Below are positions 1 to 64,000 of a DNA stretch of 64,000 nt, piece by piece (position 1 is the first letter of the stretch; each line of letters starts with the position of its first letter). Origin of the DNA: Psychromonas aquimarina ATCC BAA-1526. GTDB taxonomy: Bacteria; Pseudomonadota; Gammaproteobacteria; Enterobacterales; Psychromonadaceae. The stretch covers positions 1 through 64,000 of the forward strand of contig NZ_AUAM01000017.1 in the NCBI RefSeq assembly GCF_000428725.1, given 5' to 3'. A program made the translations under genes and the position numbers. A model generated the notes under the pieces. It was not told where the DNA came from, ran no database searches, and saw nothing but the letters and a program-made list of their open reading frames with translations.

Positions 1-33
1 TACTATAAACAGCAGAAATAAACGCCCGGGCTT

Positions 34-96
34 GTCCAACAATAGGATTAAGTCGTGGTTCGCGCTGCTCACACGACCTATCCTTATTAGTTATAT
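34..96 (-). other. attC-like recombination site
   Basis: Read on the minus strand: ATATAAC (R'', one mismatch to RYYYAAC), then a stem AATA/TATT and GGAT/ATCC, a small unpaired spacer (AG against TTA), a stem GTCGTG/CACGAC, a 14-base terminal loop, and GTTGGAC (R', perfect GTTRRRY). One arm carries two extra unpaired bases. This layout of imperfect dyad, extrahelical bases, central spacer and loop is that of integron attC sites. The 63-bp length is at the short end of the usual range. Confidence 0.75.
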
Positions 97-536
97 TTTT
101 ACTTTTTGACTTTGCTACCAAAATAGAATCCCAATATTGTAGTAAGAGCAGCAGACAATACTTGAGGAATTGGAATATATGGATCTTTAACTACTAACCA
201 CACAATAGTTAACGTAATAATTAAACCGATTATACCTGCCACACCACCAATATTTGAGATAAAAGACTCTAAACCTGCTTTTTTTGACTTCCTTGAAACC
301 AGCTCATTTAGTAAAGCGGGGTTTTTACATACAGTTGTTTTACCACTCTCAATATAAACATAATTATGGTACGTCTCTCCATCAACGTGTTCGAAAGCAA
401 TAACGTATAGTTGACCATTTAAGTACTCTGGATGGTGATTAACTACACGATGTCCATTTCCATCATTTGATGTGAGATTTTTTGATGCTGAAATTGCTAT
501 CTCAAAGTTATCCATTATGCCTCCATTGAAATATAA
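40..536 (-). mobile_element. integron-type gene cassette (one gene plus attC), no integrase visible
   Basis: On the minus strand the element starts at a core GTTATAT (537-531), carries one ORF (515-99) and ends in an attC-like site (96-34). The first bases of the cassette (TTATAT) are exactly complementary to the inner core box ATATAAC at its far end (96-90), as expected for a circular cassette opened at G^TT. The size of about 497 bp and the gene start 16 bases inside the leading core fit ordinary cassettes. The next cassette or flank begins TTGGAC at 39 and leaves the window. No integrase or attI is visible on the rnpB side, so this is either the edge of an integrase-less cassette cluster or a cassette at a secondary site. 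Confidence 0.72.
99..515 (-). CDS. hypothetical two-helix membrane protein of the integron cassette
   Basis: The protein has 138 aa. The start at 515 is chosen because GGAGG lies six bases upstream; an in-frame start at 572 would lie outside the cassette boundary. Residues 1-85 are soluble and polar, followed by hydrophobic segments at about 88-109 and 114-133, and a short basic tail ending K-V-K-K. There is no signal peptide and no recognised catalytic motif. The stop codon abuts the attC-like site. No promoter is visible, so expression would need read-through from upstream on the minus strand, where rnpB lies. I do not recognise the family; two C-terminal helices behind a small soluble domain would fit an envelope or phage-defence protein, but that is speculation. 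Confidence 0.7.
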   Translation of the reverse strand: MDNFEIAISASKNLTSNDGNGHRVVNHHPEYLNGQLYVIAFEHVDGETYHNYVYIESGKTTVCKNPALLNELVSRKSKKAGLESFISNIGGVAGIIGLIITLTIVWLVVKDPYIPIPQVLSAALTTILGFYFGSKVKK

Positions 537-664
537 CATCTTATTAGACGGAAAACTTCCGTGTTTCCACAAGAAAGACGCCCATCAAAAATTTATAATA
601 TAAATAAAGCTTACATTTCTTTGCTCTTCTTATCAAACACTTATATTCTCCGCCCCTTAAACAG

Positions 665-697
665 AAAAGCCCCGTTACTAAAATAGCAACGGGACTT
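665..697 (-). terminator. third (distal) terminator of the rnpB region
   Basis: Stem 667-676 against 688-697 (ten pairs with one mismatch), followed on the minus strand by a run of T. It closes the most distal rnpB tail repeat. Confidence 0.7.
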
Positions 698-703
698 AAA
701 ATT

Positions 704-778
704 GGTGGAGTTGGCCTATAAGCCGAGTCCTGTCGCTGCGTCGTCATTCGCGTACTTTGAAATAACCCTGCAATCACT
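704..778 (-). repeat. partial copy A of the rnpB 3' end
   Basis: About 75 bases match the last part of rnpB, including the GGCCAACTCC strand of helix P1. Bases in the P4 3' strand differ (GACTCGG where rnpB has AACCCGG), so this copy looks decayed. It lies 140 bases from copy B. Confidence 0.85.
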
Positions 779-801
779 CGTAGATGTATACCCTAGAAAT
801 G

Positions 802-835
802 AAAAAACCGTTACTAATTGCTTAGTAACGGTTTT
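802..835 (-). terminator. second terminator of the rnpB region
   Basis: Perfect 14-bp inverted repeat (804-817 with 822-835) around a TTGC loop, flanked by A/T runs on both sides. It follows tail copy B in the direction of rnpB transcription. Confidence 0.85.
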
Positions 836-843
836 AGATGTTA

Positions 844-922
844 GGTGGAGTTGGCCTATAAACCGGGTTCTGTCGTTGAATCATCATTCGCGTACCTTGG
901 CTATAAAAGCCCTGCAATCACT
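844..922 (-). repeat. partial copy B of the rnpB 3' end
   Basis: About 78 bases closely match the 3' end of rnpB: the P1 3' strand is intact and the CAGAACCCGG portion of the P4 strand is unchanged, with one substitution just beyond it. It is preceded by the first rnpB terminator and followed by its own. Confidence 0.85.
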
Positions 923-946
923 CATATTATCTGAAGTCTAAAACAG

Positions 947-980
947 AAAAACCCCGTTACTGTTGCCAGTAACGGGGTTT
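947..980 (-). terminator. primary rnpB terminator
   Basis: Stem AAACCCCGTTACTG (about 949-962) pairs perfectly with 967-980 around a four-base loop, followed by T residues on the minus strand. It lies immediately after the mature 3' end of rnpB. Confidence 0.9.
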
Positions 981-985
981 AAAAT

Positions 986-1344
<359 letters not shown>

Positions 1345-1351
1345 GGAGCGG

Positions 1352-1381
1352 ATTATACGGGAAGGTCCATTAAAAAGACAA
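1352..1381 (-). promoter_or_regulatory. rnpB promoter
   Basis: On the minus strand TTGTCT (1381-1376) and a perfect TATAAT (1357-1352) are separated by 18 bases, placing the start seven to eight bases downstream at the 5' end of rnpB (about 1344). The promoter begins just after the rsmI stop codon. Confidence 0.88.
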
Positions 1382-1391
1382 GCACAAAAGC

Positions 1392-2252
1392 TTATAGATT
1401 CTCTAATCCCCACTTATATAGGTCGTTTTTTTTCTGATCATGAATTTGTGCGGTCAGAGCAGCTGCTTTTTTAAGCGGTAATTGTTCTTTTAATAAGGCC
1501 AGCGTATTTAATGCGTCCTGCGGAATGGTATCACTGTCTTTCTGTGCACCGGCCACCATCAGTACAAACTCGCCGCGGCAGTGATTTGTGTCTTGATTTA
1601 ACCACTGCAGCATTTCATCAGCAGTAAAAGAGTAGAAAGATTCGAAAGTTTTAGTCAGCTCACGGGCAATAACCAGTTTTCTGTCACCGCCTAATATAGT
1701 AATAATCTGCTGCACAGTATCCGCAATACGGCGTGGTGATTCGTAAAAAATCATAGTACGTGTTTCTTCCAGCAGACCTTTTAACTTGTCCTGCTTGCCT
1801 TTTTCTTTTGCAGGTAAAAAACCTTCAAAAGAAAAACGATCCGAAGGCAGGCCGGCTGCACTTAACGCAGTAACAGCGGCACATGCACCTGGAATCGGTA
1901 CAACATCAACACCTGCTTCACGGCATTCGTTAACCAGATGATAACCGGGATCACTGATTAGTGGTGTACCGGCATCAGAGATCAGCGCCACCGACTGCCC
2001 GGCTTTTATTTTTTCTATCAGTACACTGCCGCGCTGTCGTTCATTATGGTCGTGTAACGGAAACATTGGTTTTTTTATCTGATAATGGCTAAGCAGTTTG
2101 CCGCTATGGCGAGTATCTTCAGCTGCGATTAAATCAACTTGTTGTAATGTTTCGATAGCACGATAAGTTATATCGCTGATATTACCGATTGGTGTAGCTA
2201 CAATATAAAGTTTTGCCGCCAGCTGAGAAGGAATTTGACTGTCTTCAGACAT
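1392..2252 (-). CDS. rsmI: 16S rRNA (cytidine1402-2'-O)-methyltransferase RsmI
   Basis: RsmI 2'-O-methylates C1402 in the decoding centre of 16S rRNA using S-adenosylmethionine. The 286-aa protein shows the tetrapyrrole-methylase fold signatures: [10 protein letters not shown] near residue 15, A-E-D-T-R-H-S-G near 44, the glycine-rich [12 protein letters not shown] near 92, and P-I-P-G-A near 119. Length matches E. coli RsmI (yraL). It is divergent from lpoA and upstream of rnpB, the order seen in E. coli. Confidence 0.96.
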
Positions 2253-2373
2253 GTTTTCGCCCTATTAAAGGAATAGATAAGTGAATATGATTGTTTAACT
2301 GCACCCGCAATATTACACTATAGCCATCTTGATACCTACATCGAAAATTTGCTTACGCATAAAGGATAATATT

Positions 2374-4389
2374 TTGAACGTGTTTACCTCTACAAAACGT
2401 TTTTCTCAGTTATTAATAATGCTGTTAACGCTGTCGATTTTATCTGCCTGTTCGACGATGACTTCTCCTGAAGATACCCCGCCGGAGCCCTTTACGGAAC
2501 TGACTTATGACTCGGCATTCTATCTGAAAAAAGATCAGGAGCATGCTGATGAAGATAATTCAGCGTGGCAGCTGGCCGCTGTTCAGGCATTAATCCAGGA
2601 GAGCAAATTTGTTTTAGCTGATTCAATTATTGAACACCTGCAGAGCAAAAAACTATCAGAAAATGAACAGGCCTCTTTAAGTCTGTTAATTGCCGACAGT
2701 TTAGCTGCACAGGATAAGCAGGAGCAGGCACTGCAGACTGTTAACAGCATTGATGCCCAGCACCTGTCAAACATCGGTCTTATTCACTATTTAAAACTCA
2801 AAGCCGATTTAGAAGTACAACGACAGGATCATCAGGCGGCTTCTGATACACTGCTGCTGTTATCTCCATTATTAAATGCAGATGAAAAACAAGCACATAA
2901 CGATCTGCTGTTAACACAATTATCCTTATTACCTGCTGATATTTTAAATCAGTATCAGCCGCTGTTAAGCACTGAAGAAACAGAAGCTATTGATACTCCG
3001 GCAGAAACACCTGCCGTTGAGAAACCAGCAGTAGAAAAAAATGAATTCAAAGAGGGCTGGTACGCACTTGCAGGCATCTATCAGTCTTTTCAACTGCGCC
3101 CTAATCAGTTAATCCGCTCTATTGAAAACTGGAAAAACCTCTATCCGGCACACCCGCTACTGGAGCATATGCCTAGCCAGTTAACCGACATTCCTGAAGC
3201 CAGCCCTTATCAGCCGCAGAATATTGCCGTGCTGATCCCGCTGTCAGGGCGTTTTCAAAAACAGGGTAAAGCGATTCAATACGGCTTACTAGATGCTTAT
3301 TACCGTCAGCAGCAGGCTGCAGAAAACAGCTCCGAACAACCGTTGAACAGCCAGGCGGCAAAACTTACTTTTTATGATACTAATAACCAGAACATGCAGG
3401 AGATTGCGCTCAAGCTGAAAACTGACAATATCGACTTTGTTATCGGCCCGCTGCTTAAAAACGACATAAAAGAGTTTTTACCTTTCGCGCAGGAGCTGCC
3501 GGTATTAGCACTGAACAGCTTTGTTAAACAAGCCGCGGCTAAATCTGCAGATAAATCATCTGAGCAGACTGAAAAGGAGATGCCGGCTGAAAGCAAAGCG
3601 GCGGCATGGCATTATGCATTCCCTATCTCACCTGAAGATGAAGCTAAGCAGGCGGCCTGGTTACTGAATCTGCAGCATCACAAAAATCCTTTAGTCATCG
3701 CCCCGGACAGCGCTTACGGTAAACGTATTGCTTCAGCATTTACCAACAAGTGGGCTGAACTTAATCCTGAGGAAAACAGCCCGGTTGAATCATATTATTT
3801 TACTGACAAAGCGCAGTTGCCTAAATTTATTGACCAGGCGCTGCAGACCGGAAGAAGTAAAAGCCGTATTAGTCAAATGAAGGCGATTACTAGACTGCCT
3901 TTAAAAACAGAAGTGCGCAGCCGCCGTGATATTGATGCGATTTACATTATCAGCAAGCGTGACGAACTGACTCTGTTAAAGCCGTTTATTGAGGTTTCAA
4001 TCAGTCCTTTTGCCGCAAAAGTACCGCTTTATGCCAGCTCACGCAGCCATAAATTTGATCCGCGGGGAAAACAGGATAGAGAGCTGTCCAGCGTCTCTTT
4101 TTCAGATATGCCGTTTTTAATCAAGGATCAGAATGAAATAATGAAAGAGGTGCAGCAGGCCTGGCAGAAACAGTCCTTTGCCACGCTGCGTTTATTTGCT
4201 CTAGGTTTTGACAGCTATCAGCTGATTGAACAGCTGATGCAGCTGCAGGTTACTGAAGGCGCTTTTTATCCTGGTTTAACCGGTAATTTATCATTAGATA
4301 AAAGTAATACGGTTCAGGCAAAGCTGAGCTGGGCTGTCTATAAAAACGGAAAACTCAGTGAAATTGCCCCGCTTACTGCAGCCGAGTAA
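2374..4389 (+). CDS. lpoA: outer-membrane lipoprotein LpoA, activator of PBP1A
   Basis: LpoA sits in the outer membrane and reaches through the periplasm to stimulate the peptidoglycan synthase PBP1A. I place the start at TTG 2374, which has AAGGA seven bases upstream and gives a proper lipoprotein signal: K-R, a hydrophobic stretch, then L-S-A-C with Cys26. Starting at 2329 would add 15 residues with no ribosome site. The protein (671 aa) has an N-terminal TPR-like part to about residue 215, a P/E-rich linker, and a C-terminal periplasmic-binding-like domain beginning near N-I-A-V-L-I-P-L-S-G-R. The stop overlaps the next gene. Confidence 0.93.
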   Translation: MNVFTSTKRFSQLLIMLLTLSILSACSTMTSPEDTPPEPFTELTYDSAFYLKKDQEHADEDNSAWQLAAVQALIQESKFVLADSIIEHLQSKKLSENEQASLSLLIADSLAAQDKQEQALQTVNSIDAQHLSNIGLIHYLKLKADLEVQRQDHQAASDTLLLLSPLLNADEKQAHNDLLLTQLSLLPADILNQYQPLLSTEETEAIDTPAETPAVEKPAVEKNEFKEGWYALAGIYQSFQLRPNQLIRSIENWKNLYPAHPLLEHMPSQLTDIPEASPYQPQNIAVLIPLSGRFQKQGKAIQYGLLDAYYRQQQAAENSSEQPLNSQAAKLTFYDTNNQNMQEIALKLKTDNIDFVIGPLLKNDIKEFLPFAQELPVLALNSFVKQAAAKSADKSSEQTEKEMPAESKAAAWHYAFPISPEDEAKQAAWLLNLQHHKNPLVIAPDSAYGKRIASAFTNKWAELNPEENSPVESYYFTDKAQLPKFIDQALQTGRSKSRISQMKAITRLPLKTEVRSRRDIDAIYIISKRDELTLLKPFIEVSISPFAAKVPLYASSRSHKFDPRGKQDRELSSVSFSDMPFLIKDQNEIMKEVQQAWQKQSFATLRLFALGFDSYQLIEQLMQLQVTEGAFYPGLTGNLSLDKSNTVQAKLSWAVYKNGKLSEIAPLTAAE

Positions 4390-4726
4390 CTCCAAAGGGG
4401 TTATTGCCGAGAAAGCGGCACTCGCTTATCTGCAGTCACAGGGATTAACGTTAATCTGCCGAAATTACTACTGTTGTTTTGGTGAAATAGATCTGATTAT
4501 GACAGATCAGGATACTCTGGTGTTTATTGAAGTACGCTGTCGAAAGACCAGCGACTTCGGCGGTGCTTTTGCTTCCATCAATAAAAGTAAACAAAGTAAA
4601 ATTATTAAAACAGCGAAGCATTATCTGGCGCAGTTAGAAAATGAGCCTTACTGCCGCTTTGATGCCGTTGCAGTTGATGCTCAATGCGAACAGGTGCAGT
4701 GGATGCAGGACGCTTTTCAAGAATAA
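4358..4726 (+). CDS. yraN: YraN family protein (UPF0102), nuclease-like fold
   Basis: This 122-aa protein has the UPF0102 signature: G-E-I-D-L-I-M near residue 42 and V-F-I-E-V-R near 55, the D...E-x-K/R arrangement of restriction-endonuclease-like folds, then C-R-F-D-A-V-A near 98. Its biochemical function is not established. GTG 4358 is the likely start (CGGA seven bases upstream), overlapping the lpoA end by 32 bases in another frame, so translation is probably coupled. It sits between lpoA and diaA as in E. coli. Confidence 0.88.
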   Translation: MKLPRLLQPSNSKGVIAEKAALAYLQSQGLTLICRNYYCCFGEIDLIMTDQDTLVFIEVRCRKTSDFGGAFASINKSKQSKIIKTAKHYLAQLENEPYCRFDAVAVDAQCEQVQWMQDAFQE

Positions 4727-4740
4727 GATGAAGATTAATA

Positions 4741-5328
4741 ATGATAAATGAAAAAATTCAGGCACATTTTGCCGAAAGTATTCAAACCAAAATAGTGGCG
4801 GCAGAATCCCTGCCGGAATCAATTGAAAAAGCGGCTAAAGCCTTAAGTGAAACATTAATCAGAGGTAATAAAATCCTTGCCTGCGGTAACGGCGGCGCGG
4901 CTGCTTTAGCACAGATTTTTGCTTCGCATCTGCTTAATAAATATGAGACAGACCGCCCGGCACTTCCTGCGATTGCCATTACCGCAGACTCAGCACTAGT
5001 TTCTGCTATTGCAACTGACAGTCATTTTGATGAAATTTATGCGAAACAAATTTCAGCTCTGGCGCAAAGCGGTGACGTACTGTTAGCCATCAGTCACGGC
5101 GGCAACAGCCGCAATATGATTAGAGCCGTTGAAACAGCCCTGAGCAAGTCAATCCAGATTATTGCACTTAACGGTGTTGACGGCGGCGAGCTGGCCGGTT
5201 TATTAGGCTCCGATGATATCGAGATTCGAGCACCGAGCGATAAAGGCTCGCGCATTGAAGAAATTCACCTGCTGGTGATTAACTGCTTAAGCGACTTAAT
5301 TGACCAGCAACTATTCCTGCAGCAGTAA
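4741..5328 (+). CDS. diaA: DnaA initiator-associating protein DiaA (SIS domain)
   Basis: DiaA is a homotetrameric SIS-fold protein that binds DnaA and promotes ordered assembly at oriC. The 195-aa product shows G-N-G-G-A-A-A-L-A-Q near residue 50 and the I-S-H-G-G-N-S-R-N phosphosugar-type loop near 118. The same fold is found in phosphoheptose isomerase GmhA, but position after yraN and before the BON lipoprotein gene supports DiaA. It lies 14 bases after yraN and 8 before dolP in one operon. Confidence 0.9.
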   Translation: MINEKIQAHFAESIQTKIVAAESLPESIEKAAKALSETLIRGNKILACGNGGAAALAQIFASHLLNKYETDRPALPAIAITADSALVSAIATDSHFDEIYAKQISALAQSGDVLLAISHGGNSRNMIRAVETALSKSIQIIALNGVDGGELAGLLGSDDIEIRAPSDKGSRIEEIHLLVINCLSDLIDQQLFLQQ

Positions 5329-5336
5329 GAGGATTT

Positions 5337-5933
5337 ATGAAAAAAATACTACCTACACTATTTTTAGCCGCTGTTTTTCCGCTTATTCAAGGCTGCGCCG
5401 GCGGCTTGATTGTCGCGGCCGGCGCCGCCGTGGCACTGAACAGTGATGAACGTTCTGTTTCTCAGCAGCTCAGCGATGAAGAATTATCAGTCAGTGCGTT
5501 AGATAAGCTTAACCAGTTAAAACTTGATGATAAAAAAATGCGTATCAATTTTATCAGCAACAGCGGTTACCTGTTAGTTGTCGGTCAGGTAGAAAATCAG
5601 GACACCAGGAGCAGGATAGAAGAGCAGTTAAACACCATAGAAGAGGCTAAAGGTGTCTATAACCAGCTGCGTATTATGCCTCCGATCAGTTTTACTCAAC
5701 AGACTAAAGATACCTGGATCACAACTAAAGTGAAAAGCCAACTGACCGCACACGATAAGGTTGATCCGTTAAAGATTAAAGTGCTGACGGAGAATGCCGA
5801 GGTATTTTTAGTCGGTAAAGTTACCCGTGAAATGGCCGATGACGCCACTAATGTCAGCCGTAAAGTTGACGGAGTAAAACAGGTGAATCGTGTTTTCCAG
5901 TTTATTGAAGAAAAGCCGAAAACAGATAAATAG
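5337..5933 (+). CDS. dolP: outer-membrane lipoprotein DolP (two BON domains)
   Basis: DolP (YraP) is an outer-membrane lipoprotein that supports envelope integrity and BAM complex activity and associates with anionic phospholipid. The 198-aa protein has a lipoprotein signal ending L-I-Q-G-C (Cys20) and two BON domains at about residues 46-115 and 125-192, the second starting D-T-W-I-T-T-K-V-K. Last gene of lpoA-yraN-diaA-dolP, followed by a strong terminator. Confidence 0.93.
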   Translation: MKKILPTLFLAAVFPLIQGCAGGLIVAAGAAVALNSDERSVSQQLSDEELSVSALDKLNQLKLDDKKMRINFISNSGYLLVVGQVENQDTRSRIEEQLNTIEEAKGVYNQLRIMPPISFTQQTKDTWITTKVKSQLTAHDKVDPLKIKVLTENAEVFLVGKVTREMADDATNVSRKVDGVKQVNRVFQFIEEKPKTDK

Positions 5934-5951
5934 CGGATAAAAATAAAAACA

Positions 5952-5989
5952 AAAAAAGGGGCTGAATCTGCAGATTCAGCCCCTTTTTT
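5952..5989. terminator. bidirectional terminator between dolP and yfgJ
   Basis: Perfect palindrome centred at 5970/5971 (AAGGGGCTGAATCTG and its complement) with A and T runs on either side, between convergent genes. Confidence 0.93.
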
Positions 5990-5999
5990 AATGAAGAAA

Positions 6000-6224
6000 T
6001 TAAATTTCCTGCAGTGTATAAACCGCAGTAGATTTACTTTTTAATTCATTACAGTTATGACACCAGAAATTAACAGCGCCGCATGCCTGCAGACGCTCAA
6101 GTTCATCACCGCACTTATCACATGCGGCATGCAGTTTATAATCACACTCACAGGCTTCACAACGACGTTTTAATACACCGCTGCGGACAAGCTCGCTGTT
6201 ACATTTAGGGCACTGTAATTCCAT
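6000..6224 (-). CDS. yfgJ: YfgJ-type zinc-ribbon protein
   Basis: A 74-aa protein with four C-x-x-C pairs (C-P-K-C near residue 5, C-E-A-C near 22, C-D-K-C near 35, C-H-N-C near 54), enough to bind two zinc ions. E. coli yfgJ is likewise next to der. Function unknown; nucleic-acid or protein binding is possible. Its ATG shares a base with the der stop codon (TAATG), indicating translational coupling to der. Confidence 0.82.
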   Translation of the reverse strand: MELQCPKCNSELVRSGVLKRRCEACECDYKLHAACDKCGDELERLQACGAVNFWCHNCNELKSKSTAVYTLQEI

Positions 6225-7696
6225 TATTTTTTGCTCTTTTTGTGGAACTTCATCATACGCTGGCGTTTATACATCTGATTCGGCGTCAGTTTATTACGAC
6301 GTCCTTCAAACGGATTGCTGCCTTCTCTGAATTCAATTCGAATCGGTGTTCCCATAATACCTAATGAACGGCGGAAATAGTTCATCAGATAACGTTTATA
6401 TGAGTCTGCCAGTTTTTTAACCTGATTACCATGAATAACAATCAACGGCGGATTATAACCACCGGCATGCGCATAACGCAGTTTAACACGGCGTCCGCCG
6501 ACCATAGGCGGCTGGTGATCATCAACGGCCATAGTCATAATACGGGTCAGCATTGATGTTGAGATACGCTTAGTAGAAGAGTCATAAGCTTCTTCAACTG
6601 ATTCATATAAATGACCGACACCTGTTCCATGCAGCGCTGAAATAAAGTGTATTTTAGCAAAATCGATAAAACCGAGACGACGGTCTAATTCACTCTTAAC
6701 CCGCTCTTTATCGTACTCAGTCATGCCGTCCCATTTATTTACCGCAATCACTAACGAACGGCCGGCATTAAGGGTGAAGCCTAACAGGCTTAAATCCTGA
6801 TCAGAAATACCGTCACGTGCATCAATAATCAGCATAACAACGTTACTGTCTTCGATCGCTTTCAACGTTTTGATAACTGAAAACTTCTCAACAGTTTCAT
6901 TTACTTTTTTGCGTTTACGTACACCGGCAGTATCAATCAGAACATATTCACGATCATCACGGGTCATCGGAATATAAATACTGTCACGTGTTGTTCCCGG
7001 CATATCGTACACAAGTACGCGCTCTTCACCAAGAATACGGTTGGTAAGTGTCGACTTACCAACATTAGGACGACCAATTAAAGCAAGTTTAATCGGTAAA
7101 GCAGCCAGTCTTTCCTGCTCTTTCTGCAGTGCTTCTTCGTCTTCATCGACAAATTCAAGGCCCTGCTGTAAATCTGAAAAGTCATCTTCTTCCGGTTCAA
7201 CATCATCGAAGAAACCATCCAGAGCGACATCAATCATCTGACGTACACCTTTACCATGTGCAGCCGCAATATGATAAACCTCACCCAGTGCTAATGCGTA
7301 AAACTCGCCGCACACGGAATCGGCATCAATACCGTCGGTTTTATTAGCAACAAGAAATACTTTTTTCTCCTGCTTACGCAGATGCTCAGCAATTGCTTCA
7401 TCCGCAATTGTCATGCCCGCACGTGCATCAACAAGGAATAAAACCGCATCCGCTTCTTCAATGGCCTGCAGCGACTGACCGGCCATTAACGCATCAATGC
7501 CCTCTTCATCACCAGTAATACCACCGGTATCAATAACGATAAATTCCTGCTCATCGATTTTTGCCTGACCGTATTTACGATCGCGCGTTAAACCGGGAAA
7601 ATCCGCTACCAACGCATCACGAGTACGAGTTAAGCGGTTAAATAAAGTTGATTTGCCTACATTCGGGCGCCCAACTAAAGCGATGACTGGTAACAT
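6224..7696 (-). CDS. der: ribosome assembly GTPase Der (EngA)
   Basis: Der is an essential GTPase needed for maturation of the 50S subunit. The 490-aa protein has two consecutive G domains, each with a [10 protein letters not shown]-loop (near residues 8 and 208), N-K-T-D in the first and N-K-W-D in the second, an acidic linker (about 160-195), and the C-terminal KH-like domain ending in a lysine/arginine-rich tail. A terminator-like hairpin lies between bamB and der, so der may be read partly by read-through from bamB. Confidence 0.97.
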
Positions 7697-7713
7697 ATTT
7701 CAATCCTATAAAA

Positions 7714-7744
7714 CAAAAAAGCTCCTCGACAATAATCGAGAAGC
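7714..7744 (-). terminator. terminator-like hairpin between bamB and der
   Basis: Nine-base-pair stem (7736-7744 with 7721-7729, one G-T pair), six-base loop, followed by a T run on the minus strand. It sits just upstream of the der start and could act as an attenuator. Confidence 0.65.
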
Positions 7745-7844
7745 CAGAGTATACAGTAAATACTAGATACTGCTCACACTAAATATCTGTTCATTTTACC
7801 TGCATATAAGGTAAAGCATATTCAGGAGCAGTAACTACTGTTAA

Positions 7845-9041
7845 TTATTTATTAAACGCTGGTTTTTCAATAGCGATTATTTTTCCACTGCGGGTCTGCA
7901 GGAACAGATGATTTTTGGCGGCAAAGGGTTCCATATACAAGCCGTCAGAATCAAGCTCCTGCTGAGCTGCAAACTGACCGTCTTCACGGTTTATCCAGTG
8001 CAGATAACCTTCACTGTCACCAACAACGATATATTCATTTGCCACAACAACACCGGTAACATTACGATATGCCAGCTGCTTATTGCTCCACAGCTCTTCG
8101 CCTGACTTACTGTCTACGGCATAAACATAACCACGGTAATCGCTTAAGTAAAGCACCCCGCCTGATAATGCAATATTAGTAAAACCTGAATATTTGCGGT
8201 CCCAAAGCTGCTGACCTTTAAGCAGATCGATAGCCACCAGATTACCGTTATAAGCCAGTGTATAAACAACATTATTGCTGATAATCGGCTGCATATCCGC
8301 ATCAACCAGACGGTCTAACTCTGTTGCGCCGTAAGGGCGTGCAACGGGCAGCTGCCATAAAGCCTGGCCGGTTTCTAATAACGCAACAGAAACAAAACCG
8401 TCGGCACGGCCGTAAACAATACCGCCCTGTGAAATTGACGGCGTAGCGCTGCCGCGCAGGGTCAATTTAGGCTGTTTATTAGTCAGTGTCCATTCTGTTT
8501 CACCTGTTGCGCTGTCTAAAGCAATCAAGTCGCCGCGCGTAGTATAAACAACCACTTTACCCGCTGAATAAACCGGCTGTGCAACTACCTCACCGGTGAC
8601 TTTTACCAGCCATTTCAGTTTACCGTTGTCTTTATCTATTGCTAAAACCTGCGCATTTTCAGTACCGATAAACAGAGTATCCAAGGCGATGCTGATACCA
8701 CCGGAAAAACGGGCTGAACGCTTTAGCTTGTTACTTTCATGCTCGCTGAAATCGCTGGACCAAAGTAACTTACCGCTGTTTATGCTGAAGGCTTTTACTT
8801 CACCGTTACGCGAAGCTGCATAGACATTTTTATTATCGGCCACCGGCTGCAGCTGCGAATAATATTTATCAACACCGTCACTAATATTTTCCTGCCATGC
8901 TATCTGCGGCTGGTAAGTCGCCTCAAAAACAGGCAGTTCAGCCATTTCCACAACATCTTCTTCACTTGAAAAAAGAGAACAGCCTGTTAACAGCAGAGCA
9001 GAGCCGGACATAACCGCGAAGCGTTTTAACCATATTTTCAT
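7845..9041 (-). CDS. bamB: outer-membrane assembly lipoprotein BamB
   Basis: BamB is the beta-propeller lipoprotein of the BAM complex that inserts outer-membrane proteins. The 398-aa product has a lipoprotein signal ending L-L-T-G-C (Cys21) and repeated PQQ/WD-like blades (G-x-L-x-W motifs such as G-K-L-L-W, G-K-L-K-W and G-E-E-L-W) through the length. It lies 16 bases after yfgM, in the conserved hisS-yfgM-bamB-der order. Confidence 0.96.
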   Translation of the reverse strand: MKIWLKRFAVMSGSALLLTGCSLFSSEEDVVEMAELPVFEATYQPQIAWQENISDGVDKYYSQLQPVADNKNVYAASRNGEVKAFSINSGKLLWSSDFSEHESNKLKRSARFSGGISIALDTLFIGTENAQVLAIDKDNGKLKWLVKVTGEVVAQPVYSAGKVVVYTTRGDLIALDSATGETEWTLTNKQPKLTLRGSATPSISQGGIVYGRADGFVSVALLETGQALWQLPVARPYGATELDRLVDADMQPIISNNVVYTLAYNGNLVAIDLLKGQQLWDRKYSGFTNIALSGGVLYLSDYRGYVYAVDSKSGEELWSNKQLAYRNVTGVVVANEYIVVGDSEGYLHWINREDGQFAAQQELDSDGLYMEPFAAKNHLFLQTRSGKIIAIEKPAFNK

Positions 9042-9057
9042 CAGTTATCTCTATCTA

Positions 9058-9735
9058 TTATTCAGCGTCAAGAACAGGAGCCTGCGGCGCGGCATCCGCA
9101 GCTACTGCAAGATCGTCAAGCTGCAGCTGCAGTACAGGATCTACACGTCCTTTGCTGGCGTTAACTGCATCCTGAAATGCACTGCGCGCTTTTTCAAGGT
9201 CACCCTGCTGCAGATAAATACTACCTTTAACCTGACCGGCTTTTGCTAAAAATGCTTCTTCTGTGATCAGTTCCAGCGTCTTCAGTGCCTGGTCATACTC
9301 ACCAAGCTCGGCTTCTACACGTGCCAGACGTAAATTAATAACCGCATTTAACGGCGCATATGTATTCTGTGACTGCAGCGTCACTAACTGAGTTTTTGCA
9401 ACATCAAACTGTTTCTGTACAACCGCTTCTTTAGCAAGCAGCAGTGAAGCCAGCACACCGTAATTATTATCAGAGTTGTCGGCAATAAAGGCTTTCATCT
9501 CATCTAAACCGCTTTCTGAACCCTGCGCTTCAAATTTAACTAACACATCGGAATAAGCCTGTGATGCTGTTTCCTGAGCGGTAACAATCGACTCATTATA
9601 AAAACGCCATCCCCATAGTCCGGCTAAACCGACAACCGCACCAATGATTAATGTATTACCGTTTTCTTTCCACCAGTTTTTTATCGCGTCAACTTGTTGT
9701 TCTTCTGTTTCATAACCTTCGATAATATCAACCAC
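9058..9735 (-). CDS. yfgM: YfgM, membrane-anchored TPR protein (periplasmic chaperone network)
   Basis: YfgM is anchored by one N-terminal helix in the inner membrane, with TPR-like repeats in the periplasm, and associates with the SecYEG/PpiD machinery in E. coli. The 225-aa protein has a cytoplasmic acidic N-terminus, a helix at about residues 29-45 (T-L-I-I-G-A-V-V-G-L-A-G), and alpha-helical repeats to the C-terminus. The start is GTG 9735 with GGGA eight bases upstream. Confidence 0.9.
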   Translation of the reverse strand: MVDIIEGYETEEQQVDAIKNWWKENGNTLIIGAVVGLAGLWGWRFYNESIVTAQETASQAYSDVLVKFEAQGSESGLDEMKAFIADNSDNNYGVLASLLLAKEAVVQKQFDVAKTQLVTLQSQNTYAPLNAVINLRLARVEAELGEYDQALKTLELITEEAFLAKAGQVKGSIYLQQGDLEKARSAFQDAVNASKGRVDPVLQLQLDDLAVAADAAPQAPVLDAE

Positions 9736-9774
9736 TTGCTTTCCCTTACTTTTTATTCTTTGACAATGAGATGT

Positions 9775-9806
9775 AAAAACAGCCGGATAACACTAGAGTC
9801 CGACTG
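9775..9806 (-). terminator. terminator-like hairpin after hisS
   Basis: Eight-base-pair stem (9799-9806 with 9780-9787, one G-T pair), 11-base loop and a run of five T on the minus strand, between hisS and yfgM. Confidence 0.65.
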
Positions 9807-9824
9807 CCGATTTTAGTTATTCTG

Positions 9825-11096
9825 TTAAAAGTAGGTAGGTAATACCTTAACTAAGCTGTCAATTGCAATGCTTTGCTGCTCAATTTTACCTTGTAAGTCT
9901 TTAATTGTGACACAGCCACTCTCTAACTCACTTTCACCAATAATTAACGCTAAACGAGCACCGCTTTTATCTGCACGCTTCATCTGCTTTTTGAAATTAC
10001 CGCCGCCGCAGTGATGCATCATTTTCAGGTGCGGCAGTTCAGTGCGGATCATTTCAGAAATTCTGAAGCCTTCGATATCAGTACCTTCGCCCACCAATAC
10101 GCTGTACAGGTCAACATCGCTTTTTACATCATCATTGAGTTTAAGTTCCTCAAGCATTAAAACGATACGCTCAAGTCCCATTGCAAAACCAACCGCAGGT
10201 GTCGCTTTACCGCCAAGCTGCTCAACCAGACCGTCGTAACGGCCGCCGGCACAAATTGTTCCCTGTGCACCAAGACTACTGGTCACCCACTCAAATACTG
10301 TACGGTTATAATAATCTAAACCACGAACCAGACGCTCATTAATTACGTATTTAATGCCGGCTGCATCCAGATATTTCTGCAGCTGCGCAAAATGCTCAAC
10401 TGATTCGTCATCAAGATGTTCAGAAAGTTTCGGCGCATCCACTAATAATTCCTGCACCTGCGGATTTTTACTGTCCAGCACACGTAACGGGTTGGTTGTC
10501 ATGCGCCGTTTACTGTCTTCGTCTAATTTATCCACATGTCGGGATAAAAACTCAACTAATGCCTCTTTGTATAAAGCGCGCGCTTCATTTGAGCCTAAAG
10601 AGTTCAGCTGCAGTTCTACGTGCTGTTCAATACCTAATGCTTTCCATAAACGCGCTGAAAGTAAGATGACTTCCGCATCAATATCCGCAGTAGCAATACC
10701 AAATGTTTCTAGCCCAAACTGGTGGAACTGACGGTAACGTCCTTTCTGCGGACGCTCATGACGGAACATAGGGCCGATGTACCACATACGGCGTTCCTGA
10801 TTGTATAACAGACCATGCTCATTACCCGCACGCACACAAGAGGCTGTACCTTCAGGGCGCAGTGTCAGGCTGTCACCATTATCATCAAAAGTGTACATCT
10901 CTTTTTCAACGATATCAGTTACTTCACCGATAGAACGTTTAAACAGATTAGTAGTTTCAACGATAGGCATACGAATTTCTGAATAACCGTAACTACTGAC
11001 AACTTGTCTTAATAACGATTCTAATTTCTGCCAAACAGGAGTTTGTTCTGGAAGGGTATCGTTCATACCGCGAATAGCTTGGATCTTTTTGGCCAC
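9825..11096 (-). CDS. hisS: histidyl-tRNA synthetase
   Basis: This class II synthetase charges tRNA-His. Starting at GTG 11096 (GGAA a few bases upstream) gives [13 protein letters not shown], colinear with the E. coli start; an upstream start at 11114 is less likely. In the 423-aa protein, motif 2 (M-F-R-H-E-R-P near residue 112), the histidine-specific R-G-L-D-Y-Y near 258, and motif 3 (G-F-A-M-G-L-E-R near 304) are all present. Flanked by terminator-like hairpins on both sides. Confidence 0.97.
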
Positions 11097-11184
11097 AATA
11101 AATTCCGAATACAATAGTGTAGGTAAGTAAAAAAATAGTTGCTCATTATAAGGACTTTTCCGGTCAGATGAAACCGCAGCTCAT

Positions 11185-11219
11185 AAAAAAGCCCGCAATG
11201 TCTGCACATGGCGGGCTTT
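11185..11219 (-). terminator. terminator after ispG
   Basis: GCCCGC/GCGGGC stem extended by A-T pairs and an inner ATGT/ACAT stem with a CTGC loop, followed by six T on the minus strand. Lies between ispG and hisS. Confidence 0.9.
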
Positions 11220-11291
11220 GTAAGGCCTTTTACTCATTAGGGGCTGTTAAACTTTCAGGTTGTTTTTGCCGGTGGCAAAAATCAACAGTTC

Positions 11292-12401
11292 CTAACCTTT
11301 AGCGATGATATTTTTTTCATCCATGCGGCTGACACGTGCGCGAATCTTAGCTTCTAACTGGTCGATAACATTATTATTATCAAAACGTTCGCGCTGACGC
11401 ACACCGTCTTCGTAAAAGCCGCTTTTATTTTTACCGCCGGTAATACCTAAATCGGAAACCAGTGCTTCACCGGGGCCGTTTACCACACAGCCGATAATGG
11501 AAACATCAATAGGGGTAATAATATCTTCCAGGCGCTCTTCAAGTGCGTTAACGGTAGAAATCACATCAAATTCCTGACGGGAACAGGTTGGGCAGGCGAT
11601 AAAATTAATGCCTCGACTGCGGATGCGCAGTGATTTTAAGATATCAAAACCCACTTTAATCTCTTCAACAGGATCGGCGGCCAAAGAAACGCGAAGCGTA
11701 TCACCAATGCCCTGTGCCAGTAATAAACCTAAGCCGACTGAAGATTTAACTGAGCCGCCGCGCAGCCCGCCAGCTTCTGTAATCCCCAGATGCAGCGGCT
11801 GCTCAATCTGCTGAGCAAGCAGTTTATATGACTCTACGGCCAGCAGCGCGTCCGAAGCTTTAACACTGACTTTAAACTGGTCAAAGTTAAGGCGGTCTAA
11901 TATATCAACATGGCGCAGGGCTGAATCAACTAAAGCCTGCGCTGTTGGTTCACCGTATTTTTCCTGAATATCAGTTTCCAGCGAGCCGCCGTTCACCCCG
12001 ATACGAATTGGAATATTATTATAAGAAGCACAGTCAACAACACTGCGGATACGCTGCTCATTACCAATATTACCGGGATTAATACGTAAACAGTCTACGC
12101 CGTACTCAGCCACTTTTAATGCGATGCGGTAATCAAAATGAATATCGGCAATCAAGGGAATACTTGCCTGCGCTTTGATCTCTTTAAATGCTTCAGCCGC
12201 ATTCATTGTCGGCACTGATACGCGCACAATATCTGCACCAACCGCTTCCAGACGTTTAATCTGCGCAACGGTAGCAGCTACGTCCGTGGTTAATGTATTG
12301 GTCATTGACTGCACGGTGATCGGCGCATCACCGCCGACAGGAACATTACCGACCATGATCTGTTTGGAAACACGACGGATAATTGGAGAAGAATGACTCA
12401 T
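11292..12401 (-). CDS. ispG: 4-hydroxy-3-methylbut-2-enyl diphosphate synthase IspG
   Basis: IspG (GcpE) is the [4Fe-4S] enzyme of the MEP isoprenoid pathway that converts methylerythritol cyclodiphosphate to HMBPP. In the 369-aa protein the cluster ligands are visible as C-P-T-C near residue 271 and G-C-V-V-N-G-P-G-E near 305 (third Cys and ligand Glu). A TIM-barrel N-terminal half ([10 protein letters not shown]) precedes them. Between rodZ and hisS, as in E. coli. Confidence 0.97.
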
Positions 12402-12454
12402 ATTACTTTTACTCTTTTAAATTCAGACTTCGCCGCTTAGCCGGCGAAATGGTT

Positions 12455-13456
12455 TTATTGCGGAATGCTGAACCGGGCTGTACGGCCGGCAGTAAAATCA
12501 CGTTCAATAACTTTATCCTGGTATTGTATTTCAACAACGCTCGGATCACCTAATACAAGTTGAAAAGGCGCAGTGCCGTTAAGTGTTAAGACGCGGCCGT
12601 CTGTATATAAACCAAATGCTAAACGCTTGCCCGTTGCATCAACAATTTCTGTCCAGCAGTCCGCCGAAAAAGCTAATTTCAGTAAATCATCGGCGGCGCC
12701 AAGCAGCTCATCTGTTTCAGACGCGGCTTCAGCATTATCAGCATCCACCTTAGCTTGCTGCTGCGTATTATCTTCAACGGTCTTCGTGGCGGTTTCTAAT
12801 GCAGCAGCGGCACTTTCAGTCTGCTTATCAGCAGCCGGCATTTCAGAAGCAGCGGTTTCAGGCAACTGTGCAGGTTCCTGCTGCGGTACAGGCAGTTCAG
12901 GCGCATCGTCAGATATAGGCGGATTATCAGCCTGGACTGTATTGAGCTTAGCAGCAGGCTGACTCGGCGCTTTTTTCTGCTCAGCTTTATCTACAATAGC
13001 TAACGGCTGCTCAGAACTGCTGTCGACGGCTGATGACAAGTTAACCCCGCCCTGCTGAATAAAGAAAGCGACAGCAGCTGCAATAATGATAAAAACAAGC
13101 ACCAGCCAGATGCGGCTTCTCTTTCTCGCCGGAGAAACAATTAATTTCGGCGCTTTAAGGGCGCGTTTCTTTTTTTCTGAACGGGTCAGTTTCTGATATT
13201 CAATAAACTGTTCAAGTCCTTCTAAATCAACCAGCCTGGCATAATTAACCAGGTATCCGCGTAAATAAATAGGCGCATACTTGCCTGTCTCTATTGCATG
13301 ATCCAGGCCTTCTTCAAGGTCCCGCACGGTAGCAGGACCTAAGTTCAACTGCAGCGCAACGTCATCAACCGTTAATTCAGCGGCTGCACGCGCATCTTTT
13401 AATGCCTGTCCAAGCGGCGCAATGATCTTCTGTTCTTGGTTATTTATAGTATTCAT
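12455..13456 (-). CDS. rodZ: cytoskeletal protein RodZ
   Basis: RodZ links MreB filaments to the wall elongation machinery. In the 333-aa protein an N-terminal Xre-like helix-turn-helix covers about residues 15-85, a single transmembrane helix about 116-135 (W-L-V-L-V-F-I-I-I-A-A-A), followed by a Pro/Ala/Glu/Thr-rich periplasmic linker to about 235 and a C-terminal beta domain (DUF4115 type). The start overlaps the end of pilF by 17 bases and lacks a strong ribosome site, suggesting translational coupling. Confidence 0.93.
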   Translation of the reverse strand: MNTINNQEQKIIAPLGQALKDARAAAELTVDDVALQLNLGPATVRDLEEGLDHAIETGKYAPIYLRGYLVNYARLVDLEGLEQFIEYQKLTRSEKKKRALKAPKLIVSPARKRSRIWLVLVFIIIAAAVAFFIQQGGVNLSSAVDSSSEQPLAIVDKAEQKKAPSQPAAKLNTVQADNPPISDDAPELPVPQQEPAQLPETAASEMPAADKQTESAAAALETATKTVEDNTQQQAKVDADNAEAASETDELLGAADDLLKLAFSADCWTEIVDATGKRLAFGLYTDGRVLTLNGTAPFQLVLGDPSVVEIQYQDKVIERDFTAGRTARFSIPQ

Positions 13457-14225
13457 GGTTCAAATAATCTAAGGCTCGTTGTGAATCGGGGAACTGCTCT
13501 AATAATTTTCCAGCGTATCTATTCAGACTTGCTGTTTTTTCCGTCGCATAGCTTAAGCGGATCCACTGCCATAAGCTTTCTGCAGATGCTTTACTTACCT
13601 TCTGGTAATTAAACAGGTTTAAACGCGCGGCTTTATAGTCTTTTTTAGTAATATAGAGTTTTGCTAAATACAGGTTTAAATATGATTTTCCGGGGTTATG
13701 AGATATTGCATATTCATAATAATAAATAGCTTTATCAAAAGCTTGTGCTTCTTCGGCACATACCCCGGCATTTTCATAGGTATTAGCAACACCGGTATAA
13801 GCAGACTGCTTAACAGCCCTTAAAAAGGCTTTTTCGGCTTCCTGATAACGTTCCTGTTTACACAAAAATGTACCGTAATTATTGTAAGTATCTGAATTTG
13901 AGCTATCAATCGCCAGAGATTTTTTATAATACTGCTCTGCTTTATCATCTTCGTTAACACGCTGATAATAATAAGCAAATATACGGAAAACATTGGCATC
14001 GTTGGGCAGGTATTCCCGGGCTTTATCAAGATTTTCTTTTGCCTGCTGCATCTGGTCTTTCTGCAGGTATAGAAGCGCTATCTTAATGCGGGTTTCGGCG
14101 GCGCCTTCAGGGTCAAAAGCCATTTTTTTACCCGTACCAGTATTTTGAGTGGTTGTTGACGTTTCACTTGAAACACAAGCAGTAAGCATTAACAACAATG
14201 AAATACTGATAAGAATAAAACGCAT
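13440..14225 (-). CDS. pilF: PilF/PilW-type TPR lipoprotein
   Basis: In type IV pilus systems this outer-membrane lipoprotein pilots the PilQ secretin. ATG 14225 is chosen for its GGAGGG four bases upstream and the immediate lipoprotein signal (L-T-A-C, Cys17); the longer frame from 14288 lacks such a site. The 261-aa protein carries about six TPR units (for example D-T-Y-N-N-Y-G-T-F-L-C and A-N-T-Y-E-N-A-G-V-C). Neighbours rlmN and rodZ match the usual gammaproteobacterial order. A perfect CRP-type palindrome lies about 100 bases upstream. No other pilus gene is in the window. Confidence 0.88.
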   Translation of the reverse strand: MRFILISISLLLMLTACVSSETSTTTQNTGTGKKMAFDPEGAAETRIKIALLYLQKDQMQQAKENLDKAREYLPNDANVFRIFAYYYQRVNEDDKAEQYYKKSLAIDSSNSDTYNNYGTFLCKQERYQEAEKAFLRAVKQSAYTGVANTYENAGVCAEEAQAFDKAIYYYEYAISHNPGKSYLNLYLAKLYITKKDYKAARLNLFNYQKVSKASAESLWQWIRLSYATEKTASLNRYAGKLLEQFPDSQRALDYLNHEYYK

Positions 14226-14273
14226 AAGTCCCTCCAAATATAAGCTGATCTTTGTAACTAGTTCAATATAACA

Positions 14274-14303
14274 GTATCTTAGGGTCACATTCCACTAAGA
14301 TAC
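14274..14303. promoter_or_regulatory. 9-bp inverted repeat upstream of pilF
   Basis: Perfect arms GTATCTTAG (14274-14282) and CTAAGATAC (14295-14303) with a 12-base spacer, between the CRP-like site and the pilF start. There is no T run, so an operator is more likely than a terminator; the binding protein is unknown. Confidence 0.5.
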
Positions 14304-14326
14304 AGGTTAAATAACGTATACTCCAT

Positions 14327-14342
14327 TGTGATGGAAATCACA
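14327..14342. promoter_or_regulatory. perfect CRP-type palindrome upstream of pilF
   Basis: TGTGA-N6-TCACA with both half sites exact, in the 211-bp gap between rlmN and pilF. This is the consensus of the cAMP receptor protein. A weak TATATT (14270-14265, minus strand) lies downstream towards pilF, so activation of pilF-rodZ is the likely use, but the spacing is not a classical one. Confidence 0.68.
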
Positions 14343-14436
14343 TGGCCTTTCATCCATTTTATTATGGTTATCGAACCTGGATCAGCTTATCGCCCCGGTT
14401 ATATGATTTTTTGATTATTTAATTCTATTGCTATGA

Positions 14437-15555
14437 TTAAACCTCTGATACCGCAATGCTTTCACCCTGCATACGTTTTTTCATGGTGCGCTTAGTACGG
14501 TCAATTACATCACCCACTAACTGTCCACAGGCTGCATCAATATCATCACCACGCGTTTTACGTACAATCACAGTATATCCATACTCCATTAGTACTTTAT
14601 TAAAACGGTCAACACGGCTGTTACTCGGTTTACCGTAGTCATTACCCGGGAACGGATTAAACGGAATAAGATTGATTTTGCACGGTGTATCTTTGAGCAG
14701 ATGTGCTAATTCATGCGCCTGATCAGTGGAGTCGTTAAAATGATCCAGAAGCAGATACTCAACGGTCACTTTACCGCGGTTAGCATTGGATTTTTCGATA
14801 TAACGCTTAACACCCGCCAGGAAATCAGCAATATTATATTTATTATTAATCGGCATCATTTCAGAGCGTAATTTATCATTAGCAGCATGCAGCGAGATAG
14901 CCAGCGCCACATCAATTCGATCGCCTAAAATATCTAATGCAGGTACAACACCCGAGGTTGAAACCGTCACCCGGCGCTTTGACAGTGCATAACCGAAATC
15001 ATCAAGCATTAATTCCATAGCAGGAATTACATTATTAAGATTAAGCAGAGGTTCGCCCATTCCCATCATCACAACATTGGTGATCGGGCGCTTACCGCTT
15101 TCACCCATTACGCCGACAATTTTAGCCGCACGCCAGACTTGTCCGATAATTTCTGAGACGCTTAAATTGCGGTTAAAGCCCTGCTGAGCCGTTGAGCAGA
15201 AATTACATTCCAGAGCACAGCCGACCTGCGAGGAAACACATAAAGTAGCACGATCTTTTTCCGGGATATAAACCGCTTCAACTTCCTGTTCACCCACGCT
15301 CATCGCCCATTTAATCGTGCCGTCACTGCTGCGCTGCTCTACTTTAACTTCTGGCGCTACAATCTCGGCACGATTTTTTAATTTTTCACGCAGTTTTTTA
15401 TTAATATTGCTCATTAAATCAAAGTCATCACAACCGTAATGATAAATCCATTTCATAACCTGTTCGGCGCGAAACGGTTTTTCACCTAATTCAACAAAAT
15501 ATGCACGTAAACCTTCTCGGTTTAAATCTAACAGGTTTACTTTTTTCTGACTCAT
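14437..15555 (-). CDS. rlmN: dual-specificity rRNA/tRNA m2A methyltransferase RlmN
   Basis: RlmN is a radical-SAM enzyme that makes 2-methyladenosine at 23S A2503 and tRNA A37. The 372-aa protein has the radical-SAM cluster motif C-A-L-E-C-N-F-C near residue 117 and the G-E-P-L motif near 170. The start at ATG 15555 is preferred over an upstream TTG because GAGG lies six bases before it. Upstream of pilF, as in other gammaproteobacteria. Confidence 0.96.
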
Positions 15556-15718
15556 GAACTGCCTCAACTACGCTGAATATAGGGTATATAACCAGTCTAC
15601 TTGAATATATTGGAATCAGTAAGCCGAGAGGCGGCGAGATTCAAATAGTCTGGCTATAAATTTTGGAAGGGGATTGTACAAAGGTTAAACGGATTTGACC
15701 AGCGGGAAAATAACAAAG

Positions 15719-15749
15719 AAAAACGGTTTGCTAATTTAGCAAACCGTTT
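15719..15749 (-). terminator. terminator of feoABC
   Basis: Perfect 14-bp inverted repeat (15721-15734 and 15736-15749) ending in T-rich sequence on the minus strand, just after feoC. Confidence 0.88.
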
Positions 15750-15755
15750 GTTTAT

Positions 15756-15986
15756 TTAAACAACTGTCAGTGTTGGGATTTGTGTGTTTTCTGACCAACT
15801 GTAAAAAATTTCAGGGGGAAGGTTTTTCCCGCGCTGATTAATGGTTTTATGAATTTTTCCACGTTTTAATAACACCGCCATCATAGGCTGCAGACCTTCA
15901 CTGCTTAAACGAAAGTGCTTAAGCAGTGTTTCTTCTTTAACCCTTCTGCTCTTTTCAATGTAATCGCTGAGTGACTGTAAAATCAT
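15756..15986 (-). CDS. feoC: FeoC-like winged-helix protein
   Basis: A 76-aa protein with the FeoC winged-helix arrangement: an N-terminal helix pair (L-S-D-Y-I-E-K-S-R-R-V) and L-S-S-E-G-L-Q-P-M-M-A-V-L-L-K-R-G-K-I as recognition part. FeoC proteins associate with FeoB; several carry cysteines for an Fe-S cluster, but no cysteine is present here. It begins two bases after the feoB stop codon and is the last gene of feoABC. Confidence 0.85.
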   Translation of the reverse strand: MILQSLSDYIEKSRRVKEETLLKHFRLSSEGLQPMMAVLLKRGKIHKTINQRGKNLPPEIFYSWSENTQIPTLTVV

Positions 15987-15988
15987 AT

Positions 15989-18271
15989 TCAGCCCTGCTG
16001 CGCTTTAATTTCGGCCAGTACATTACCTTTTCGTCGCAGCTTGTAACAGACACTGAAAATAATCAGCCCTGATACCGTTAAATAAGCTGAACTGCTCAAA
16101 GGCTGAAGCGAAAATGTTGCAATCTGGTAATAAGCAACCGAAACAATATAAGCGATAGCCGTTGACCATAAAGCAATAAAACGAGCCCAGCTAACCCCCA
16201 CTTCACGAACAATGGCACCTAATGCAGCTGCACAAGGCGCATACAAAAGGATAAACAACAGGTAAGCAAAAGCAGCTTCTTTACTGACAAACGCTTCCTG
16301 AATATTCGTATAGATACTCAGATCAACGCCCTGCTCTTCAGCAGCCGCATTTAAATCAGAGACCTCACCAACATCAATACCCAGCGGGTCACCGGCATTA
16401 ATACCTAATAAGTTTTCAGGAATAGTCTGCACCGCCTCATTAAGCTTATCAAGCAGGGTTAACTCGGCTTCTTCTTCAGCAGTATGCGATGCATAAAGGT
16501 TATTCAGTGTGCCTACAACAGCTTCTTTGGCAAACAAGCCGGTCACAATACCAACCGTTGCCGGCCAGTTATTTTCGGTAATACCAAGCGGCGACAATAC
16601 CGGAGTAATGATCTGCGCGCCTTTACTCAGTAATGACTGCTCACTGTCCTGGTGGCCGAAGCTGCCGTCTATACCCACTGAGTTAACAATATTCAGCAGG
16701 GTCACAACAATTACAATCGTCTGTCCGGCACCAAATACAAAACTTTTAAGTTTCTGCCAGGTTTTAATAAAGGTATTTTTAATAGTCGGCAGTTCGTAGT
16801 CCGGCAGCTCTAAAAACAGGTTTTCACTTTTACCCGGTAAGATGGTGCGGCTTAAAACATAACCTGTTAAAACAGCCACTAAAATACCGATTAAATAAAG
16901 CAGGAAGACAATGTTCTGACCCTGCTCAGGAAAGAATGCACTGGCAAACAACGCATAAACAGGTAAGCGGGCCCCGCAGGACATAAACGGCGACATCACT
17001 ACAGTTAATAAACGCTCACGCTCTTTCTCCAGCGTTCTAGCAGCCATCACTGCAGGTACTGTACAGCCGAAACCAACAATCATCGGCACAAAAGATTTAC
17101 CCGGCAGGCCTAACCACTGCATCGCTCTGTCGATAACAAAAGCGGCACGCGCTAAATACCCCGAGCTTTCTAATATCGCTAAAAACAGATATAAGCAGCC
17201 GATAACCGGAATAAAAGTCATCACAGTCTGAATACCGTTACCCACACCAAACGCGACAACATTAATCAGCCATTCCGGTGCAGATACTGCCGTCAGCAGC
17301 TGTGCCGTACCATCGACAAAAATCGCTCCGGCTGCAATATCAAAAAAGTCGATAAATGCACTGCCGATATTGATTGAGAACATGAACATCAGGTACATCA
17401 CGAATAAAAACACCGGAATACCTGTAAAACGGTTTAAGGTAACTGCATCTATTTTTTCAGTGATGCTTCTGCCGAGGTGCCCCTGCAGACGCACTGCATT
17501 TTGTGACAACTGGTAGATAAAGCTGTAACGGGTATCAGCAATCTGCAGATCGATATCAATATTCAGATTTTGTCTGCATCGGTCAGCCTGCTGTTTCTGC
17601 TCTGCAGAAAGCAGCGCACTGATACTCAGGTCATTTTCCAACAGTTTAACGGCTAACGCACGGTTTTCTAAAGAGTGTGAAACCGTGTCCAGCAGCCCGC
17701 CGCACTGCTCAATCAGCGGTTCTAATGTTTTACCGTAATCCAGTGCAACAGGAGTATTAAGGTTCTGCTTATTGTAAGCCTGAAGTTTACCTTTTAACTT
17801 ATCAACGGAATTTTTATCATGTGCAGATAAGCTGATAACCGGACAGCCGAGCGCTTTTTCCAGGCTTTTTTCATTAATAACCAGCTGCTTTTTCTGTGCG
17901 ACATCTATCTTATTCAGTACAGCAACAACCGGCAGACCAAGCTCTTTTAACTGCACAGTAAGATATAAACTGCGCTCTAAACAGCTTGCATCAATAACAT
18001 TAATCACAATGTCAGGCGAGTTGTGCATAATGTAGTCAAACGCCACACGCTCATCTAATGCGCCGCCGTCAGCGTCATAATCAAGATTATAAATACCGGG
18101 CAGGTCAATAACCTCAACGGAAGACTGATCCGCTAAGGTAAAATAACCGCTTTTCTTTTCGACCGTTACACCGCTCCAGTTGCCGACACGCTGACTGGCA
18201 CCGGTTAAGGCGTTAAATAACGTGGTTTTTCCCGAATTGGGATTACCGATTGTTGCTATAGATAAACTCAC
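15989..18271 (-). CDS. feoB: ferrous iron transporter FeoB
   Basis: FeoB imports Fe(II) across the inner membrane. In the 760-aa protein a cytoplasmic G domain carries G-N-P-N-S-G-K-T-T (about residues 8-16), D-L-P-G-I-Y near 57 and N-K-I-D near 121, followed by a helical GDI-type region and a polytopic membrane part from about residue 280 with the duplicated gate segments. The start overlaps the feoA stop (ATGA), so the two are translationally coupled. Confidence 0.97.
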   Translation of the reverse strand: MSLSIATIGNPNSGKTTLFNALTGASQRVGNWSGVTVEKKSGYFTLADQSSVEVIDLPGIYNLDYDADGGALDERVAFDYIMHNSPDIVINVIDASCLERSLYLTVQLKELGLPVVAVLNKIDVAQKKQLVINEKSLEKALGCPVISLSAHDKNSVDKLKGKLQAYNKQNLNTPVALDYGKTLEPLIEQCGGLLDTVSHSLENRALAVKLLENDLSISALLSAEQKQQADRCRQNLNIDIDLQIADTRYSFIYQLSQNAVRLQGHLGRSITEKIDAVTLNRFTGIPVFLFVMYLMFMFSINIGSAFIDFFDIAAGAIFVDGTAQLLTAVSAPEWLINVVAFGVGNGIQTVMTFIPVIGCLYLFLAILESSGYLARAAFVIDRAMQWLGLPGKSFVPMIVGFGCTVPAVMAARTLEKERERLLTVVMSPFMSCGARLPVYALFASAFFPEQGQNIVFLLYLIGILVAVLTGYVLSRTILPGKSENLFLELPDYELPTIKNTFIKTWQKLKSFVFGAGQTIVIVVTLLNIVNSVGIDGSFGHQDSEQSLLSKGAQIITPVLSPLGITENNWPATVGIVTGLFAKEAVVGTLNNLYASHTAEEEAELTLLDKLNEAVQTIPENLLGINAGDPLGIDVGEVSDLNAAAEEQGVDLSIYTNIQEAFVSKEAAFAYLLFILLYAPCAAALGAIVREVGVSWARFIALWSTAIAYIVSVAYYQIATFSLQPLSSSAYLTVSGLIIFSVCYKLRRKGNVLAEIKAQQG

Positions 18272-18498
18272 GCAGATAACTCCACTTTAATTTGACTGGC
18301 TAAGGTTTTACGCAGCGCTATACTGCTGTTCGCACAACGAACGGCAATCGGATCACCCATTGGAGCAATACGTAATAATTCAACACTTGCTTTAGGTAAA
18401 AATCCCATATTAAGCAGTTTTTTACGCATTACAGGCTCCATTGAATGCATGTTGATAATTGACGCAGACTGGCCAACTTTAAGATCTGACAGGACCAT
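18268..18498 (-). CDS. feoA: FeoA, SH3-like partner of FeoB
   Basis: FeoA is a small cytoplasmic SH3-fold protein required for FeoB function. The 76-aa product shows the family pattern L-K-V-G-Q-S-A near residue 6, R-K-K-L-L-N-M-G-F near 25 and D-P-I-A-V-R near 49. First gene of feoABC, behind a Fur-like box. Confidence 0.93.
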   Translation of the reverse strand: MVLSDLKVGQSASIINMHSMEPVMRKKLLNMGFLPKASVELLRIAPMGDPIAVRCANSSIALRKTLASQIKVELSA

Positions 18499-18532
18499 TT
18501 TTTACTCCACTTCGACAATTGCTTTTTAAAGT

Positions 18533-18552
18533 TATTGTTAATCATTCTCATT
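18533..18552. promoter_or_regulatory. Fur-like box upstream of feoA
   Basis: On the minus strand AATGAGAATGATTAACAATA resembles the Fur consensus (GATAATGATAATCATTATC) as overlapping NATWAT-type hexamers. A possible promoter (TTGCAT at 18572-18567, 17-base spacer, GAGAAT at 18549-18544) overlaps it. Iron repression of feo is the expected result. Confidence 0.65.
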
Positions 18553-18667
18553 TGCATTTGATGGTAATGCAAAAAGTAAGGTTAATCAATGATCCAAATC
18601 AATTTTAAACTGCGGCAATTAAAAAGAGTCTGGTAAACTTAAGTAAATTTTGACAATGGAAAAAATT

Positions 18668-18994
18668 ATGGACTTCAGCGATCTTAATCTTGTCTACTCC
18701 ACTGACGGCGGCAAAATCGACAAACCCAAAGAGAAAAAAAGTGCCCCTGAAGGTGACGGTATTATCCGCATTCACCGCGAAACAAAAGGCAGAAAAGGTA
18801 AAGGTGTTACTTTAATCAAAGGCTTACAGCTTGATGAAAAAGCACTTAAAGCACTTGCCAAGGATATCAAAAAACGTACCGGCACCGGCGGTGCAGTGAA
18901 AGATTTTGTGATTGAAATTCAGGGTGACCAGCGGGAAATCGTTAAAAGCTTTTTAGAGAAGAAAGGCTACACAGTAAAATTAGCCGGCGGATAA
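18668..18994 (+). CDS. yciH: YciH, SUI1/eIF1-like protein
   Basis: A 108-aa bacterial relative of eukaryotic eIF1 (SUI1 domain); E. coli YciH influences fidelity of translation initiation in vitro, but its cellular role is unsettled. The body R-K-G-K-G-V-T-L-I-K-G-L, G-G-A-V-K-D-F-V-I-E-I-Q-G-D and C-terminal L-A-G-G match the family. ATG 18668 (GGA seven bases upstream) gives the usual length; TTG 18650 would add six unsupported residues. Stands alone. Confidence 0.93.
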   Translation: MDFSDLNLVYSTDGGKIDKPKEKKSAPEGDGIIRIHRETKGRKGKGVTLIKGLQLDEKALKALAKDIKKRTGTGGAVKDFVIEIQGDQREIVKSFLEKKGYTVKLAGG

Positions 18995-19019
18995 ATTTTT
19001 ATATATTTCAGCTGCTCAA

Positions 19020-19036
19020 GGGGAGAGTTTCTCCCC
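19020..19036. terminator. hairpin between convergent yciH and hopJ
   Basis: GGGGAGA/TCTCCCC stem with a three-base loop in the 50-bp gap between convergent genes. The T run on the plus strand starts seven bases after the stem, so it is not a textbook terminator. Confidence 0.45.
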
Positions 19037-19044
19037 GCAGGCTT

Positions 19045-19389
19045 TTATTTTGCAGTTAACGGCGCGGCTGAAAATTCAATACCCTGCCAGCCGTTAATCA
19101 TAAACTGACGAATATTCTGGTGGTCATCTGCCTGCGGATGCTGCAGAACATCATTACGATAATAGGTTCCGAAACAAGCCAGCGTTTGTGCCTCGCTTAA
19201 ATTCTGCAGCTGTGCAAAAGCGAAAATTTTACAGGACCCCGAATTCTGCCCGGCAGCATTTTCCTGCGAACCATTGCTGAACTGCGTCTCAGTAAACTCA
19301 TAATGTTCCTCAATCACCGCCATAGTATCGGAGAATTCAACAGACTGCGGCGCTGAAGCTAATTTTTCTAAAAAGGCATTTAAAGACAT
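19045..19389 (-). CDS. HopJ-family protein
   Basis: A 114-aa protein of the family named after Pseudomonas HopJ. Recognisable features are the N-terminal helix, V-I-E-E-H-Y-E-F-T near residue 25, G-S-C-K-I-F-A-F-A-Q-L near 51, and L-A-C-F-G-T-Y-Y-R near 70. The family is widespread in free-living bacteria, including photosynthetic ones, and no secretion signal is visible, so an effector role should not be assumed. Thirteen bases after yacG, probably one operon coaE-zapD-yacG-hopJ. Confidence 0.8.
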   Translation of the reverse strand: MSLNAFLEKLASAPQSVEFSDTMAVIEEHYEFTETQFSNGSQENAAGQNSGSCKIFAFAQLQNLSEAQTLACFGTYYRNDVLQHPQADDHQNIRQFMINGWQGIEFSAAPLTAK

Positions 19390-19402
19390 TCAGCAGATCC
19401 TT

Positions 19403-19591
19403 TTAATCAAAATAAATAGTTTTGTTTTGAGGCAGATTTTCCGGGCTGACCGTCTCACCTTTAATGCGCTTCTCTTCGTCGGCCCATTCTCCAAGATCAA
19501 TCAGCTGGCAGCGCTTAGAGCAGAACGGTCGATAAATGTTTTCTTTAGACCATTCGAGTTCTTTTTTACAGGTCGGGCAGTTCACTTTCAT
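19403..19591 (-). CDS. yacG: DNA gyrase inhibitor YacG
   Basis: YacG is a small zinc protein that binds GyrB and inhibits gyrase. The 62-aa product has the C-P-T-C ... C-S-K-R-C four-cysteine zinc site (residues about 5-8 and 24-28) and the W-A-D-E-E tail region. Strong AGGA before the ATG. Downstream of zapD, as in E. coli. Confidence 0.95.
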
Positions 19592-19619
19592 TGCAGATTC
19601 CTAAATTTAATGAATTTGA

Positions 19620-20351
19620 TTAACAACAGATCTGTTCAAAATCAGTTGTTGCAGCGTGAGTATTTTCACTGTCAGCGCTCATAAAACGCACAGAAAAACG
19701 CTGTTTATGACCGCTTATCATAGGGTAGACCTGTTCAGCTTTAGCCACACGAATAATAACAAAAGAGCAGTTTTCAACTTCATCCTGGTAAAAACCGTTT
19801 TTAGCCGTCTGCTGACTTACTGCACCTTGAGAGCGTTTTATTTTTAAAAACAAATTCAGCGCTTTGTCTAAACTTGCAAAATGACTGAACCAGTGCAGAG
19901 CATCCTTCTGACGCTCCTGCAGATCCCCCGCCAGCCAGAAGTGAAACTGAGGCAGATCAAAATTACAGCTGCCGCTGGGAATAAAGAAACGCTGTCTTAG
20001 AGAAGTTAAAAAACGGCTGGATTTGTAAAATTTTAACTGTTTAGGTGTCGCCGACACCAGTTTAATTAAACTTTCCACTTCGCTGATTAATTGTGCTACA
20101 GCATCATGATCCGCCTGCTCAAGGTTCAGCCAGCTGTCCATCTGCTCGGCTAACAAGCGTAAGTCTTTGACCAGATCATGGCGAATATCACAGCGTTCAC
20201 TTAATTCAATTAACTCAAACAGACCTTTAAAATAAGCGGTAGAGTCACTCTCATTGCTGAAAGCAATGCTTTTCTGGATTTGTGAGAATAGAAACTCAAA
20301 GCGCAGATAACTGCGGGTTTTCTCATTTAACGGATATTCAAAAGCGATCAT
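19620..20351 (-). CDS. zapD: cell division protein ZapD
   Basis: ZapD (YacF) cross-links FtsZ filaments in the Z ring. Starting at ATG 20351 gives M-I-A-F-E-Y-P-L-N-E-K-T-R, the conserved family start; the longer frame from 20414 would add 21 hydrophobic residues unlike the family. The 243-aa protein is mostly helical with a beta domain (F-Y-K-S-S-R-F ... F-D-L-P-Q-F-H-F-W-L). The ribosome site is weak. Between coaE and yacG. Confidence 0.93.
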   Translation of the reverse strand: MIAFEYPLNEKTRSYLRFEFLFSQIQKSIAFSNESDSTAYFKGLFELIELSERCDIRHDLVKDLRLLAEQMDSWLNLEQADHDAVAQLISEVESLIKLVSATPKQLKFYKSSRFLTSLRQRFFIPSGSCNFDLPQFHFWLAGDLQERQKDALHWFSHFASLDKALNLFLKIKRSQGAVSQQTAKNGFYQDEVENCSFVIIRVAKAEQVYPMISGHKQRFSVRFMSADSENTHAATTDFEQICC

Positions 20352-20420
20352 TTTTATAAGCGTATATAAGAGTAAAAAAGCAAGCGTACAGCAAAACCAG
20401 TAAACAGGGAACAAATGAGC

Positions 20421-21026
20421 CTAATTTAAACGTTTTTTTAACAAACGAAACTGTTTGTCTAAATCAATCACCGAGCGCTTAAGTGTTTCTAAAGAGCAGT
20501 TATTATTATCAATAACAAAATCTGCCTGCTTCAGACGCTGCTCGCGATCTATCTGACTGTCCATAATGGCTTTAATATTCTGCACTGAAACACCATCTCT
20601 TGAACTTGCACGCTCAAGCTGCAGTTGCGGATTAACATCCACCACCAGATCATAATCAGTCAGAATATCTAATTTATTTTCAAACAGTAACGGTGCCTCT
20701 AATAATACATAGGCACCGCCGGCCATACTCAGCTGTTTAAGCATCTCAGCTCGAATTAACGGATGCAGAAGATTATTCAACCACTGCTTTTCGCTTTCAT
20801 CCTGAAAAATAATTTCCCGCAGCCCGGCCCTGTCCAGTTCGCCGTTTATAATAATCTGCTCTCCAAAGTGTTGACTGATTTGTTTCAGTGCCGGCTGACC
20901 TTTGCTTACGACCAGCCGGGCGGCAAGATCGGCATCAACAACGGGTATATTCAACTGCGCAAAGAAAGCAGAGACGGTTGATTTTCCGCAGCCGATCCCA
21001 CCTGTTAAACCAATAATTAATGTCAT
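20421..21026 (-). CDS. coaE: dephospho-CoA kinase
   Basis: CoaE phosphorylates dephospho-CoA in the last step of coenzyme A synthesis. In the 201-aa protein the P-loop G-L-T-G-G-I-G-C-G-K-S-T lies at residues 6-17, followed by V-V-D-A-D, L-L-E-A-P-L-L-F-E near 105, and the R-E-Q-R-L lid arginines near 160. Divergent from nadC. In many relatives pilus genes separate coaE from nadC; none do here. Confidence 0.96.
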   Translation of the reverse strand: MTLIIGLTGGIGCGKSTVSAFFAQLNIPVVDADLAARLVVSKGQPALKQISQHFGEQIIINGELDRAGLREIIFQDESEKQWLNNLLHPLIRAEMLKQLSMAGGAYVLLEAPLLFENKLDILTDYDLVVDVNPQLQLERASSRDGVSVQNIKAIMDSQIDREQRLKQADFVIDNNNCSLETLKRSVIDLDKQFRLLKKRLN

Positions 21027-21144
21027 GAACTGCCTATATTTTGTCTGATTAATAAATTCTGTCTATTTTATTTGACTTGCTACTTTAGAACATTGGTATT
21101 AACAATGCATTAAGGTTATATTTGTTTTTTTTTAATGTTGATGA

Positions 21145-22008
<864 letters not shown>

Positions 22009-22089
22009 AAACAGCGGCTCACAATTGACCGTCTAATACCTGTGTCGAACAGCAATAAATACTTAACTTTGACAAATTTGTAATAAAAT

Positions 22090-22131
22090 AAAAAGCTTCC
22101 TAAACTAAGGCTACAGTTCAGGGAGCTTTTT
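22090..22131 (+). promoter_or_regulatory. hairpin enclosing the ligE ribosome binding site; also terminator-like
   Basis: Twelve-base-pair stem (22090-22101 with 22120-22131, one G-T pair) topped by an inner AACT/AGTT stem and an eight-base loop. The right arm contains AGGGAG (22120-22125), the ribosome site of ligE, and ends in a run of T, with the ATG at 22133. The same structure can terminate nadC transcription and hide the ligE ribosome site. Confidence 0.7.
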
Positions 22132-22132
22132 T

Positions 22133-22963
22133 ATGCCTTATTATTTATTTCTATGCTTATTCATTCTCTGGCCGGCTGTCTCACCAGCAGCGGTCCCGCC
22201 TATTCAACTTGCTACGGTTTACCGTCAGGATATCAATATCGATGAATACTGGGTAAGTGAAAAACTCGACGGCGTACGGGCCTACTGGGACGGACGGCAG
22301 CTGATCTCACGCGGGGGAAATGTTTTTAATGCTCCGCTTTGGTTTATTAAGGACTTTCCATCAGTCCCCCTTGACGGTGAATTATGGATAGCACGAAGCA
22401 CATTTGCACAGGTTTCCGGCATTGTGCGCAGACATAATGGCGATCAGAAGCAATGGGAACAGATCTCGTTTATGATTTTTGATCTGCCCGCTTCATTGTC
22501 AAACTTCAGCAAACGTATAAAATTGATGAGCCGTCTTGTTGAACAAAGCAGCTCTCCTTATCTTAAAATAATCCCGCAGAAGAAAATCGCTGATAACAGC
22601 GAGTTGCAGGCTTTACTGGAGCAGGTTACCGCATCCGGCGGCGAAGGTTTAATGCTCCATAAAGGAAGAGCCTATTATCAGAGCAAACGCAGTCAGGATT
22701 TGATGAAACTGAAAAAATATGAGGATGCAGAAGCAGTGGTAAGGAAGCATATACCCGGGAAAGGAAGGAACAGCGGGCGTATGGGATCTTTATTAGTAGA
22801 AACAGAGTCGGGTATTTTATTTAAAATCGGCACCGGATTTTCCGATATCGAGCGTGACAATCCCCCGGAAATAGGCTCAACGATAACTTATAAATATATC
22901 GGCAAAACAAAAAACAATGTGCCTCGTTTTGCCAGTTTTATGAGAATTAGAGAGGGTTATTAA
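22133..22963 (+). CDS. ligE: Lig E-type ATP-dependent DNA ligase with signal peptide
   Basis: A minimal ATP-dependent DNA ligase (276 aa) with a predicted export signal (hydrophobic residues 3-17, then A-A-V-P) as in Haemophilus, Neisseria and Psychromonas enzymes. Motif I is E-K-L-D-G-V-R with the AMP-accepting Lys44; D-G-E-L-W (motif III), E-G-L-M-L-H (motif IV) and L-M-K-L-K (motif V) follow, and a short OB domain from about residue 195 (G-R-M-G-S-L-L-V-E). No helical extra domain. Periplasmic nick sealing of extracellular or incoming DNA is proposed for the group but not proven. The replicative NAD-dependent LigA must be elsewhere. Confidence 0.9.
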   Translation: MPYYLFLCLFILWPAVSPAAVPPIQLATVYRQDINIDEYWVSEKLDGVRAYWDGRQLISRGGNVFNAPLWFIKDFPSVPLDGELWIARSTFAQVSGIVRRHNGDQKQWEQISFMIFDLPASLSNFSKRIKLMSRLVEQSSSPYLKIIPQKKIADNSELQALLEQVTASGGEGLMLHKGRAYYQSKRSQDLMKLKKYEDAEAVVRKHIPGKGRNSGRMGSLLVETESGILFKIGTGFSDIERDNPPEIGSTITYKYIGKTKNNVPRFASFMRIREGY

Positions 22964-23341
22964 TCACAGTTTGGCAATGATACTTTTATTCGCCTCAGGG
23001 AATTGATATTCAGCTAACTGTGCTTTGCTTACCCATTTTACAGGCTGCCCTTCTTTACCCTGCGCCCTGCCGCTGTAAGCGCTGACCAGATAGAAATTCA
23101 ACCGCAGCTGCTTATCACCGTAATCAAAAAATTTTGCTTCAAACAGCTGATAGTCGACAGCAGTGATCCCCACTTCCTCTTTTAATTCTCGGCACATAGC
23201 CTGAGCAGGACTTTCATTGCTTTCAACTTTGCCGCCGGGGAATTCCCATTTACCGCCCTGATGAACATCATCCGGACGTAAACAGATCAGATAAGCATTA
23301 TTATCTTTGACTATCGCAATACTGATTTCAGTAACCGCCAT
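22964..23341 (-). CDS. mutT: 8-oxo-dGTP diphosphatase MutT
   Basis: MutT hydrolyses 8-oxo-dGTP and prevents A-T to C-G transversions. The Nudix box is complete: G-G-K-V-E-S-N-E ... R-E-L-K-E-E-V-G-I, at about residues 37-59. Length is 125 aa (E. coli 129). Downstream of secA with a terminator between; its stop codon lies beside that of the convergent ligE. Confidence 0.94.
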   Translation of the reverse strand: MAVTEISIAIVKDNNAYLICLRPDDVHQGGKWEFPGGKVESNESPAQAMCRELKEEVGITAVDYQLFEAKFFDYGDKQLRLNFYLVSAYSGRAQGKEGQPVKWVSKAQLAEYQFPEANKSIIAKL

Positions 23342-23352
23342 AAATTTTCCTT

Positions 23353-23378
23353 AAAAAAAACGGCTCTTTAAAGAGCCG
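23353..23378 (-). terminator. secA terminator
   Basis: Perfect 18-base palindrome (23361-23378) followed by eight T on the minus strand, between secA and mutT. Confidence 0.92.
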
Positions 23379-23403
23379 CTTTATCAATCGTTAACAAACA
23401 GAA

Positions 23404-26124
23404 TTAAGCTAATTTACCATGACACTGTTTGAATTTTTTACCTGAGCCGCACGGACAGGGCTCATTACGTCCAACTTTACGATCGTGACGCACAAACGTT
23501 TCATGACCTTCCTGGCTCTCGTTTTCTTCACCAATTAGGTTCGCCTGCGCATGCTGCATTTCAATTTTAGCTCTGATTTCGGCCTGACGGCGCTGCTCTT
23601 CAATCGCTTCAACTTCTTCTTTACTCTGCACCTGCACTTTAGAAAGAATGGTTACCACATCATGCTTCAGGTTTTCCAGCATTTCGATAAACAGCTCGAA
23701 TGATTCACGTTTATATTCCTGCTTAGGATCTTTCTGTGCATAACCACGCAGATGAATCCCCTGACGCAGATGATCCATAGCGGCTAGATGCTCTTTCCAC
23801 AAAGTATCAATGGTCTGCAGCATGACTGATTTTTCAAAACCAGAAATAATTGCCTGTCCAACCTGCTCTTTCTTAACGGTATAAGTTTCTTTAGCATGGT
23901 TAACAATATTTTCACGAATTGTCTCTTCCTGAAGATTAGCATCATCAACAAGCCACTGCTGCACAGGCTGTTCAATTAAAAAGTCTGTTTTTAAGCGGCG
24001 CTCTAACCCTTCCAGATCCCACTGCTCAGTTAATGACTGCGACGGTACATATTCATCAACACAGGTATTAAATACATCATCCCAGATCTGATCAATTGTC
24101 TCAGTAATCTCTTCACTGTCCATTACGCCGTTGCGCTGCTGGTAAACCACTTTACGCTGATCGTTAGCCACATCATCAAAATCAAGCAGTGATTTACGAA
24201 TATCGAAGTTACGTCCTTCAACTTTACGCTGTGCATTCTCAATTGCACGTGTAACCCATGGGTGTTCAATGGCTTCACCATTTTCCATGCCTAATTTTTT
24301 CATCATGTTAGAAACTTTTTCCGATGCAAAAATACGCATCAGAGAATCTTCCATTGATAAGTAGAAGCGGCTTTCACCGGCATCACCCTGACGGCCGGAA
24401 CGACCACGCAGCTGATTATCGATACGACGTGACTCATGGCGCTCTGTACCAACAATATATAAACCGCCGGCTTCAAGCACCATTTTATGCTCTGCCTGCC
24501 AGGCCTGAGTTTCAGCTTCTTTCTCTTGTTCAGTGATCTCACCCAGTTTTTCAAGACGAGACTGCAGGTTACCGCCTAATACAATATCGGTACCACGACC
24601 GGCCATATTAGTCGCGATAGTAACAGATCCTAATGCACCCGCCTGAGCGATAATATCAGCTTCTTTTTCATGGAATTTAGCATTTAATACGCTGTGTTTG
24701 ATTTTAGCTTTATCCAGTAAATTAGATAATACTTCAGAGTTTTCAATTGACACAGTACCGACTAAAACAGGCTGACGACGCTCTAATCGCTCTTTAATAT
24801 CATCAACAATTGCCTGATACTTTTCCTGCTCTGTTAAATAAACTAAATCTCCGCCGTCTTTACGAACCATTGGTTTATTAGTTGGAATTACAATGGTTTC
24901 TAAACCGTAGATAGACTGGAACTCAAATGCTTCTGTATCAGCCGTACCTGTCATACCCGCTAATTTTTCATATAAACGGAAGTAGTTCTGGAAAGTAATA
25001 GATGCCAGTGTCTGGTTTTCATTTTGAATCTGTACACCTTCTTTGGCTTCAACGGCCTGGTGCAGACCTTCTGACCAGCGTCGGCCCGGCATAGTACGGC
25101 CGGTATGTTCATCAACGATAACAACTTCGCCCTGATCATTAACTATATACTCAACATCTTTTTCAAATAAAGTATGAGCACGAAGCGCTGCATTAACATG
25201 ATGTAACAAACTGATGCTTGAAGCAGAATATAGCGACTGACTTTCAGCAAGCAGACCACGCTCCTGCAGAATTCGTTCTACTTTTTCCTGGCCGCGTTCC
25301 GTTAACAGTGCCTGTTTGCTTTTTTCATCAACAGTGTAGTCGTCAGTGCCGGTGTACTCTTCCGTATCTTCCTGATCCTGCTTAGTTAACATCGGAATAA
25401 CCGAATTTAACTGCGTATATAAGGTTGCATCGCCGTCGGTTGGACCGGAAATAATCAGCGGCGTTCTTGCTTCATCGATTAAGATTGAATCAACTTCATC
25501 GACAACTGCATAATGAAGATCACGCATTACACGCTGACCGGCTTCAAATGCCATATTGTCACGCAGGTAATCGAAACCAAATTCGTTATTTGTGCCGTAG
25601 GTAATGTCAGCCGCATAAGCTGCGCGTTTTTCATCACCCTGCATACCGGATACATTAATACCAACCGTTAAACCTAAGAATTCAAAAAGCTTACCGTTCC
25701 ACTCAGCATCACGACGCGCCAGATAATCATTGACGGTAATAACATGCACACCTTTACCAGTTAATGCGTTTAAATATGCAGGCAGAGTCGCAGTCAGGGT
25801 TTTACCTTCACCGGTACGCATTTCAGCGATTTTGTTTTCATTTAAAATGATGCCGCCGATCAGCTGCACATCAAAATGACGCATACCGAATACACGCTCA
25901 GATGCACTGCGTACAACCGCAAATGCTTCAACAAGAATATCATCTACGCTTTCACCAGAAGCAACACGTTCTTTGAATTCAGCCGTTTTAGCTTTTAACT
26001 CAGCATCTGAAAGAGCCTGCATCTGCGGCTCTAACTTATTTATCTCATTAACGACTTTGCGTAGTTTTTTTAAATAACGGTCATTACGACTGCCTATTAT
26101 TTTTGTTATTAGCTCTGTTATCAT
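23404..26124 (-). CDS. secA: preprotein translocase ATPase SecA
   Basis: SecA drives post-translational export through SecYEG. The 906-aa protein has Walker A M-R-T-G-E-G-K-T near residue 103, the [20 protein letters not shown] motif near 207, the A-G-R-G-T-D-I motif near 508, and a C-terminal zinc motif [13 protein letters not shown] that binds SecB and lipid. No SecM-like gene precedes it; upstream on the same strand is an M23 peptidase gene. Confidence 0.98.
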
Positions 26125-26163
26125 TTTGATTTTCTCATTGTGTAAAAATAAATTGTTATTATG

Positions 26164-27087
26164 TTAACCAGCTTTGCGCTGAATGTAATAATCCGGGTTA
26201 ATCTGTTTACCGTTTTTTAATACTTCATAATGCACATGAGGCCCTGTTGAGCGCCCTGTGCTACCCATTAATGCGACTTGCTGGCCTTTACGGACAACGT
26301 CTCCAACAGCGACATCTAATGATTTCGCATGCGCATAACGCGTCACTAAACCGTTACCATGCTGAACTTCTACCATCAGCCCGTAACCGCTTATTTTTCC
26401 TGATTCAGTTACCACTCCGGCTGCAGTTGCAATAATAGGCATGCCGCTGAACCCTGCAATATCAACACCTTTATGGCGTGTTAAGCGCCCCGAAAACGGG
26501 TCTTTACGAGTTCCAAACGGAGAAGATAACCATGAGCCTTTCCCCAGAGTCGGCCGGCCGGATATATACAGCTGATCAATGAGATGGCGGTTATTTAGCG
26601 CGATTTCAAGGTGTAGTAACTGATTTTGTTGATTATTTTGCTGCAGATCAAGTTTTTCTATATTTTTTAACAGGGTATTGAGTTGAAAGTCAGCTTCTAC
26701 ATCCTGTAATGCGACTCCTCCTACTGGTAATGGTGATGCAAAATCAAATTCCTGCGGCGGCAGTTTAGAGTGTTCGACTACCCGTACACCTAATGCATTA
26801 ACACGGTTCATCTGCGCCTGTAACTCGCCTACTTTGTTACTAAGCACCAGCAGTTTTTCATTCGTCTGCGCTTTGATAAGCTGCAGATATTTGTCCTTAC
26901 TAATATCCCTTTGTGCAGCAGAAGTTATTTTAAACTGATTTAACTGCTTTTGATAATAAGACTGAATAAACCAGGTACCGGCAATTAATGAACCAGCAAA
27001 AAGAAGAGAAATAAGCAGGAATTTATTTTTTGTAAGAGAAAGTCTGTGATCTGTTTCCTCTCTTGAATAGATTACCGTTATACTCAT
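26164..27087 (-). CDS. membrane-anchored M23 (LytM) peptidase
   Basis: A 307-aa protein with one N-terminal helix (about residues 22-41), a coiled-coil-like segment (about 45-160) and a C-terminal M23 domain. The zinc ligands are visible: H-K-G-V-D (H..D) near residue 230 and H-V-H near 288. It should cut peptidoglycan cross-links or regulate amidases from the inner membrane. ATG 27087 is preferred; the frame extends to 27195 but would overlap the divergent dciA. Genes of this kind precede secA in several marine gammaproteobacteria. Confidence 0.85.
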   Translation of the reverse strand: MSITVIYSREETDHRLSLTKNKFLLISLLFAGSLIAGTWFIQSYYQKQLNQFKITSAAQRDISKDKYLQLIKAQTNEKLLVLSNKVGELQAQMNRVNALGVRVVEHSKLPPQEFDFASPLPVGGVALQDVEADFQLNTLLKNIEKLDLQQNNQQNQLLHLEIALNNRHLIDQLYISGRPTLGKGSWLSSPFGTRKDPFSGRLTRHKGVDIAGFSGMPIIATAAGVVTESGKISGYGLMVEVQHGNGLVTRYAHAKSLDVAVGDVVRKGQQVALMGSTGRSTGPHVHYEVLKNGKQINPDYYIQRKAG

Positions 27088-27115
27088 AATACTGATTTCA
27101 CTGTTGATAAAAATA

Positions 27116-27568
27116 ATGAATAGAACCCGACAACCCAAACCCGTTTCTTTACTGCTGAAAAAAAGCGGACTGCAGCATGACGCAGCTCTCATCACAAAGC
27201 TCGATAGTCTACTACAAAGTTTTTTGAAACAACATAATATCCAGGGCTGCAGGATAGGAAATTTACAAAATGGGAGCTTGCTTATAGAAATTCCCAGCTC
27301 TACCTGGCTGATGCGCCTGCAGTTTATGCGCAGTGAGCTGCTTAGCCTGCTGCGTCAGCAGCTTCCGGCTCTGTTAACCATTAAAATAAAAGTAAACCCC
27401 AGACTTAGTCAGCTCCAGGATAAACAGAAAAAGAAAAAAAACAGAGTCATCAAACGTGCCAGTAAAATGCCTAATGATGTTGCTCAGTCATTTTTAGCCT
27501 TAGCTGAAGATGCAGATCCGGCTTTAAAAGCCGCTTTACACTCTCTGGCTGAATTCTCTAAAAAATAA
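27116..27568 (+). CDS. dciA: DciA-type DUF721 protein (probable replicative helicase loader)
   Basis: The 150-aa protein carries the DUF721 KH-like N-terminal domain: C-R-I-G-N-L-Q-N-G-S-L-L-I-E near residue 46, W-L-M-R-L near 64, then I-K-I-K-V-N-P. A basic linker (K-K-K-K-N-R) and a C-terminal helical part follow. DciA loads DnaB helicase in most bacteria lacking phage-derived DnaC. Assignment rests on domain pattern and on position near secA/lpxC, as in Vibrio and Pseudomonas relatives. Ribosome site weak; start could be TTG 27104. Confidence 0.8.
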   Translation: MNRTRQPKPVSLLLKKSGLQHDAALITKLDSLLQSFLKQHNIQGCRIGNLQNGSLLIEIPSSTWLMRLQFMRSELLSLLRQQLPALLTIKIKVNPRLSQLQDKQKKKKNRVIKRASKMPNDVAQSFLALAEDADPALKAALHSLAEFSKK

Positions 27569-27574
27569 ACAGGT

Positions 27575-27609
27575 AAAAAAAAAGCCCTTTATCACTAAAG
27601 AGCTTTTCT
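27575..27609. terminator. bidirectional terminator between dciA and lpxC
   Basis: AAAAGC(C)CTTTA / TAAAG(A)GCTTTT stem with a TCAC loop and A/T runs both sides, between convergent genes; it ends the dcw-lpxC transcript. Confidence 0.85.
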
Positions 27610-27627
27610 TACTAAAATAATTACTGC

Positions 27628-28554
27628 TTAGACTGCAAATACCGGTTCAATATACTGAACAGGTGATTCGCTGACCGGCTCTTCGAAGGTTACCATTTCG
27701 TAAGCTTCCTGATCCGCCAGCAGTGCACATAACAGCTGGTTATTTAAAGCATGGCCGGTTTTATAGGCTTTCAGATGCCCTAAAATAGTGTAACCGGAGA
27801 GATATAAGTCACCAATTGCATCCAGTACTTTATGTTTTACGAATTCATCTTCATAGCGTAAACCGTCAGGATTCAAAACGCGGAACTCGTCTAAACCAAT
27901 CGCATTATCTAAACTTGCACCCAGTGCTAAATTATTAGACTGCAGATATTCAACACTTTTCATGAAACCGAATGTTCTTGCACGGCTGATCTCTTTAACA
28001 AAAAGCTCGCCGGAAAAATCCATTTCGATATGCTGATTCTGCCCTTCAAAAACAGGATGGTCGAAGTCAATTTTAAAATCTAAACTAAAACCAGAATCTG
28101 AAGGATGCAGCTCTGCCCACTTGCCCTCTTTCTCATCTTCTACGCGCACTGCTTTTTTGATACGAATAAACTTTTTAGGGGTATTAAGCTCTTCGATACC
28201 GGCAGACTGCAGTAGGAAAATAAACGGACTGGCGCTGCCGTCCATAATCGGAATTTCCGGCGCATCAACATCAATAATAATATTATCAATGCCTAAACCG
28301 GCAAGCGCAGCTGACAGATGCTCAACTGTTGATATTTTTTCACCCTGCTCATTAACCAGGCAGGTACATAAAAGTGTTTCCTGCACGGCCTGCGCATGGG
28401 CTTTAAAACTGACAATCGGATCAAGATCGATACGACGATAAACAATTCCCGTATTCGCAGGCGCAGGATGTAACTCAATGGTTACTTTATTTCCTGAATG
28501 TAAACCAATTCCAGTTGATTTTACACTTTTCTTTAATGTTCTCTGTTTAATCAT
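27628..28554 (-). CDS. lpxC: UDP-3-O-acyl-GlcNAc deacetylase LpxC
   Basis: LpxC is the zinc deacetylase of the first committed step of lipid A synthesis. ATG 28554 (GGGA upstream) yields M-I-K-Q-R-T-L-K-K, the family start; 308 aa. T-V-E-H-L-S-A-A-L (zinc His near residue 79), F-K-I-D-F-D-H-P and [10 protein letters not shown] (zinc His and Asp near 238-242) are present. Last gene of the dcw cluster after ftsZ. Confidence 0.97.
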
Positions 28555-28638
28555 CGTCGTCCCAACCACTATATTTATTTCGGCGAAGTATAGCAGTTTG
28601 CGAAGTACATCACAAACTACTCACTATAAAGCAGCTGA

Positions 28639-29826
28639 TTAATCTGCTTGTTTACGTAAAAATGCAGGGATATCTAAATAACTTCCCTCTGATTTCGGCG
28701 CAGCTTCAACAACTTCCGGAACTTCAATCTGCTCAGTTGATTCCACTGCAGCTTCTTCTTTTACCGCGGCCGCACTTTCAGCTTTAACCGTCGGGTTTTT
28801 AACAACAGTTAAATCTGATTTACGTTCGCCAAGCCCGGTTACGATAACCGTTACATGCAGCTCGCCATTATCAATTTCAGGGTTAACTGTCACACCGAAG
28901 ATAATCTGCGAATCTTCAGAGGCAAACTCTTTCAGCGCATCACCAACAATATGGTATTCATCCCAGGCAAAGTCCATACCGGCAACGATATGTACTAATA
29001 CACCACGCGCATCAGAAAGATCCACATCTTCAAGCAGCGGACAAGAGATAGCCTGCTCAACCGCTTCTTCTGCACGCTCTTCGCCGGCAGCAACACCGAT
29101 ACCCATAACTGCAGTTGTACCCGCTTCGGTCATTACTGTTCTAACATCGGCGAAATCGATATTGATGGTGCTTTCTTCATTATTGATGATCGCAGAGAAA
29201 CCGGAAACCGCGTCAAATAAAACACCGTTTGCAGCACTTAATGCGTCTAAGAATGAAACACCTTTCGGTAACGATTTCTGCAGCTTATCATTAGGAATGA
29301 TCAGCAGTGAATCAATATGTTCAGATAAACGAGCAATACCCTGGTTGGCGTAATTAATACGCTTTTTACCTTCAAACAGAGAAGGTTTTGAAACAACACC
29401 AATGGTTAATGCCCCTAATTCTTTTGCAACTTCAGTTACAACAGGAGAAGCACCAGTACCAGTACCGCCGCCCATACCGGCAGCAATAAAGACAACATCA
29501 GCACCGGTAAGGATGTCACGAATATTATCTTTATCTTCTAAGGCAGACTTGTAGCCGATTTCCGGATTTGCGCCGGCTCCCAGACCATTAGTGATACTTG
29601 CTCCCAGCTGCAGGCGAACATCTGCTTTAGATGAACGCAGTGCCTGTGCATCGGTATTCATGGCAATAAATTCAGCGCCGCTCAGGCCCTGTTCAATCAT
29701 GTAGTTGATTGCATTACCGCCACCACCACCAACGCCAACAACTTTAATGACTGCCTGTTGTTCATGCTCTTCATCAACTATTTCAAACATTTGCTCTTTT
29801 TCCACTTTATTTATATCTTCAGACAT
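28639..29826 (-). CDS. ftsZ: cell division GTPase FtsZ
   Basis: FtsZ forms the Z ring. In the 395-aa protein the tubulin signature G-G-G-T-G-T-G-A lies near residue 119, the N-terminal [11 protein letters not shown] near 30, and the T7 loop N-x-D-F-A-D-V near 219. An Ala/Glu/Val-rich linker leads to the conserved C-terminal peptide [11 protein letters not shown] that binds FtsA, ZipA and ZapD. The 195-bp gap to ftsA is the largest among the division genes and likely holds extra ftsZ promoters. Confidence 0.98.
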
Positions 29827-30021
29827 TGTATGTCACCACCCTTATCATACAAAACATACACACTAATATTTATGTAATTCAGGACCAGATGATGAGATTA
29901 AACACAATGCACCATTCTTTATAAGTCCATCATACAACAGATACGACCTCTTTTGTTGATTAAAAACCAAACAGTGAGATCATTGCTGCTTTCAGCTGGT
30001 TATTTGTACAAAAACTGACTG

Positions 30022-31266
30022 CTAATACTCTTTTTTAATCCAGCTTTTCAACTTATTTAAAAAAACAGATACGCGGCTTTCCTCGGCAACTTCATGACTG
30101 TCACTGAATTCAAGATTTTTATAACGTAACAAACCCAGTGCTGTTGAATAGGCCGGGGTATCAACATCATCAGCCAGTCCCTGGATATTCTGCGGTTTAC
30201 CTATGCGTACCTGCATATTATCAAAAACTTTCTCAGCGACTTCAACCAGACCGTCAATTTGTGCCGCGCCGCCGGTTAAAACGATACCGGCTGCCAGCTG
30301 CTGCTGAAGCCCCTCGGTTTCAAAAGCACTGTCCAGTTTATAGAGCTCTTTTTTTACCATTGCCAGCAGTTCGCTGTAGCGCGGTTCAATAACATCAACT
30401 AATGTCTGACGCTGTAGACTTCGAGCTGGACGACCGCCGACACTCGGCAGTTCAATCATCTCTTCCTCTGAAATATTATCACGTTTTAAACAGCCGTATT
30501 TTACCTTTACTTCTTCGGCAGAACTTGGAGGTGCGCTGAAAGCGATCGCGATATCGCTGGTAACTGAATTCCCTGCATAATCGAGAACCGTACTGTGGCG
30601 TAATGCACCGGCAATATAGACGGAGATATCCATAGTGCCGCTGCCCATATCAACTACACAGACACCAAGGTCTTTTTCATCATCACTTAAAATGGCGGCG
30701 CTCGAAGCCACCCCGGAAAAAGTTAACTGGTCAATCGCTAACCCGCAGCGTTCCACCGCTTTTTCTAAATTTTTTACCAGATCGTTATGACAGGTGATTA
30801 AATGCACATCCGCTTTTAATTTAACCCCGGATAAACCCAGCGGATTATTAATTCGCCCCTGCGAATCAATGGAGTATTCCTGCGGTATCACATGCAGTAA
30901 ACGCTGATCGTCACGAATCTTGATTGAACGGGCATTATGGATCACGCTTTCAATATCGTAAGACGTTACCTCATGCTCTTCAATCGCCCAGGTCCCGGAT
31001 TCATTCAACGAGCCGATATGCGTCCCTGAAATAGACAGGTTAACCGAGGATACTTTACAGTCAGCCATATCTTCAGCACGCGCTAACGCCTGATGAATGG
31101 CTACCACAACCGAGTCTAAATCGGTAACAGAGCCTTTATCAACACCTTTTGCCTTGGCTTCTCCAACCCCGACAATATTGATATTGTTATTAGCTAACTG
31201 TTCTCCAATCAGGAGTACGATTTTATTACTGCCAATATCTAATCCAACTGTGTAACTACTTTCCAT
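30022..31266 (-). CDS. ftsA: cell division protein FtsA
   Basis: FtsA is the actin-like membrane tether of FtsZ. In the 414-aa protein: V-G-L-D-I-G-S-N-K (phosphate 1), V-V-D-M-G-S-G-T-M-D-I-S (phosphate 2, near 207), G-I-V-L-T-G-G-A-A (near 330), and a C-terminal amphipathic helix F-L-N-K-L-K-S-W-I-K-K. Start ATG 31266 is chosen; a TTG six bases upstream is possible. Follows ftsQ by 48 bases. Confidence 0.97.
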   Translation of the reverse strand: MESSYTVGLDIGSNKIVLLIGEQLANNNINIVGVGEAKAKGVDKGSVTDLDSVVVAIHQALARAEDMADCKVSSVNLSISGTHIGSLNESGTWAIEEHEVTSYDIESVIHNARSIKIRDDQRLLHVIPQEYSIDSQGRINNPLGLSGVKLKADVHLITCHNDLVKNLEKAVERCGLAIDQLTFSGVASSAAILSDDEKDLGVCVVDMGSGTMDISVYIAGALRHSTVLDYAGNSVTSDIAIAFSAPPSSAEEVKVKYGCLKRDNISEEEMIELPSVGGRPARSLQRQTLVDVIEPRYSELLAMVKKELYKLDSAFETEGLQQQLAAGIVLTGGAAQIDGLVEVAEKVFDNMQVRIGKPQNIQGLADDVDTPAYSTALGLLRYKNLEFSDSHEVAEESRVSVFLNKLKSWIKKEY

Positions 31267-31314
31267 ACTCAATAATCACCGTTTGTGCATTAAACAACGC
31301 TTAATTACGCTGTT

Positions 31315-32061
31315 TTAATTAACTTTCATTTTCTTATTTTTCCAGCCGACAGCAAGCCCAGTGTCATAACGCAGATCGACATAATCGACTGCACTAATAT
31401 CATATTTGCCTGCTATCAACGGAAACACACTTAAAAAGCGCTGAATCCGATCCAGCTTCTGTTCCTGTCCTAAGCGCAGCTCAATACCATTTTTTAAAAT
31501 AATGGAACTGGCATTACGTTTATCACTGCTTAGCTTCGCAATTTCAAAGTGACTCACTTTTAACAGCTGATGAGCCTTCATATAAGTTGTTAATACTTCG
31601 CCGGCAAAGTCATCTTCGCCGTAAAGGGCCACGTATTCTGCTTCAACATCCTGCGGTGATACCGCAATTATCTCCGAGAAGCGGTTCAGCAGTGCTTTAT
31701 CATTCCACGCTGCAACAATTGACTGTTCAACAATATGTATCTTCAGCGTATCCGGCCAGCGTTTACGAATCGATGCTGAATAAACCCAGGGCAGACTTTC
31801 AAGCTGCTTCTGAATTTGTGCAATTTCCAGCGTAAAAAAGTTCAACCTGTCTTTCTGGTCGGCCAGTACTGCTCGTACATCGTCAGATGAAATATGCTCT
31901 CTTTCACCTGTTAACACTAAAGAGGTTAACGGCAGAGACTGTTCATCGGTCAGCCAGGTTTTTAATTTAAAATAACTGTTCTGTAATATATAAATTAAAG
32001 TGATAAAAAAAACTAAACTGACCCACTTGCCGAATTTTACCTTTTTTAATTTATTCCACAT
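31315..32061 (-). CDS. ftsQ: cell division protein FtsQ
   Basis: FtsQ is a bitopic membrane protein that nucleates the FtsQLB divisome subcomplex. One helix at about residues 12-30, a POTRA domain (L-P-L-T-S-L-V-L-T-G-E-R ... L-P-W-V-Y-S-A-S-I-R-K-R-W-P-D-T-L-K-I-H-I-V-E-Q), then the beta domain ending V-D-Y-V-D-L-R-Y-D-T-G-L-A-V. 248 aa. It starts four bases after the ddlB remnant, where the intact ligase gene would end. Confidence 0.95.
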   Translation of the reverse strand: MWNKLKKVKFGKWVSLVFFITLIYILQNSYFKLKTWLTDEQSLPLTSLVLTGEREHISSDDVRAVLADQKDRLNFFTLEIAQIQKQLESLPWVYSASIRKRWPDTLKIHIVEQSIVAAWNDKALLNRFSEIIAVSPQDVEAEYVALYGEDDFAGEVLTTYMKAHQLLKVSHFEIAKLSSDKRNASSIILKNGIELRLGQEQKLDRIQRFLSVFPLIAGKYDISAVDYVDLRYDTGLAVGWKNKKMKVN

Positions 32062-32065
32062 AAAA

Positions 32066-32434
32066 TCAGTGCGCCTGCCCGTTTAATAGCTGTGCAGTAT
32101 ATTCCAGTCCGCTAATCCAGGACTCAAGCAGCACTTTATTATCAAATTTAAATGCCTGCACAGGCGGCTCCGCATTATTTACCCTGCTCATGCTTGAGCC
32201 TTCGCTATCAGGCTTAACAATTACAGCCCCCGACAAGCTTGATATTATATCTTCTGATTGCTCAGGATTAAAGCCATCTTTGACTATGATTTGACAATTT
32301 ACCACCGCTAATTGATAACTTTGCCATAGCTGTTTAGTTTTGTATTTTTTCATGGCGCCGGCAGAGCTTATAACTGCACATTCAGCACCAGATCCTGCTG
32401 ATAAAACAGCGGCTTTAGCAAAATCTAAACTCAT
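32066..32434 (-). pseudogene. ddlB: remnant of D-alanine-D-alanine ligase ddlB (internal deletion, C-terminal half missing)
   Basis: A 122-codon open frame exactly where ddlB lies in E. coli (murC-ddlB-ftsQ). Residues 8-27 (A-A-V-L-S-A-G-S-G-A-E) match the Ddl N-terminus (A-V-L-L-G-G-T-S-A-E-R-E). The sequence then jumps to the central ATP-grasp part: K-T-K-Q-L-W-Q matches L-R-S-K-L-L-W-Q, V-I-V-K-P-D-S-E-G-S-S matches V-I-V-K-P-S-R-E-G-S-S, and L-E-S-W-I-S-G-L-E-Y-T matches I-E-K-W-L-S-G-P-E-F-T. About 60-70 residues are missing between these, and everything after L-N-G-Q-A is gone, including the Mg-binding Asp/Glu/Asn residues. It cannot be an active ligase. The frame is still open, so a product may be made, or the segment may only keep spacing and coupling to ftsQ. 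Confidence 0.85.
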
Positions 32435-32511
32435 TAATGTTCACTCATCATTTTTCTTTTTCATAATACAGTTCTGCCGCCGGTCTGGCTGCAGATCCAT
32501 ATATGAATTTA

Positions 32512-33972
32512 CTATTTGCTGTTCACTTGTTTCATTTTTTCAATGTCCAGCTTCAACTCTGCTAATGTTTTAACCACAGCACCTATATTACCGGCTCCCT
32601 GTGTCAGTACCAGATCACCGTCACCGATGATTTGTGCAAGCATTCCAGGCAGGGCTTCCGGGCTGGCAACAAAAATCGGCTCTTTATCACTGCGCTGACG
32701 AATAGTACGGCATAATGAGCGGCTGTCTGCACCGGCAATCGGCGTTTCACCGGCAGCATAAACATCCAGCAGCAGAAGCTGATCAACCTGCTCTAATACA
32801 TGGGCAAAATCATCATAAAGATCCCGGGTACGGGTATAACGGTGCGGCTGGTAAGCCATAACAAGACGCTTTTCCGGCCACCCTTCTCTGGCTGCATTAA
32901 TTGTTGCCTGTACTTCTGTCGGGTGGTGACCATAATCATCAACTAAGATTGCTTTACCGCGCCCCGTTTCAAATTCGCCGTACTGTTCAAAACGACGACC
33001 AATACCCTCAAACTCATTTAATGCATTTAAAATGGCTGCATCATCAATATCATCTTCCATCGCCACAGCAATCGCGGCGGCGGCATTCAATGCATTGTGT
33101 TTGCCGGGTAAATTTAAGTGAATTTTAAGATCTTCTTTATTAACGCGGTGAACTACAAACTCACTACGGTTAACACTTTGAGAAAAAGCAGAAATACGTA
33201 CATCAGCCTGCTCATGAAAGCCGTAAGTAACAACTTGTCGAGCAAAACGCGGAATAAGCTCTTCCACTACGGAGTCATCTAAACAGACAACAGCGGTACC
33301 GTAAAAAGGCAGATTCTGGATAAAGGTGACAAAAGTATCTTTTAATACTTCAAAATCCCCCTGGTAGGTATCCATATGGTCCGCTTCAATATTGGTAACC
33401 ACCGAAACCATAGGCTGCAGATGTAAAAAGGAAGCATCGCTCTCATCGGCTTCTGCAATTAAATAACGGCTTTGGCCTAATTTGGCATTGGTGCCGGCAC
33501 TGTTTAATAAGCCGCCGATAACAAATGTCGGATCTAAATCTGCCTGTCCGTAAATACTCGCAATTAAGCTGGTTGTCGTGGTTTTCCCATGGGTTCCGGC
33601 AACGGCCACACCATGTCTGTAGCGCATTAATTCAGCCAGCATCTCTGCACGGCGTACAACTGGAATTCTTGCCTGCTGAGCGGCTAATAACTCGGGATTA
33701 TCTTTATTAATTGCAGTAGAAACGACAACAACTGATGCGCCGTAAATATTTTCCTGCTGATGCCCGATAAAAATTTCAGCACCAAGTGAACGCAGACGGT
33801 TTACTACAGGATTAACCGCAATATCTGAACCGGTAATTTTGTAACCTTCGTATGCTAGTACTTCCGCAATACCGCCCATACCTGCACCACCGATGCCGAC
33901 AAAATGAATTTGTTTAACACGGCGCATTTCTGGAATCATGGTGCGTATTTGAGCTAGATTAATTTTTGTCAT
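32512..33972 (-). CDS. murC: UDP-N-acetylmuramate-L-alanine ligase MurC
   Basis: MurC adds the first residue (L-Ala) of the peptidoglycan stem peptide. In the 486-aa protein: the N-terminal Rossmann motif [11 protein letters not shown] near residue 23, ATP loop A-G-T-H-G-K-T-T-T near 123, E-A-D-E-S-D near 178, and D-D-Y-G-H-H-P near 348. Upstream of the ddlB remnant by 77 bases; follows murG. Confidence 0.97.
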
Positions 33973-34025
33973 ATAAAGCCATTAATTTAAAAGTTTATTA
34001 CACTGTAATGTCTGCTGCATATCGA

Positions 34026-35093
34026 TTAAACAAATTGATTACAAACAGCCGCCACGCGCTCTGCCGCATCAATTATTGCTGTTTTTTTACTCTTTCTGGA
34101 CATTTCAGCAAGCAAGTCTCTATTTTGGCTGAATGTCCGCAAATAATCACTTAATTTATCCGCATTGAGTTCTTTTTGCGGTATCAGTACAGCAGCTTCT
34201 TTATTTACCAGATCCTGAGCATTTTTAGTCTGATGATCATCTACTGCATGCGGCAGCGGTACAAAAACAGCCGGTAAACCAACGACAGCAACCTCTGCAA
34301 CGGTTAATGCGCCGGCCCGGCAGATAACCACATCCGCCCAGTCGTAGGCACTGTCCATATCGGTTATAAATTCCTGTATATCAGCTTCAATTTCAATATT
34401 CTGATATGCATCTTTAAGTCCCTGATAATGCCCTTTACCGCTTTGATGAATGACACTCAGCTGGCCTTTAGTAAAAGAACTAAGCACCTTAGGAAGCAGA
34501 TCATTTAATACCTTAGCACCTAAACTGCCGCCGACGACTAACACTTTAAGTGCTGAGTTTTCAGGCGATATTTTTTTTTCAGGTAAGTTCAGAAGCGCCT
34601 GGCGGACTGGATTACCAACTAAAACAGCCTTTTCGCTTTGAAAAGCACCTGAAAAGCCCATTAATATCTTTTTAGAGAAGCGGGCTAAAATGCGGTTAGT
34701 TAAACCGGCAGCCGCATTCTGCTCATGTAATATAACCGGCAGTCCCATTGTCCATGCGGCAATACCACCCGGACCACTTGCAAAACCACCCATACCGAGT
34801 ACCAGATCTACTTTACGTTTTTTTAATACGCGGCGCGCCTGCATAATCGATTTTACAATACGCAGCGGCGCCATTAATAAACGCTGCAGACCATTACCAC
34901 GCACGCCGGCAATATCGATAAAATCAATTTCGTAACCATGCTCCGGTACTAACTGCGCTTCCATACGATCAGCCGTACCCAGCCAGCTGACCTGCCAGCC
35001 CTGTTTTTTTAACTGCTCGGCAACGGCAAGCCCCGGGAAAACATGCCCCCCCGTGCCGCCGGCCATTACTAATAATGTTTTACTTTGTCTCAT
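34026..35093 (-). CDS. murG: UDP-GlcNAc:lipid I GlcNAc transferase MurG
   Basis: MurG makes lipid II from lipid I at the inner face of the membrane. ATG 35093 is preferred to the TTG just before it; 355 aa. M-A-G-G-T-G-G-H-V-F-P-G-L-A (first G loop) lies near residue 10, H-E-Q-N near 124, G-G-S-L-G-A near 188, and I-C-R-A-G-A-L-T-V-A-E near 260. Overlaps the ftsW end by 14 bases. Confidence 0.97.
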   Translation of the reverse strand: MRQSKTLLVMAGGTGGHVFPGLAVAEQLKKQGWQVSWLGTADRMEAQLVPEHGYEIDFIDIAGVRGNGLQRLLMAPLRIVKSIMQARRVLKKRKVDLVLGMGGFASGPGGIAAWTMGLPVILHEQNAAAGLTNRILARFSKKILMGFSGAFQSEKAVLVGNPVRQALLNLPEKKISPENSALKVLVVGGSLGAKVLNDLLPKVLSSFTKGQLSVIHQSGKGHYQGLKDAYQNIEIEADIQEFITDMDSAYDWADVVICRAGALTVAEVAVVGLPAVFVPLPHAVDDHQTKNAQDLVNKEAAVLIPQKELNADKLSDYLRTFSQNRDLLAEMSRKSKKTAIIDAAERVAAVCNQFV

Positions 35094-36396
35094 CAACTTC
35101 TTCTTGTTTCGGATACAGATTTATTATTTCAGCAGCTTCAGTTTTATCTTGTATTTCATCGGGCTTTTCTGCCGCAGCGGCTTTTACTGCTTTTTGTTTT
35201 TCAGCCGTCTTTTTACTTTTAACCGCTTTTATCTTAGTAAGACGCACCTGGCTTGAAGCCTGGCGACGCTCAAAATCAACACGTAATAATATTGCTACAG
35301 CAACTGCAATGGTGATTAAACTCGAACCGCCGTAACTGACTAACGGCAGTGTTAAACCTTTAGTTGGTGCAATACCCGAGGCGGCACCGACATTAACCGC
35401 AGTTTGAAAGGCAAACCAGATAGCAATACCGATAGCGGCATAACCGGAAAAAACCATATTCTGCTGCAGCGCTTTTTTACCAATACTGAACGCTTTATAA
35501 ACTAAAATAAATTCTAAAATGATAACGGCAGAGACTCCGACAAAGCCGAGCTCTTCAGCAAGAATTGCCATAATAAAATCAGTATGGGCTTCGGGTAAAT
35601 AATCTAATTTTTGTACGGAATTACCTAAACCTTCACCAAACCAGCCTCCGCGTCCAAATGCCATTAAAGACTGAGTCAGCTGATAACTTCGCCCGAAGGG
35701 ATCCGCCCAGGGATCTAAAAAACCAAATACACGCGCCATGCGGTACGGCGAAGTAACAATAAGCACCACAATAACAGCGAGCAGTGAAACGCCGATACCG
35801 ATAAAGGAGATCAGCCTGGCATCGGCAATAAACAACATGCCCATCATAATCACCACGATCACAACGGTAGAGCCGAGATCCGGCTGCAGTAATAATAACA
35901 GCGCAAATACTGATAAAATAATAAGCGGTTTAACAAAGCCTTTTATGGTGTCGATTACTTCCTGCTGGCGCCTTGACAGATAGCCCGCCAGAAACAGAAC
36001 AATAGCCAGTTTAGAAAATTCCGAAGGCTGAATATTAAACGGTCCTAAACGTAACCAGCGGAAGGAGCCGTTCACTTCGGTACCGATCACCAGCACCGCC
36101 AGCAGTCCAACAAAAGCCAGTGTTAAGAATAGTCCCTGGCTTTTATACCAATGATCCATCTGTACACAGACTACACCGGCTAACACGCCTAAGCATATAA
36201 AAATATATATAAGATGACGCTTAAGAAAACGAAAAGGATCATCTGCTAACGCAATACCTTCCGGAATTGATGCAGAAGCAACAATCACCATACCTACAGC
36301 CATCAAGGTAAATGTCACCAGCAGCAGCTGCCGGTCATAGGCCTGCTGGTCGGTTCGGCTGTCAAACAAACTGCGCACGCTATTGAGTATTCTCAT
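35080..36396 (-). CDS. ftsW: septal peptidoglycan polymerase FtsW
   Basis: FtsW is a SEDS-family glycosyltransferase that polymerises septal peptidoglycan together with FtsI. The 438-aa protein has ten predicted membrane segments, G-S-F-R-W-L-R-L-G-P-F-N-I-Q-P-S-E-F-S-K near residue 111, the H-T-D-F-I-M-A-I-L-A-E-E-L-G-F signature near 270, and P-L-V-S-Y-G-G-S-S near 350. The C-terminal cytoplasmic tail (Ala/Lys/Glu-rich, about 65 residues) is longer than in E. coli. Start and murD stop share a base. Confidence 0.96.
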   Translation of the reverse strand: MRILNSVRSLFDSRTDQQAYDRQLLLVTFTLMAVGMVIVASASIPEGIALADDPFRFLKRHLIYIFICLGVLAGVVCVQMDHWYKSQGLFLTLAFVGLLAVLVIGTEVNGSFRWLRLGPFNIQPSEFSKLAIVLFLAGYLSRRQQEVIDTIKGFVKPLIILSVFALLLLLQPDLGSTVVIVVIMMGMLFIADARLISFIGIGVSLLAVIVVLIVTSPYRMARVFGFLDPWADPFGRSYQLTQSLMAFGRGGWFGEGLGNSVQKLDYLPEAHTDFIMAILAEELGFVGVSAVIILEFILVYKAFSIGKKALQQNMVFSGYAAIGIAIWFAFQTAVNVGAASGIAPTKGLTLPLVSYGGSSLITIAVAVAILLRVDFERRQASSQVRLTKIKAVKSKKTAEKQKAVKAAAAEKPDEIQDKTEAAEIINLYPKQEEVDETK

Positions 36397-37733
36397 TAAA
36401 CGCGATCTGCCTGTAACGCAGTCACTAAGCTTCTAAAATGATCGCCGCGCGCCATAAAATTAGGATACATATCTAAACTTGCACAGGCCGGGCTTAATAT
36501 CGCTAAATCCCCCGCTTTAGCTTTGTCAGCAATCATGCTTACTGCCTGCTGCAGATCATTCACCACAACCGCTCTTGAATTAAAGGATGCGATTTTCTGT
36601 CCGTCAGCACCAAAACAGACAATTCCCCCCTGCACCTCTTTCAGTACTTCTGACAGCTCGCTAAAATCAGCCCCCTTGCCGTCACCGCCAAGAATGACAT
36701 GAACATCACCCGCAATCGTTTCCGATAAGCCCTGTAATGCAGCCTGCGCCGCCCCGATATTGGTCGCTTTAGAGTCATTAATCCAGCGAACACCGCGGCG
36801 CTGTGCAACAAACTCGCAGCGGTGTTTTAAACCAGTGTAGCTCTGCAGAGCATGGAGCATAGCCTGTTCATCTAAATTAACCGCATCACCCAAGGCAAGT
36901 GCAGCTAATGCATTCATCCAGTTATGTTTACCGCTTAGCTTTAAAGACTCAACGTTTAACAAAACTTGACCATTACGGGCCAGACAGATGTTTTTCTGTG
37001 TATCACAAACTAAACCATAAGCTGAGCTGTCAAAACCAAAACTAACCTGAGGCTTGTCTGCAGCCCTCGGCAGGGTTAATAAGTCATCACGGTTAAACAG
37101 ACAGTTTTTGCTCTGCTCATAAATTCGATGTTTTGCCTGCGTGTAGTCTTGATAGGAGTCATATCTGTCTAAATGATCTTCACTGACATTTAATATCGTC
37201 GCAATATCAGCATTTAATGAAAAGGTGGTTTCCAGTTGAAAGCTGGACAGCTCTAATATGTACAGCTCCACTTCAGGTCTAAGCAGATCTAGGGCAGGAA
37301 TGCCGATATTTCCGCCGACCGCCGTTTTAACATCTGCTTCACGGGCCATTTCACCTAATAAACTGGTGACAGTGCTTTTCCCGTTAGAGCCGGTAATAGT
37401 GACTAATTTTGCATGCTGATACTGCGGCTGCTGCAGTGCTCTGGCAAACAGTTCGATATCGCCAATAATTTCACAACCGGCCTGCAGTGCGGACTGCAGA
37501 GCGGGTGTTGCCAGTGCGATGCCGGGACTGGCGATAATCAGTTTAAATTCAGCTAACAGATCAGCATTTAAGGGGCCTTTAATAAGCTCAATACAAGACG
37601 GTAATTTATCTTCACCAGGCGGCAGCTGACGCGTATCAAATACAGTGACATTATAATTCTGCACAAGCAGAAAATTAACACAGGATAACCCCGTTGCACC
37701 AAGACCTAAAACTGCAACCTTTTTATCTGACAT
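36396..37733 (-). CDS. murD: UDP-MurNAc-L-alanine-D-glutamate ligase MurD
   Basis: MurD adds D-Glu to UDP-MurNAc-L-Ala. In the 445-aa protein: V-L-G-L-G-A-T-G near residue 8, the ATP loop T-I-T-G-S-N-G-K-S-T near 115, E-L-S-S-F-Q-L near 160, D-S-K-A-T-N near 323. One base separates it from mraY. Confidence 0.97.
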   Translation of the reverse strand: MSDKKVAVLGLGATGLSCVNFLLVQNYNVTVFDTRQLPPGEDKLPSCIELIKGPLNADLLAEFKLIIASPGIALATPALQSALQAGCEIIGDIELFARALQQPQYQHAKLVTITGSNGKSTVTSLLGEMAREADVKTAVGGNIGIPALDLLRPEVELYILELSSFQLETTFSLNADIATILNVSEDHLDRYDSYQDYTQAKHRIYEQSKNCLFNRDDLLTLPRAADKPQVSFGFDSSAYGLVCDTQKNICLARNGQVLLNVESLKLSGKHNWMNALAALALGDAVNLDEQAMLHALQSYTGLKHRCEFVAQRRGVRWINDSKATNIGAAQAALQGLSETIAGDVHVILGGDGKGADFSELSEVLKEVQGGIVCFGADGQKIASFNSRAVVVNDLQQAVSMIADKAKAGDLAILSPACASLDMYPNFMARGDHFRSLVTALQADRV

Positions 37734-37734
37734 A

Positions 37735-38817
37735 TTAACGTACCTTCAGTGTCACAAGTCCGATCAATACCAGCACTATGGTAATAATCCAGAAACGAAC
37801 AATCACACGCGGTTCCGGCCAGCCTTTTTTCTCATAATGATGATGGATAGGCGCCATTCGGAAAATACGCTGTTTGCGCATTTTGTAAGAGCCTACCTGC
37901 AGAATAACCGACACGGTTTCTAAGACAAAAATTCCGCCCATAATAACCAGCAGTATTTCTTGACGAACCAGCACCGCAATAACACCTAACAATGCGCCTA
38001 ATGCTAATGAACCAACATCGCCCATAAAGACTTGTGCCGGATAAGTATTGAACCACAGGAAACCTAAACCGGCACCGACAATCGTGCCGCAGATAATCAC
38101 CAGCTCACTGGCTTTAGGGATATAGGGAATATATAAATAATGTGCGTAATTTACATGGCTGGTTAAATAGGCAATTAATGCAAAAGCGGCCGCCACCATC
38201 ACAGTGGGCATAATTGCCAGACCGTCTAAACCATCGGTTAAATTAACCGCATTACTGCTGCCGACCACAGTGAAGTAAACCAGCGGAATAAATGCCAGGC
38301 CAAGATAAGGCATATATTCTTTAAAAAACGGCATAACAAAGGTGAGTTCTGCCGGTGTTGAAGCTGTACTGACAAGCACTACAGCAAGTACTAAAGCGGC
38401 GGCCGACTGCCAGAAATATTTCCAGCGGGCAATCAGACCATCGGGATGTTTACGTATCACTTTCAGGTAGTCATCCATAAACCCGATTCCGCCGAAAGCC
38501 AGCGTTGTCATTAAAACAATCCATACATAATGGTTATCTAAACGTGTCCATAATAAGGTTGACAGCGTAATAGAAGCAAGAATTAAAATTCCGCCCATCG
38601 TTGGTGTGCCCGCTTTACTAAAATGTGATTCAGGACCGTCATCACGGACAATCTGCCCGATCTGCATTTTCTGCAGATAACGGATCAGTTTAGGTCCAGC
38701 CCATAATGAGAACACTAATGCAGTTAACACCGCCAGCACCATACGCACTGACAGGTAAGTAAATACATTAAAAAATCTAAAATAAACCGAAAGTAACTCT
38801 GCTAACCAAACTATCAT
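37735..38817 (-). CDS. mraY: phospho-MurNAc-pentapeptide translocase MraY
   Basis: MraY transfers phospho-MurNAc-pentapeptide to undecaprenyl phosphate, giving lipid I. The 360-aa polytopic protein has the catalytic motifs F-M-D-D-Y-L-K near residue 113, N-L-T-D-G-L-D-G-L near 190, and M-A-P-I-H-H-H-Y-E near 320. Typical length; follows murF. Confidence 0.97.
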
Positions 38818-38856
38818 TGGTATTTCCTATTTATAACTTATTTATTATTCTAATAA

Positions 38857-40290
38857 TTACGATTTTTGGCTCAGCGCATGCTTGATAAAAGTAACGATCT
38901 CTTCCATCTTTGCCCCGCGGGAGCCCTTAACCAGAACGGTCAGTTTCTGGTGCTTGTTTAAAATTTCTTTTTCTAAGTGCTCTTTTAACTGCGCTTTAGT
39001 GTCAAAGTGTACTGCTTCAGCTGTGCAGTTCGCCCGGAAAGCTGAACAGGTTTTACTGCTGAAGCTGCCCACAGTTAATAAACCGCTTATGCCCTGCTCC
39101 GCGGCATACCTGCCGACAGAAAGATGCTCCTGTTCGCAGTAAGCGCCAAGCTCTGCCATATCACCTAAAATTAGTAACTGCTCACCTGCATAGCAGGCCA
39201 GCAGATCAACAGCTGCTTTCACCGATGCAGAGTTGGCATTATACGTATCATCAATCAGAGTGACTAATTCATTAACCTGAGTGCTGTTAACCCGCCCGCT
39301 TACCTCGGCCACAGCGCTCAAACCTCGCTGAATAACATCCAGACCGCAGCCTAATGCACCTGCCATAGCAGAAGCCGCCAGCGCATTACTGATATTATGT
39401 TTACCAGCTAAATTGAGAGGCACAACAACTGATTTCAGCGAGTTTTTATGACGAACATTCAAGGTGAATACGGCTTTGCCGAGGCCGTCAAAATGAATAT
39501 CAGAGGCAAACACAGAAGCACTAGTGTCGCTCTGTGAAAAGGTCAATATGTTAATTTCAAAAGGTAATTCATTTAACTGCTGCAGGTACTGGGCGGCAAA
39601 ACCGTCATCTAGATTAACCACTGCAGTCCCGTTTTCAGCAAGACTCTGCCAGATTTCACCTTTTGCCTGTGCAACGCCGGCAATAGAGCCGAAACCTTCT
39701 AAATGTGCCGGCATAACATTATTAATAAGCGCTACATCGGGTTTGCTCAGCGAAGCGGTATAAGCTATCTCGCCCTGATGATTCGCGCCTAATTCGACCA
39801 CCGCAAAGGTGTTTTGTTCAGTGAGACGCAATAAAGTTAACGGCAGACCGATATCATTATTAAAATTACCGGCAGTTGCCAGTACAGAATGATCACTGCC
39901 GCTGAAAACACGTAAAATCTGACTTAACAGTTCTTTGGTGGTGGTTTTACCGTTACTGCCGGTAATAGCGGCGCACTTTAACCCCGCTATTTTCTGCTTA
40001 ACATGGGAAGCTAACAGACCAAGTGCAATACGTGTATCTTTAACTAATATCGAGGGTAATGCAGACTCTGTCTGCTGATGTATGAGCAGCAGCGTAGCCC
40101 CTGCATTTTCGGCCTGCTGCAGAAAGTGATGGGCGTCAAATGAATCCCCCTGCAGAGCGATAAACAGATCGCCATGCTCTATAGAGCGCGTATCCGTAGA
40201 AACGGAGTTAATAACAATATCTTCTGACGGAGCATTGATAACTTTGCCCTGTGTCGCCTGCGCTATTTCACTAAGTGTTAATGAAATCAT
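38857..40290 (-). CDS. murF: UDP-MurNAc-tripeptide-D-Ala-D-Ala ligase MurF
   Basis: MurF adds the D-Ala-D-Ala dipeptide, the product of Ddl, to complete the pentapeptide. In the 477-aa protein: ATP loop A-I-T-G-S-N-G-K-T-T-T near residue 108, E-L-G-A-N-H-Q-G-E near 157, and D-D-T-Y-N-A-N near 332. An intact MurF here means dipeptide must still be made, although ddlB in this cluster is broken. Overlaps murE by four bases. Confidence 0.97.
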   Translation of the reverse strand: MISLTLSEIAQATQGKVINAPSEDIVINSVSTDTRSIEHGDLFIALQGDSFDAHHFLQQAENAGATLLLIHQQTESALPSILVKDTRIALGLLASHVKQKIAGLKCAAITGSNGKTTTKELLSQILRVFSGSDHSVLATAGNFNNDIGLPLTLLRLTEQNTFAVVELGANHQGEIAYTASLSKPDVALINNVMPAHLEGFGSIAGVAQAKGEIWQSLAENGTAVVNLDDGFAAQYLQQLNELPFEINILTFSQSDTSASVFASDIHFDGLGKAVFTLNVRHKNSLKSVVVPLNLAGKHNISNALAASAMAGALGCGLDVIQRGLSAVAEVSGRVNSTQVNELVTLIDDTYNANSASVKAAVDLLACYAGEQLLILGDMAELGAYCEQEHLSVGRYAAEQGISGLLTVGSFSSKTCSAFRANCTAEAVHFDTKAQLKEHLEKEILNKHQKLTVLVKGSRGAKMEEIVTFIKHALSQKS

Positions 40291-41813
40291 AAATCAGCCT
40301 TATTATTTTTATTATAGGTATCTTGTAACGAGGCTAATAATTCCCGGTCGCTGTAGTATAACCGCTGATTACCGATGATCTGATAATCTTCATGTCCTTT
40401 GCCGGCTAATAAAACGATATCGCCGGGCAGAGCATTATCGAGCAGATCTAATACGGCTTCTTTGCGGTCATGAATCTCTGTGACTAGAGCTTTATTGTTA
40501 AAACCTTTTAAAATATCCTGCATAATCTCCGCGGCAGATTCGCTGCGCGGATTATCATCAACTAAAACAACTTTTTGTGCAAAATCTTCAGAAACTTTTG
40601 CCATTTCAGGGCGTTTCCCTTTATCTCTGTCTCCCCCGCAGCCGAATACGCAGATTAACCGCCCTGTTTTCTTGTGTTTTTGTAAAGCGCTTAAGGCTTT
40701 TTCCAGGGCATCCGGTGTATGCGCATAATCGACAACAAAAGTAATATCTTCAGCCGCAAAGTAATACTGCTCCATACGACCAGGCACGGCAGTTAACCGT
40801 GGGAAAATAGTTTCAACCTGTTTTATAGAGATATTTTCAGCTAATAACTGAGTTAATACTGCAGCTAGATTCGACACATTAAAATCACCGTAAAAGGGTG
40901 CCGATATTGCCCCCTGCCCCCATGATGACTGAAATGAAAAGTTAATTCCCTGACCGTGATATTCAACCTGTTCGACACGCAGATAACGCTGCTGCTTAGT
41001 TAACGGTTTGGCGTTAAAACCGAAGCTTATCGCATCCGGAAAATCTTTTAACCATTGCGCTCCCGTCGCATCATCTGCATTGATAAAACGCTGTTTAACT
41101 GGAAAGTTTTCAAATAAAACTTTCTTAGCTGATCCATAATTTTCCATCGAACCGTGATAATCCAGATGATCACGGGTCAGGTTGGTAAATATGGCGCTAT
41201 GAAAAGGCAGCGCACTAACCCGCCCCTGCGTTAATCCGTGAGATGAGACTTCCATTACCGTGTAATCAACGTTTTTCTGCTGATAATCACTTAACTCAGA
41301 GAAAACTGAAATAGCATCCAGGGTGGTATTTAAACTGCTTTTAAGCTGACCGAATAAACCGTTGCCTATGGTGCCCATCTGTGCACTTTGTTTACCTAAT
41401 AAATTCAAACAGTTGGCCAACAGAGTAGCAATGGTGGTTTTACCATTGGTCCCGGTAACTGCAATCACTTTATGTAAGTTCTGCTCCGGGAAATAAAACC
41501 GGTAAGCAAGTTCACTTAACAGGGATCCTAACTGGTATATCTGAATTACCGGAACATCAGCCTGCAGGGTGATTAAACCGTGCTCACTGCGCTCTTTTGT
41601 TTCTGATAAAACAGCCCCCGCACCGCAGTCAACTGCTTTGCTGATAAAAGTACGGCCGTCCAGCTGTGCTCCCTGCAGGGCGGCAAACAGGCTGCCGTTT
41701 TTTATTTCACGACTGTCCAGCGTTAACCCGGACAGTAAAATATTCTCAAAATCGACATCTAACCATGGAGATAACAACGCCGTTAGTGACATTAATTGCG
41801 GTTTTTCAGGCAT
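40287..41813 (-). CDS. murE: UDP-MurNAc-tripeptide synthetase MurE (meso-diaminopimelate type)
   Basis: MurE adds the third stem-peptide residue. The D-N-P-R motif (V-D-D-N-P-R-S-E near residue 421) specifies meso-diaminopimelate rather than lysine. The ATP loop V-T-G-T-N-G-K-T-T lies near 117. 508 aa. Two bases after ftsI. Confidence 0.97.
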   Translation of the reverse strand: MPEKPQLMSLTALLSPWLDVDFENILLSGLTLDSREIKNGSLFAALQGAQLDGRTFISKAVDCGAGAVLSETKERSEHGLITLQADVPVIQIYQLGSLLSELAYRFYFPEQNLHKVIAVTGTNGKTTIATLLANCLNLLGKQSAQMGTIGNGLFGQLKSSLNTTLDAISVFSELSDYQQKNVDYTVMEVSSHGLTQGRVSALPFHSAIFTNLTRDHLDYHGSMENYGSAKKVLFENFPVKQRFINADDATGAQWLKDFPDAISFGFNAKPLTKQQRYLRVEQVEYHGQGINFSFQSSWGQGAISAPFYGDFNVSNLAAVLTQLLAENISIKQVETIFPRLTAVPGRMEQYYFAAEDITFVVDYAHTPDALEKALSALQKHKKTGRLICVFGCGGDRDKGKRPEMAKVSEDFAQKVVLVDDNPRSESAAEIMQDILKGFNNKALVTEIHDRKEAVLDLLDNALPGDIVLLAGKGHEDYQIIGNQRLYYSDRELLASLQDTYNKNNKADL

Positions 41814-41815
41814 TA

Positions 41816-43651
41816 TTAATTAGACTCCAGCAGGGTATAGCGTTGATCGCTATTATCATCGGGGCGTACATGCTCTAATAAAAGTGCACTTTTCATTACC
41901 GCAGAAAATACCGGAGCAGCGACATCCCCGGCATAATAACTGTCTCCCTGCGGCTCGTTGATCATCACAGCAATAGCAAAACGCGGTTCACTGGCCGGTG
42001 CAAGTCCGGCAAATACGGAAACATAATCATCACCATAACCGCCGGCTTCAGCTTTACGGGATGTCCCGGTTTTACCGGCAATACGGTAGCCGTCAACTTT
42101 TGCCTTGCGGGCTGTCCCGCCTTGTTTACTGACGCCTTCCATCATATGTACAATCTCACGCGCGATATTCTCAGGTATTACCTGCTCACCTTCACCAGGA
42201 TTTGGGTTCTTTAAAATTGATATTGGATACTCTTTTCCGCCGCCGCCTAAAATGGCGTAGGCCTTTGCCAGCTGCAGCGTAGTGGTGGTGAAAGCATAAC
42301 CAAAAGACATGGTTGCCAGCTCAAAGTCCGACCAGCGTCTGCGCAACGGTAAAATGCCGACACTTTCACCAATTAAATTTACGCCGGTATCATTACCAAA
42401 ACCAAAGTCAGAAAAAGTCTGCTGCAGCTGTCCGGGCTGCAGACGCAGTGCTAACTTACTAACCCCGATATTACTGGATTTTTTCAGTATCATGGCCAGA
42501 TCTATCTTACCGTAGTTGCGCCCGTCTCGGACCCGGCGTCCGCCGATATGCATCCAGCCCGGAGAGGTATCAATGACTTCATCAATATCGGTTTTTTTAT
42601 TTACCAGCGCACTGGCTATTACCAGAGGTTTTACCGTTGATCCTGGTTCAAAGGTATCAGTAATGGCACGGTTTCTTAATTTATAGGGCTGGTACTGACT
42701 GCGGTCATTCGGATTAAAGGACGGATAATTAGCTATCGCGTAAATCTCACCGGTATTAACATCCAAGACAACCACTGAGCCGGATGTCGCTTCATGTATT
42801 TTGACCGCTCGTTTTAATTCACTGTAAGCAACCGCCTGAATTCGCTGATCAATACTCAGCTGCAGATTACCAGCAGCCTTTTTAACCTTAAGTACTTCGA
42901 TATTATCAATAACATTGCCAAGGCGGTCTTTACGTACACGCTTCTGTCCCGTCTGCCCCTGCAGGAAGTTATTATAACTTTTTTCAATCCCTTCGATACC
43001 CTGTGCATCAAGGTCGGTCAGCCCGAGAATATTAGCGTTTATTTCACCGGTAGGGTAAAAACGGTGCGACTCCAGCTGATTGGAAATACCGGCTAATTTC
43101 AGCTGTCTGATATAATCAACAATCGGTTTATTTACCTGTCTTTTCAGATAAGCAAAACGTGAGCCGGGTTTCTGAATAATCTCAGCAAGCTTATCAACTT
43201 CAATATCTAATACTTCAGCAAGTGCCGGCCATTTTTTAGATTCATAAAAATATTTTTTGGTATGTACTTCACTACCGTTACGCGGGTTAACTTCAATACT
43301 CGCGTCCCATTCTTCGCGGGTAAACGCAAAAGATTTTTTTACCGTTTTAGGATCTACCCAGATTGCATATGCAGGCACGCTGATAGCCAGTTCTTCACCG
43401 TTACGATCTTCAATATTACCGCGGTGCGCGACAGATTTAGTTATGCGTAAACTGCGTTTATCCGCTTCCCGGGTTAAATATTCCGGCTCGATAAGCTGAA
43501 TATAAGCAAGGCGGCTTATCAGCGCAGCCGCAATAAAAGCAACCACGACGGAAACAAACAGATAGCGCCATGAAGAAAAAGTCGCATAGACTTTTTTCTT
43601 TTTAGTCTGCCGGTTTACCTTCGGCTTTGATAAATTCCGTTTTATTCTCAT
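41816..43651 (-). CDS. ftsI: septal peptidoglycan transpeptidase FtsI (PBP3)
   Basis: FtsI cross-links septal peptidoglycan. In the 611-aa protein an N-terminal helix lies at about residues 28-50, a pedestal domain follows, then the transpeptidase domain with S-T-V-K (active serine near residue 335), S-S-N near 390 and K-T-G-T-S near 528. The basic N-terminus (K-K-K-K) faces the cytoplasm. Overlaps ftsL by four bases. Confidence 0.97.
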   Translation of the reverse strand: MRIKRNLSKPKVNRQTKKKKVYATFSSWRYLFVSVVVAFIAAALISRLAYIQLIEPEYLTREADKRSLRITKSVAHRGNIEDRNGEELAISVPAYAIWVDPKTVKKSFAFTREEWDASIEVNPRNGSEVHTKKYFYESKKWPALAEVLDIEVDKLAEIIQKPGSRFAYLKRQVNKPIVDYIRQLKLAGISNQLESHRFYPTGEINANILGLTDLDAQGIEGIEKSYNNFLQGQTGQKRVRKDRLGNVIDNIEVLKVKKAAGNLQLSIDQRIQAVAYSELKRAVKIHEATSGSVVVLDVNTGEIYAIANYPSFNPNDRSQYQPYKLRNRAITDTFEPGSTVKPLVIASALVNKKTDIDEVIDTSPGWMHIGGRRVRDGRNYGKIDLAMILKKSSNIGVSKLALRLQPGQLQQTFSDFGFGNDTGVNLIGESVGILPLRRRWSDFELATMSFGYAFTTTTLQLAKAYAILGGGGKEYPISILKNPNPGEGEQVIPENIAREIVHMMEGVSKQGGTARKAKVDGYRIAGKTGTSRKAEAGGYGDDYVSVFAGLAPASEPRFAIAVMINEPQGDSYYAGDVAAPVFSAVMKSALLLEHVRPDDNSDQRYTLLESN

Positions 43652-43971
43652 GGAAGTTCCACTAACACACTATTATTATTTGTCGGCTGCGACATTGATA
43701 ATTTTTTAACCGCAATTCGTCTGATGCGGCTATGTTCATCTAACGTATGTTCTTCAATCAGCAGATTACGCCACTCAATCATTAAGTTATCTTTCTGTTG
43801 TGATAATTGTTCTTTCTCAGTAATCAGCTCGCGTGTTTCATGCGTTGTATAAATGTTATAAAACGCACTTAACAAGATAGCGGCGGCAAGCAGTACAGCT
43901 GCAAAATTTCTGCGTAAATCAGCAAGAATCAGATACAGTAAATTATCACGAGAATGACTCACATTAGTCAT
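43648..43971 (-). CDS. ftsL: cell division protein FtsL
   Basis: A 107-aa bitopic protein: short cytoplasmic N-terminus, one helix (about residues 24-42, [12 protein letters not shown]), then a periplasmic coiled coil ([15 protein letters not shown]) that pairs with FtsB. ATG 43971 is chosen; it overlaps the rsmH end by eight bases and gives the usual FtsL length, whereas the frame extending to 44049 would run far into rsmH. Confidence 0.9.
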
Positions 43972-44911
43972 TCTCTGGTTGTGCTGTCTTCTTAGCAATC
44001 CGTAATACCGAGCTTCGCGCGCGCGGATTGTCTTTAATTTCCTCAGCACCTGGTTTTAACGCTTTGCCGACAGACTTCAGTGTTTTACCAGACTGCATCT
44101 GCGCCTCAGTCAAAGGCAGCCCCGCCGGGTATTGGCGCCCTTTTTCCTGCTTACGAATAAAACGTTTTACGATCCGATCTTCCAGTGAATGGAAACTGAT
44201 AACAGAAAGCTGCCCGCCAATCGCCAGGATCTCCAAAGCACCGTCTAACACTTTATGGATCTCTTCTAACTCACTGTTGATATAAATTCGGATCGCCTGA
44301 AAGCTGCGGGTTGCCGGATGCTTTTTCTTCTCTCTTTTAGGACAGAGGCGTTCAATTAACTGCGACAGCTGCAGGGTGCGCAGAAACGGCGTTTCTTCAC
44401 GATCCGCAACAATGGCACGCGCAATCCGGTAAGCAAATTTTTCTTCACCAAAGGTTTTTAATACCCAGCCGATATCATCTGCATCCGCTTTTGCCAGCCA
44501 GTCGGCGGCGCTGATCCCGGAAGTTGGATCCATGCGCATATCTAACGGGCCGTCACGCATAAAACTGAAACCACGTTCAGCATCGTCAAGCTGCGGCGAT
44601 GAAACACCAAGATCTAACAGCACACCGTCAATTTTTCCGTCCAGGCCTAATTCTTTTACATAGTCAGCTAAACCAGAGAAAGGCCCATGCACGATAGTGA
44701 AGCGCGGATCTTCCTTCATCAACTCATGCCCGGCCGCGATCGCGCGCGGATCCCTGTCGATAGCGATTAAACGCCCGTTCTCACCAAGCTGTTTTAAAAT
44801 GTGGCGGGAGTGTCCGCCTCGACCGAATGTTCCATCTACGTAAGTACCGTCTTTTTTTAGTGCCAAGCCGTTGACGGCTTCATCTAGTAATACTGTGACA
44901 TGTGCAGTCAT
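43964..44911 (-). CDS. rsmH: 16S rRNA (cytosine1402-N4)-methyltransferase RsmH
   Basis: RsmH (MraW) N4-methylates C1402, the nucleotide whose ribose is methylated by RsmI, also encoded in this window. In the 315-aa protein: the SAM loop [10 protein letters not shown] near residue 27, L-L-D-L-G-V-S-S near 100, and the C-terminal P-R-A-R-S-S-V-L-R. Start shares a base with the mraZ stop (TAATG). Confidence 0.97.
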
Positions 44912-45369
44912 TACAGTGAAAACTCCTTCAGTCGTTCGCTTAAATCGTCACCCGCAGGTAAACCTTGTTGTAAATCTTCTTGTACTTGCTGGTTCCACAT
45001 ATCTTCATCCCACAATTCAAATTTATTTAACTGCCCGACCAGCATTACTTTTTTTTGTAATTTTGCATGCTGTCTTAACGTCGGAGCAATTAAGGTACGT
45101 CCGCCTTTATCTAACTCGCTCTCTGCCGCATATCCCAGGATCAGTCTCTGCAGACGGCGTTCCTGCGGGTTAGTACTTGATAAGGCACGTAATTTATTTT
45201 CAATTAATAACCATTCGTTTAGCGGGTACAGCAGTAAACATGGTGACTGCAGATCAATAGTGCATACAAACTGGCCCTGACAGGTATCCGTCAGCCAGTC
45301 ACGATAACGTGTAGGAATCGCAATTCTGCCTTTTGTATCAATATTTATTGCACTCGCACCACGCAGCAT
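44911..45369 (-). CDS. mraZ: transcriptional regulator MraZ
   Basis: MraZ is an AbrB-like ring-forming DNA-binding protein that represses the dcw cluster in E. coli. The 152-aa product has two swapped-hairpin domains; [17 protein letters not shown] begins the first and G-R-T-L-I-A-P the second. First gene of the cluster, with candidate operator boxes 57-81 bases upstream. Confidence 0.96.
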
Positions 45370-45674
45370 AATTATTACGATCCAGGATCAATTTTAATGA
45401 AACGGGCATAAATATAAGGCAAAAGATCCACTTTTATGCACATTTCCCCACTTTTAGATCAGGAAGTCTAATAAAGTGCACCATTATTGCAAGTAAAGGA
45501 TCTGCTTTTTTTGCGATTATACTCACAGAAAGTCTATTAATGCGTTCAAACTTGCTTTAAATTAAGTTACATGCAGAAAAGTGAAATTATCATCAATAAT
45601 GGCATGGCAGAGTGAGGTCATGTTATACTGCTCAATTATTCAATTTTTTAACCTATTTATTAAAGGAAGCTCCT
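45370..45674. other. divergent control region between mraZ and rsfS
   Basis: About 305 bp without a gene. It should hold the dcw promoter on the minus strand (candidate TATAAT at 45521-45516 without a good -35), the MraZ-box candidates at 45426-45450, and the promoter of rsfS-rlmH-mrdA-rodA on the plus strand, which I cannot place with confidence. Confidence 0.6.
45426..45450 (-). promoter_or_regulatory. candidate MraZ operator (three boxes, 10-base period)
   Basis: On the minus strand TGGGG, TGCAT and TGGAT begin exactly 10 bases apart (at 45450, 45440, 45430). MraZ is known to bind TGGGN repeats with five-base spacers. Only the first box fits fully, so the site is degenerate. Confidence 0.42.
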
Positions 45675-46001
45675 TTGCAAGACGAACAACTAAAACAATT
45701 TGTTTTACAACAACTTGAAGATATGAAAGCAAAAGACATCTCAATCATTGATGTTTCTGAAAATTCAGATGTAACGGATACTATGATTATCTGCACCGGC
45801 AGCTCAAAACGTCACGTACGTTCAGTTGCAGAGCAAACTGCACTGGCGGCTAAAAATGAAGGCGAGGCACCTTTAGGTATTGAAGGTTTAGAAGGAAGTG
45901 AGTGGGTACTGCTGGATTTAGGTAATTTAGTTGTTCACGTTATGCAGGATGAGACACGTCAATTCTATCAGCTTGAAAAGCTTTGGGAACAGTCTGCTTA
46001 A
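45675..46001 (+). CDS. rsfS: ribosomal silencing factor RsfS
   Basis: RsfS binds ribosomal protein uL14 and blocks subunit joining in starvation. I place the start at TTG 45675 (AGGA upstream), giving 108 aa colinear with E. coli RsfS (105 aa); the frame continues to GTG 45612 but those 21 residues are unlike the family. [17 protein letters not shown] and [14 protein letters not shown] are diagnostic. Stop overlaps the rlmH ATG by one base. Confidence 0.92.
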
Positions 46002-46471
46002 TGAAAATTCAGTTAATCGCAGTGGGCACAAAAATGCCCGACTGGGTTGAAAAAGGATATCAAGAATATGCTCGGCGCTTCCCGAAAGAGATGCAGCTTG
46101 AGCTGCTTGAAATAAATGCCGGGAAGCGCGGTAAAAATGCAGATATAAAACGCATTTTGAAAAAAGAGGGTGAATTAACTCTAGCAGCAGTCCCTAAAGG
46201 CAACAAAATTGTCACCTTAGAAGTAACCGGGAAAGCCTGGACCACTGAACAGCTGGCCGGCGAGATGACCAAGTGGCAGCTGGATGCTAGAAATATCAGC
46301 TTGTTAATCGGCGGGCCTGAAGGCCTGGCTCCAGAATGTATTGCCCTGTCGGAGCAGCGCTGGTCACTTTCAGCATTAACTCTGCCGCATCCCTTAGTTC
46401 GCATTATTGCTGCCGAAAGTTTATACCGCGCTTTTACACTGACCATTAACCACCCTTATCACCGAGAGTAG
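46001..46471 (+). CDS. rlmH: 23S rRNA (pseudouridine1915-N3)-methyltransferase RlmH
   Basis: RlmH is a small SPOUT-class enzyme that methylates pseudouridine 1915. 156 aa from ATG 46001, against 155 in E. coli. L-L-I-G-G-P-E-G-L near residue 102 and [15 protein letters not shown] at the C-terminus form the trefoil-knot SAM site. Between rsfS and mrdA, the conserved order. Confidence 0.96.
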
Positions 46472-46474
46472 TAA

Positions 46475-48355
46475 GTGGCAAAAAAACGCATTAGCATAAG
46501 AAACCACTCAGCCGAATCCGCTCTTTTTATGCGCCGTACGTTAGTGGTTTTTATCGCTATTATTTTTGCTATCGGTTTATTAATCAGCAATCTCTACTAC
46601 CTGCAGATAAAATCTTATAATGCCTATAAAACCCGCTCTAATGCGAACCGTATCAGTGTGCAGACAGTACCGCCCAACCGCGGACTTATCTACGATCGTA
46701 ACGGTATCATTCTCGCCGAAAACCGCCCGGTTTACAGCCTTAATGTAATTGTCAGTAAGACAGAAAATCTACAGGAAAATATCCAGGATCTGAAGCAGCT
46801 ATTATCATTAAGCGATCCGGAAATTGAAGCTTTTTACAAAAAAAACCGTTATACACGCTCCTTTAAAGCGATTGTAATTCGCGATCAGTTAAGCAAAGAA
46901 GAGGTTGCTGCTTTTACAGTCAACCAGCACAAATTTAAAGGTTTTTCTATCCAGGCCAGCTTAAAGCGTTTTTACCCTTTTGGAGATGCTTTTACCCACG
47001 TTCTCGGCTATATTGCCAAAATTAACAGCGGTGATCTGCAGCGTCTCGACGAAGCCGGTAAAAGAGCCCGTTACCGCGGCACCAATTATATTGGTAAATT
47101 AGGTATCGAAAAAAGTTATGAAGATCTGCTCCACGGGCAGCCGGGGCAGCGCCAGGTTGAGGTAGACAGCTGGGGTAAAGTGATCCGCACCCTGAGTTTC
47201 ACTCCGCCGGTTCCAGGAAAAGATCTGCAGCTGCATATTGATATTAAACTGCAGCTTAAAGCGCAGAAACTGCTGGCCGGACGCCGCGGTACTATTATTG
47301 TAATGGATGCTGAAACAGGCGGCATTTTAGCCTTGGTCTCCAGCCCGAGTTACGATCCGAATCTTTTTGTTCAGGGGATCAGCACCAGAAAATATCAGGA
47401 GCTTATTCAGTCCAGAGACCGTCCGTTAATTAACCGCGCAACACAGGGGCGTTATCCGCCTGCTTCAACAATAAAGCCGCAGATGGCTTTAGCAGCATTA
47501 GACAACAGTGTTATCACTGAAAAAACCAAGATCTATGATCCCGGCTGGTGGTCTATCCCGAACACTAAGCATAAGTTCCGAGACTGGAAGCGTTGGGGCC
47601 GCGGCATGGTTGATGTTTATTACGCCATAGAGGACAGCAGTGATACTTTTTTCTATGACACCGCCTACAAGCTCGGCATCGATAGAATCAACCCGTTTAT
47701 GCGCCAGTTTGGTTTTGGTGAATACAGCGGCCTTGATATTGGTGAAGAAACAAAAGCAATTATGCCCTCTCGAGACTGGAAAAAAGCGCGTTTTAAAGAA
47801 CCCTGGTATGACGGGGATACTATTTCAGTCGGTATCGGTCAAGGTTACTGGACGGTGACGCCGATTCAGTTAACTAAAGCAACAGCCATTCTGGCACGGC
47901 GCGGAGATGTTATAGAACCGCATATTCTGCAGTCCATTATATCTGCCGAAGGTGCCTTTTCTCCGCCGCGGGAGTCCAAAAAGCCGATAAAGCTGCAGGA
48001 TGAAAATTACTGGGATATTGCACTTAATGCCATGTACGGGGTAGCCAAAACAGGTACCGCACGGCGCGCATTTTCTTCAGCTTCCTATAGTATCGGCGGT
48101 AAATCAGGTACGGCACAGATAATCAGCATTAAAAAAGATGAAGTTTATGATGCCGATAAAATAGATGAGCGCCATCGTGATAATGCCATGTTTGTTGCCT
48201 TTGCCCCGTTTGAGGAGCCGGAAATAGTCACAACCGTTATCTTAGAGAATGCCGGGGGCGGCAGCAGCCAGGCGGCTCCTATCGTACGTGCTTTATTTGA
48301 TGAGCATTTTGATCATTTAACGCCAACTTCTACAGTTAAGTCACTAGGTCTTTAA
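46475..48355 (+). CDS. mrdA: peptidoglycan transpeptidase PBP2 (MrdA)
   Basis: PBP2 cross-links peptidoglycan during cylindrical elongation. 626 aa from GTG 46475. Membrane helix at about residues 22-45, pedestal domain, then S-T-I-K (active serine near 328), S-S-D near 388 and K-S-G-T-A near 544. Two bases before rodA, its polymerase partner. Confidence 0.97.
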
Positions 48356-48357
48356 CC

Positions 48358-49458
48358 ATGGTCAGCACCCAAGCTCAGAAAAGTATTTTCTATCGTCTGC
48401 ATATCGATCCCTATTTATTACTGGGCATCTTTTCGTTAATGGGATTAAGTCTGACCGTCCTCTATTCAGTGGCCGGTTATGAGATGATCATCAGGCAGCT
48501 TATCCGCTTAGGTATTGCCCTGAGTGTCATGCTTATAATGGCGCAGCTCACGCCGGAATTTTACCAGCGCTGGACACCCGCTATATTTATTATATGTGTA
48601 TTAATGTTAATCGCAGTATTAGCTTTCGGACACACGGGTAAAGGGGCGCAGCGCTGGTTAGATCTGGGCTTTACCAAGTTTCAGCCTTCGGAAATAATGA
48701 AGCTGATCATGCCTTTTATGGTCGCTTATTATATCAGCCAGTACACCCTGCCCCCGCGTTTAAAACACACATTTATCGCCCTGTTAATTGTTATTATTCC
48801 AACTCTGCTGATTGCTAAACAGCCGGATTTAGGCACCTCAATTTTAGTGGCGTCTTCGGGAATATTTGTACTTTTTCTTTCCGGTATTTCCTGGCTTTAT
48901 ATTGGAGCGGCAGCCGGCGCAATACTCGCATTTGTACCGGTGCTGTGGTTTTATTTAATGCATGATTATCAGCGAGGCCGGGTACTAACCCTGTTCAATC
49001 CGGAAGCCGATCCGCTCGGGGCGGGTTACCATATTATTCAGTCTAAGATTGCCATCGGTTCAGGTGGAGTATGGGGTAAAGGCTGGCTGGACGGCACCCA
49101 GTCACAACTGGAGTTCCTGCCCGAGCGGCATACCGACTTTATCTTTTCGGTTTTCTCCGAAGAGTTTGGTTTTGTTGGTATTCTGCTGTTATTAACTATT
49201 TATCTGTTGATTATGGGGCGCGGATTATGGATTGCTAATCAGGCACAGGACGCCTTTACAAAATTAGTCGCCGGCAGCATCACCCTGACCTTCTTTGTAT
49301 ACGTGTTTGTAAATATCGGCATGGTCAGCGGCATATTACCTGTAGTGGGGGTACCGCTGCCTTTAATCAGCTACGGCGGGACTTCGATTGTTACCCTGCT
49401 GGCCGGTTTCGGCGTATTAATGTCAATCAATACTCATAAACGTTTTAATATTAAATAA
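48358..49458 (+). CDS. rodA: elongation peptidoglycan polymerase RodA
   Basis: RodA is the SEDS glycosyltransferase that works with PBP2. The 366-aa polytopic protein has [14 protein letters not shown] near residue 98, [17 protein letters not shown] near 258, and P-L-I-S-Y-G-G-T-S near 336. Confidence 0.97.
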
Positions 49459-49465
49459 GAAGAAT

Positions 49466-50239
49466 ATGACCCTATTTAAAGCATTCTCAGCACTATTACT
49501 AATACTTATGCTTCAGGCATGCAGTTCATCGGACGGCCGCTATCAGTATAAAGATGATCACAGTCCTTCTGATATTCCGCCGCTGAATCATGTTGAAGAT
49601 GTCAACCCTCGTTATGAACCCTACTCACGAGGCGGTAATAAAGACTACACAGTGCGGGGAAAAAACTACAAGGTACTGAGAGGTGTTAGTGAATTTAATG
49701 AACAGGGATATGCTTCCTGGTACGGTAATAAATTCCATGGCCATCTGACGTCTAACGGCGAACGCTATAATATGTTTGCCATGAGTGCCGCCCATAAAAA
49801 CCTTCCTTTACCAAGTTATGTGCAGGTCACTAACCTGGAAAACAATAAACAGATTATTGTACGTGTTAATGACCGCGGACCGTTTCATGAAGGGCGCATT
49901 ATCGACCTTTCCTACGCGGCGGCGCAGAAACTGGATATGCTCCAGTCCGGCACGGCAAAGGTAAAAATTAAATTATTACATTTCAGCAAAGAGGAAGATG
50001 CGGCCAATAATTTTAACGGTTTGTATTACATCCAGTATTTAGTGACCTCCCTGCCCGGCAAAGCTGATGATTTAGGTAGAAAGTTGAGTGATTCTCTGCA
50101 GGTTAACAGTTTATTTGTTAAAGAAAATCAACAGTATAAATTACGTTTAGGGCCCTTCAGCAGCCCCCTGAAAGCTCAGGAACTGCTGGCCGAAGTGCAG
50201 ACTGATTACCCTAACGCTTTTATTATCCATAATAAATAA
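49466..50239 (+). CDS. rlpA: septal lipoprotein RlpA
   Basis: RlpA-type proteins are outer-membrane lipoproteins; in Pseudomonas RlpA is a lytic transglycosylase acting on denuded septal glycan. The 257-aa protein has a lipoprotein signal ending L-Q-A-C (Cys19), a double-psi barrel (A-S-W-Y-G-N-K-F-H-G ... V-N-D-R-G-P-F-H-E-G-R-I-I-D-L-S), and a C-terminal SPOR domain (about 185-257) that targets septal glycan. The catalytic Glu/Asp positions of active RlpA may be partly replaced (N-K-F-H-G-H-L-T-S-N-G-E), so activity is uncertain. dacA, often next, is absent. Confidence 0.93.
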   Translation: MTLFKAFSALLLILMLQACSSSDGRYQYKDDHSPSDIPPLNHVEDVNPRYEPYSRGGNKDYTVRGKNYKVLRGVSEFNEQGYASWYGNKFHGHLTSNGERYNMFAMSAAHKNLPLPSYVQVTNLENNKQIIVRVNDRGPFHEGRIIDLSYAAAQKLDMLQSGTAKVKIKLLHFSKEEDAANNFNGLYYIQYLVTSLPGKADDLGRKLSDSLQVNSLFVKENQQYKLRLGPFSSPLKAQELLAEVQTDYPNAFIIHNK

Positions 50240-50266
50240 AAAAGCCTGCAGAATGCAGGCTCTCTT
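50238..50266. terminator. terminator between rlpA and tldE
   Basis: GCCTGCA/TGCAGGC stem with a GAA loop between convergent genes; the T run is better on the minus strand (six T), so it serves tldE best. Confidence 0.82.
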
Positions 50267-50284
50267 AAAGACACTACTAAAAGA

Positions 50285-51610
50285 TTATTCGCCGGCAATT
50301 TTCATTTTATTAATTAAAATGGAGCCGGTTTTCAAGCTGCTGCGCGGATCAATATCAGAAGCAACTGCCTCAATGCCCATAAACATCTCTTTAAGGTTAC
50401 CGGCAATGGTAATTTCATGAACCGGGTAAGCGATCACACCGTTTTCAATCCAGAAACCTGATGCACCGCGAGAATAATCACCGGTCACCATATTCACTCC
50501 CTGGCCCATTAATTCAGTAACAAACAGCCCGGTTCCCATCTCTTTAAGCAGCCCCGCTAAATCTAAACCACTGTTTTTCACAAACCAGTTATGGATACCA
50601 CCAGCATGACCGGTACTAGGCATATTTAATTTACGGGCGGCATAGCCGGTTAACAGATAAGTCTGCAGTACGCCGTCTTCAATAATATTGCGCTTAAATG
50701 TTTTCCCGCCCTCCTGATCATAAGGCGAACTTGCAATGCCTTTATGCAGATGGGGTTTTTCAGAAATCTGCATCCACTCTGGGAATACCTGTGTGTCTAA
50801 ACGGTCGAGCAGGAAAGTTGACTTCTTATAAATACTGCTGCCGCTGATTGCACCGACTAAATGCCCGAATAAACCACTGGCAACCTCAGGTGCAAAAATT
50901 ACCGGGCTTTCCTGAGTTTTTATTTTTGCGGCGCCTAAACGCTCAACAGTGCGTTTTACTGCCTGCTCGGCAACCCACTGAGGTGTGAACATATCATTGA
51001 TATCACGTGCACTGCTATAGCTGTAGTCACGCTGCATATCATCTTTATCCTGGCCGATCAGCATACAGCTTAAGCTATGGTGACTGCTGGCATAGCTATG
51101 CAGAAAGCCATGACTGTTACCGTATACCTTAAGACTGGAATGGCTGTTAAAACCCGCACCGTCTGAGTTTACAATACGCTCATCGCTGGAGAGGGCAATA
51201 TCTTCACACTGCTTGGCAATATCCAGCAGCTCAGTGGTACTATGGCTGCTCGGATGATAAAGATCTAAATCTAACGGGTCATCCTCTAAGCTGTCCGTTT
51301 CCAGCAGACCGGCATAGGGATCGTTGCTGGTGTATTTAGCGATATCAACAGCCGCCTTAACGCTGGATTTTATTGCATCAGCACTTAAATCTGCCGTAGA
51401 AGCACTGCCTTTACAATGATTAACATAAACACTGATACCCATTGCACCATCATGATTAAACTCGATATTCTCAACTTCACCTAAACGTGTATTAACAGAA
51501 ATACCCGATGTTTTGCCTAATGCAACTTCTGCCTGGTCGACACCTAACTGTTTTGCAATTGCTAACGCTTCATTAACAGCATCTTCGAGTTGTTGCTTCT
51601 GTTCGATCAT
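50285..51610 (-). CDS. tldE: metalloprotease subunit TldE (PmbA)
   Basis: TldE pairs with TldD in a heterodimeric protease that processes microcin B17 and degrades peptides and antitoxin CcdA in E. coli. 441 aa from ATG 51610; the frame extends upstream to 51661 but those residues are hydrophobic and atypical. Landmarks: G-E-V-E-N-I-E-F-N-H-D-G near residue 44, S-T-G-H-A-G-G-I-H-N-W near 346, G-A-S-G-F-W-I-E-N-G near 391. TldE lacks the HExxxH metal site, which is in TldD. tldD lies only about 4 kb away, beyond an inserted chemoreceptor and binding protein. Confidence 0.94.
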   Translation of the reverse strand: MIEQKQQLEDAVNEALAIAKQLGVDQAEVALGKTSGISVNTRLGEVENIEFNHDGAMGISVYVNHCKGSASTADLSADAIKSSVKAAVDIAKYTSNDPYAGLLETDSLEDDPLDLDLYHPSSHSTTELLDIAKQCEDIALSSDERIVNSDGAGFNSHSSLKVYGNSHGFLHSYASSHHSLSCMLIGQDKDDMQRDYSYSSARDINDMFTPQWVAEQAVKRTVERLGAAKIKTQESPVIFAPEVASGLFGHLVGAISGSSIYKKSTFLLDRLDTQVFPEWMQISEKPHLHKGIASSPYDQEGGKTFKRNIIEDGVLQTYLLTGYAARKLNMPSTGHAGGIHNWFVKNSGLDLAGLLKEMGTGLFVTELMGQGVNMVTGDYSRGASGFWIENGVIAYPVHEITIAGNLKEMFMGIEAVASDIDPRSSLKTGSILINKMKIAGE

Positions 51611-51738
51611 GATTAATACACCACTTACATAAGAATTTAATTGAAGGGCAAAGAATAACATGCTTTAGGACAAGCTTCCTCCGATGATGTTATAATGTGA
51701 TTAATTATTTCCCGTTAATCATGATAGAAAATTACCCT

Positions 51739-52248
51739 ATGAATAAAAAAGTCGAAGAAGTATTTGAAGAAGAAGAGATCAGTAAATCTCAAATTAAACG
51801 CGAAGCAGAAGCCCTGAAACTGATCGGCCGTCAGTTAGTTGAATTAAACAAAAAGCAATTAGCACAGATTCCCGGCAGTGAACTGCTTTTTCACGGCATC
51901 GAAGTTGCTCATAAAATTTCAGGTAAACATGAAGCTCTGCGCCGCCAGATTCAGTATATCGGTAAAGTATTACGTAACGAAGATGTTGATGCCATTACAG
52001 CAGCCCTTGATAAACTAAATAATAAACATCAGCAGTTAACACGTGCGACACAGAATTTAGAAGCATTACGTGATGAGCTCATTGCCCAGGGTGATACAAA
52101 AATCAATGAATTGTTAGAAAATTACCCGACACTTGAGCGCCAGAAGTTACGTCAGCTGGTGCGCCAGGCAAATAAAGAGTTAAAAACTGAAAAACCAGCT
52201 AAAGCAGCCAAAGAGCTGTTTACCTATTTAAAACCAGTCTGCCTGTAA
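51739..52248 (+). CDS. darP: ribosome biogenesis factor DarP (YjgA)
   Basis: YjgA/DarP associates with late 50S precursors. The 169-aa protein shows the family core: S-K-S-Q-I-K-R-E-A-E-A-L-K near residue 16, R-R-Q-I-Q-Y-I-G-K-V-L-R, and R-Q-K-L-R-Q-L-V-R-Q-A. The start is uncertain (51739 or 51721), as neither has a strong ribosome site. Divergent from tldE, as is common in gammaproteobacteria. Confidence 0.9.
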   Translation: MNKKVEEVFEEEEISKSQIKREAEALKLIGRQLVELNKKQLAQIPGSELLFHGIEVAHKISGKHEALRRQIQYIGKVLRNEDVDAITAALDKLNNKHQQLTRATQNLEALRDELIAQGDTKINELLENYPTLERQKLRQLVRQANKELKTEKPAKAAKELFTYLKPVCL

Positions 52249-52255
52249 AGCAGAT

Positions 52256-52289
52256 AAAAAAAGGGAAAGTGTCTAACACTTTCCCTATT
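52256..52289. terminator. bidirectional terminator between darP and the chemoreceptor gene
   Basis: AGGGAAAGTGT (52262-52272) pairs perfectly with 52276-52286 around a CTA loop, with A and T runs outside. Confidence 0.9.
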
Positions 52290-52316
52290 ATTTAAATTCT
52301 TACAATTATAATAAAA

Positions 52317-54386
52317 CTATAATTTGAATTTACTCACTAAAGCATTTAACTGTGAATTTGCTGTAGCAAGATTCTGTGTGCTGTCGGCGGCGGCCTGAGC
52401 ATTGACAGTCAGCTCCTGCACCATCTCATGAATATTACTCATATTACGGCTAACTTCTTCACTCACAGAACTCTGCTCTTCCGATGCCGTTGCAATCTGC
52501 GTGCTGAGATCATTAATTTCAACAATAAAGTCAGTCATTGCATCTAAACTTCCCGTTACCCGTTCGGTATTTTCGGCAGTAAGCTCGCAGCTGGCTTTAG
52601 TGACATCCATAGCGGCAACCGCGCTGGCGGCATCCTGACGTAATGTATTCAGTATGGTATTAATTTCCGCCGTACTGGTTTGAGTACGCGCGGCCAGTGA
52701 ACGAACTTCATCAGCTACCACGGCAAACCCTCTGCCCTGCTCACCGGCACGGGCGGCTTCAATAGCGGCATTCAGCGCCAGCAGGTTAGTCTGCTCGGCA
52801 ATTGAACCGATCACACTTAATACACTGATAATCTGCTGCGTGTTTTCATTCATGGTATTAATGCTTGATGATGCTGAGTCAACTTCATCCACCAGAGCAA
52901 TCACACTGTTGGATGCTTCAAGTACTGTCTCTTTTGATAATAACGCTTCATCATTGGCTTTCTGTGTATTAGTCGCAGTTTCAGAAGCCCCCTGTGCCAC
53001 GGTTTCAGAGGTTGCGCTCATCTCAGTAATAGCGCTGACAACCTGCTCCGTTTCAGCGGCATGGGCCATTAATGCCCTGTTGTTCTGCTCAGACTGAATA
53101 TTCAGCTGAGTAATACCTTCAGTAATATGCGCAGAGGCCTGTGAAATATCACGAACCATCGACTGCAGATAAATAATAAAGGTATTAACAGAATTACCTA
53201 TATCACCCAGCTCGTCATTAGAAACAATATCAATACGTGAAGTTAAATCCGCTTCACCGCTTGATAATGCATCGATGCGCTCTTTGAGTACCACTAAACC
53301 GCTGACAATAGCACTCACCACCCAGATTGTTATAACAAAAAACAGTACCAGCAGCACTAGCGAGAAAGTAATCATCGAGCTGACTTTTTCTTCAAAAATA
53401 TCTTTAGTAACCCGCGTCAATCCTTCCTGTACAGCAACAATATCACTCTCATAAGCACCGGTTACAACTGTCCAGCCCCACTCAGGAAATATATGACGGG
53501 CATAATTTATTTTTTTCTCAGACTGTCCGGTGGCCGGGTTTTCATAAACAGTTTCAACAACAGCTTCTGGTCGGCTTCCTATTCCAGCGGCAATGCTTGC
53601 GGTGGTGGAGCCTATTGTACCGACAATTTCAGCTTTCGGATGCGCAAGAATTACACCGTTTTTATCCTGCACCCAGAAATAACCGTTATCTCCATATTTA
53701 GCAACGGTTATTGACTGCAGGGCGGCATCTATTTTGCTCTGCTTAAGCGTGCTGATATATTCGCCGCTGGCAACAACCAGATCCAGCGGTTTAAAATAGA
53801 AAGAAGCCGTGATTTTATCTTCGTTTTTTTGTGTTGTCGGGTTTAAAAATGAATATTCACTAAATCCGATATCATTGTTTTTAGCCGCATTTACAACATC
53901 CCTGACAAAATATCGGCCGTTAGCACCTTTTTTGTCATAACCGTTCAGGCCGACATTATTTAAATTACTGCCGTAAGCCTGACTAACCCATGTGCTGGCA
54001 TTATAAGCAAAGAAATAGCGTCCATTATTCCAGCGGTGGTGATTCAGAAAAGCATAAATACTAGCTTCTGCTTCAATCTCTGAACTGCTGTTTTCATAAA
54101 TTTTTTCAATTGTTATTCTAAAAGTCGACATTTCGACTTCTAAATCACGCTTAATATTCTCCAGCTTCGACTGCTCATAAAAACCGGTTATAGAACGGGT
54201 TACCGTATCAACCTGGCCCTGCAGATTGTTATTAAGCACTTCGGCAAACTTAGTTCTTACGTTACTTTCTTCAGCTTCAAGTACCGCACTTTCCGTATTT
54301 ATCAGATAGGTGATAAAGAATCCGCCTATTAATAACAGCGGAACACACAGAGTGATGATAAGCTTTGTCTTCATCGTAAATTTCAC
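52317..54386 (-). CDS. methyl-accepting chemotaxis protein with Cache sensor
   Basis: A 689-aa transmembrane chemoreceptor. The start is GTG 54386 (AAGGA upstream). A helix lies at about residues 8-27, a large periplasmic sensor (about 30-335) has two Cache-type modules (N-G-R-Y-F-F-A-Y and [12 protein letters not shown], with [10 protein letters not shown] closing the second), a second helix at about 342-364, HAMP, and a signalling domain with the hairpin tip [19 protein letters not shown] near 540. No CheW-binding pentapeptide tail. The ligand is unknown; Cache sensors often bind small carboxylates or amino acids. The neighbouring orphan binding protein could be a partner. Confidence 0.93.
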
Positions 54387-54729
54387 AATATTATCCTTTG
54401 TATTTTACTATTTAATCAGCACAAAAATCCCGCGCATTATATAAGGAATTACAACCGGTAAGATTATTTAAATATCATTTGTTGCGGCCTTATTTTGACT
54501 TATATTGAAAAATGAACATAACAGACAGATATGTAATGGTTTTATGGACATTTGATTGTGCTGACGGCTCGATACCCGTGAACTTTACAGAAGAACAAAC
54601 GCGCACAATCAGTGCTGGCCGTCACCATTGAAGTATCTGAAAGTAGAGTCATTTTTCTTGGAAAAGTACTATCCAGCTCAGTAAATAAGATGAACAGCTG
54701 AAAATTAGCGGCCGGCTTGAACTACAGAC
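54387..54729. other. 343-bp intergenic region upstream of the chemoreceptor gene
   Basis: A TATAAT (54441-54436, minus strand) 50 bases before the chemoreceptor start is a possible -10 with only a poor -35. I see no sigma-28 type promoter. The rest holds short frames of at most about 40 codons without a recognisable product, and no strong dyads. Confidence 0.5.
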
Positions 54730-55482
54730 TTAAAAGCCGTGTTTTTGTAAAATTTCATCGAATGTACCGTCCTTACGCATCTCTTTCAGGCCATTATTAA
54801 AAACCTCTACTTTCTTTGCTGCATTTTCAGTTTTTTTGGATATACATAGATACATCTTCTTATCCTGCAGAGGAGGGGAAATTGATTCTATCTGCCCGAA
54901 CATATGCGGCAGATATTTATTAAGCAGATAAAAACCAACAAATTTATCGGCAACGATCAGATCCACCCGTTCAGCGAGAAGCTTCTTAATATTTATCAGA
55001 TCCGTTGTTACCTCCTCTTTATGCAGGTAATCTGCAGCGTCAAATTCCGCTGTATTAACAAAGCCCCTCACCACACCGATCCGATAAGGTTTTAAATCAC
55101 TTAATTTCTTATAGGTAATGGAACTGCCTTTAACTTTAAATAAAACAACCGGACCGCTGATTATAGTGTCGGTGAATAATGATTTATCCTCTCTCTGCTT
55201 TGACCAGTATGACGGGAAATAACCATCAAATTCACCATATTCAGCCTGAGTTACCGCTCTTTTCCAGGGTAAATAAACATATTCAACCTTATAACCTGCG
55301 CGCCGGAACGCTTCACGTGTAATTTCAGCCATAAAACCTTCATCGCTGAGCTTCTGACCTATATAGGGTTCCCATTCAAGAGTGGCAATGCGTATGGTTT
55401 TTGTTTTAGTAGCATAAGCCAGAGAAGAGAGGACAAAAGCGATCAGCAGTGTAATCCAAAGCATGCTTATTTTATGACTCAT
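54730..55482 (-). CDS. family 3 periplasmic solute-binding protein (orphan)
   Basis: A 250-aa protein with a signal peptide (hydrophobic residues 8-22, A-Y-A) and the amino-acid-type solute-binding fold: I-R-I-A-T-L-E-W-E-P-Y near residue 30, G-F-M-A-E-I-T-R-E-A-F near 50, F-D-G-Y-F-P near 85, Y-R-I-G-V-V-R-G near 132, and a C-terminal D-G-T-F-D-E-I-L-Q-K-H. No ABC permease or ATPase is adjacent. Such proteins can be sensors or feed a transporter or chemoreceptor elsewhere; the upstream position to the chemoreceptor on the same strand is suggestive. Confidence 0.85.
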   Translation of the reverse strand: MSHKISMLWITLLIAFVLSSLAYATKTKTIRIATLEWEPYIGQKLSDEGFMAEITREAFRRAGYKVEYVYLPWKRAVTQAEYGEFDGYFPSYWSKQREDKSLFTDTIISGPVVLFKVKGSSITYKKLSDLKPYRIGVVRGFVNTAEFDAADYLHKEEVTTDLINIKKLLAERVDLIVADKFVGFYLLNKYLPHMFGQIESISPPLQDKKMYLCISKKTENAAKKVEVFNNGLKEMRKDGTFDEILQKHGF

Positions 55483-55641
55483 CTAAGACTCCTTTTAACA
55501 GGCAGAAACAGCGATAACCGGCATAATTAAACAGCAGTTGTGATTAGCAGAACATTACTGTCAATGAACAAGAGTTTCTCTATTCAACCTTAGTTCAAGC
55601 AGTTGTTATTTCAAGCATAAGCAGGGAGGTAAAGCGGTGAG

Positions 55642-55685
55642 AAAAAATACAAACAGCCTGATTTACTATGCGAAGTGTCAGGCTG
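55642..55685 (-). terminator. tldD terminator
   Basis: CAGCCTGA/TCAGGCTG stem (55654-55661, 55678-55685) followed by a T-rich run on the minus strand, after tldD. Confidence 0.75.
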
Positions 55686-55712
55686 CTGTAATGATGCTGT
55701 TAGGTTATCAGC

Positions 55713-57158
55713 TTAGTTTGTTCCGCCGACTGTTAACTGATCAATTTTCAGTGACGGCTGGCCGACACCAACGGGCACACTCTGCCCCTCTTTACCACAG
55801 ACTCCAACTCCCGGATCCAGCTTCATATTATTTGCCACCATAGATATCTGCTGCATCGCATCAAAACCGTTACCGATTAAGGTTGCGCCTTTAATCGGAG
55901 CAGTCACTTTTCCGTCTTCGATTAAGTATGCTTCAGATGCAGAGAAAACAAATTTACCCGAGGTAATATCCACCTGGCCGCCGCCGAAATTCGGCGCGTA
56001 AATGCCTTTTTTAACGCTGCTGATCAGCTCTTCATGCTCGTATTCACCATTAAGCATAAATGTATTAGTCATACGCGGCAGCGGTAAATGTGCATAGGAT
56101 TCGCGGCGCCCGTTCCCCGTAGGAGCAACTCCCATTAAACGCGCGTTTAATTTATCCTGCATATAACCTTTTAAAACACCGTTTTCGATTAACACATTAC
56201 GCTGACCGGGTGTACCTTCATCATCAATATTTAGCGAACCGCGGCGATCGATGATCGAGCCGTCATCAATAACAGTACAGTGCTTAGAAGCTACCTGCTC
56301 ACCAATGCGTCCGGAATAGGCCGATGAACCTTTACGGTTAAAGTCCCCTTCTAAACCGTGACCTACTGCTTCATGTAATAAAACCCCTGGCCAGCCGGCA
56401 CCGACAATGACCGGCATTGTTCCGGCAGGCGCATCAACGGCATCGATATTAATAACCGCCTGCTGTACCGCCTGACGTGCATAGGAAAAGGCCTTAGCCT
56501 CCCCCTCTGCGGTATCAGTAAAATAATTCAGATCAAAACGTCCGCCACCGCCGGCACTGCCGCGCTCCCGTCTGCCCTGTTTTTCAATTAAAACCGAGCA
56601 GCTGAAACGCACCAGCGGGCGAATATCAGCGGCTAACGTACCGTCACTGGCGGCCACTAATATCTCTTCATAAACAGCATTTAATGACACACTGACTTCA
56701 CAAACCATAGGATCAAGTGCCCGGGTAAAAATATCCACCTGTTTTAGAAGCTCTATCTTTTTATCACGCGATAAGCTCAGCAGAGGATCTGACTCACCGT
56801 AAACAGCTCTGTTCTGCTCTGGTAATATCAGTTTGAGCTGTTTTTCCTGACCGCTTTTAGCAATACTTTTAGCTGCATTAGACGCATCTTTGATTGCTTG
56901 GGCAGATATCTGATCCGAATAAGCAAACCCGGTTTTTTCTCCCGATACTGCGCGGATACCCACACCTTTTTCAATATTGTAACTGCCGTCTTTAACAATA
57001 CCGTCTTCCAGCAGCCAGAACTCATTACGGCTTGACTGAAAATAAAAGTCTGCATAATCAATCTGACCGGTATAAATAGAAGCGAGCCGGGATTCTAAAT
57101 CACTAAGCTGCAGCTGGGCTGGGGCTAAAAATCGTTCACAGACTTGATCGAAAGACAT
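55713..57158 (-). CDS. tldD: metalloprotease TldD
   Basis: TldD is the catalytic partner of TldE. The 481-aa protein carries the [12 protein letters not shown] zinc-binding motif near residue 262, and the G-V-G-I-R-A-V-S-G near 65 and [11 protein letters not shown] near 348 family motifs. It lies 33 bases after the nitrilase gene in the yhdP-nit-tldD run. Confidence 0.96.
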
Positions 57159-57191
57159 CTATATTTCCTTTAAACTTTTAAAACGGCTGTT

Positions 57192-58034
57192 TCATTTCCG
57201 ACGAAATGAACTGCTAAAACGGTTGTGGCTTACTAAGGGCATTTTTTGCCGAACTTTATTCAGCAGCTGCTGATTAAACTCGCATTTAATGCTGCCCTCA
57301 CCATATTGTAACTCTTTAACTACTTCTCCCCAGGGGGAAATTATCATTGAATGCCCGTAGGTTTCTCGGCCGCAGGGGTGTAAACCTCCCTGGTTGGCGG
57401 CCACAATATAACACTGGTTTTCAATAGCACGTGCCTGCAGTAAAGGCAGCCAGTGCGCATCACCGGTAACCTGGGTAAAGGCGGCCGGCAGCAGTATCAC
57501 TGCGGCGCCCTGTTCACGTAATGATTGAAATAATGCGGGGAAACGCAGGTCATAACAGATAGCCAGCCCGACTTTAACCGAGCTGCCGGCGCTGTGATAA
57601 TCGAATAACTTTATATCCTGCCCGGCTGTAAATGTATCCGACTCTTTATATAATCCCTTTTTATCCGCAACTAAGGCATCAAAAAGATGCATTTTATGAT
57701 AATAATTAACTAACTCCCCCTGCGGTGAAAAAACCAGGCAGGTGCTGTAAATTTTATTTTCCAGAGCACTTTTAATCGGGAAACTGCCGCAGACCAAATA
57801 GCACTGGTAGTGCACAGCTAGTTCAGCAAGGCGAGTCTGATAATAGCCATCACCTAAATTTTCAGCTAACGCTAAATAAGTTTCTTTATCAGAAAAGCAA
57901 AGTGCATTCTCAGGTATCAGCACCAGCTCGTCTGGCTCAGGAGACCGCTCGGCCAGCAGCCTGATTAACGACTGCAGATTGTGCCCGGGAGCAGCGCTGC
58001 TGAGCATCTGCACTGCGCATAAATTAAATGCCAT
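57192..58034 (-). CDS. nitrilase-superfamily amidase (Nit type)
   Basis: A 280-aa carbon-nitrogen hydrolase with the Glu-Lys-Cys triad: I-P-E-N (Glu42), Y-H-K-M-H-L-F-D (Lys near 113) and A-I-C-Y-D-L-R-F-P (Cys near 155). The subgroup resembles Nit1/YbeM, which hydrolyses deaminated glutathione. Position between yhdP and tldD is common in Vibrio and Shewanella relatives. Its ATG overlaps the yhdP stop. Confidence 0.9.
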   Translation of the reverse strand: MAFNLCAVQMLSSAAPGHNLQSLIRLLAERSPEPDELVLIPENALCFSDKETYLALAENLGDGYYQTRLAELAVHYQCYLVCGSFPIKSALENKIYSTCLVFSPQGELVNYYHKMHLFDALVADKKGLYKESDTFTAGQDIKLFDYHSAGSSVKVGLAICYDLRFPALFQSLREQGAAVILLPAAFTQVTGDAHWLPLLQARAIENQCYIVAANQGGLHPCGRETYGHSMIISPWGEVVKELQYGEGSIKCEFNQQLLNKVRQKMPLVSHNRFSSSFRRK

Positions 58035-61000
58035 TATGGAACCAGCGGGCCGTTCTGCGGCTGATATTTATTCATCTCTTCAAGTACTTCACTGTCCTGC
58101 AGCTTAACTTTCGCTTTCTGACTGGACAGCAGCTCCACTTTCGGGTTATCAATAGGGCCTTTTACAGAAAAATCAACGCGTATCACAGTCTCAACTACCG
58201 GTTCAAACAGCTTAGACAACATCAGTACAGCAGCTCCGGTTAACGGATTAATAGCAAAAGCAGTTAATACCGGCAGGCTTGATGTCACCGCCGGACTGTA
58301 ACTGATCTTATAGTTAGTATCAAAGTTAGGCAGATCAATCAGGCCTTCACCGGTAATTCTACCCGCTGAGCCGTTTAAATTAAAATCATCATTTTCAACA
58401 ATACCGTCAGTGATATTGCCCGATAAGGTAAAGTCGTCAAAGTTAAACCCCTTGGAGAAAACATTATCAAATTCCAGATTAAGGCTGCGCCGAATGCCGT
58501 CAAGACTGAAAATACTTAATAATCTGGCACCTTTATCACTTACCTCGGTAATTGAACCGTCTTTAAATTCAGCGGCAAAAGCCCCGTTTAATGAATCGAA
58601 ATTGAACTCCCAGGGTGCACCTATCCAGTTAAACGCACCGTTAAGTTCAGCTTTCTGATAGACAACAGGATTGACATAACCAAGGCGTTTAATGGGATTA
58701 TTATTTTGATCTGCAATGCTGTCAATAATCACATTAGTACGGCGCTGATCCCAGATTCCCGATATGCTGGTAAATTCATTGTCACTGCCGATCTTTATAT
58801 AATCAATATTAAGACGTTTTTTGCTGGGAAAAATATGCATGCTTAAAGGGGACAGATTGATATCACCAACAATACACTCAACACACTCGGCAAAAACTTC
58901 CGGATAATCATTCATCAGATTAGTGCTTTGATATTGTTTTTTCATCGCTACGGATTCTTTATCAGCATTAAACTTAGACAAATCCAGTTCCTGGAAATTA
59001 ATTTTTTTAATATCCAGATCCACACGTACCGGCACCCCGAAGCGGTACTCAGCCGTTGTCTGCAAATTATCAGAGTAGATGTCAGCAGACCATTTGTCTT
59101 TATCATTAAGCGCCGTTATTTTCAGCCCGGCTAAAGGCTGCTCAAAAAACTGTGCATGCCTGATATCAACCTTAATTTCGTCAAGGGAAAATACAGCAGC
59201 ACTTTCCTTATCTGCCTCAAAACTGCCCTGCTCATTTAATTCAAGCCACTTCTCATACCAGGGGGTTAAATTCAACTTATCTAAATTAACCTTAACAATA
59301 TGCTGATTCGTCTCTACAACAGACAAATCATCGCCGCCGATATTCACTGCTGAATAGGGAATCGTCGGGCTGTCGCCATGAAAGTCCATAGCCCCGGCAA
59401 GCACCAGCTTATCTTTAATTTTCGCTTTTATTTTAGCGTTATAGTCATCACCGGAGATCTGCACATCAGTCGGCCAGGACTGCAGTGCATTTTTATTAAA
59501 CGGAGCAGGAAGGCCGCTTATCATACCTTGAGCTGCAGAATTAAAAGCAACATCAAATTCATAGCCGCCGGAAAAATTATATTCAAAATCAACACTGCCG
59601 TTCCAGTCTAAACTGCCCGATAAGCGTGCAGGCTGGAGCACGGTATGATAACCACTTAACGGCGCTAACTGCCATATACCGGCAATATCTGCATTAACCT
59701 GATAAGTTTCATCCTTTTCTTTACTGCTGAAAGAAAAATCTACCGGCTGTTCAAACAGCTGCGCATTTAAACCTTGAGCAGTTAAATCTCCATTAATAAA
59801 ACTGAACTTTCCATTTACCTCTTTTAAGGGCATGGTCAGCTCATCCGTTAAATGCAGGTTGATATCATTATCCGTCAGGGTGATCTCGCCGACTGTCTGT
59901 TCAGACATAGTTTCACGGTTAAAGGGAATACTCAGCTGTAATTTCCCGCTCAGCTCATTCTGTACCTCAATGATATTAAGAGCATTACCAACACTGTCTT
60001 TAAGTGGCGAGTTTTTTAAATAATCACTGATCTCCTGTGCATCATCACTAATATCAGCAGTAATAGTTAAAATACCGTCAGGATTAAGGTGATCAATTTT
60101 TCCATCAAGTTTCTGTACTGTAATTTGACCTAATTGAGCCCGCCGGGCATGCATAGTTAACCAGTCATTTTCAAAGAGCAGATCTAAATCTAAATCGGTT
60201 AACCCCTGCCACTGCCCGTAAAAGTCATATTGTGCTTTGCGCACCGGCACCCAGGCTTGAAAAATACCATTATGCTGTTCGTAGGGATAATTGCTAAAGG
60301 CGCCGTACCACAAGATCTTAGCCCCTTTCACCTGCCCTTTTTTAAGCGTCGGCTGAAGATAGTCGAAAACATCATCACCCATGGCTTTAATCGGATAATA
60401 ATGCTGTGCTTTTCCCGCATCATTAAGAGAGGCATAACTGTACAGGCTTAAAAAAGGACTTTGGTTTTGTGCTTTTTTATTGGGGAAAAACAGAGAGAAC
60501 TGAGTTGTTGTATCAAGATCCTCGGTTTTTAATAAACTCTGCTCACTATATAATTTGAAACCTGTGTCGCTCTGCAGCCAGCGCAGATCCAGCAGACCTG
60601 ATTTTACCGGCATAGGACGGCTGAACTGTCCGTCAAAATAGATCTTCTGTTTCGGCAGCTTAACGCTAAGCTCTCCTTGAGAAAGCCCGCCGGAAAGCTC
60701 AAGATGTGCATTACTCAGCCCGGGTATGCCGCCCTGCGGTCTGTTTTTAAATGCCTTTAAGCTTGTCTGATAATTCAGGGTATTATCTTTATTTTTTACA
60801 AGACTCAAATCCTCTATCTGAGCATCCATATCAAATGCGCTTAAATAGGTAATCTGCTCGGTGCTTAAATCACTTCCTAAAAGATAAAAGGGCAGCAGGT
60901 CAGCTAAATGCAGACTGCTGAAATCAAGGTAGGCACTCTCTCTTGTACCGTATCCGTTAATATTAAGCCCCTGCCATTTTTTCTGGTTGCGCTCAATATC

Positions 61001-61945
61001 AAGATCGTAGCTGTCCAGTAACCAGGTTTGTCCGTTGTTGGTCAGCTGCAGCAGGCCGCCGTTTAACTGCCAGTCATTGAAGTGCCTGGATTGTGACCAG
61101 GACAGCTGACTATTCTGCAGAGCAACCTGTATTTTATTAAAGTGGCTGGATTTGCCCAGAGAAAAGTCAGCCCAGGCTTCAAAACCTAACACAGCTTTTG
61201 CAATCCGTGCATCCGCATTAACCCTGTCTATTAGATAATCCGTAATATTAAGGTTATCTGCATCGACATAAAGCTGGCCGGAAAACTCCCGGTCTGCACT
61301 GCTTCTGTCCGGCTGCAGATCCACCACAAACTGTAAAGAATTATCCCCTAAACTATTCGGAAGTGAAGCCGCCCCCACGCCCTGGTGCAGTCCGCCTTTA
61401 TTCAGCCAGCGCAGCGTCTCTATAACAATGGTTTTATCATTGCCCAGGTGATCTTTAAACTTAACCACACTGTCTTTAATAGAAAACTTATTCAGCTGCT
61501 GTAAAAATATTTTTTTCAGTGAATCAAGGGTCAGCAGCGACTGCTCTGACTTAGCTGTACTCTCACTGCCGGGTTTAACCGTTAACTGCGCTCCCTGCAG
61601 TGAAATGCGGTTAAATACCAGAGAGCTTTCTGTAATGGACTCCCAGAAATTAAGGTGCAGAAAAAGATGATCCAGCTTCAGTACAAAGGGAAGGTCCGCG
61701 GAGTCCAGCAGCTCAATATTATTAAGCGTTAAAACCATACCGTCGAAATCAATACCAGCGGAGATATCTTCGACCGATAAATTAATATTGTATTCTTCGG
61801 CTAACCAGAGCGCAGCATCTTCCTTATAATCATCAATACTGATCAGGAAAATGCGTAATAAAGTTAAACATAATGCGATGAGAAACAGTTTAAAGGCAAC
61901 TAGTGCATAAATACGTTTCAGCCATCTGAAGGTAAAATGTTTCAA
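58034..61945 (-). CDS. yhdP: AsmA-like envelope protein YhdP
   Basis: YhdP is a very long inner-membrane-anchored protein that spans the periplasm and takes part in phospholipid transport to the outer membrane, together with TamB and YdbH in E. coli. The 1303-aa product has one N-terminal helix (about residues 14-34), then a repetitive beta-rich body of the DUF3971/AsmA type, and a C-terminal part near F-N-L-N-G-S-A-G-R-I-T-G-E-G. Between rng and the nitrilase gene, in the conserved maf-rng-yhdP-tldD order. Confidence 0.95.
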   Translation of the reverse strand: MKHFTFRWLKRIYALVAFKLFLIALCLTLLRIFLISIDDYKEDAALWLAEEYNINLSVEDISAGIDFDGMVLTLNNIELLDSADLPFVLKLDHLFLHLNFWESITESSLVFNRISLQGAQLTVKPGSESTAKSEQSLLTLDSLKKIFLQQLNKFSIKDSVVKFKDHLGNDKTIVIETLRWLNKGGLHQGVGAASLPNSLGDNSLQFVVDLQPDRSSADREFSGQLYVDADNLNITDYLIDRVNADARIAKAVLGFEAWADFSLGKSSHFNKIQVALQNSQLSWSQSRHFNDWQLNGGLLQLTNNGQTWLLDSYDLDIERNQKKWQGLNINGYGTRESAYLDFSSLHLADLLPFYLLGSDLSTEQITYLSAFDMDAQIEDLSLVKNKDNTLNYQTSLKAFKNRPQGGIPGLSNAHLELSGGLSQGELSVKLPKQKIYFDGQFSRPMPVKSGLLDLRWLQSDTGFKLYSEQSLLKTEDLDTTTQFSLFFPNKKAQNQSPFLSLYSYASLNDAGKAQHYYPIKAMGDDVFDYLQPTLKKGQVKGAKILWYGAFSNYPYEQHNGIFQAWVPVRKAQYDFYGQWQGLTDLDLDLLFENDWLTMHARRAQLGQITVQKLDGKIDHLNPDGILTITADISDDAQEISDYLKNSPLKDSVGNALNIIEVQNELSGKLQLSIPFNRETMSEQTVGEITLTDNDINLHLTDELTMPLKEVNGKFSFINGDLTAQGLNAQLFEQPVDFSFSSKEKDETYQVNADIAGIWQLAPLSGYHTVLQPARLSGSLDWNGSVDFEYNFSGGYEFDVAFNSAAQGMISGLPAPFNKNALQSWPTDVQISGDDYNAKIKAKIKDKLVLAGAMDFHGDSPTIPYSAVNIGGDDLSVVETNQHIVKVNLDKLNLTPWYEKWLELNEQGSFEADKESAAVFSLDEIKVDIRHAQFFEQPLAGLKITALNDKDKWSADIYSDNLQTTAEYRFGVPVRVDLDIKKINFQELDLSKFNADKESVAMKKQYQSTNLMNDYPEVFAECVECIVGDINLSPLSMHIFPSKKRLNIDYIKIGSDNEFTSISGIWDQRRTNVIIDSIADQNNNPIKRLGYVNPVVYQKAELNGAFNWIGAPWEFNFDSLNGAFAAEFKDGSITEVSDKGARLLSIFSLDGIRRSLNLEFDNVFSKGFNFDDFTLSGNITDGIVENDDFNLNGSAGRITGEGLIDLPNFDTNYKISYSPAVTSSLPVLTAFAINPLTGAAVLMLSKLFEPVVETVIRVDFSVKGPIDNPKVELLSSQKAKVKLQDSEVLEEMNKYQPQNGPLVP

Positions 61946-61946
61946 C

Positions 61947-63419
61947 TTACATCATAACCACGTCAAACTGCTCCTGCCCGTACATGGGCTCAGCATGAAT
62001 TTCTACCTGCTTGGACATAAATAAAGTTAACTCTCCCAGGCTGTGAGATTCATCGCCCTGCAGCGCTTCTGCAACAGACGGCGAAGTATAAACAACAAAA
62101 CGGTCAACATCATAAGCGCGGTTAACCCGCAGAATTTCCCGCAGCACTTCATAACAGACGGTTTCTACCGTTTTAACATAACCCCGTCCATGGCACTCTT
62201 CACAGGCACTACAGAAAATATGCTCAAGGCTTTCCTGAGTACGTTTACGGGTCATCTCGATTAACCCCAGAGGAGAAAAATCATTAATATGTGTTTTAAC
62301 CCGATCTTTAGATAACGCCTGCTCTAAGCTGGTAAAAACACGACGTTTATGATCTGCTGATTTCATATCAATAAAATCAAGAATAATAATACCGCCTAAA
62401 TTGCGCAGCCGCAGCTGCCGTGCAATCGCCTGTGTTGCTTCAATATTGGTGTTAAAAATAGTTTCATCAAGATTACGGTGGCCGACAAACGCGCCGGTAT
62501 TAATATCAACCGTAGTCATCGCTTCGGTCTGGTCGATAATCAGATAACCGCCTGATTTCAGTTCAACTTTACGTTCCAGCGCGCGCTGTACTTCATTTTC
62601 AACATCAAACAGATCAAAAATAGGACTTTCACCCGGGTAATACTCAATCTTATCTTCAAGTTCAGGTACAAACTCATTGGTAAACTCTTTAAGCTGATTA
62701 TAGGTAAGATTAGAGTCAATACGCACTCTGTCTATCTGAGTGCCGACAAAGTCGCGCAGGATTCTGAATGCTAATCCTAAATCCTGATAAAGCAGTTTAT
62801 TTTTACTTTTGCTGCGCTGACGGCGGGTAAGTACCTTACGCCATACCCGCTGTAAAAAAGCGGCATCATGAACCAGTTCATTTTCCGGCGCACCTTCGGC
62901 AGCTGTGCGGATAATATAACCGCCTAACTCATCCAGACAACCCTGGGTGATCGCTTTTAAACGGTCCCGCTCTTCGGCACTTTCAATACGCTGTGAAACA
63001 CCAACATGCTCACTGCCCGGCATGAAAACAAGATAACGCGAAGGCACGGTAATATCAGTGGTTAAACGAGCACCTTTAGTACCAAGCGGATCTTTAACCA
63101 CCTGCACCATAATATCCTGTCCCTGGCGGACCAGTTCAGAAATATCAGCTACTTTAAACTGCGCTTTTTCTGTCTGCGCAACACATTCAGTATGCGGAAC
63201 AATATCCGAGGCATGTAAAAAAGCGGCTTTTTCTAAACCAATATCTACAAAAGCAGCCTGCATACCCGGCAGTACCCGACAGACTTTACCTTTATAAATA
63301 TTGCCGACAATACCTTTACTCGCCTGACGTTCGATATGTAGTTCTTGTAACACCCCGCCTTCGACCAGCGCCACACGCGTTTCTGTCGGGGTAATATTCA
63401 TTAATAATTCAACGGACAT
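61947..63419 (-). CDS. rng: ribonuclease G
   Basis: RNase G matures the 16S rRNA 5' end and cleaves some mRNAs. In the 490-aa protein an S1 domain covers about residues 35-120 (G-N-I-Y-K-G-K-V ... A-A-F-V-D-I-G), the catalytic aspartates are in T-T-V-D-I-N-T-G-A-F near 304 and I-L-D-F-I-D-M near 347, and the zinc-link C-S-A-C-E-E-C-H-G-R-G near 405. One base before yhdP. Confidence 0.97.
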   Translation of the reverse strand: MSVELLMNITPTETRVALVEGGVLQELHIERQASKGIVGNIYKGKVCRVLPGMQAAFVDIGLEKAAFLHASDIVPHTECVAQTEKAQFKVADISELVRQGQDIMVQVVKDPLGTKGARLTTDITVPSRYLVFMPGSEHVGVSQRIESAEERDRLKAITQGCLDELGGYIIRTAAEGAPENELVHDAAFLQRVWRKVLTRRQRSKSKNKLLYQDLGLAFRILRDFVGTQIDRVRIDSNLTYNQLKEFTNEFVPELEDKIEYYPGESPIFDLFDVENEVQRALERKVELKSGGYLIIDQTEAMTTVDINTGAFVGHRNLDETIFNTNIEATQAIARQLRLRNLGGIIILDFIDMKSADHKRRVFTSLEQALSKDRVKTHINDFSPLGLIEMTRKRTQESLEHIFCSACEECHGRGYVKTVETVCYEVLREILRVNRAYDVDRFVVYTSPSVAEALQGDESHSLGELTLFMSKQVEIHAEPMYGQEQFDVVMM

Positions 63420-63517
63420 TTGTAATTCCTTTAAAAGCTCTTTAATGAGCGGATCTGCCTGAATAATATAAGAGGCAGACTGCCCTGCTCTAATCTTTGT
63501 TAATACTCGCGTTTCAC

Positions 63518-64000
63518 TCAGCGAGCATTTTGCGGTGCTTGTAAAAATGCCTTAATCAGCTGATCAGTCTCATACAGCGGCAGACCGACAACCGCACTGT
63601 AACTACCTTCAATCGCTGTTACAAATTTTCCACCGACACCTTGAATACCATAGCCGCCGGCCTTATCTAAAGGCTCGCCGGTTAACCAGTAATCACCTAT
63701 TTCATTGTCGCTTAACACTTTGAAGCAAACGTCTGTCTTTACCAGAACATGTTGTGAGCGTAAATTATCGACTAAAGCAACAGCAGTAAATACCTGATGT
63801 TTACGACCGGAAAGCAGCTGCATCATCTCTCTGGCATGACTTTCATTGCGGGGTTTTTCTAAAATATGCTGATCAATAACCACTATCGTATCCGCACCTA
63901 ATACCGGCCGGTCCTTAGGGCTGTTTACGAAACCGGCCTGCGCTTTCTGCAGCGCTAAACGCTCCACATAGCGCACTGCAGTTTCACCCGGGTTTATTTT
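63518..64000 (-). CDS. maf: Maf/YhdE-type nucleotide pyrophosphatase (partial, start outside window)
   Basis: At least 160 C-terminal residues of a Maf-family pyrophosphatase of the YhdE type, which removes dTTP/UTP and modified pyrimidine nucleotides. G-A-D-T-I-V-V-I near the visible start, L-S-G-R-K-H-Q-V-F-T-A-V-A-L, the L-D-K-A-G-G-Y-G-I-Q-G motif, and V-V-G-L-P-L-Y-E-T are present. The N-terminal S-x-S-P-R-R loop lies beyond the window, as the frame is open to 64000. mreBCD are expected next. Confidence 0.93.
   Translation of the reverse strand, partial: KINPGETAVRYVERLALQKAQAGFVNSPKDRPVLGADTIVVIDQHILEKPRNESHAREMMQLLSGRKHQVFTAVALVDNLRSQHVLVKTDVCFKVLSDNEIGDYWLTGEPLDKAGGYGIQGVGGKFVTAIEGSYSAVVGLPLYETDQLIKAFLQAPQNAR

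Follow-up and report, generated by a model that had tools for sequence, protein, structure and literature searches.

Results

The frame between murC and ftsQ is a remnant of ddlB

The window analysed here is a stretch of 64,000 nucleotides from Psychromonas aquimarina ATCC BAA-1526 (genome G000). An earlier reading made from the sequence alone had noticed an open frame of 122 codons between murC and ftsQ, and this frame exists, on the minus strand at 32066-32434. The features of the locus, listed in the direction of transcription, are as follows.

32512..33972, minus strand: murC, full length
32435..32511, minus strand: spacer of 77 nt between murC and the remnant
32066..32434, minus strand: ddlB remnant of 122 codons, with its TGA stop 4 nt 5' of the ftsQ ATG
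32375..32434, minus strand: N-terminal piece of ddlB, codons 1-20, from alignment to the full-length ddlB of G018, G001 and G022
about 32374/32375, minus strand: junction of a 210-nt deletion, from the same alignment
32076..32374, minus strand: central ATP-grasp part, approximately Ddl residues 91-192, from the match to a solved chain and the orthologue alignment
about 32191/32192, minus strand: private 6-nt deletion in the central part, in the window only, from the orthologue alignment
about 32160/32161, minus strand: shared 12-nt deletion in the central part, from the orthologue alignment
32069..32076 (approximate, the exact break being ambiguous), minus strand: junction of a C-terminal deletion of about 324 nt, from the orthologue alignment
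31315..32061, minus strand: ftsQ, full length

The frame had been taken for a piece of D-Ala-D-Ala ligase (Ddl), and profile searches bear this out. It matched PF07478 with 33.8 bits (cut-off 24, E 3e-8) over positions 1-92 of 204, and NF002378 with 60.5 bits (E 1e-16), short of that family's cut-off of 243; the score for TIGR01205 (51.8 bits) was also far below its cut-off. The best match among solved Ddl chains was 5d8d (E 5e-12), in which remnant residues 21-120 lie on chain residues 91-192. The first residues of the remnant scored an insignificant 1.6 bits against the Ddl N-terminus in the solved chain, and the N-terminal piece is clear solely in alignment with Psychromonas orthologues. 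Similarly, PF01820, the N-terminal domain, was absent among the matches of the remnant at E<=1, and the full-length ddlB of G001 has it with 69.7 bits.

Measured against the full-length genes of G018, G001 and G022, the remnant has lost 210 nt (70 codons) after codon 20, in agreement with the proposed loss behind some 20 N-terminal residues, then 12 nt, and finally, ahead of the stop, about 324 nt (108 codons). The first two figures were taken from the alignment, and the third is the remaining length difference between the remnant of Psychromonas ossibalaenae (G006, described below) and the genes of G018 and G001. The sequence-only reading had the central ATP-grasp part followed by nothing; the central part has indeed been kept, but the last bases of the P. 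ossibalaenae remnant again resemble the ddlB terminus.

The remnant has the place, the start region and the central ATP-grasp sequence of the DdlB of the dcw cluster (NF002378 / PRK01372; PF01820 plus PF07478). However, it comprises 122 instead of about 307 residues, its score lies far below the family cut-off, and, of the marks of a functional DdlB, PF01820 and a complete C-terminal ATP-grasp domain with the metal-binding residues are missing and only the position between murC and ftsQ is retained. Since the N-terminal domain has gone, together with all that follows about residue 192 in an enzyme of about 306 residues, no ligase activity is expected of the remnant. The frame at 32066-32434 is thus confirmed as a leftover of ddlB between murC and ftsQ.

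The state of the locus across Psychromonas

A search of the genus with the remnant found one matching place per genome in 24/24 Psychromonas genomes. Of these, 22 have a full-length ddlB frame between murC and ftsQ, of 306-340 codons from stop to stop, and the other two, the window genome and P. ossibalaenae, have the remnant. The murC stop is 921-964 nt from the ftsQ start in the 22 genomes, in three of which the ftsQ start was extrapolated, and 450 and 451 nt from it in P. aquimarina and P. ossibalaenae. Both remnants share the 210-nt and 12-nt deletions and, by remainder, the C-terminal loss of about 324 nt, and 6 nt more are gone in the window. Furthermore, the two frames end in different stop codons (TGA in the window and TAA in P. 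ossibalaenae) at the same distance, 4 nt 5' of the ftsQ ATG. In a tree of FtsQ and MurC the two species are sisters (100/100) within the genus; as the tree leaves the genus open at its deepest forks, the branching point of the pair is unsure, and two outgroup rows fill less than half of the columns.

The murC stop overlaps the ddlB start in all 22 relatives with full-length ddlB (TAATG in 19, ATGA in three), and the window has the 77-nt spacer instead. A tandem duplication of the murC/ddlB junction was considered as the source of this spacer and is not claimed: the window spacer fails against its own ddlB start, with 660 of 1000 shuffles as good. A hint of such a duplication is present solely in P. 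ossibalaenae, where 0 of 1000 shuffles did as well as the match between the first 40 nt of the spacer and its own ddlB start, and 14 of 1000 as well as the match to the ddlB start of G018. Comparisons of whole junctions yielded 44 and 7 of 1000, and no other spacer comparison was significant (lowest, 85 of 1000).

Drift of the remnant

Between P. aquimarina and P. ossibalaenae the remnant differs at 59 of 366 sites, so that it is hardly 'frozen', as had been suggested, and these differences are spread as 17/20/22 over the three codon positions. The pair has 72% amino acid identity, with NG86 dN of 0.161, dS of 0.262 and omega of 0.62, in contrast to omega values of 0.03-0.09 in six neighbours (ftsA, ftsQ, murC, murG, ftsW and ftsZ). 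Simulations of neutral drift gave ratios of non-synonymous to synonymous differences in line with the observed one (P 0.11 and 0.21; 400 runs accepted for each), and one segment that reads ESWISGLEYT in the window reads ESWISETGCT in P. ossibalaenae. These data support a remnant that evolves nearly without amino acid constraint between the two species. In the spacer between murC and the remnant, 24 of 71 aligned sites differ, and dS in the neighbours is 0.23-0.51; the remnant has therefore diverged less than the fastest neutral yardsticks. With intact relatives as the reference, the remnant codons gave omega of 0.07-0.17, but this comparison includes the time of a working ddlB and was left out of the argument because dS is saturated and several values could not be estimated.

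Thus, by sequence and by position the locus corresponds to a full-length orthologue in relatives, parts needed for function have been lost (the N-terminal domain and the C-terminal part) and selection is relaxed. A stop or frameshift inside the frame, which is usual in decaying genes but is not required where deletions truncate the gene, is absent from both the window and P. ossibalaenae; the frame is still open, as the sequence-only reading had it, and this counts for a role of the open frame itself, which is weighed below. In simulations of neutral drift, neither frame acquired a stop in 3.6-9.9% of runs (nine settings, about 3500 runs each), which mildly favours selection for an open frame, in a remnant that was chosen for being open. 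Taken together, the checks that had been proposed (profile matches, dN/dS on the orthologous remnants and the state of this gap in relatives, full-length in 22/24 and partial in 2/24 within the genus) support the reading of a decaying ddlB kept in its original place.

A second D-Ala-D-Ala ligase

The sequence-only reading had also suggested that the genome be searched for a second complete ddl, and one is present. Another full-length D-Ala-D-Ala ligase is encoded at an unrelated locus (contig C24), is about 30% identical to DdlB and scores as a member of the NF002527 D-alanine--D-alanine ligases (PRK01966.1-3), with 434.9 bits against a cut-off of 310. The nearest solved chains are 6ll9 and 6dgi, the former aligned along nearly the whole length. 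Among the 24 Psychromonas genomes this ligase was found in P. aquimarina and P. ossibalaenae only, and the two copies are 95% identical with omega of 0.05, indicating strong constraint; in the other 22 genomes the matches were only 27-33% identical and were mostly the genomes' own ddlB.

In a tree that took in 37 of the 57 ligases of the NF002527 type found across the order, the pair lies inside another bacterial family, f6, grouped at 98/87 with G194, and starred branches force f6 to be split. This nearest row, G194, is flagged as a long branch of unsure placement, and hence the nearest neighbour of the pair is unsure; the fork of the group of f6 and f1 is drawn open. None of the genes neighbouring the window genome's ligase was seen beside the ligase in two f6 genomes examined over stretches of about 10 kb. 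The selD-like gene adjoining it is present in 8 of the other 22 Psychromonas genomes, where no such ligase was found in the 1.5 kb or less covered on each side; the next neighbours were not found either, so that no exact empty site for the ligase emerged.

Further ATP-grasp proteins were seen in these searches. G004 and G012 (L138 and L139) have a ligase 33% identical to the NF002527 one, in a frame of 388-389 codons, and keep a full-length ddlB. In the window genome, a protein of 387 aa at 1402-2565 of L002 (contig C4) matches PF07478 with 71.9 bits, and on contig C4 of P. ossibalaenae a frame of the same length gives a weak DdlB match.

Distribution of the two ligase types across the order

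In a first sample of the order, an FtsQ match was obtained in 57 of 59 genomes. A model derived from 21 of the 22 full-length ddlB frames of Psychromonas served to class the 53 loci outside the genus; the window genome and three genus members came besides. A ddlB lay between murC and ftsQ at 41/53 of these loci and was missing at 12/53. An NF002527-like ligase, 48-71% identical to that of the window genome, was found for 11/12 loci without ddlB, the exception being G044, whose best ligase match was only 34% identical, and for 0/41 loci with ddlB, where the best matches were 34% identical or less.

In a larger sample of 217 genomes of the order, which overlaps the first, the NF002527 type was found in 57, DdlB in 149, both in 0 and neither in 11 at the thresholds used (E<=1e-60 for the NF002527 type and E<=1e-50 for DdlB). 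When the 57 were searched for DdlB at E<=0.001, a close trace appeared only in P. aquimarina and P. ossibalaenae (66 and 60% identity). No ddlB remnant was seen in the other 55, whose matches reached 22-35% identity with a best E of 1.4e-34, and there is therefore no full DdlB among them. Three named Motilimonas genomes are without ddlB and one Aliidiomarina has it; the dcw clusters of Vibrio and Shewanella are not known to carry ddlB.

From this exclusion a simple rule can be proposed for the order: a genome would have either of the two ligase types, and none of the 217 sampled has both. The counts are phylogenetically clumped, as both types occur within just three families of the sample (f1, f6 and f25), where they sit in different genera or species, so that independent switches are few. 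The sequence-only reading had placed the remnant as an intermediate of the loss in other lineages. Although ddlB has indeed been caught in decay here, this looks like an independent loss in one species pair; what the losses elsewhere appear to share with this pair is the type of the replacing ligase.

Discussion

We consider it very probable that the locus is a xenologous displacement caught part-way, in which a foreign ligase of the NF002527 type took over and the native ddlB is decaying. The common ancestor of P. aquimarina and P. ossibalaenae would have gained this ligase at an unrelated locus; with the second ligase supplying D-Ala-D-Ala, the native ddlB of the dcw cluster would have lost its function, deletions would then have cut it to about 120 codons, and the remaining piece would now be drifting. 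As in other cases of xenologous displacement with decay of the native gene, a foreign equivalent is present at another locus. It is full length and under purifying selection, and its foreign origin is indicated by its nesting in f6, subject to the long-branch warning, and by its not being found in 22/24 genomes of the genus. We infer that the acquisition preceded and permitted the loss of ddlB, that the second ligase probably makes the D-Ala-D-Ala of the cell, and that the open frame of the remnant is mostly due to chance. However, the link between ddlB and the second ligase is not one of strict cause and effect, since G004 and G012 keep ddlB despite an extra ligase and G044 has neither ddlB nor the NF002527 type. 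An alternative order of events, in which ddlB broke first, could also apply.

Such an event, the decay of a displaced gene, is ordinary in kind, but related genomes document this one unusually well. Replacement by a foreign equivalent is mostly deduced from the end states; here a gene cluster that is very stable contains an intermediate, related genomes have ddlB in full, in part or not at all, and there is a candidate for the replacing gene. An extra D-Ala-D-Ala ligase has been described in piezophilic Colwellia, which are, like Psychromonas, gammaproteobacteria from the sea whose additional ligase lies close to variable parts of the genome; in the passages seen, however, it is an extra copy and not a replacement accompanied by loss of ddlB (PMC7542103). 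Among the matches listed for ddlB, dcw, Psychromonas and gene displacement, titles and the beginnings of abstracts, together with passages of PMC7542103, PMC3265435 and PMC8871954, describe no such ddlB remnant. What the present analysis adds is the replacing ligase as the probable cause and the mutual exclusion of the two types.

Whether the remnant still serves ftsQ is a more interesting question than the decay itself, and the locus lends itself to testing, in a natural setting, whether ftsQ expression depends on the upstream frame. The enzyme may be gone and the frame selected as a translated bridge, on which ribosomes leave murC, cross the remnant and re-start at ftsQ; frameshifts and stops would be purged and amino acids would drift. 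We regard this as unlikely, and give the same low credence to a combined course in which, after the takeover by the foreign ligase, selection whittled ddlB down to a translated spacer whose openness and stop position matter and whose amino acids do not. The constant distance of the stop from ftsQ despite different stop codons, losses (210, 12, about 324 and 6 nt) that are all multiples of three, and the small fraction of neutral runs in which both frames stayed open all speak for a bridge and against purely neutral decay. Close spacing is also common elsewhere, with the earliest possible ftsQ start no more than 15 nt from the ddlB stop at 34/42 ddlB loci outside the genus. However, the remnant was picked for its open frame, and hence the shared deletions are not independent evidence. 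A candidate chain of overlapping small frames through the spacer behind murC was rejected: with ATG starts, 378 of 2000 shuffles were as good in the window, which is not significant, and 97 of 2000 in P. ossibalaenae, which is marginal, and with other starts allowed the chain was weaker (886 and 278 of 2000, respectively). Furthermore, 11/15 loci that lack ddlB have a gap of 95-194 nt between murC and the earliest possible ftsQ start, and close coupling is therefore dispensable there. The window keeps the arrangement of a ddlB locus, its remnant ending 4 nt before ftsQ, and the end state shows that this arrangement can be given up. At the eleven loci with the wider gap (L086, L088, L091, L097-L100, L112, L054, L055 and L058), the in-frame start codons upstream of the part of FtsQ that aligns are all other than ATG.

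It is less likely still that the remnant DNA has been retained as the carrier of a promoter for ftsQAZ. In E. coli, ftsQ promoters sit within ddlB. The two species do not differ over 60 nt in the middle of the remnant, and this block contains on the ftsQ strand, by eye, TTTAAT and TATAAT separated by 17 nt, the first hexamer with 3 of 6 positions. However, this site is below the threshold of a consensus scan, which found three promoter-like sites in 32000-32600 (shuffled mean 1.4, sd 1.2), all on the plus strand, opposite to the direction of ftsQ; no site on the ftsQ strand of this interval passed. A new small protein with a role of its own, made from the remaining central ATP-grasp part, is very improbable: the open frame in two species, the retention of most of that part and an omega of 0.62 rather than 1 are in its favour, but the differences are even over codon positions, compatible with neutrality and include the segment quoted above. 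Nor is there support for a conserved family of about 120 aa with its own fold under purifying selection, an outcome that the sequence-only reading had named as contrary to decay together with the lack of a Ddl profile match; each genome of the genus has a single matching place, 22/24 of these lie in full-length Ddl frames, and the two remnants are drifting apart.

Divergence at the locus is patchy, and beside the remnant the beginning of ftsQ is notably similar in the two species. Its first 120 nt (31942-32061) differ at 1 site between the window and P. ossibalaenae and the next 626 aligned sites at 43, which may reflect either synonymous conservation or a recombination tract.
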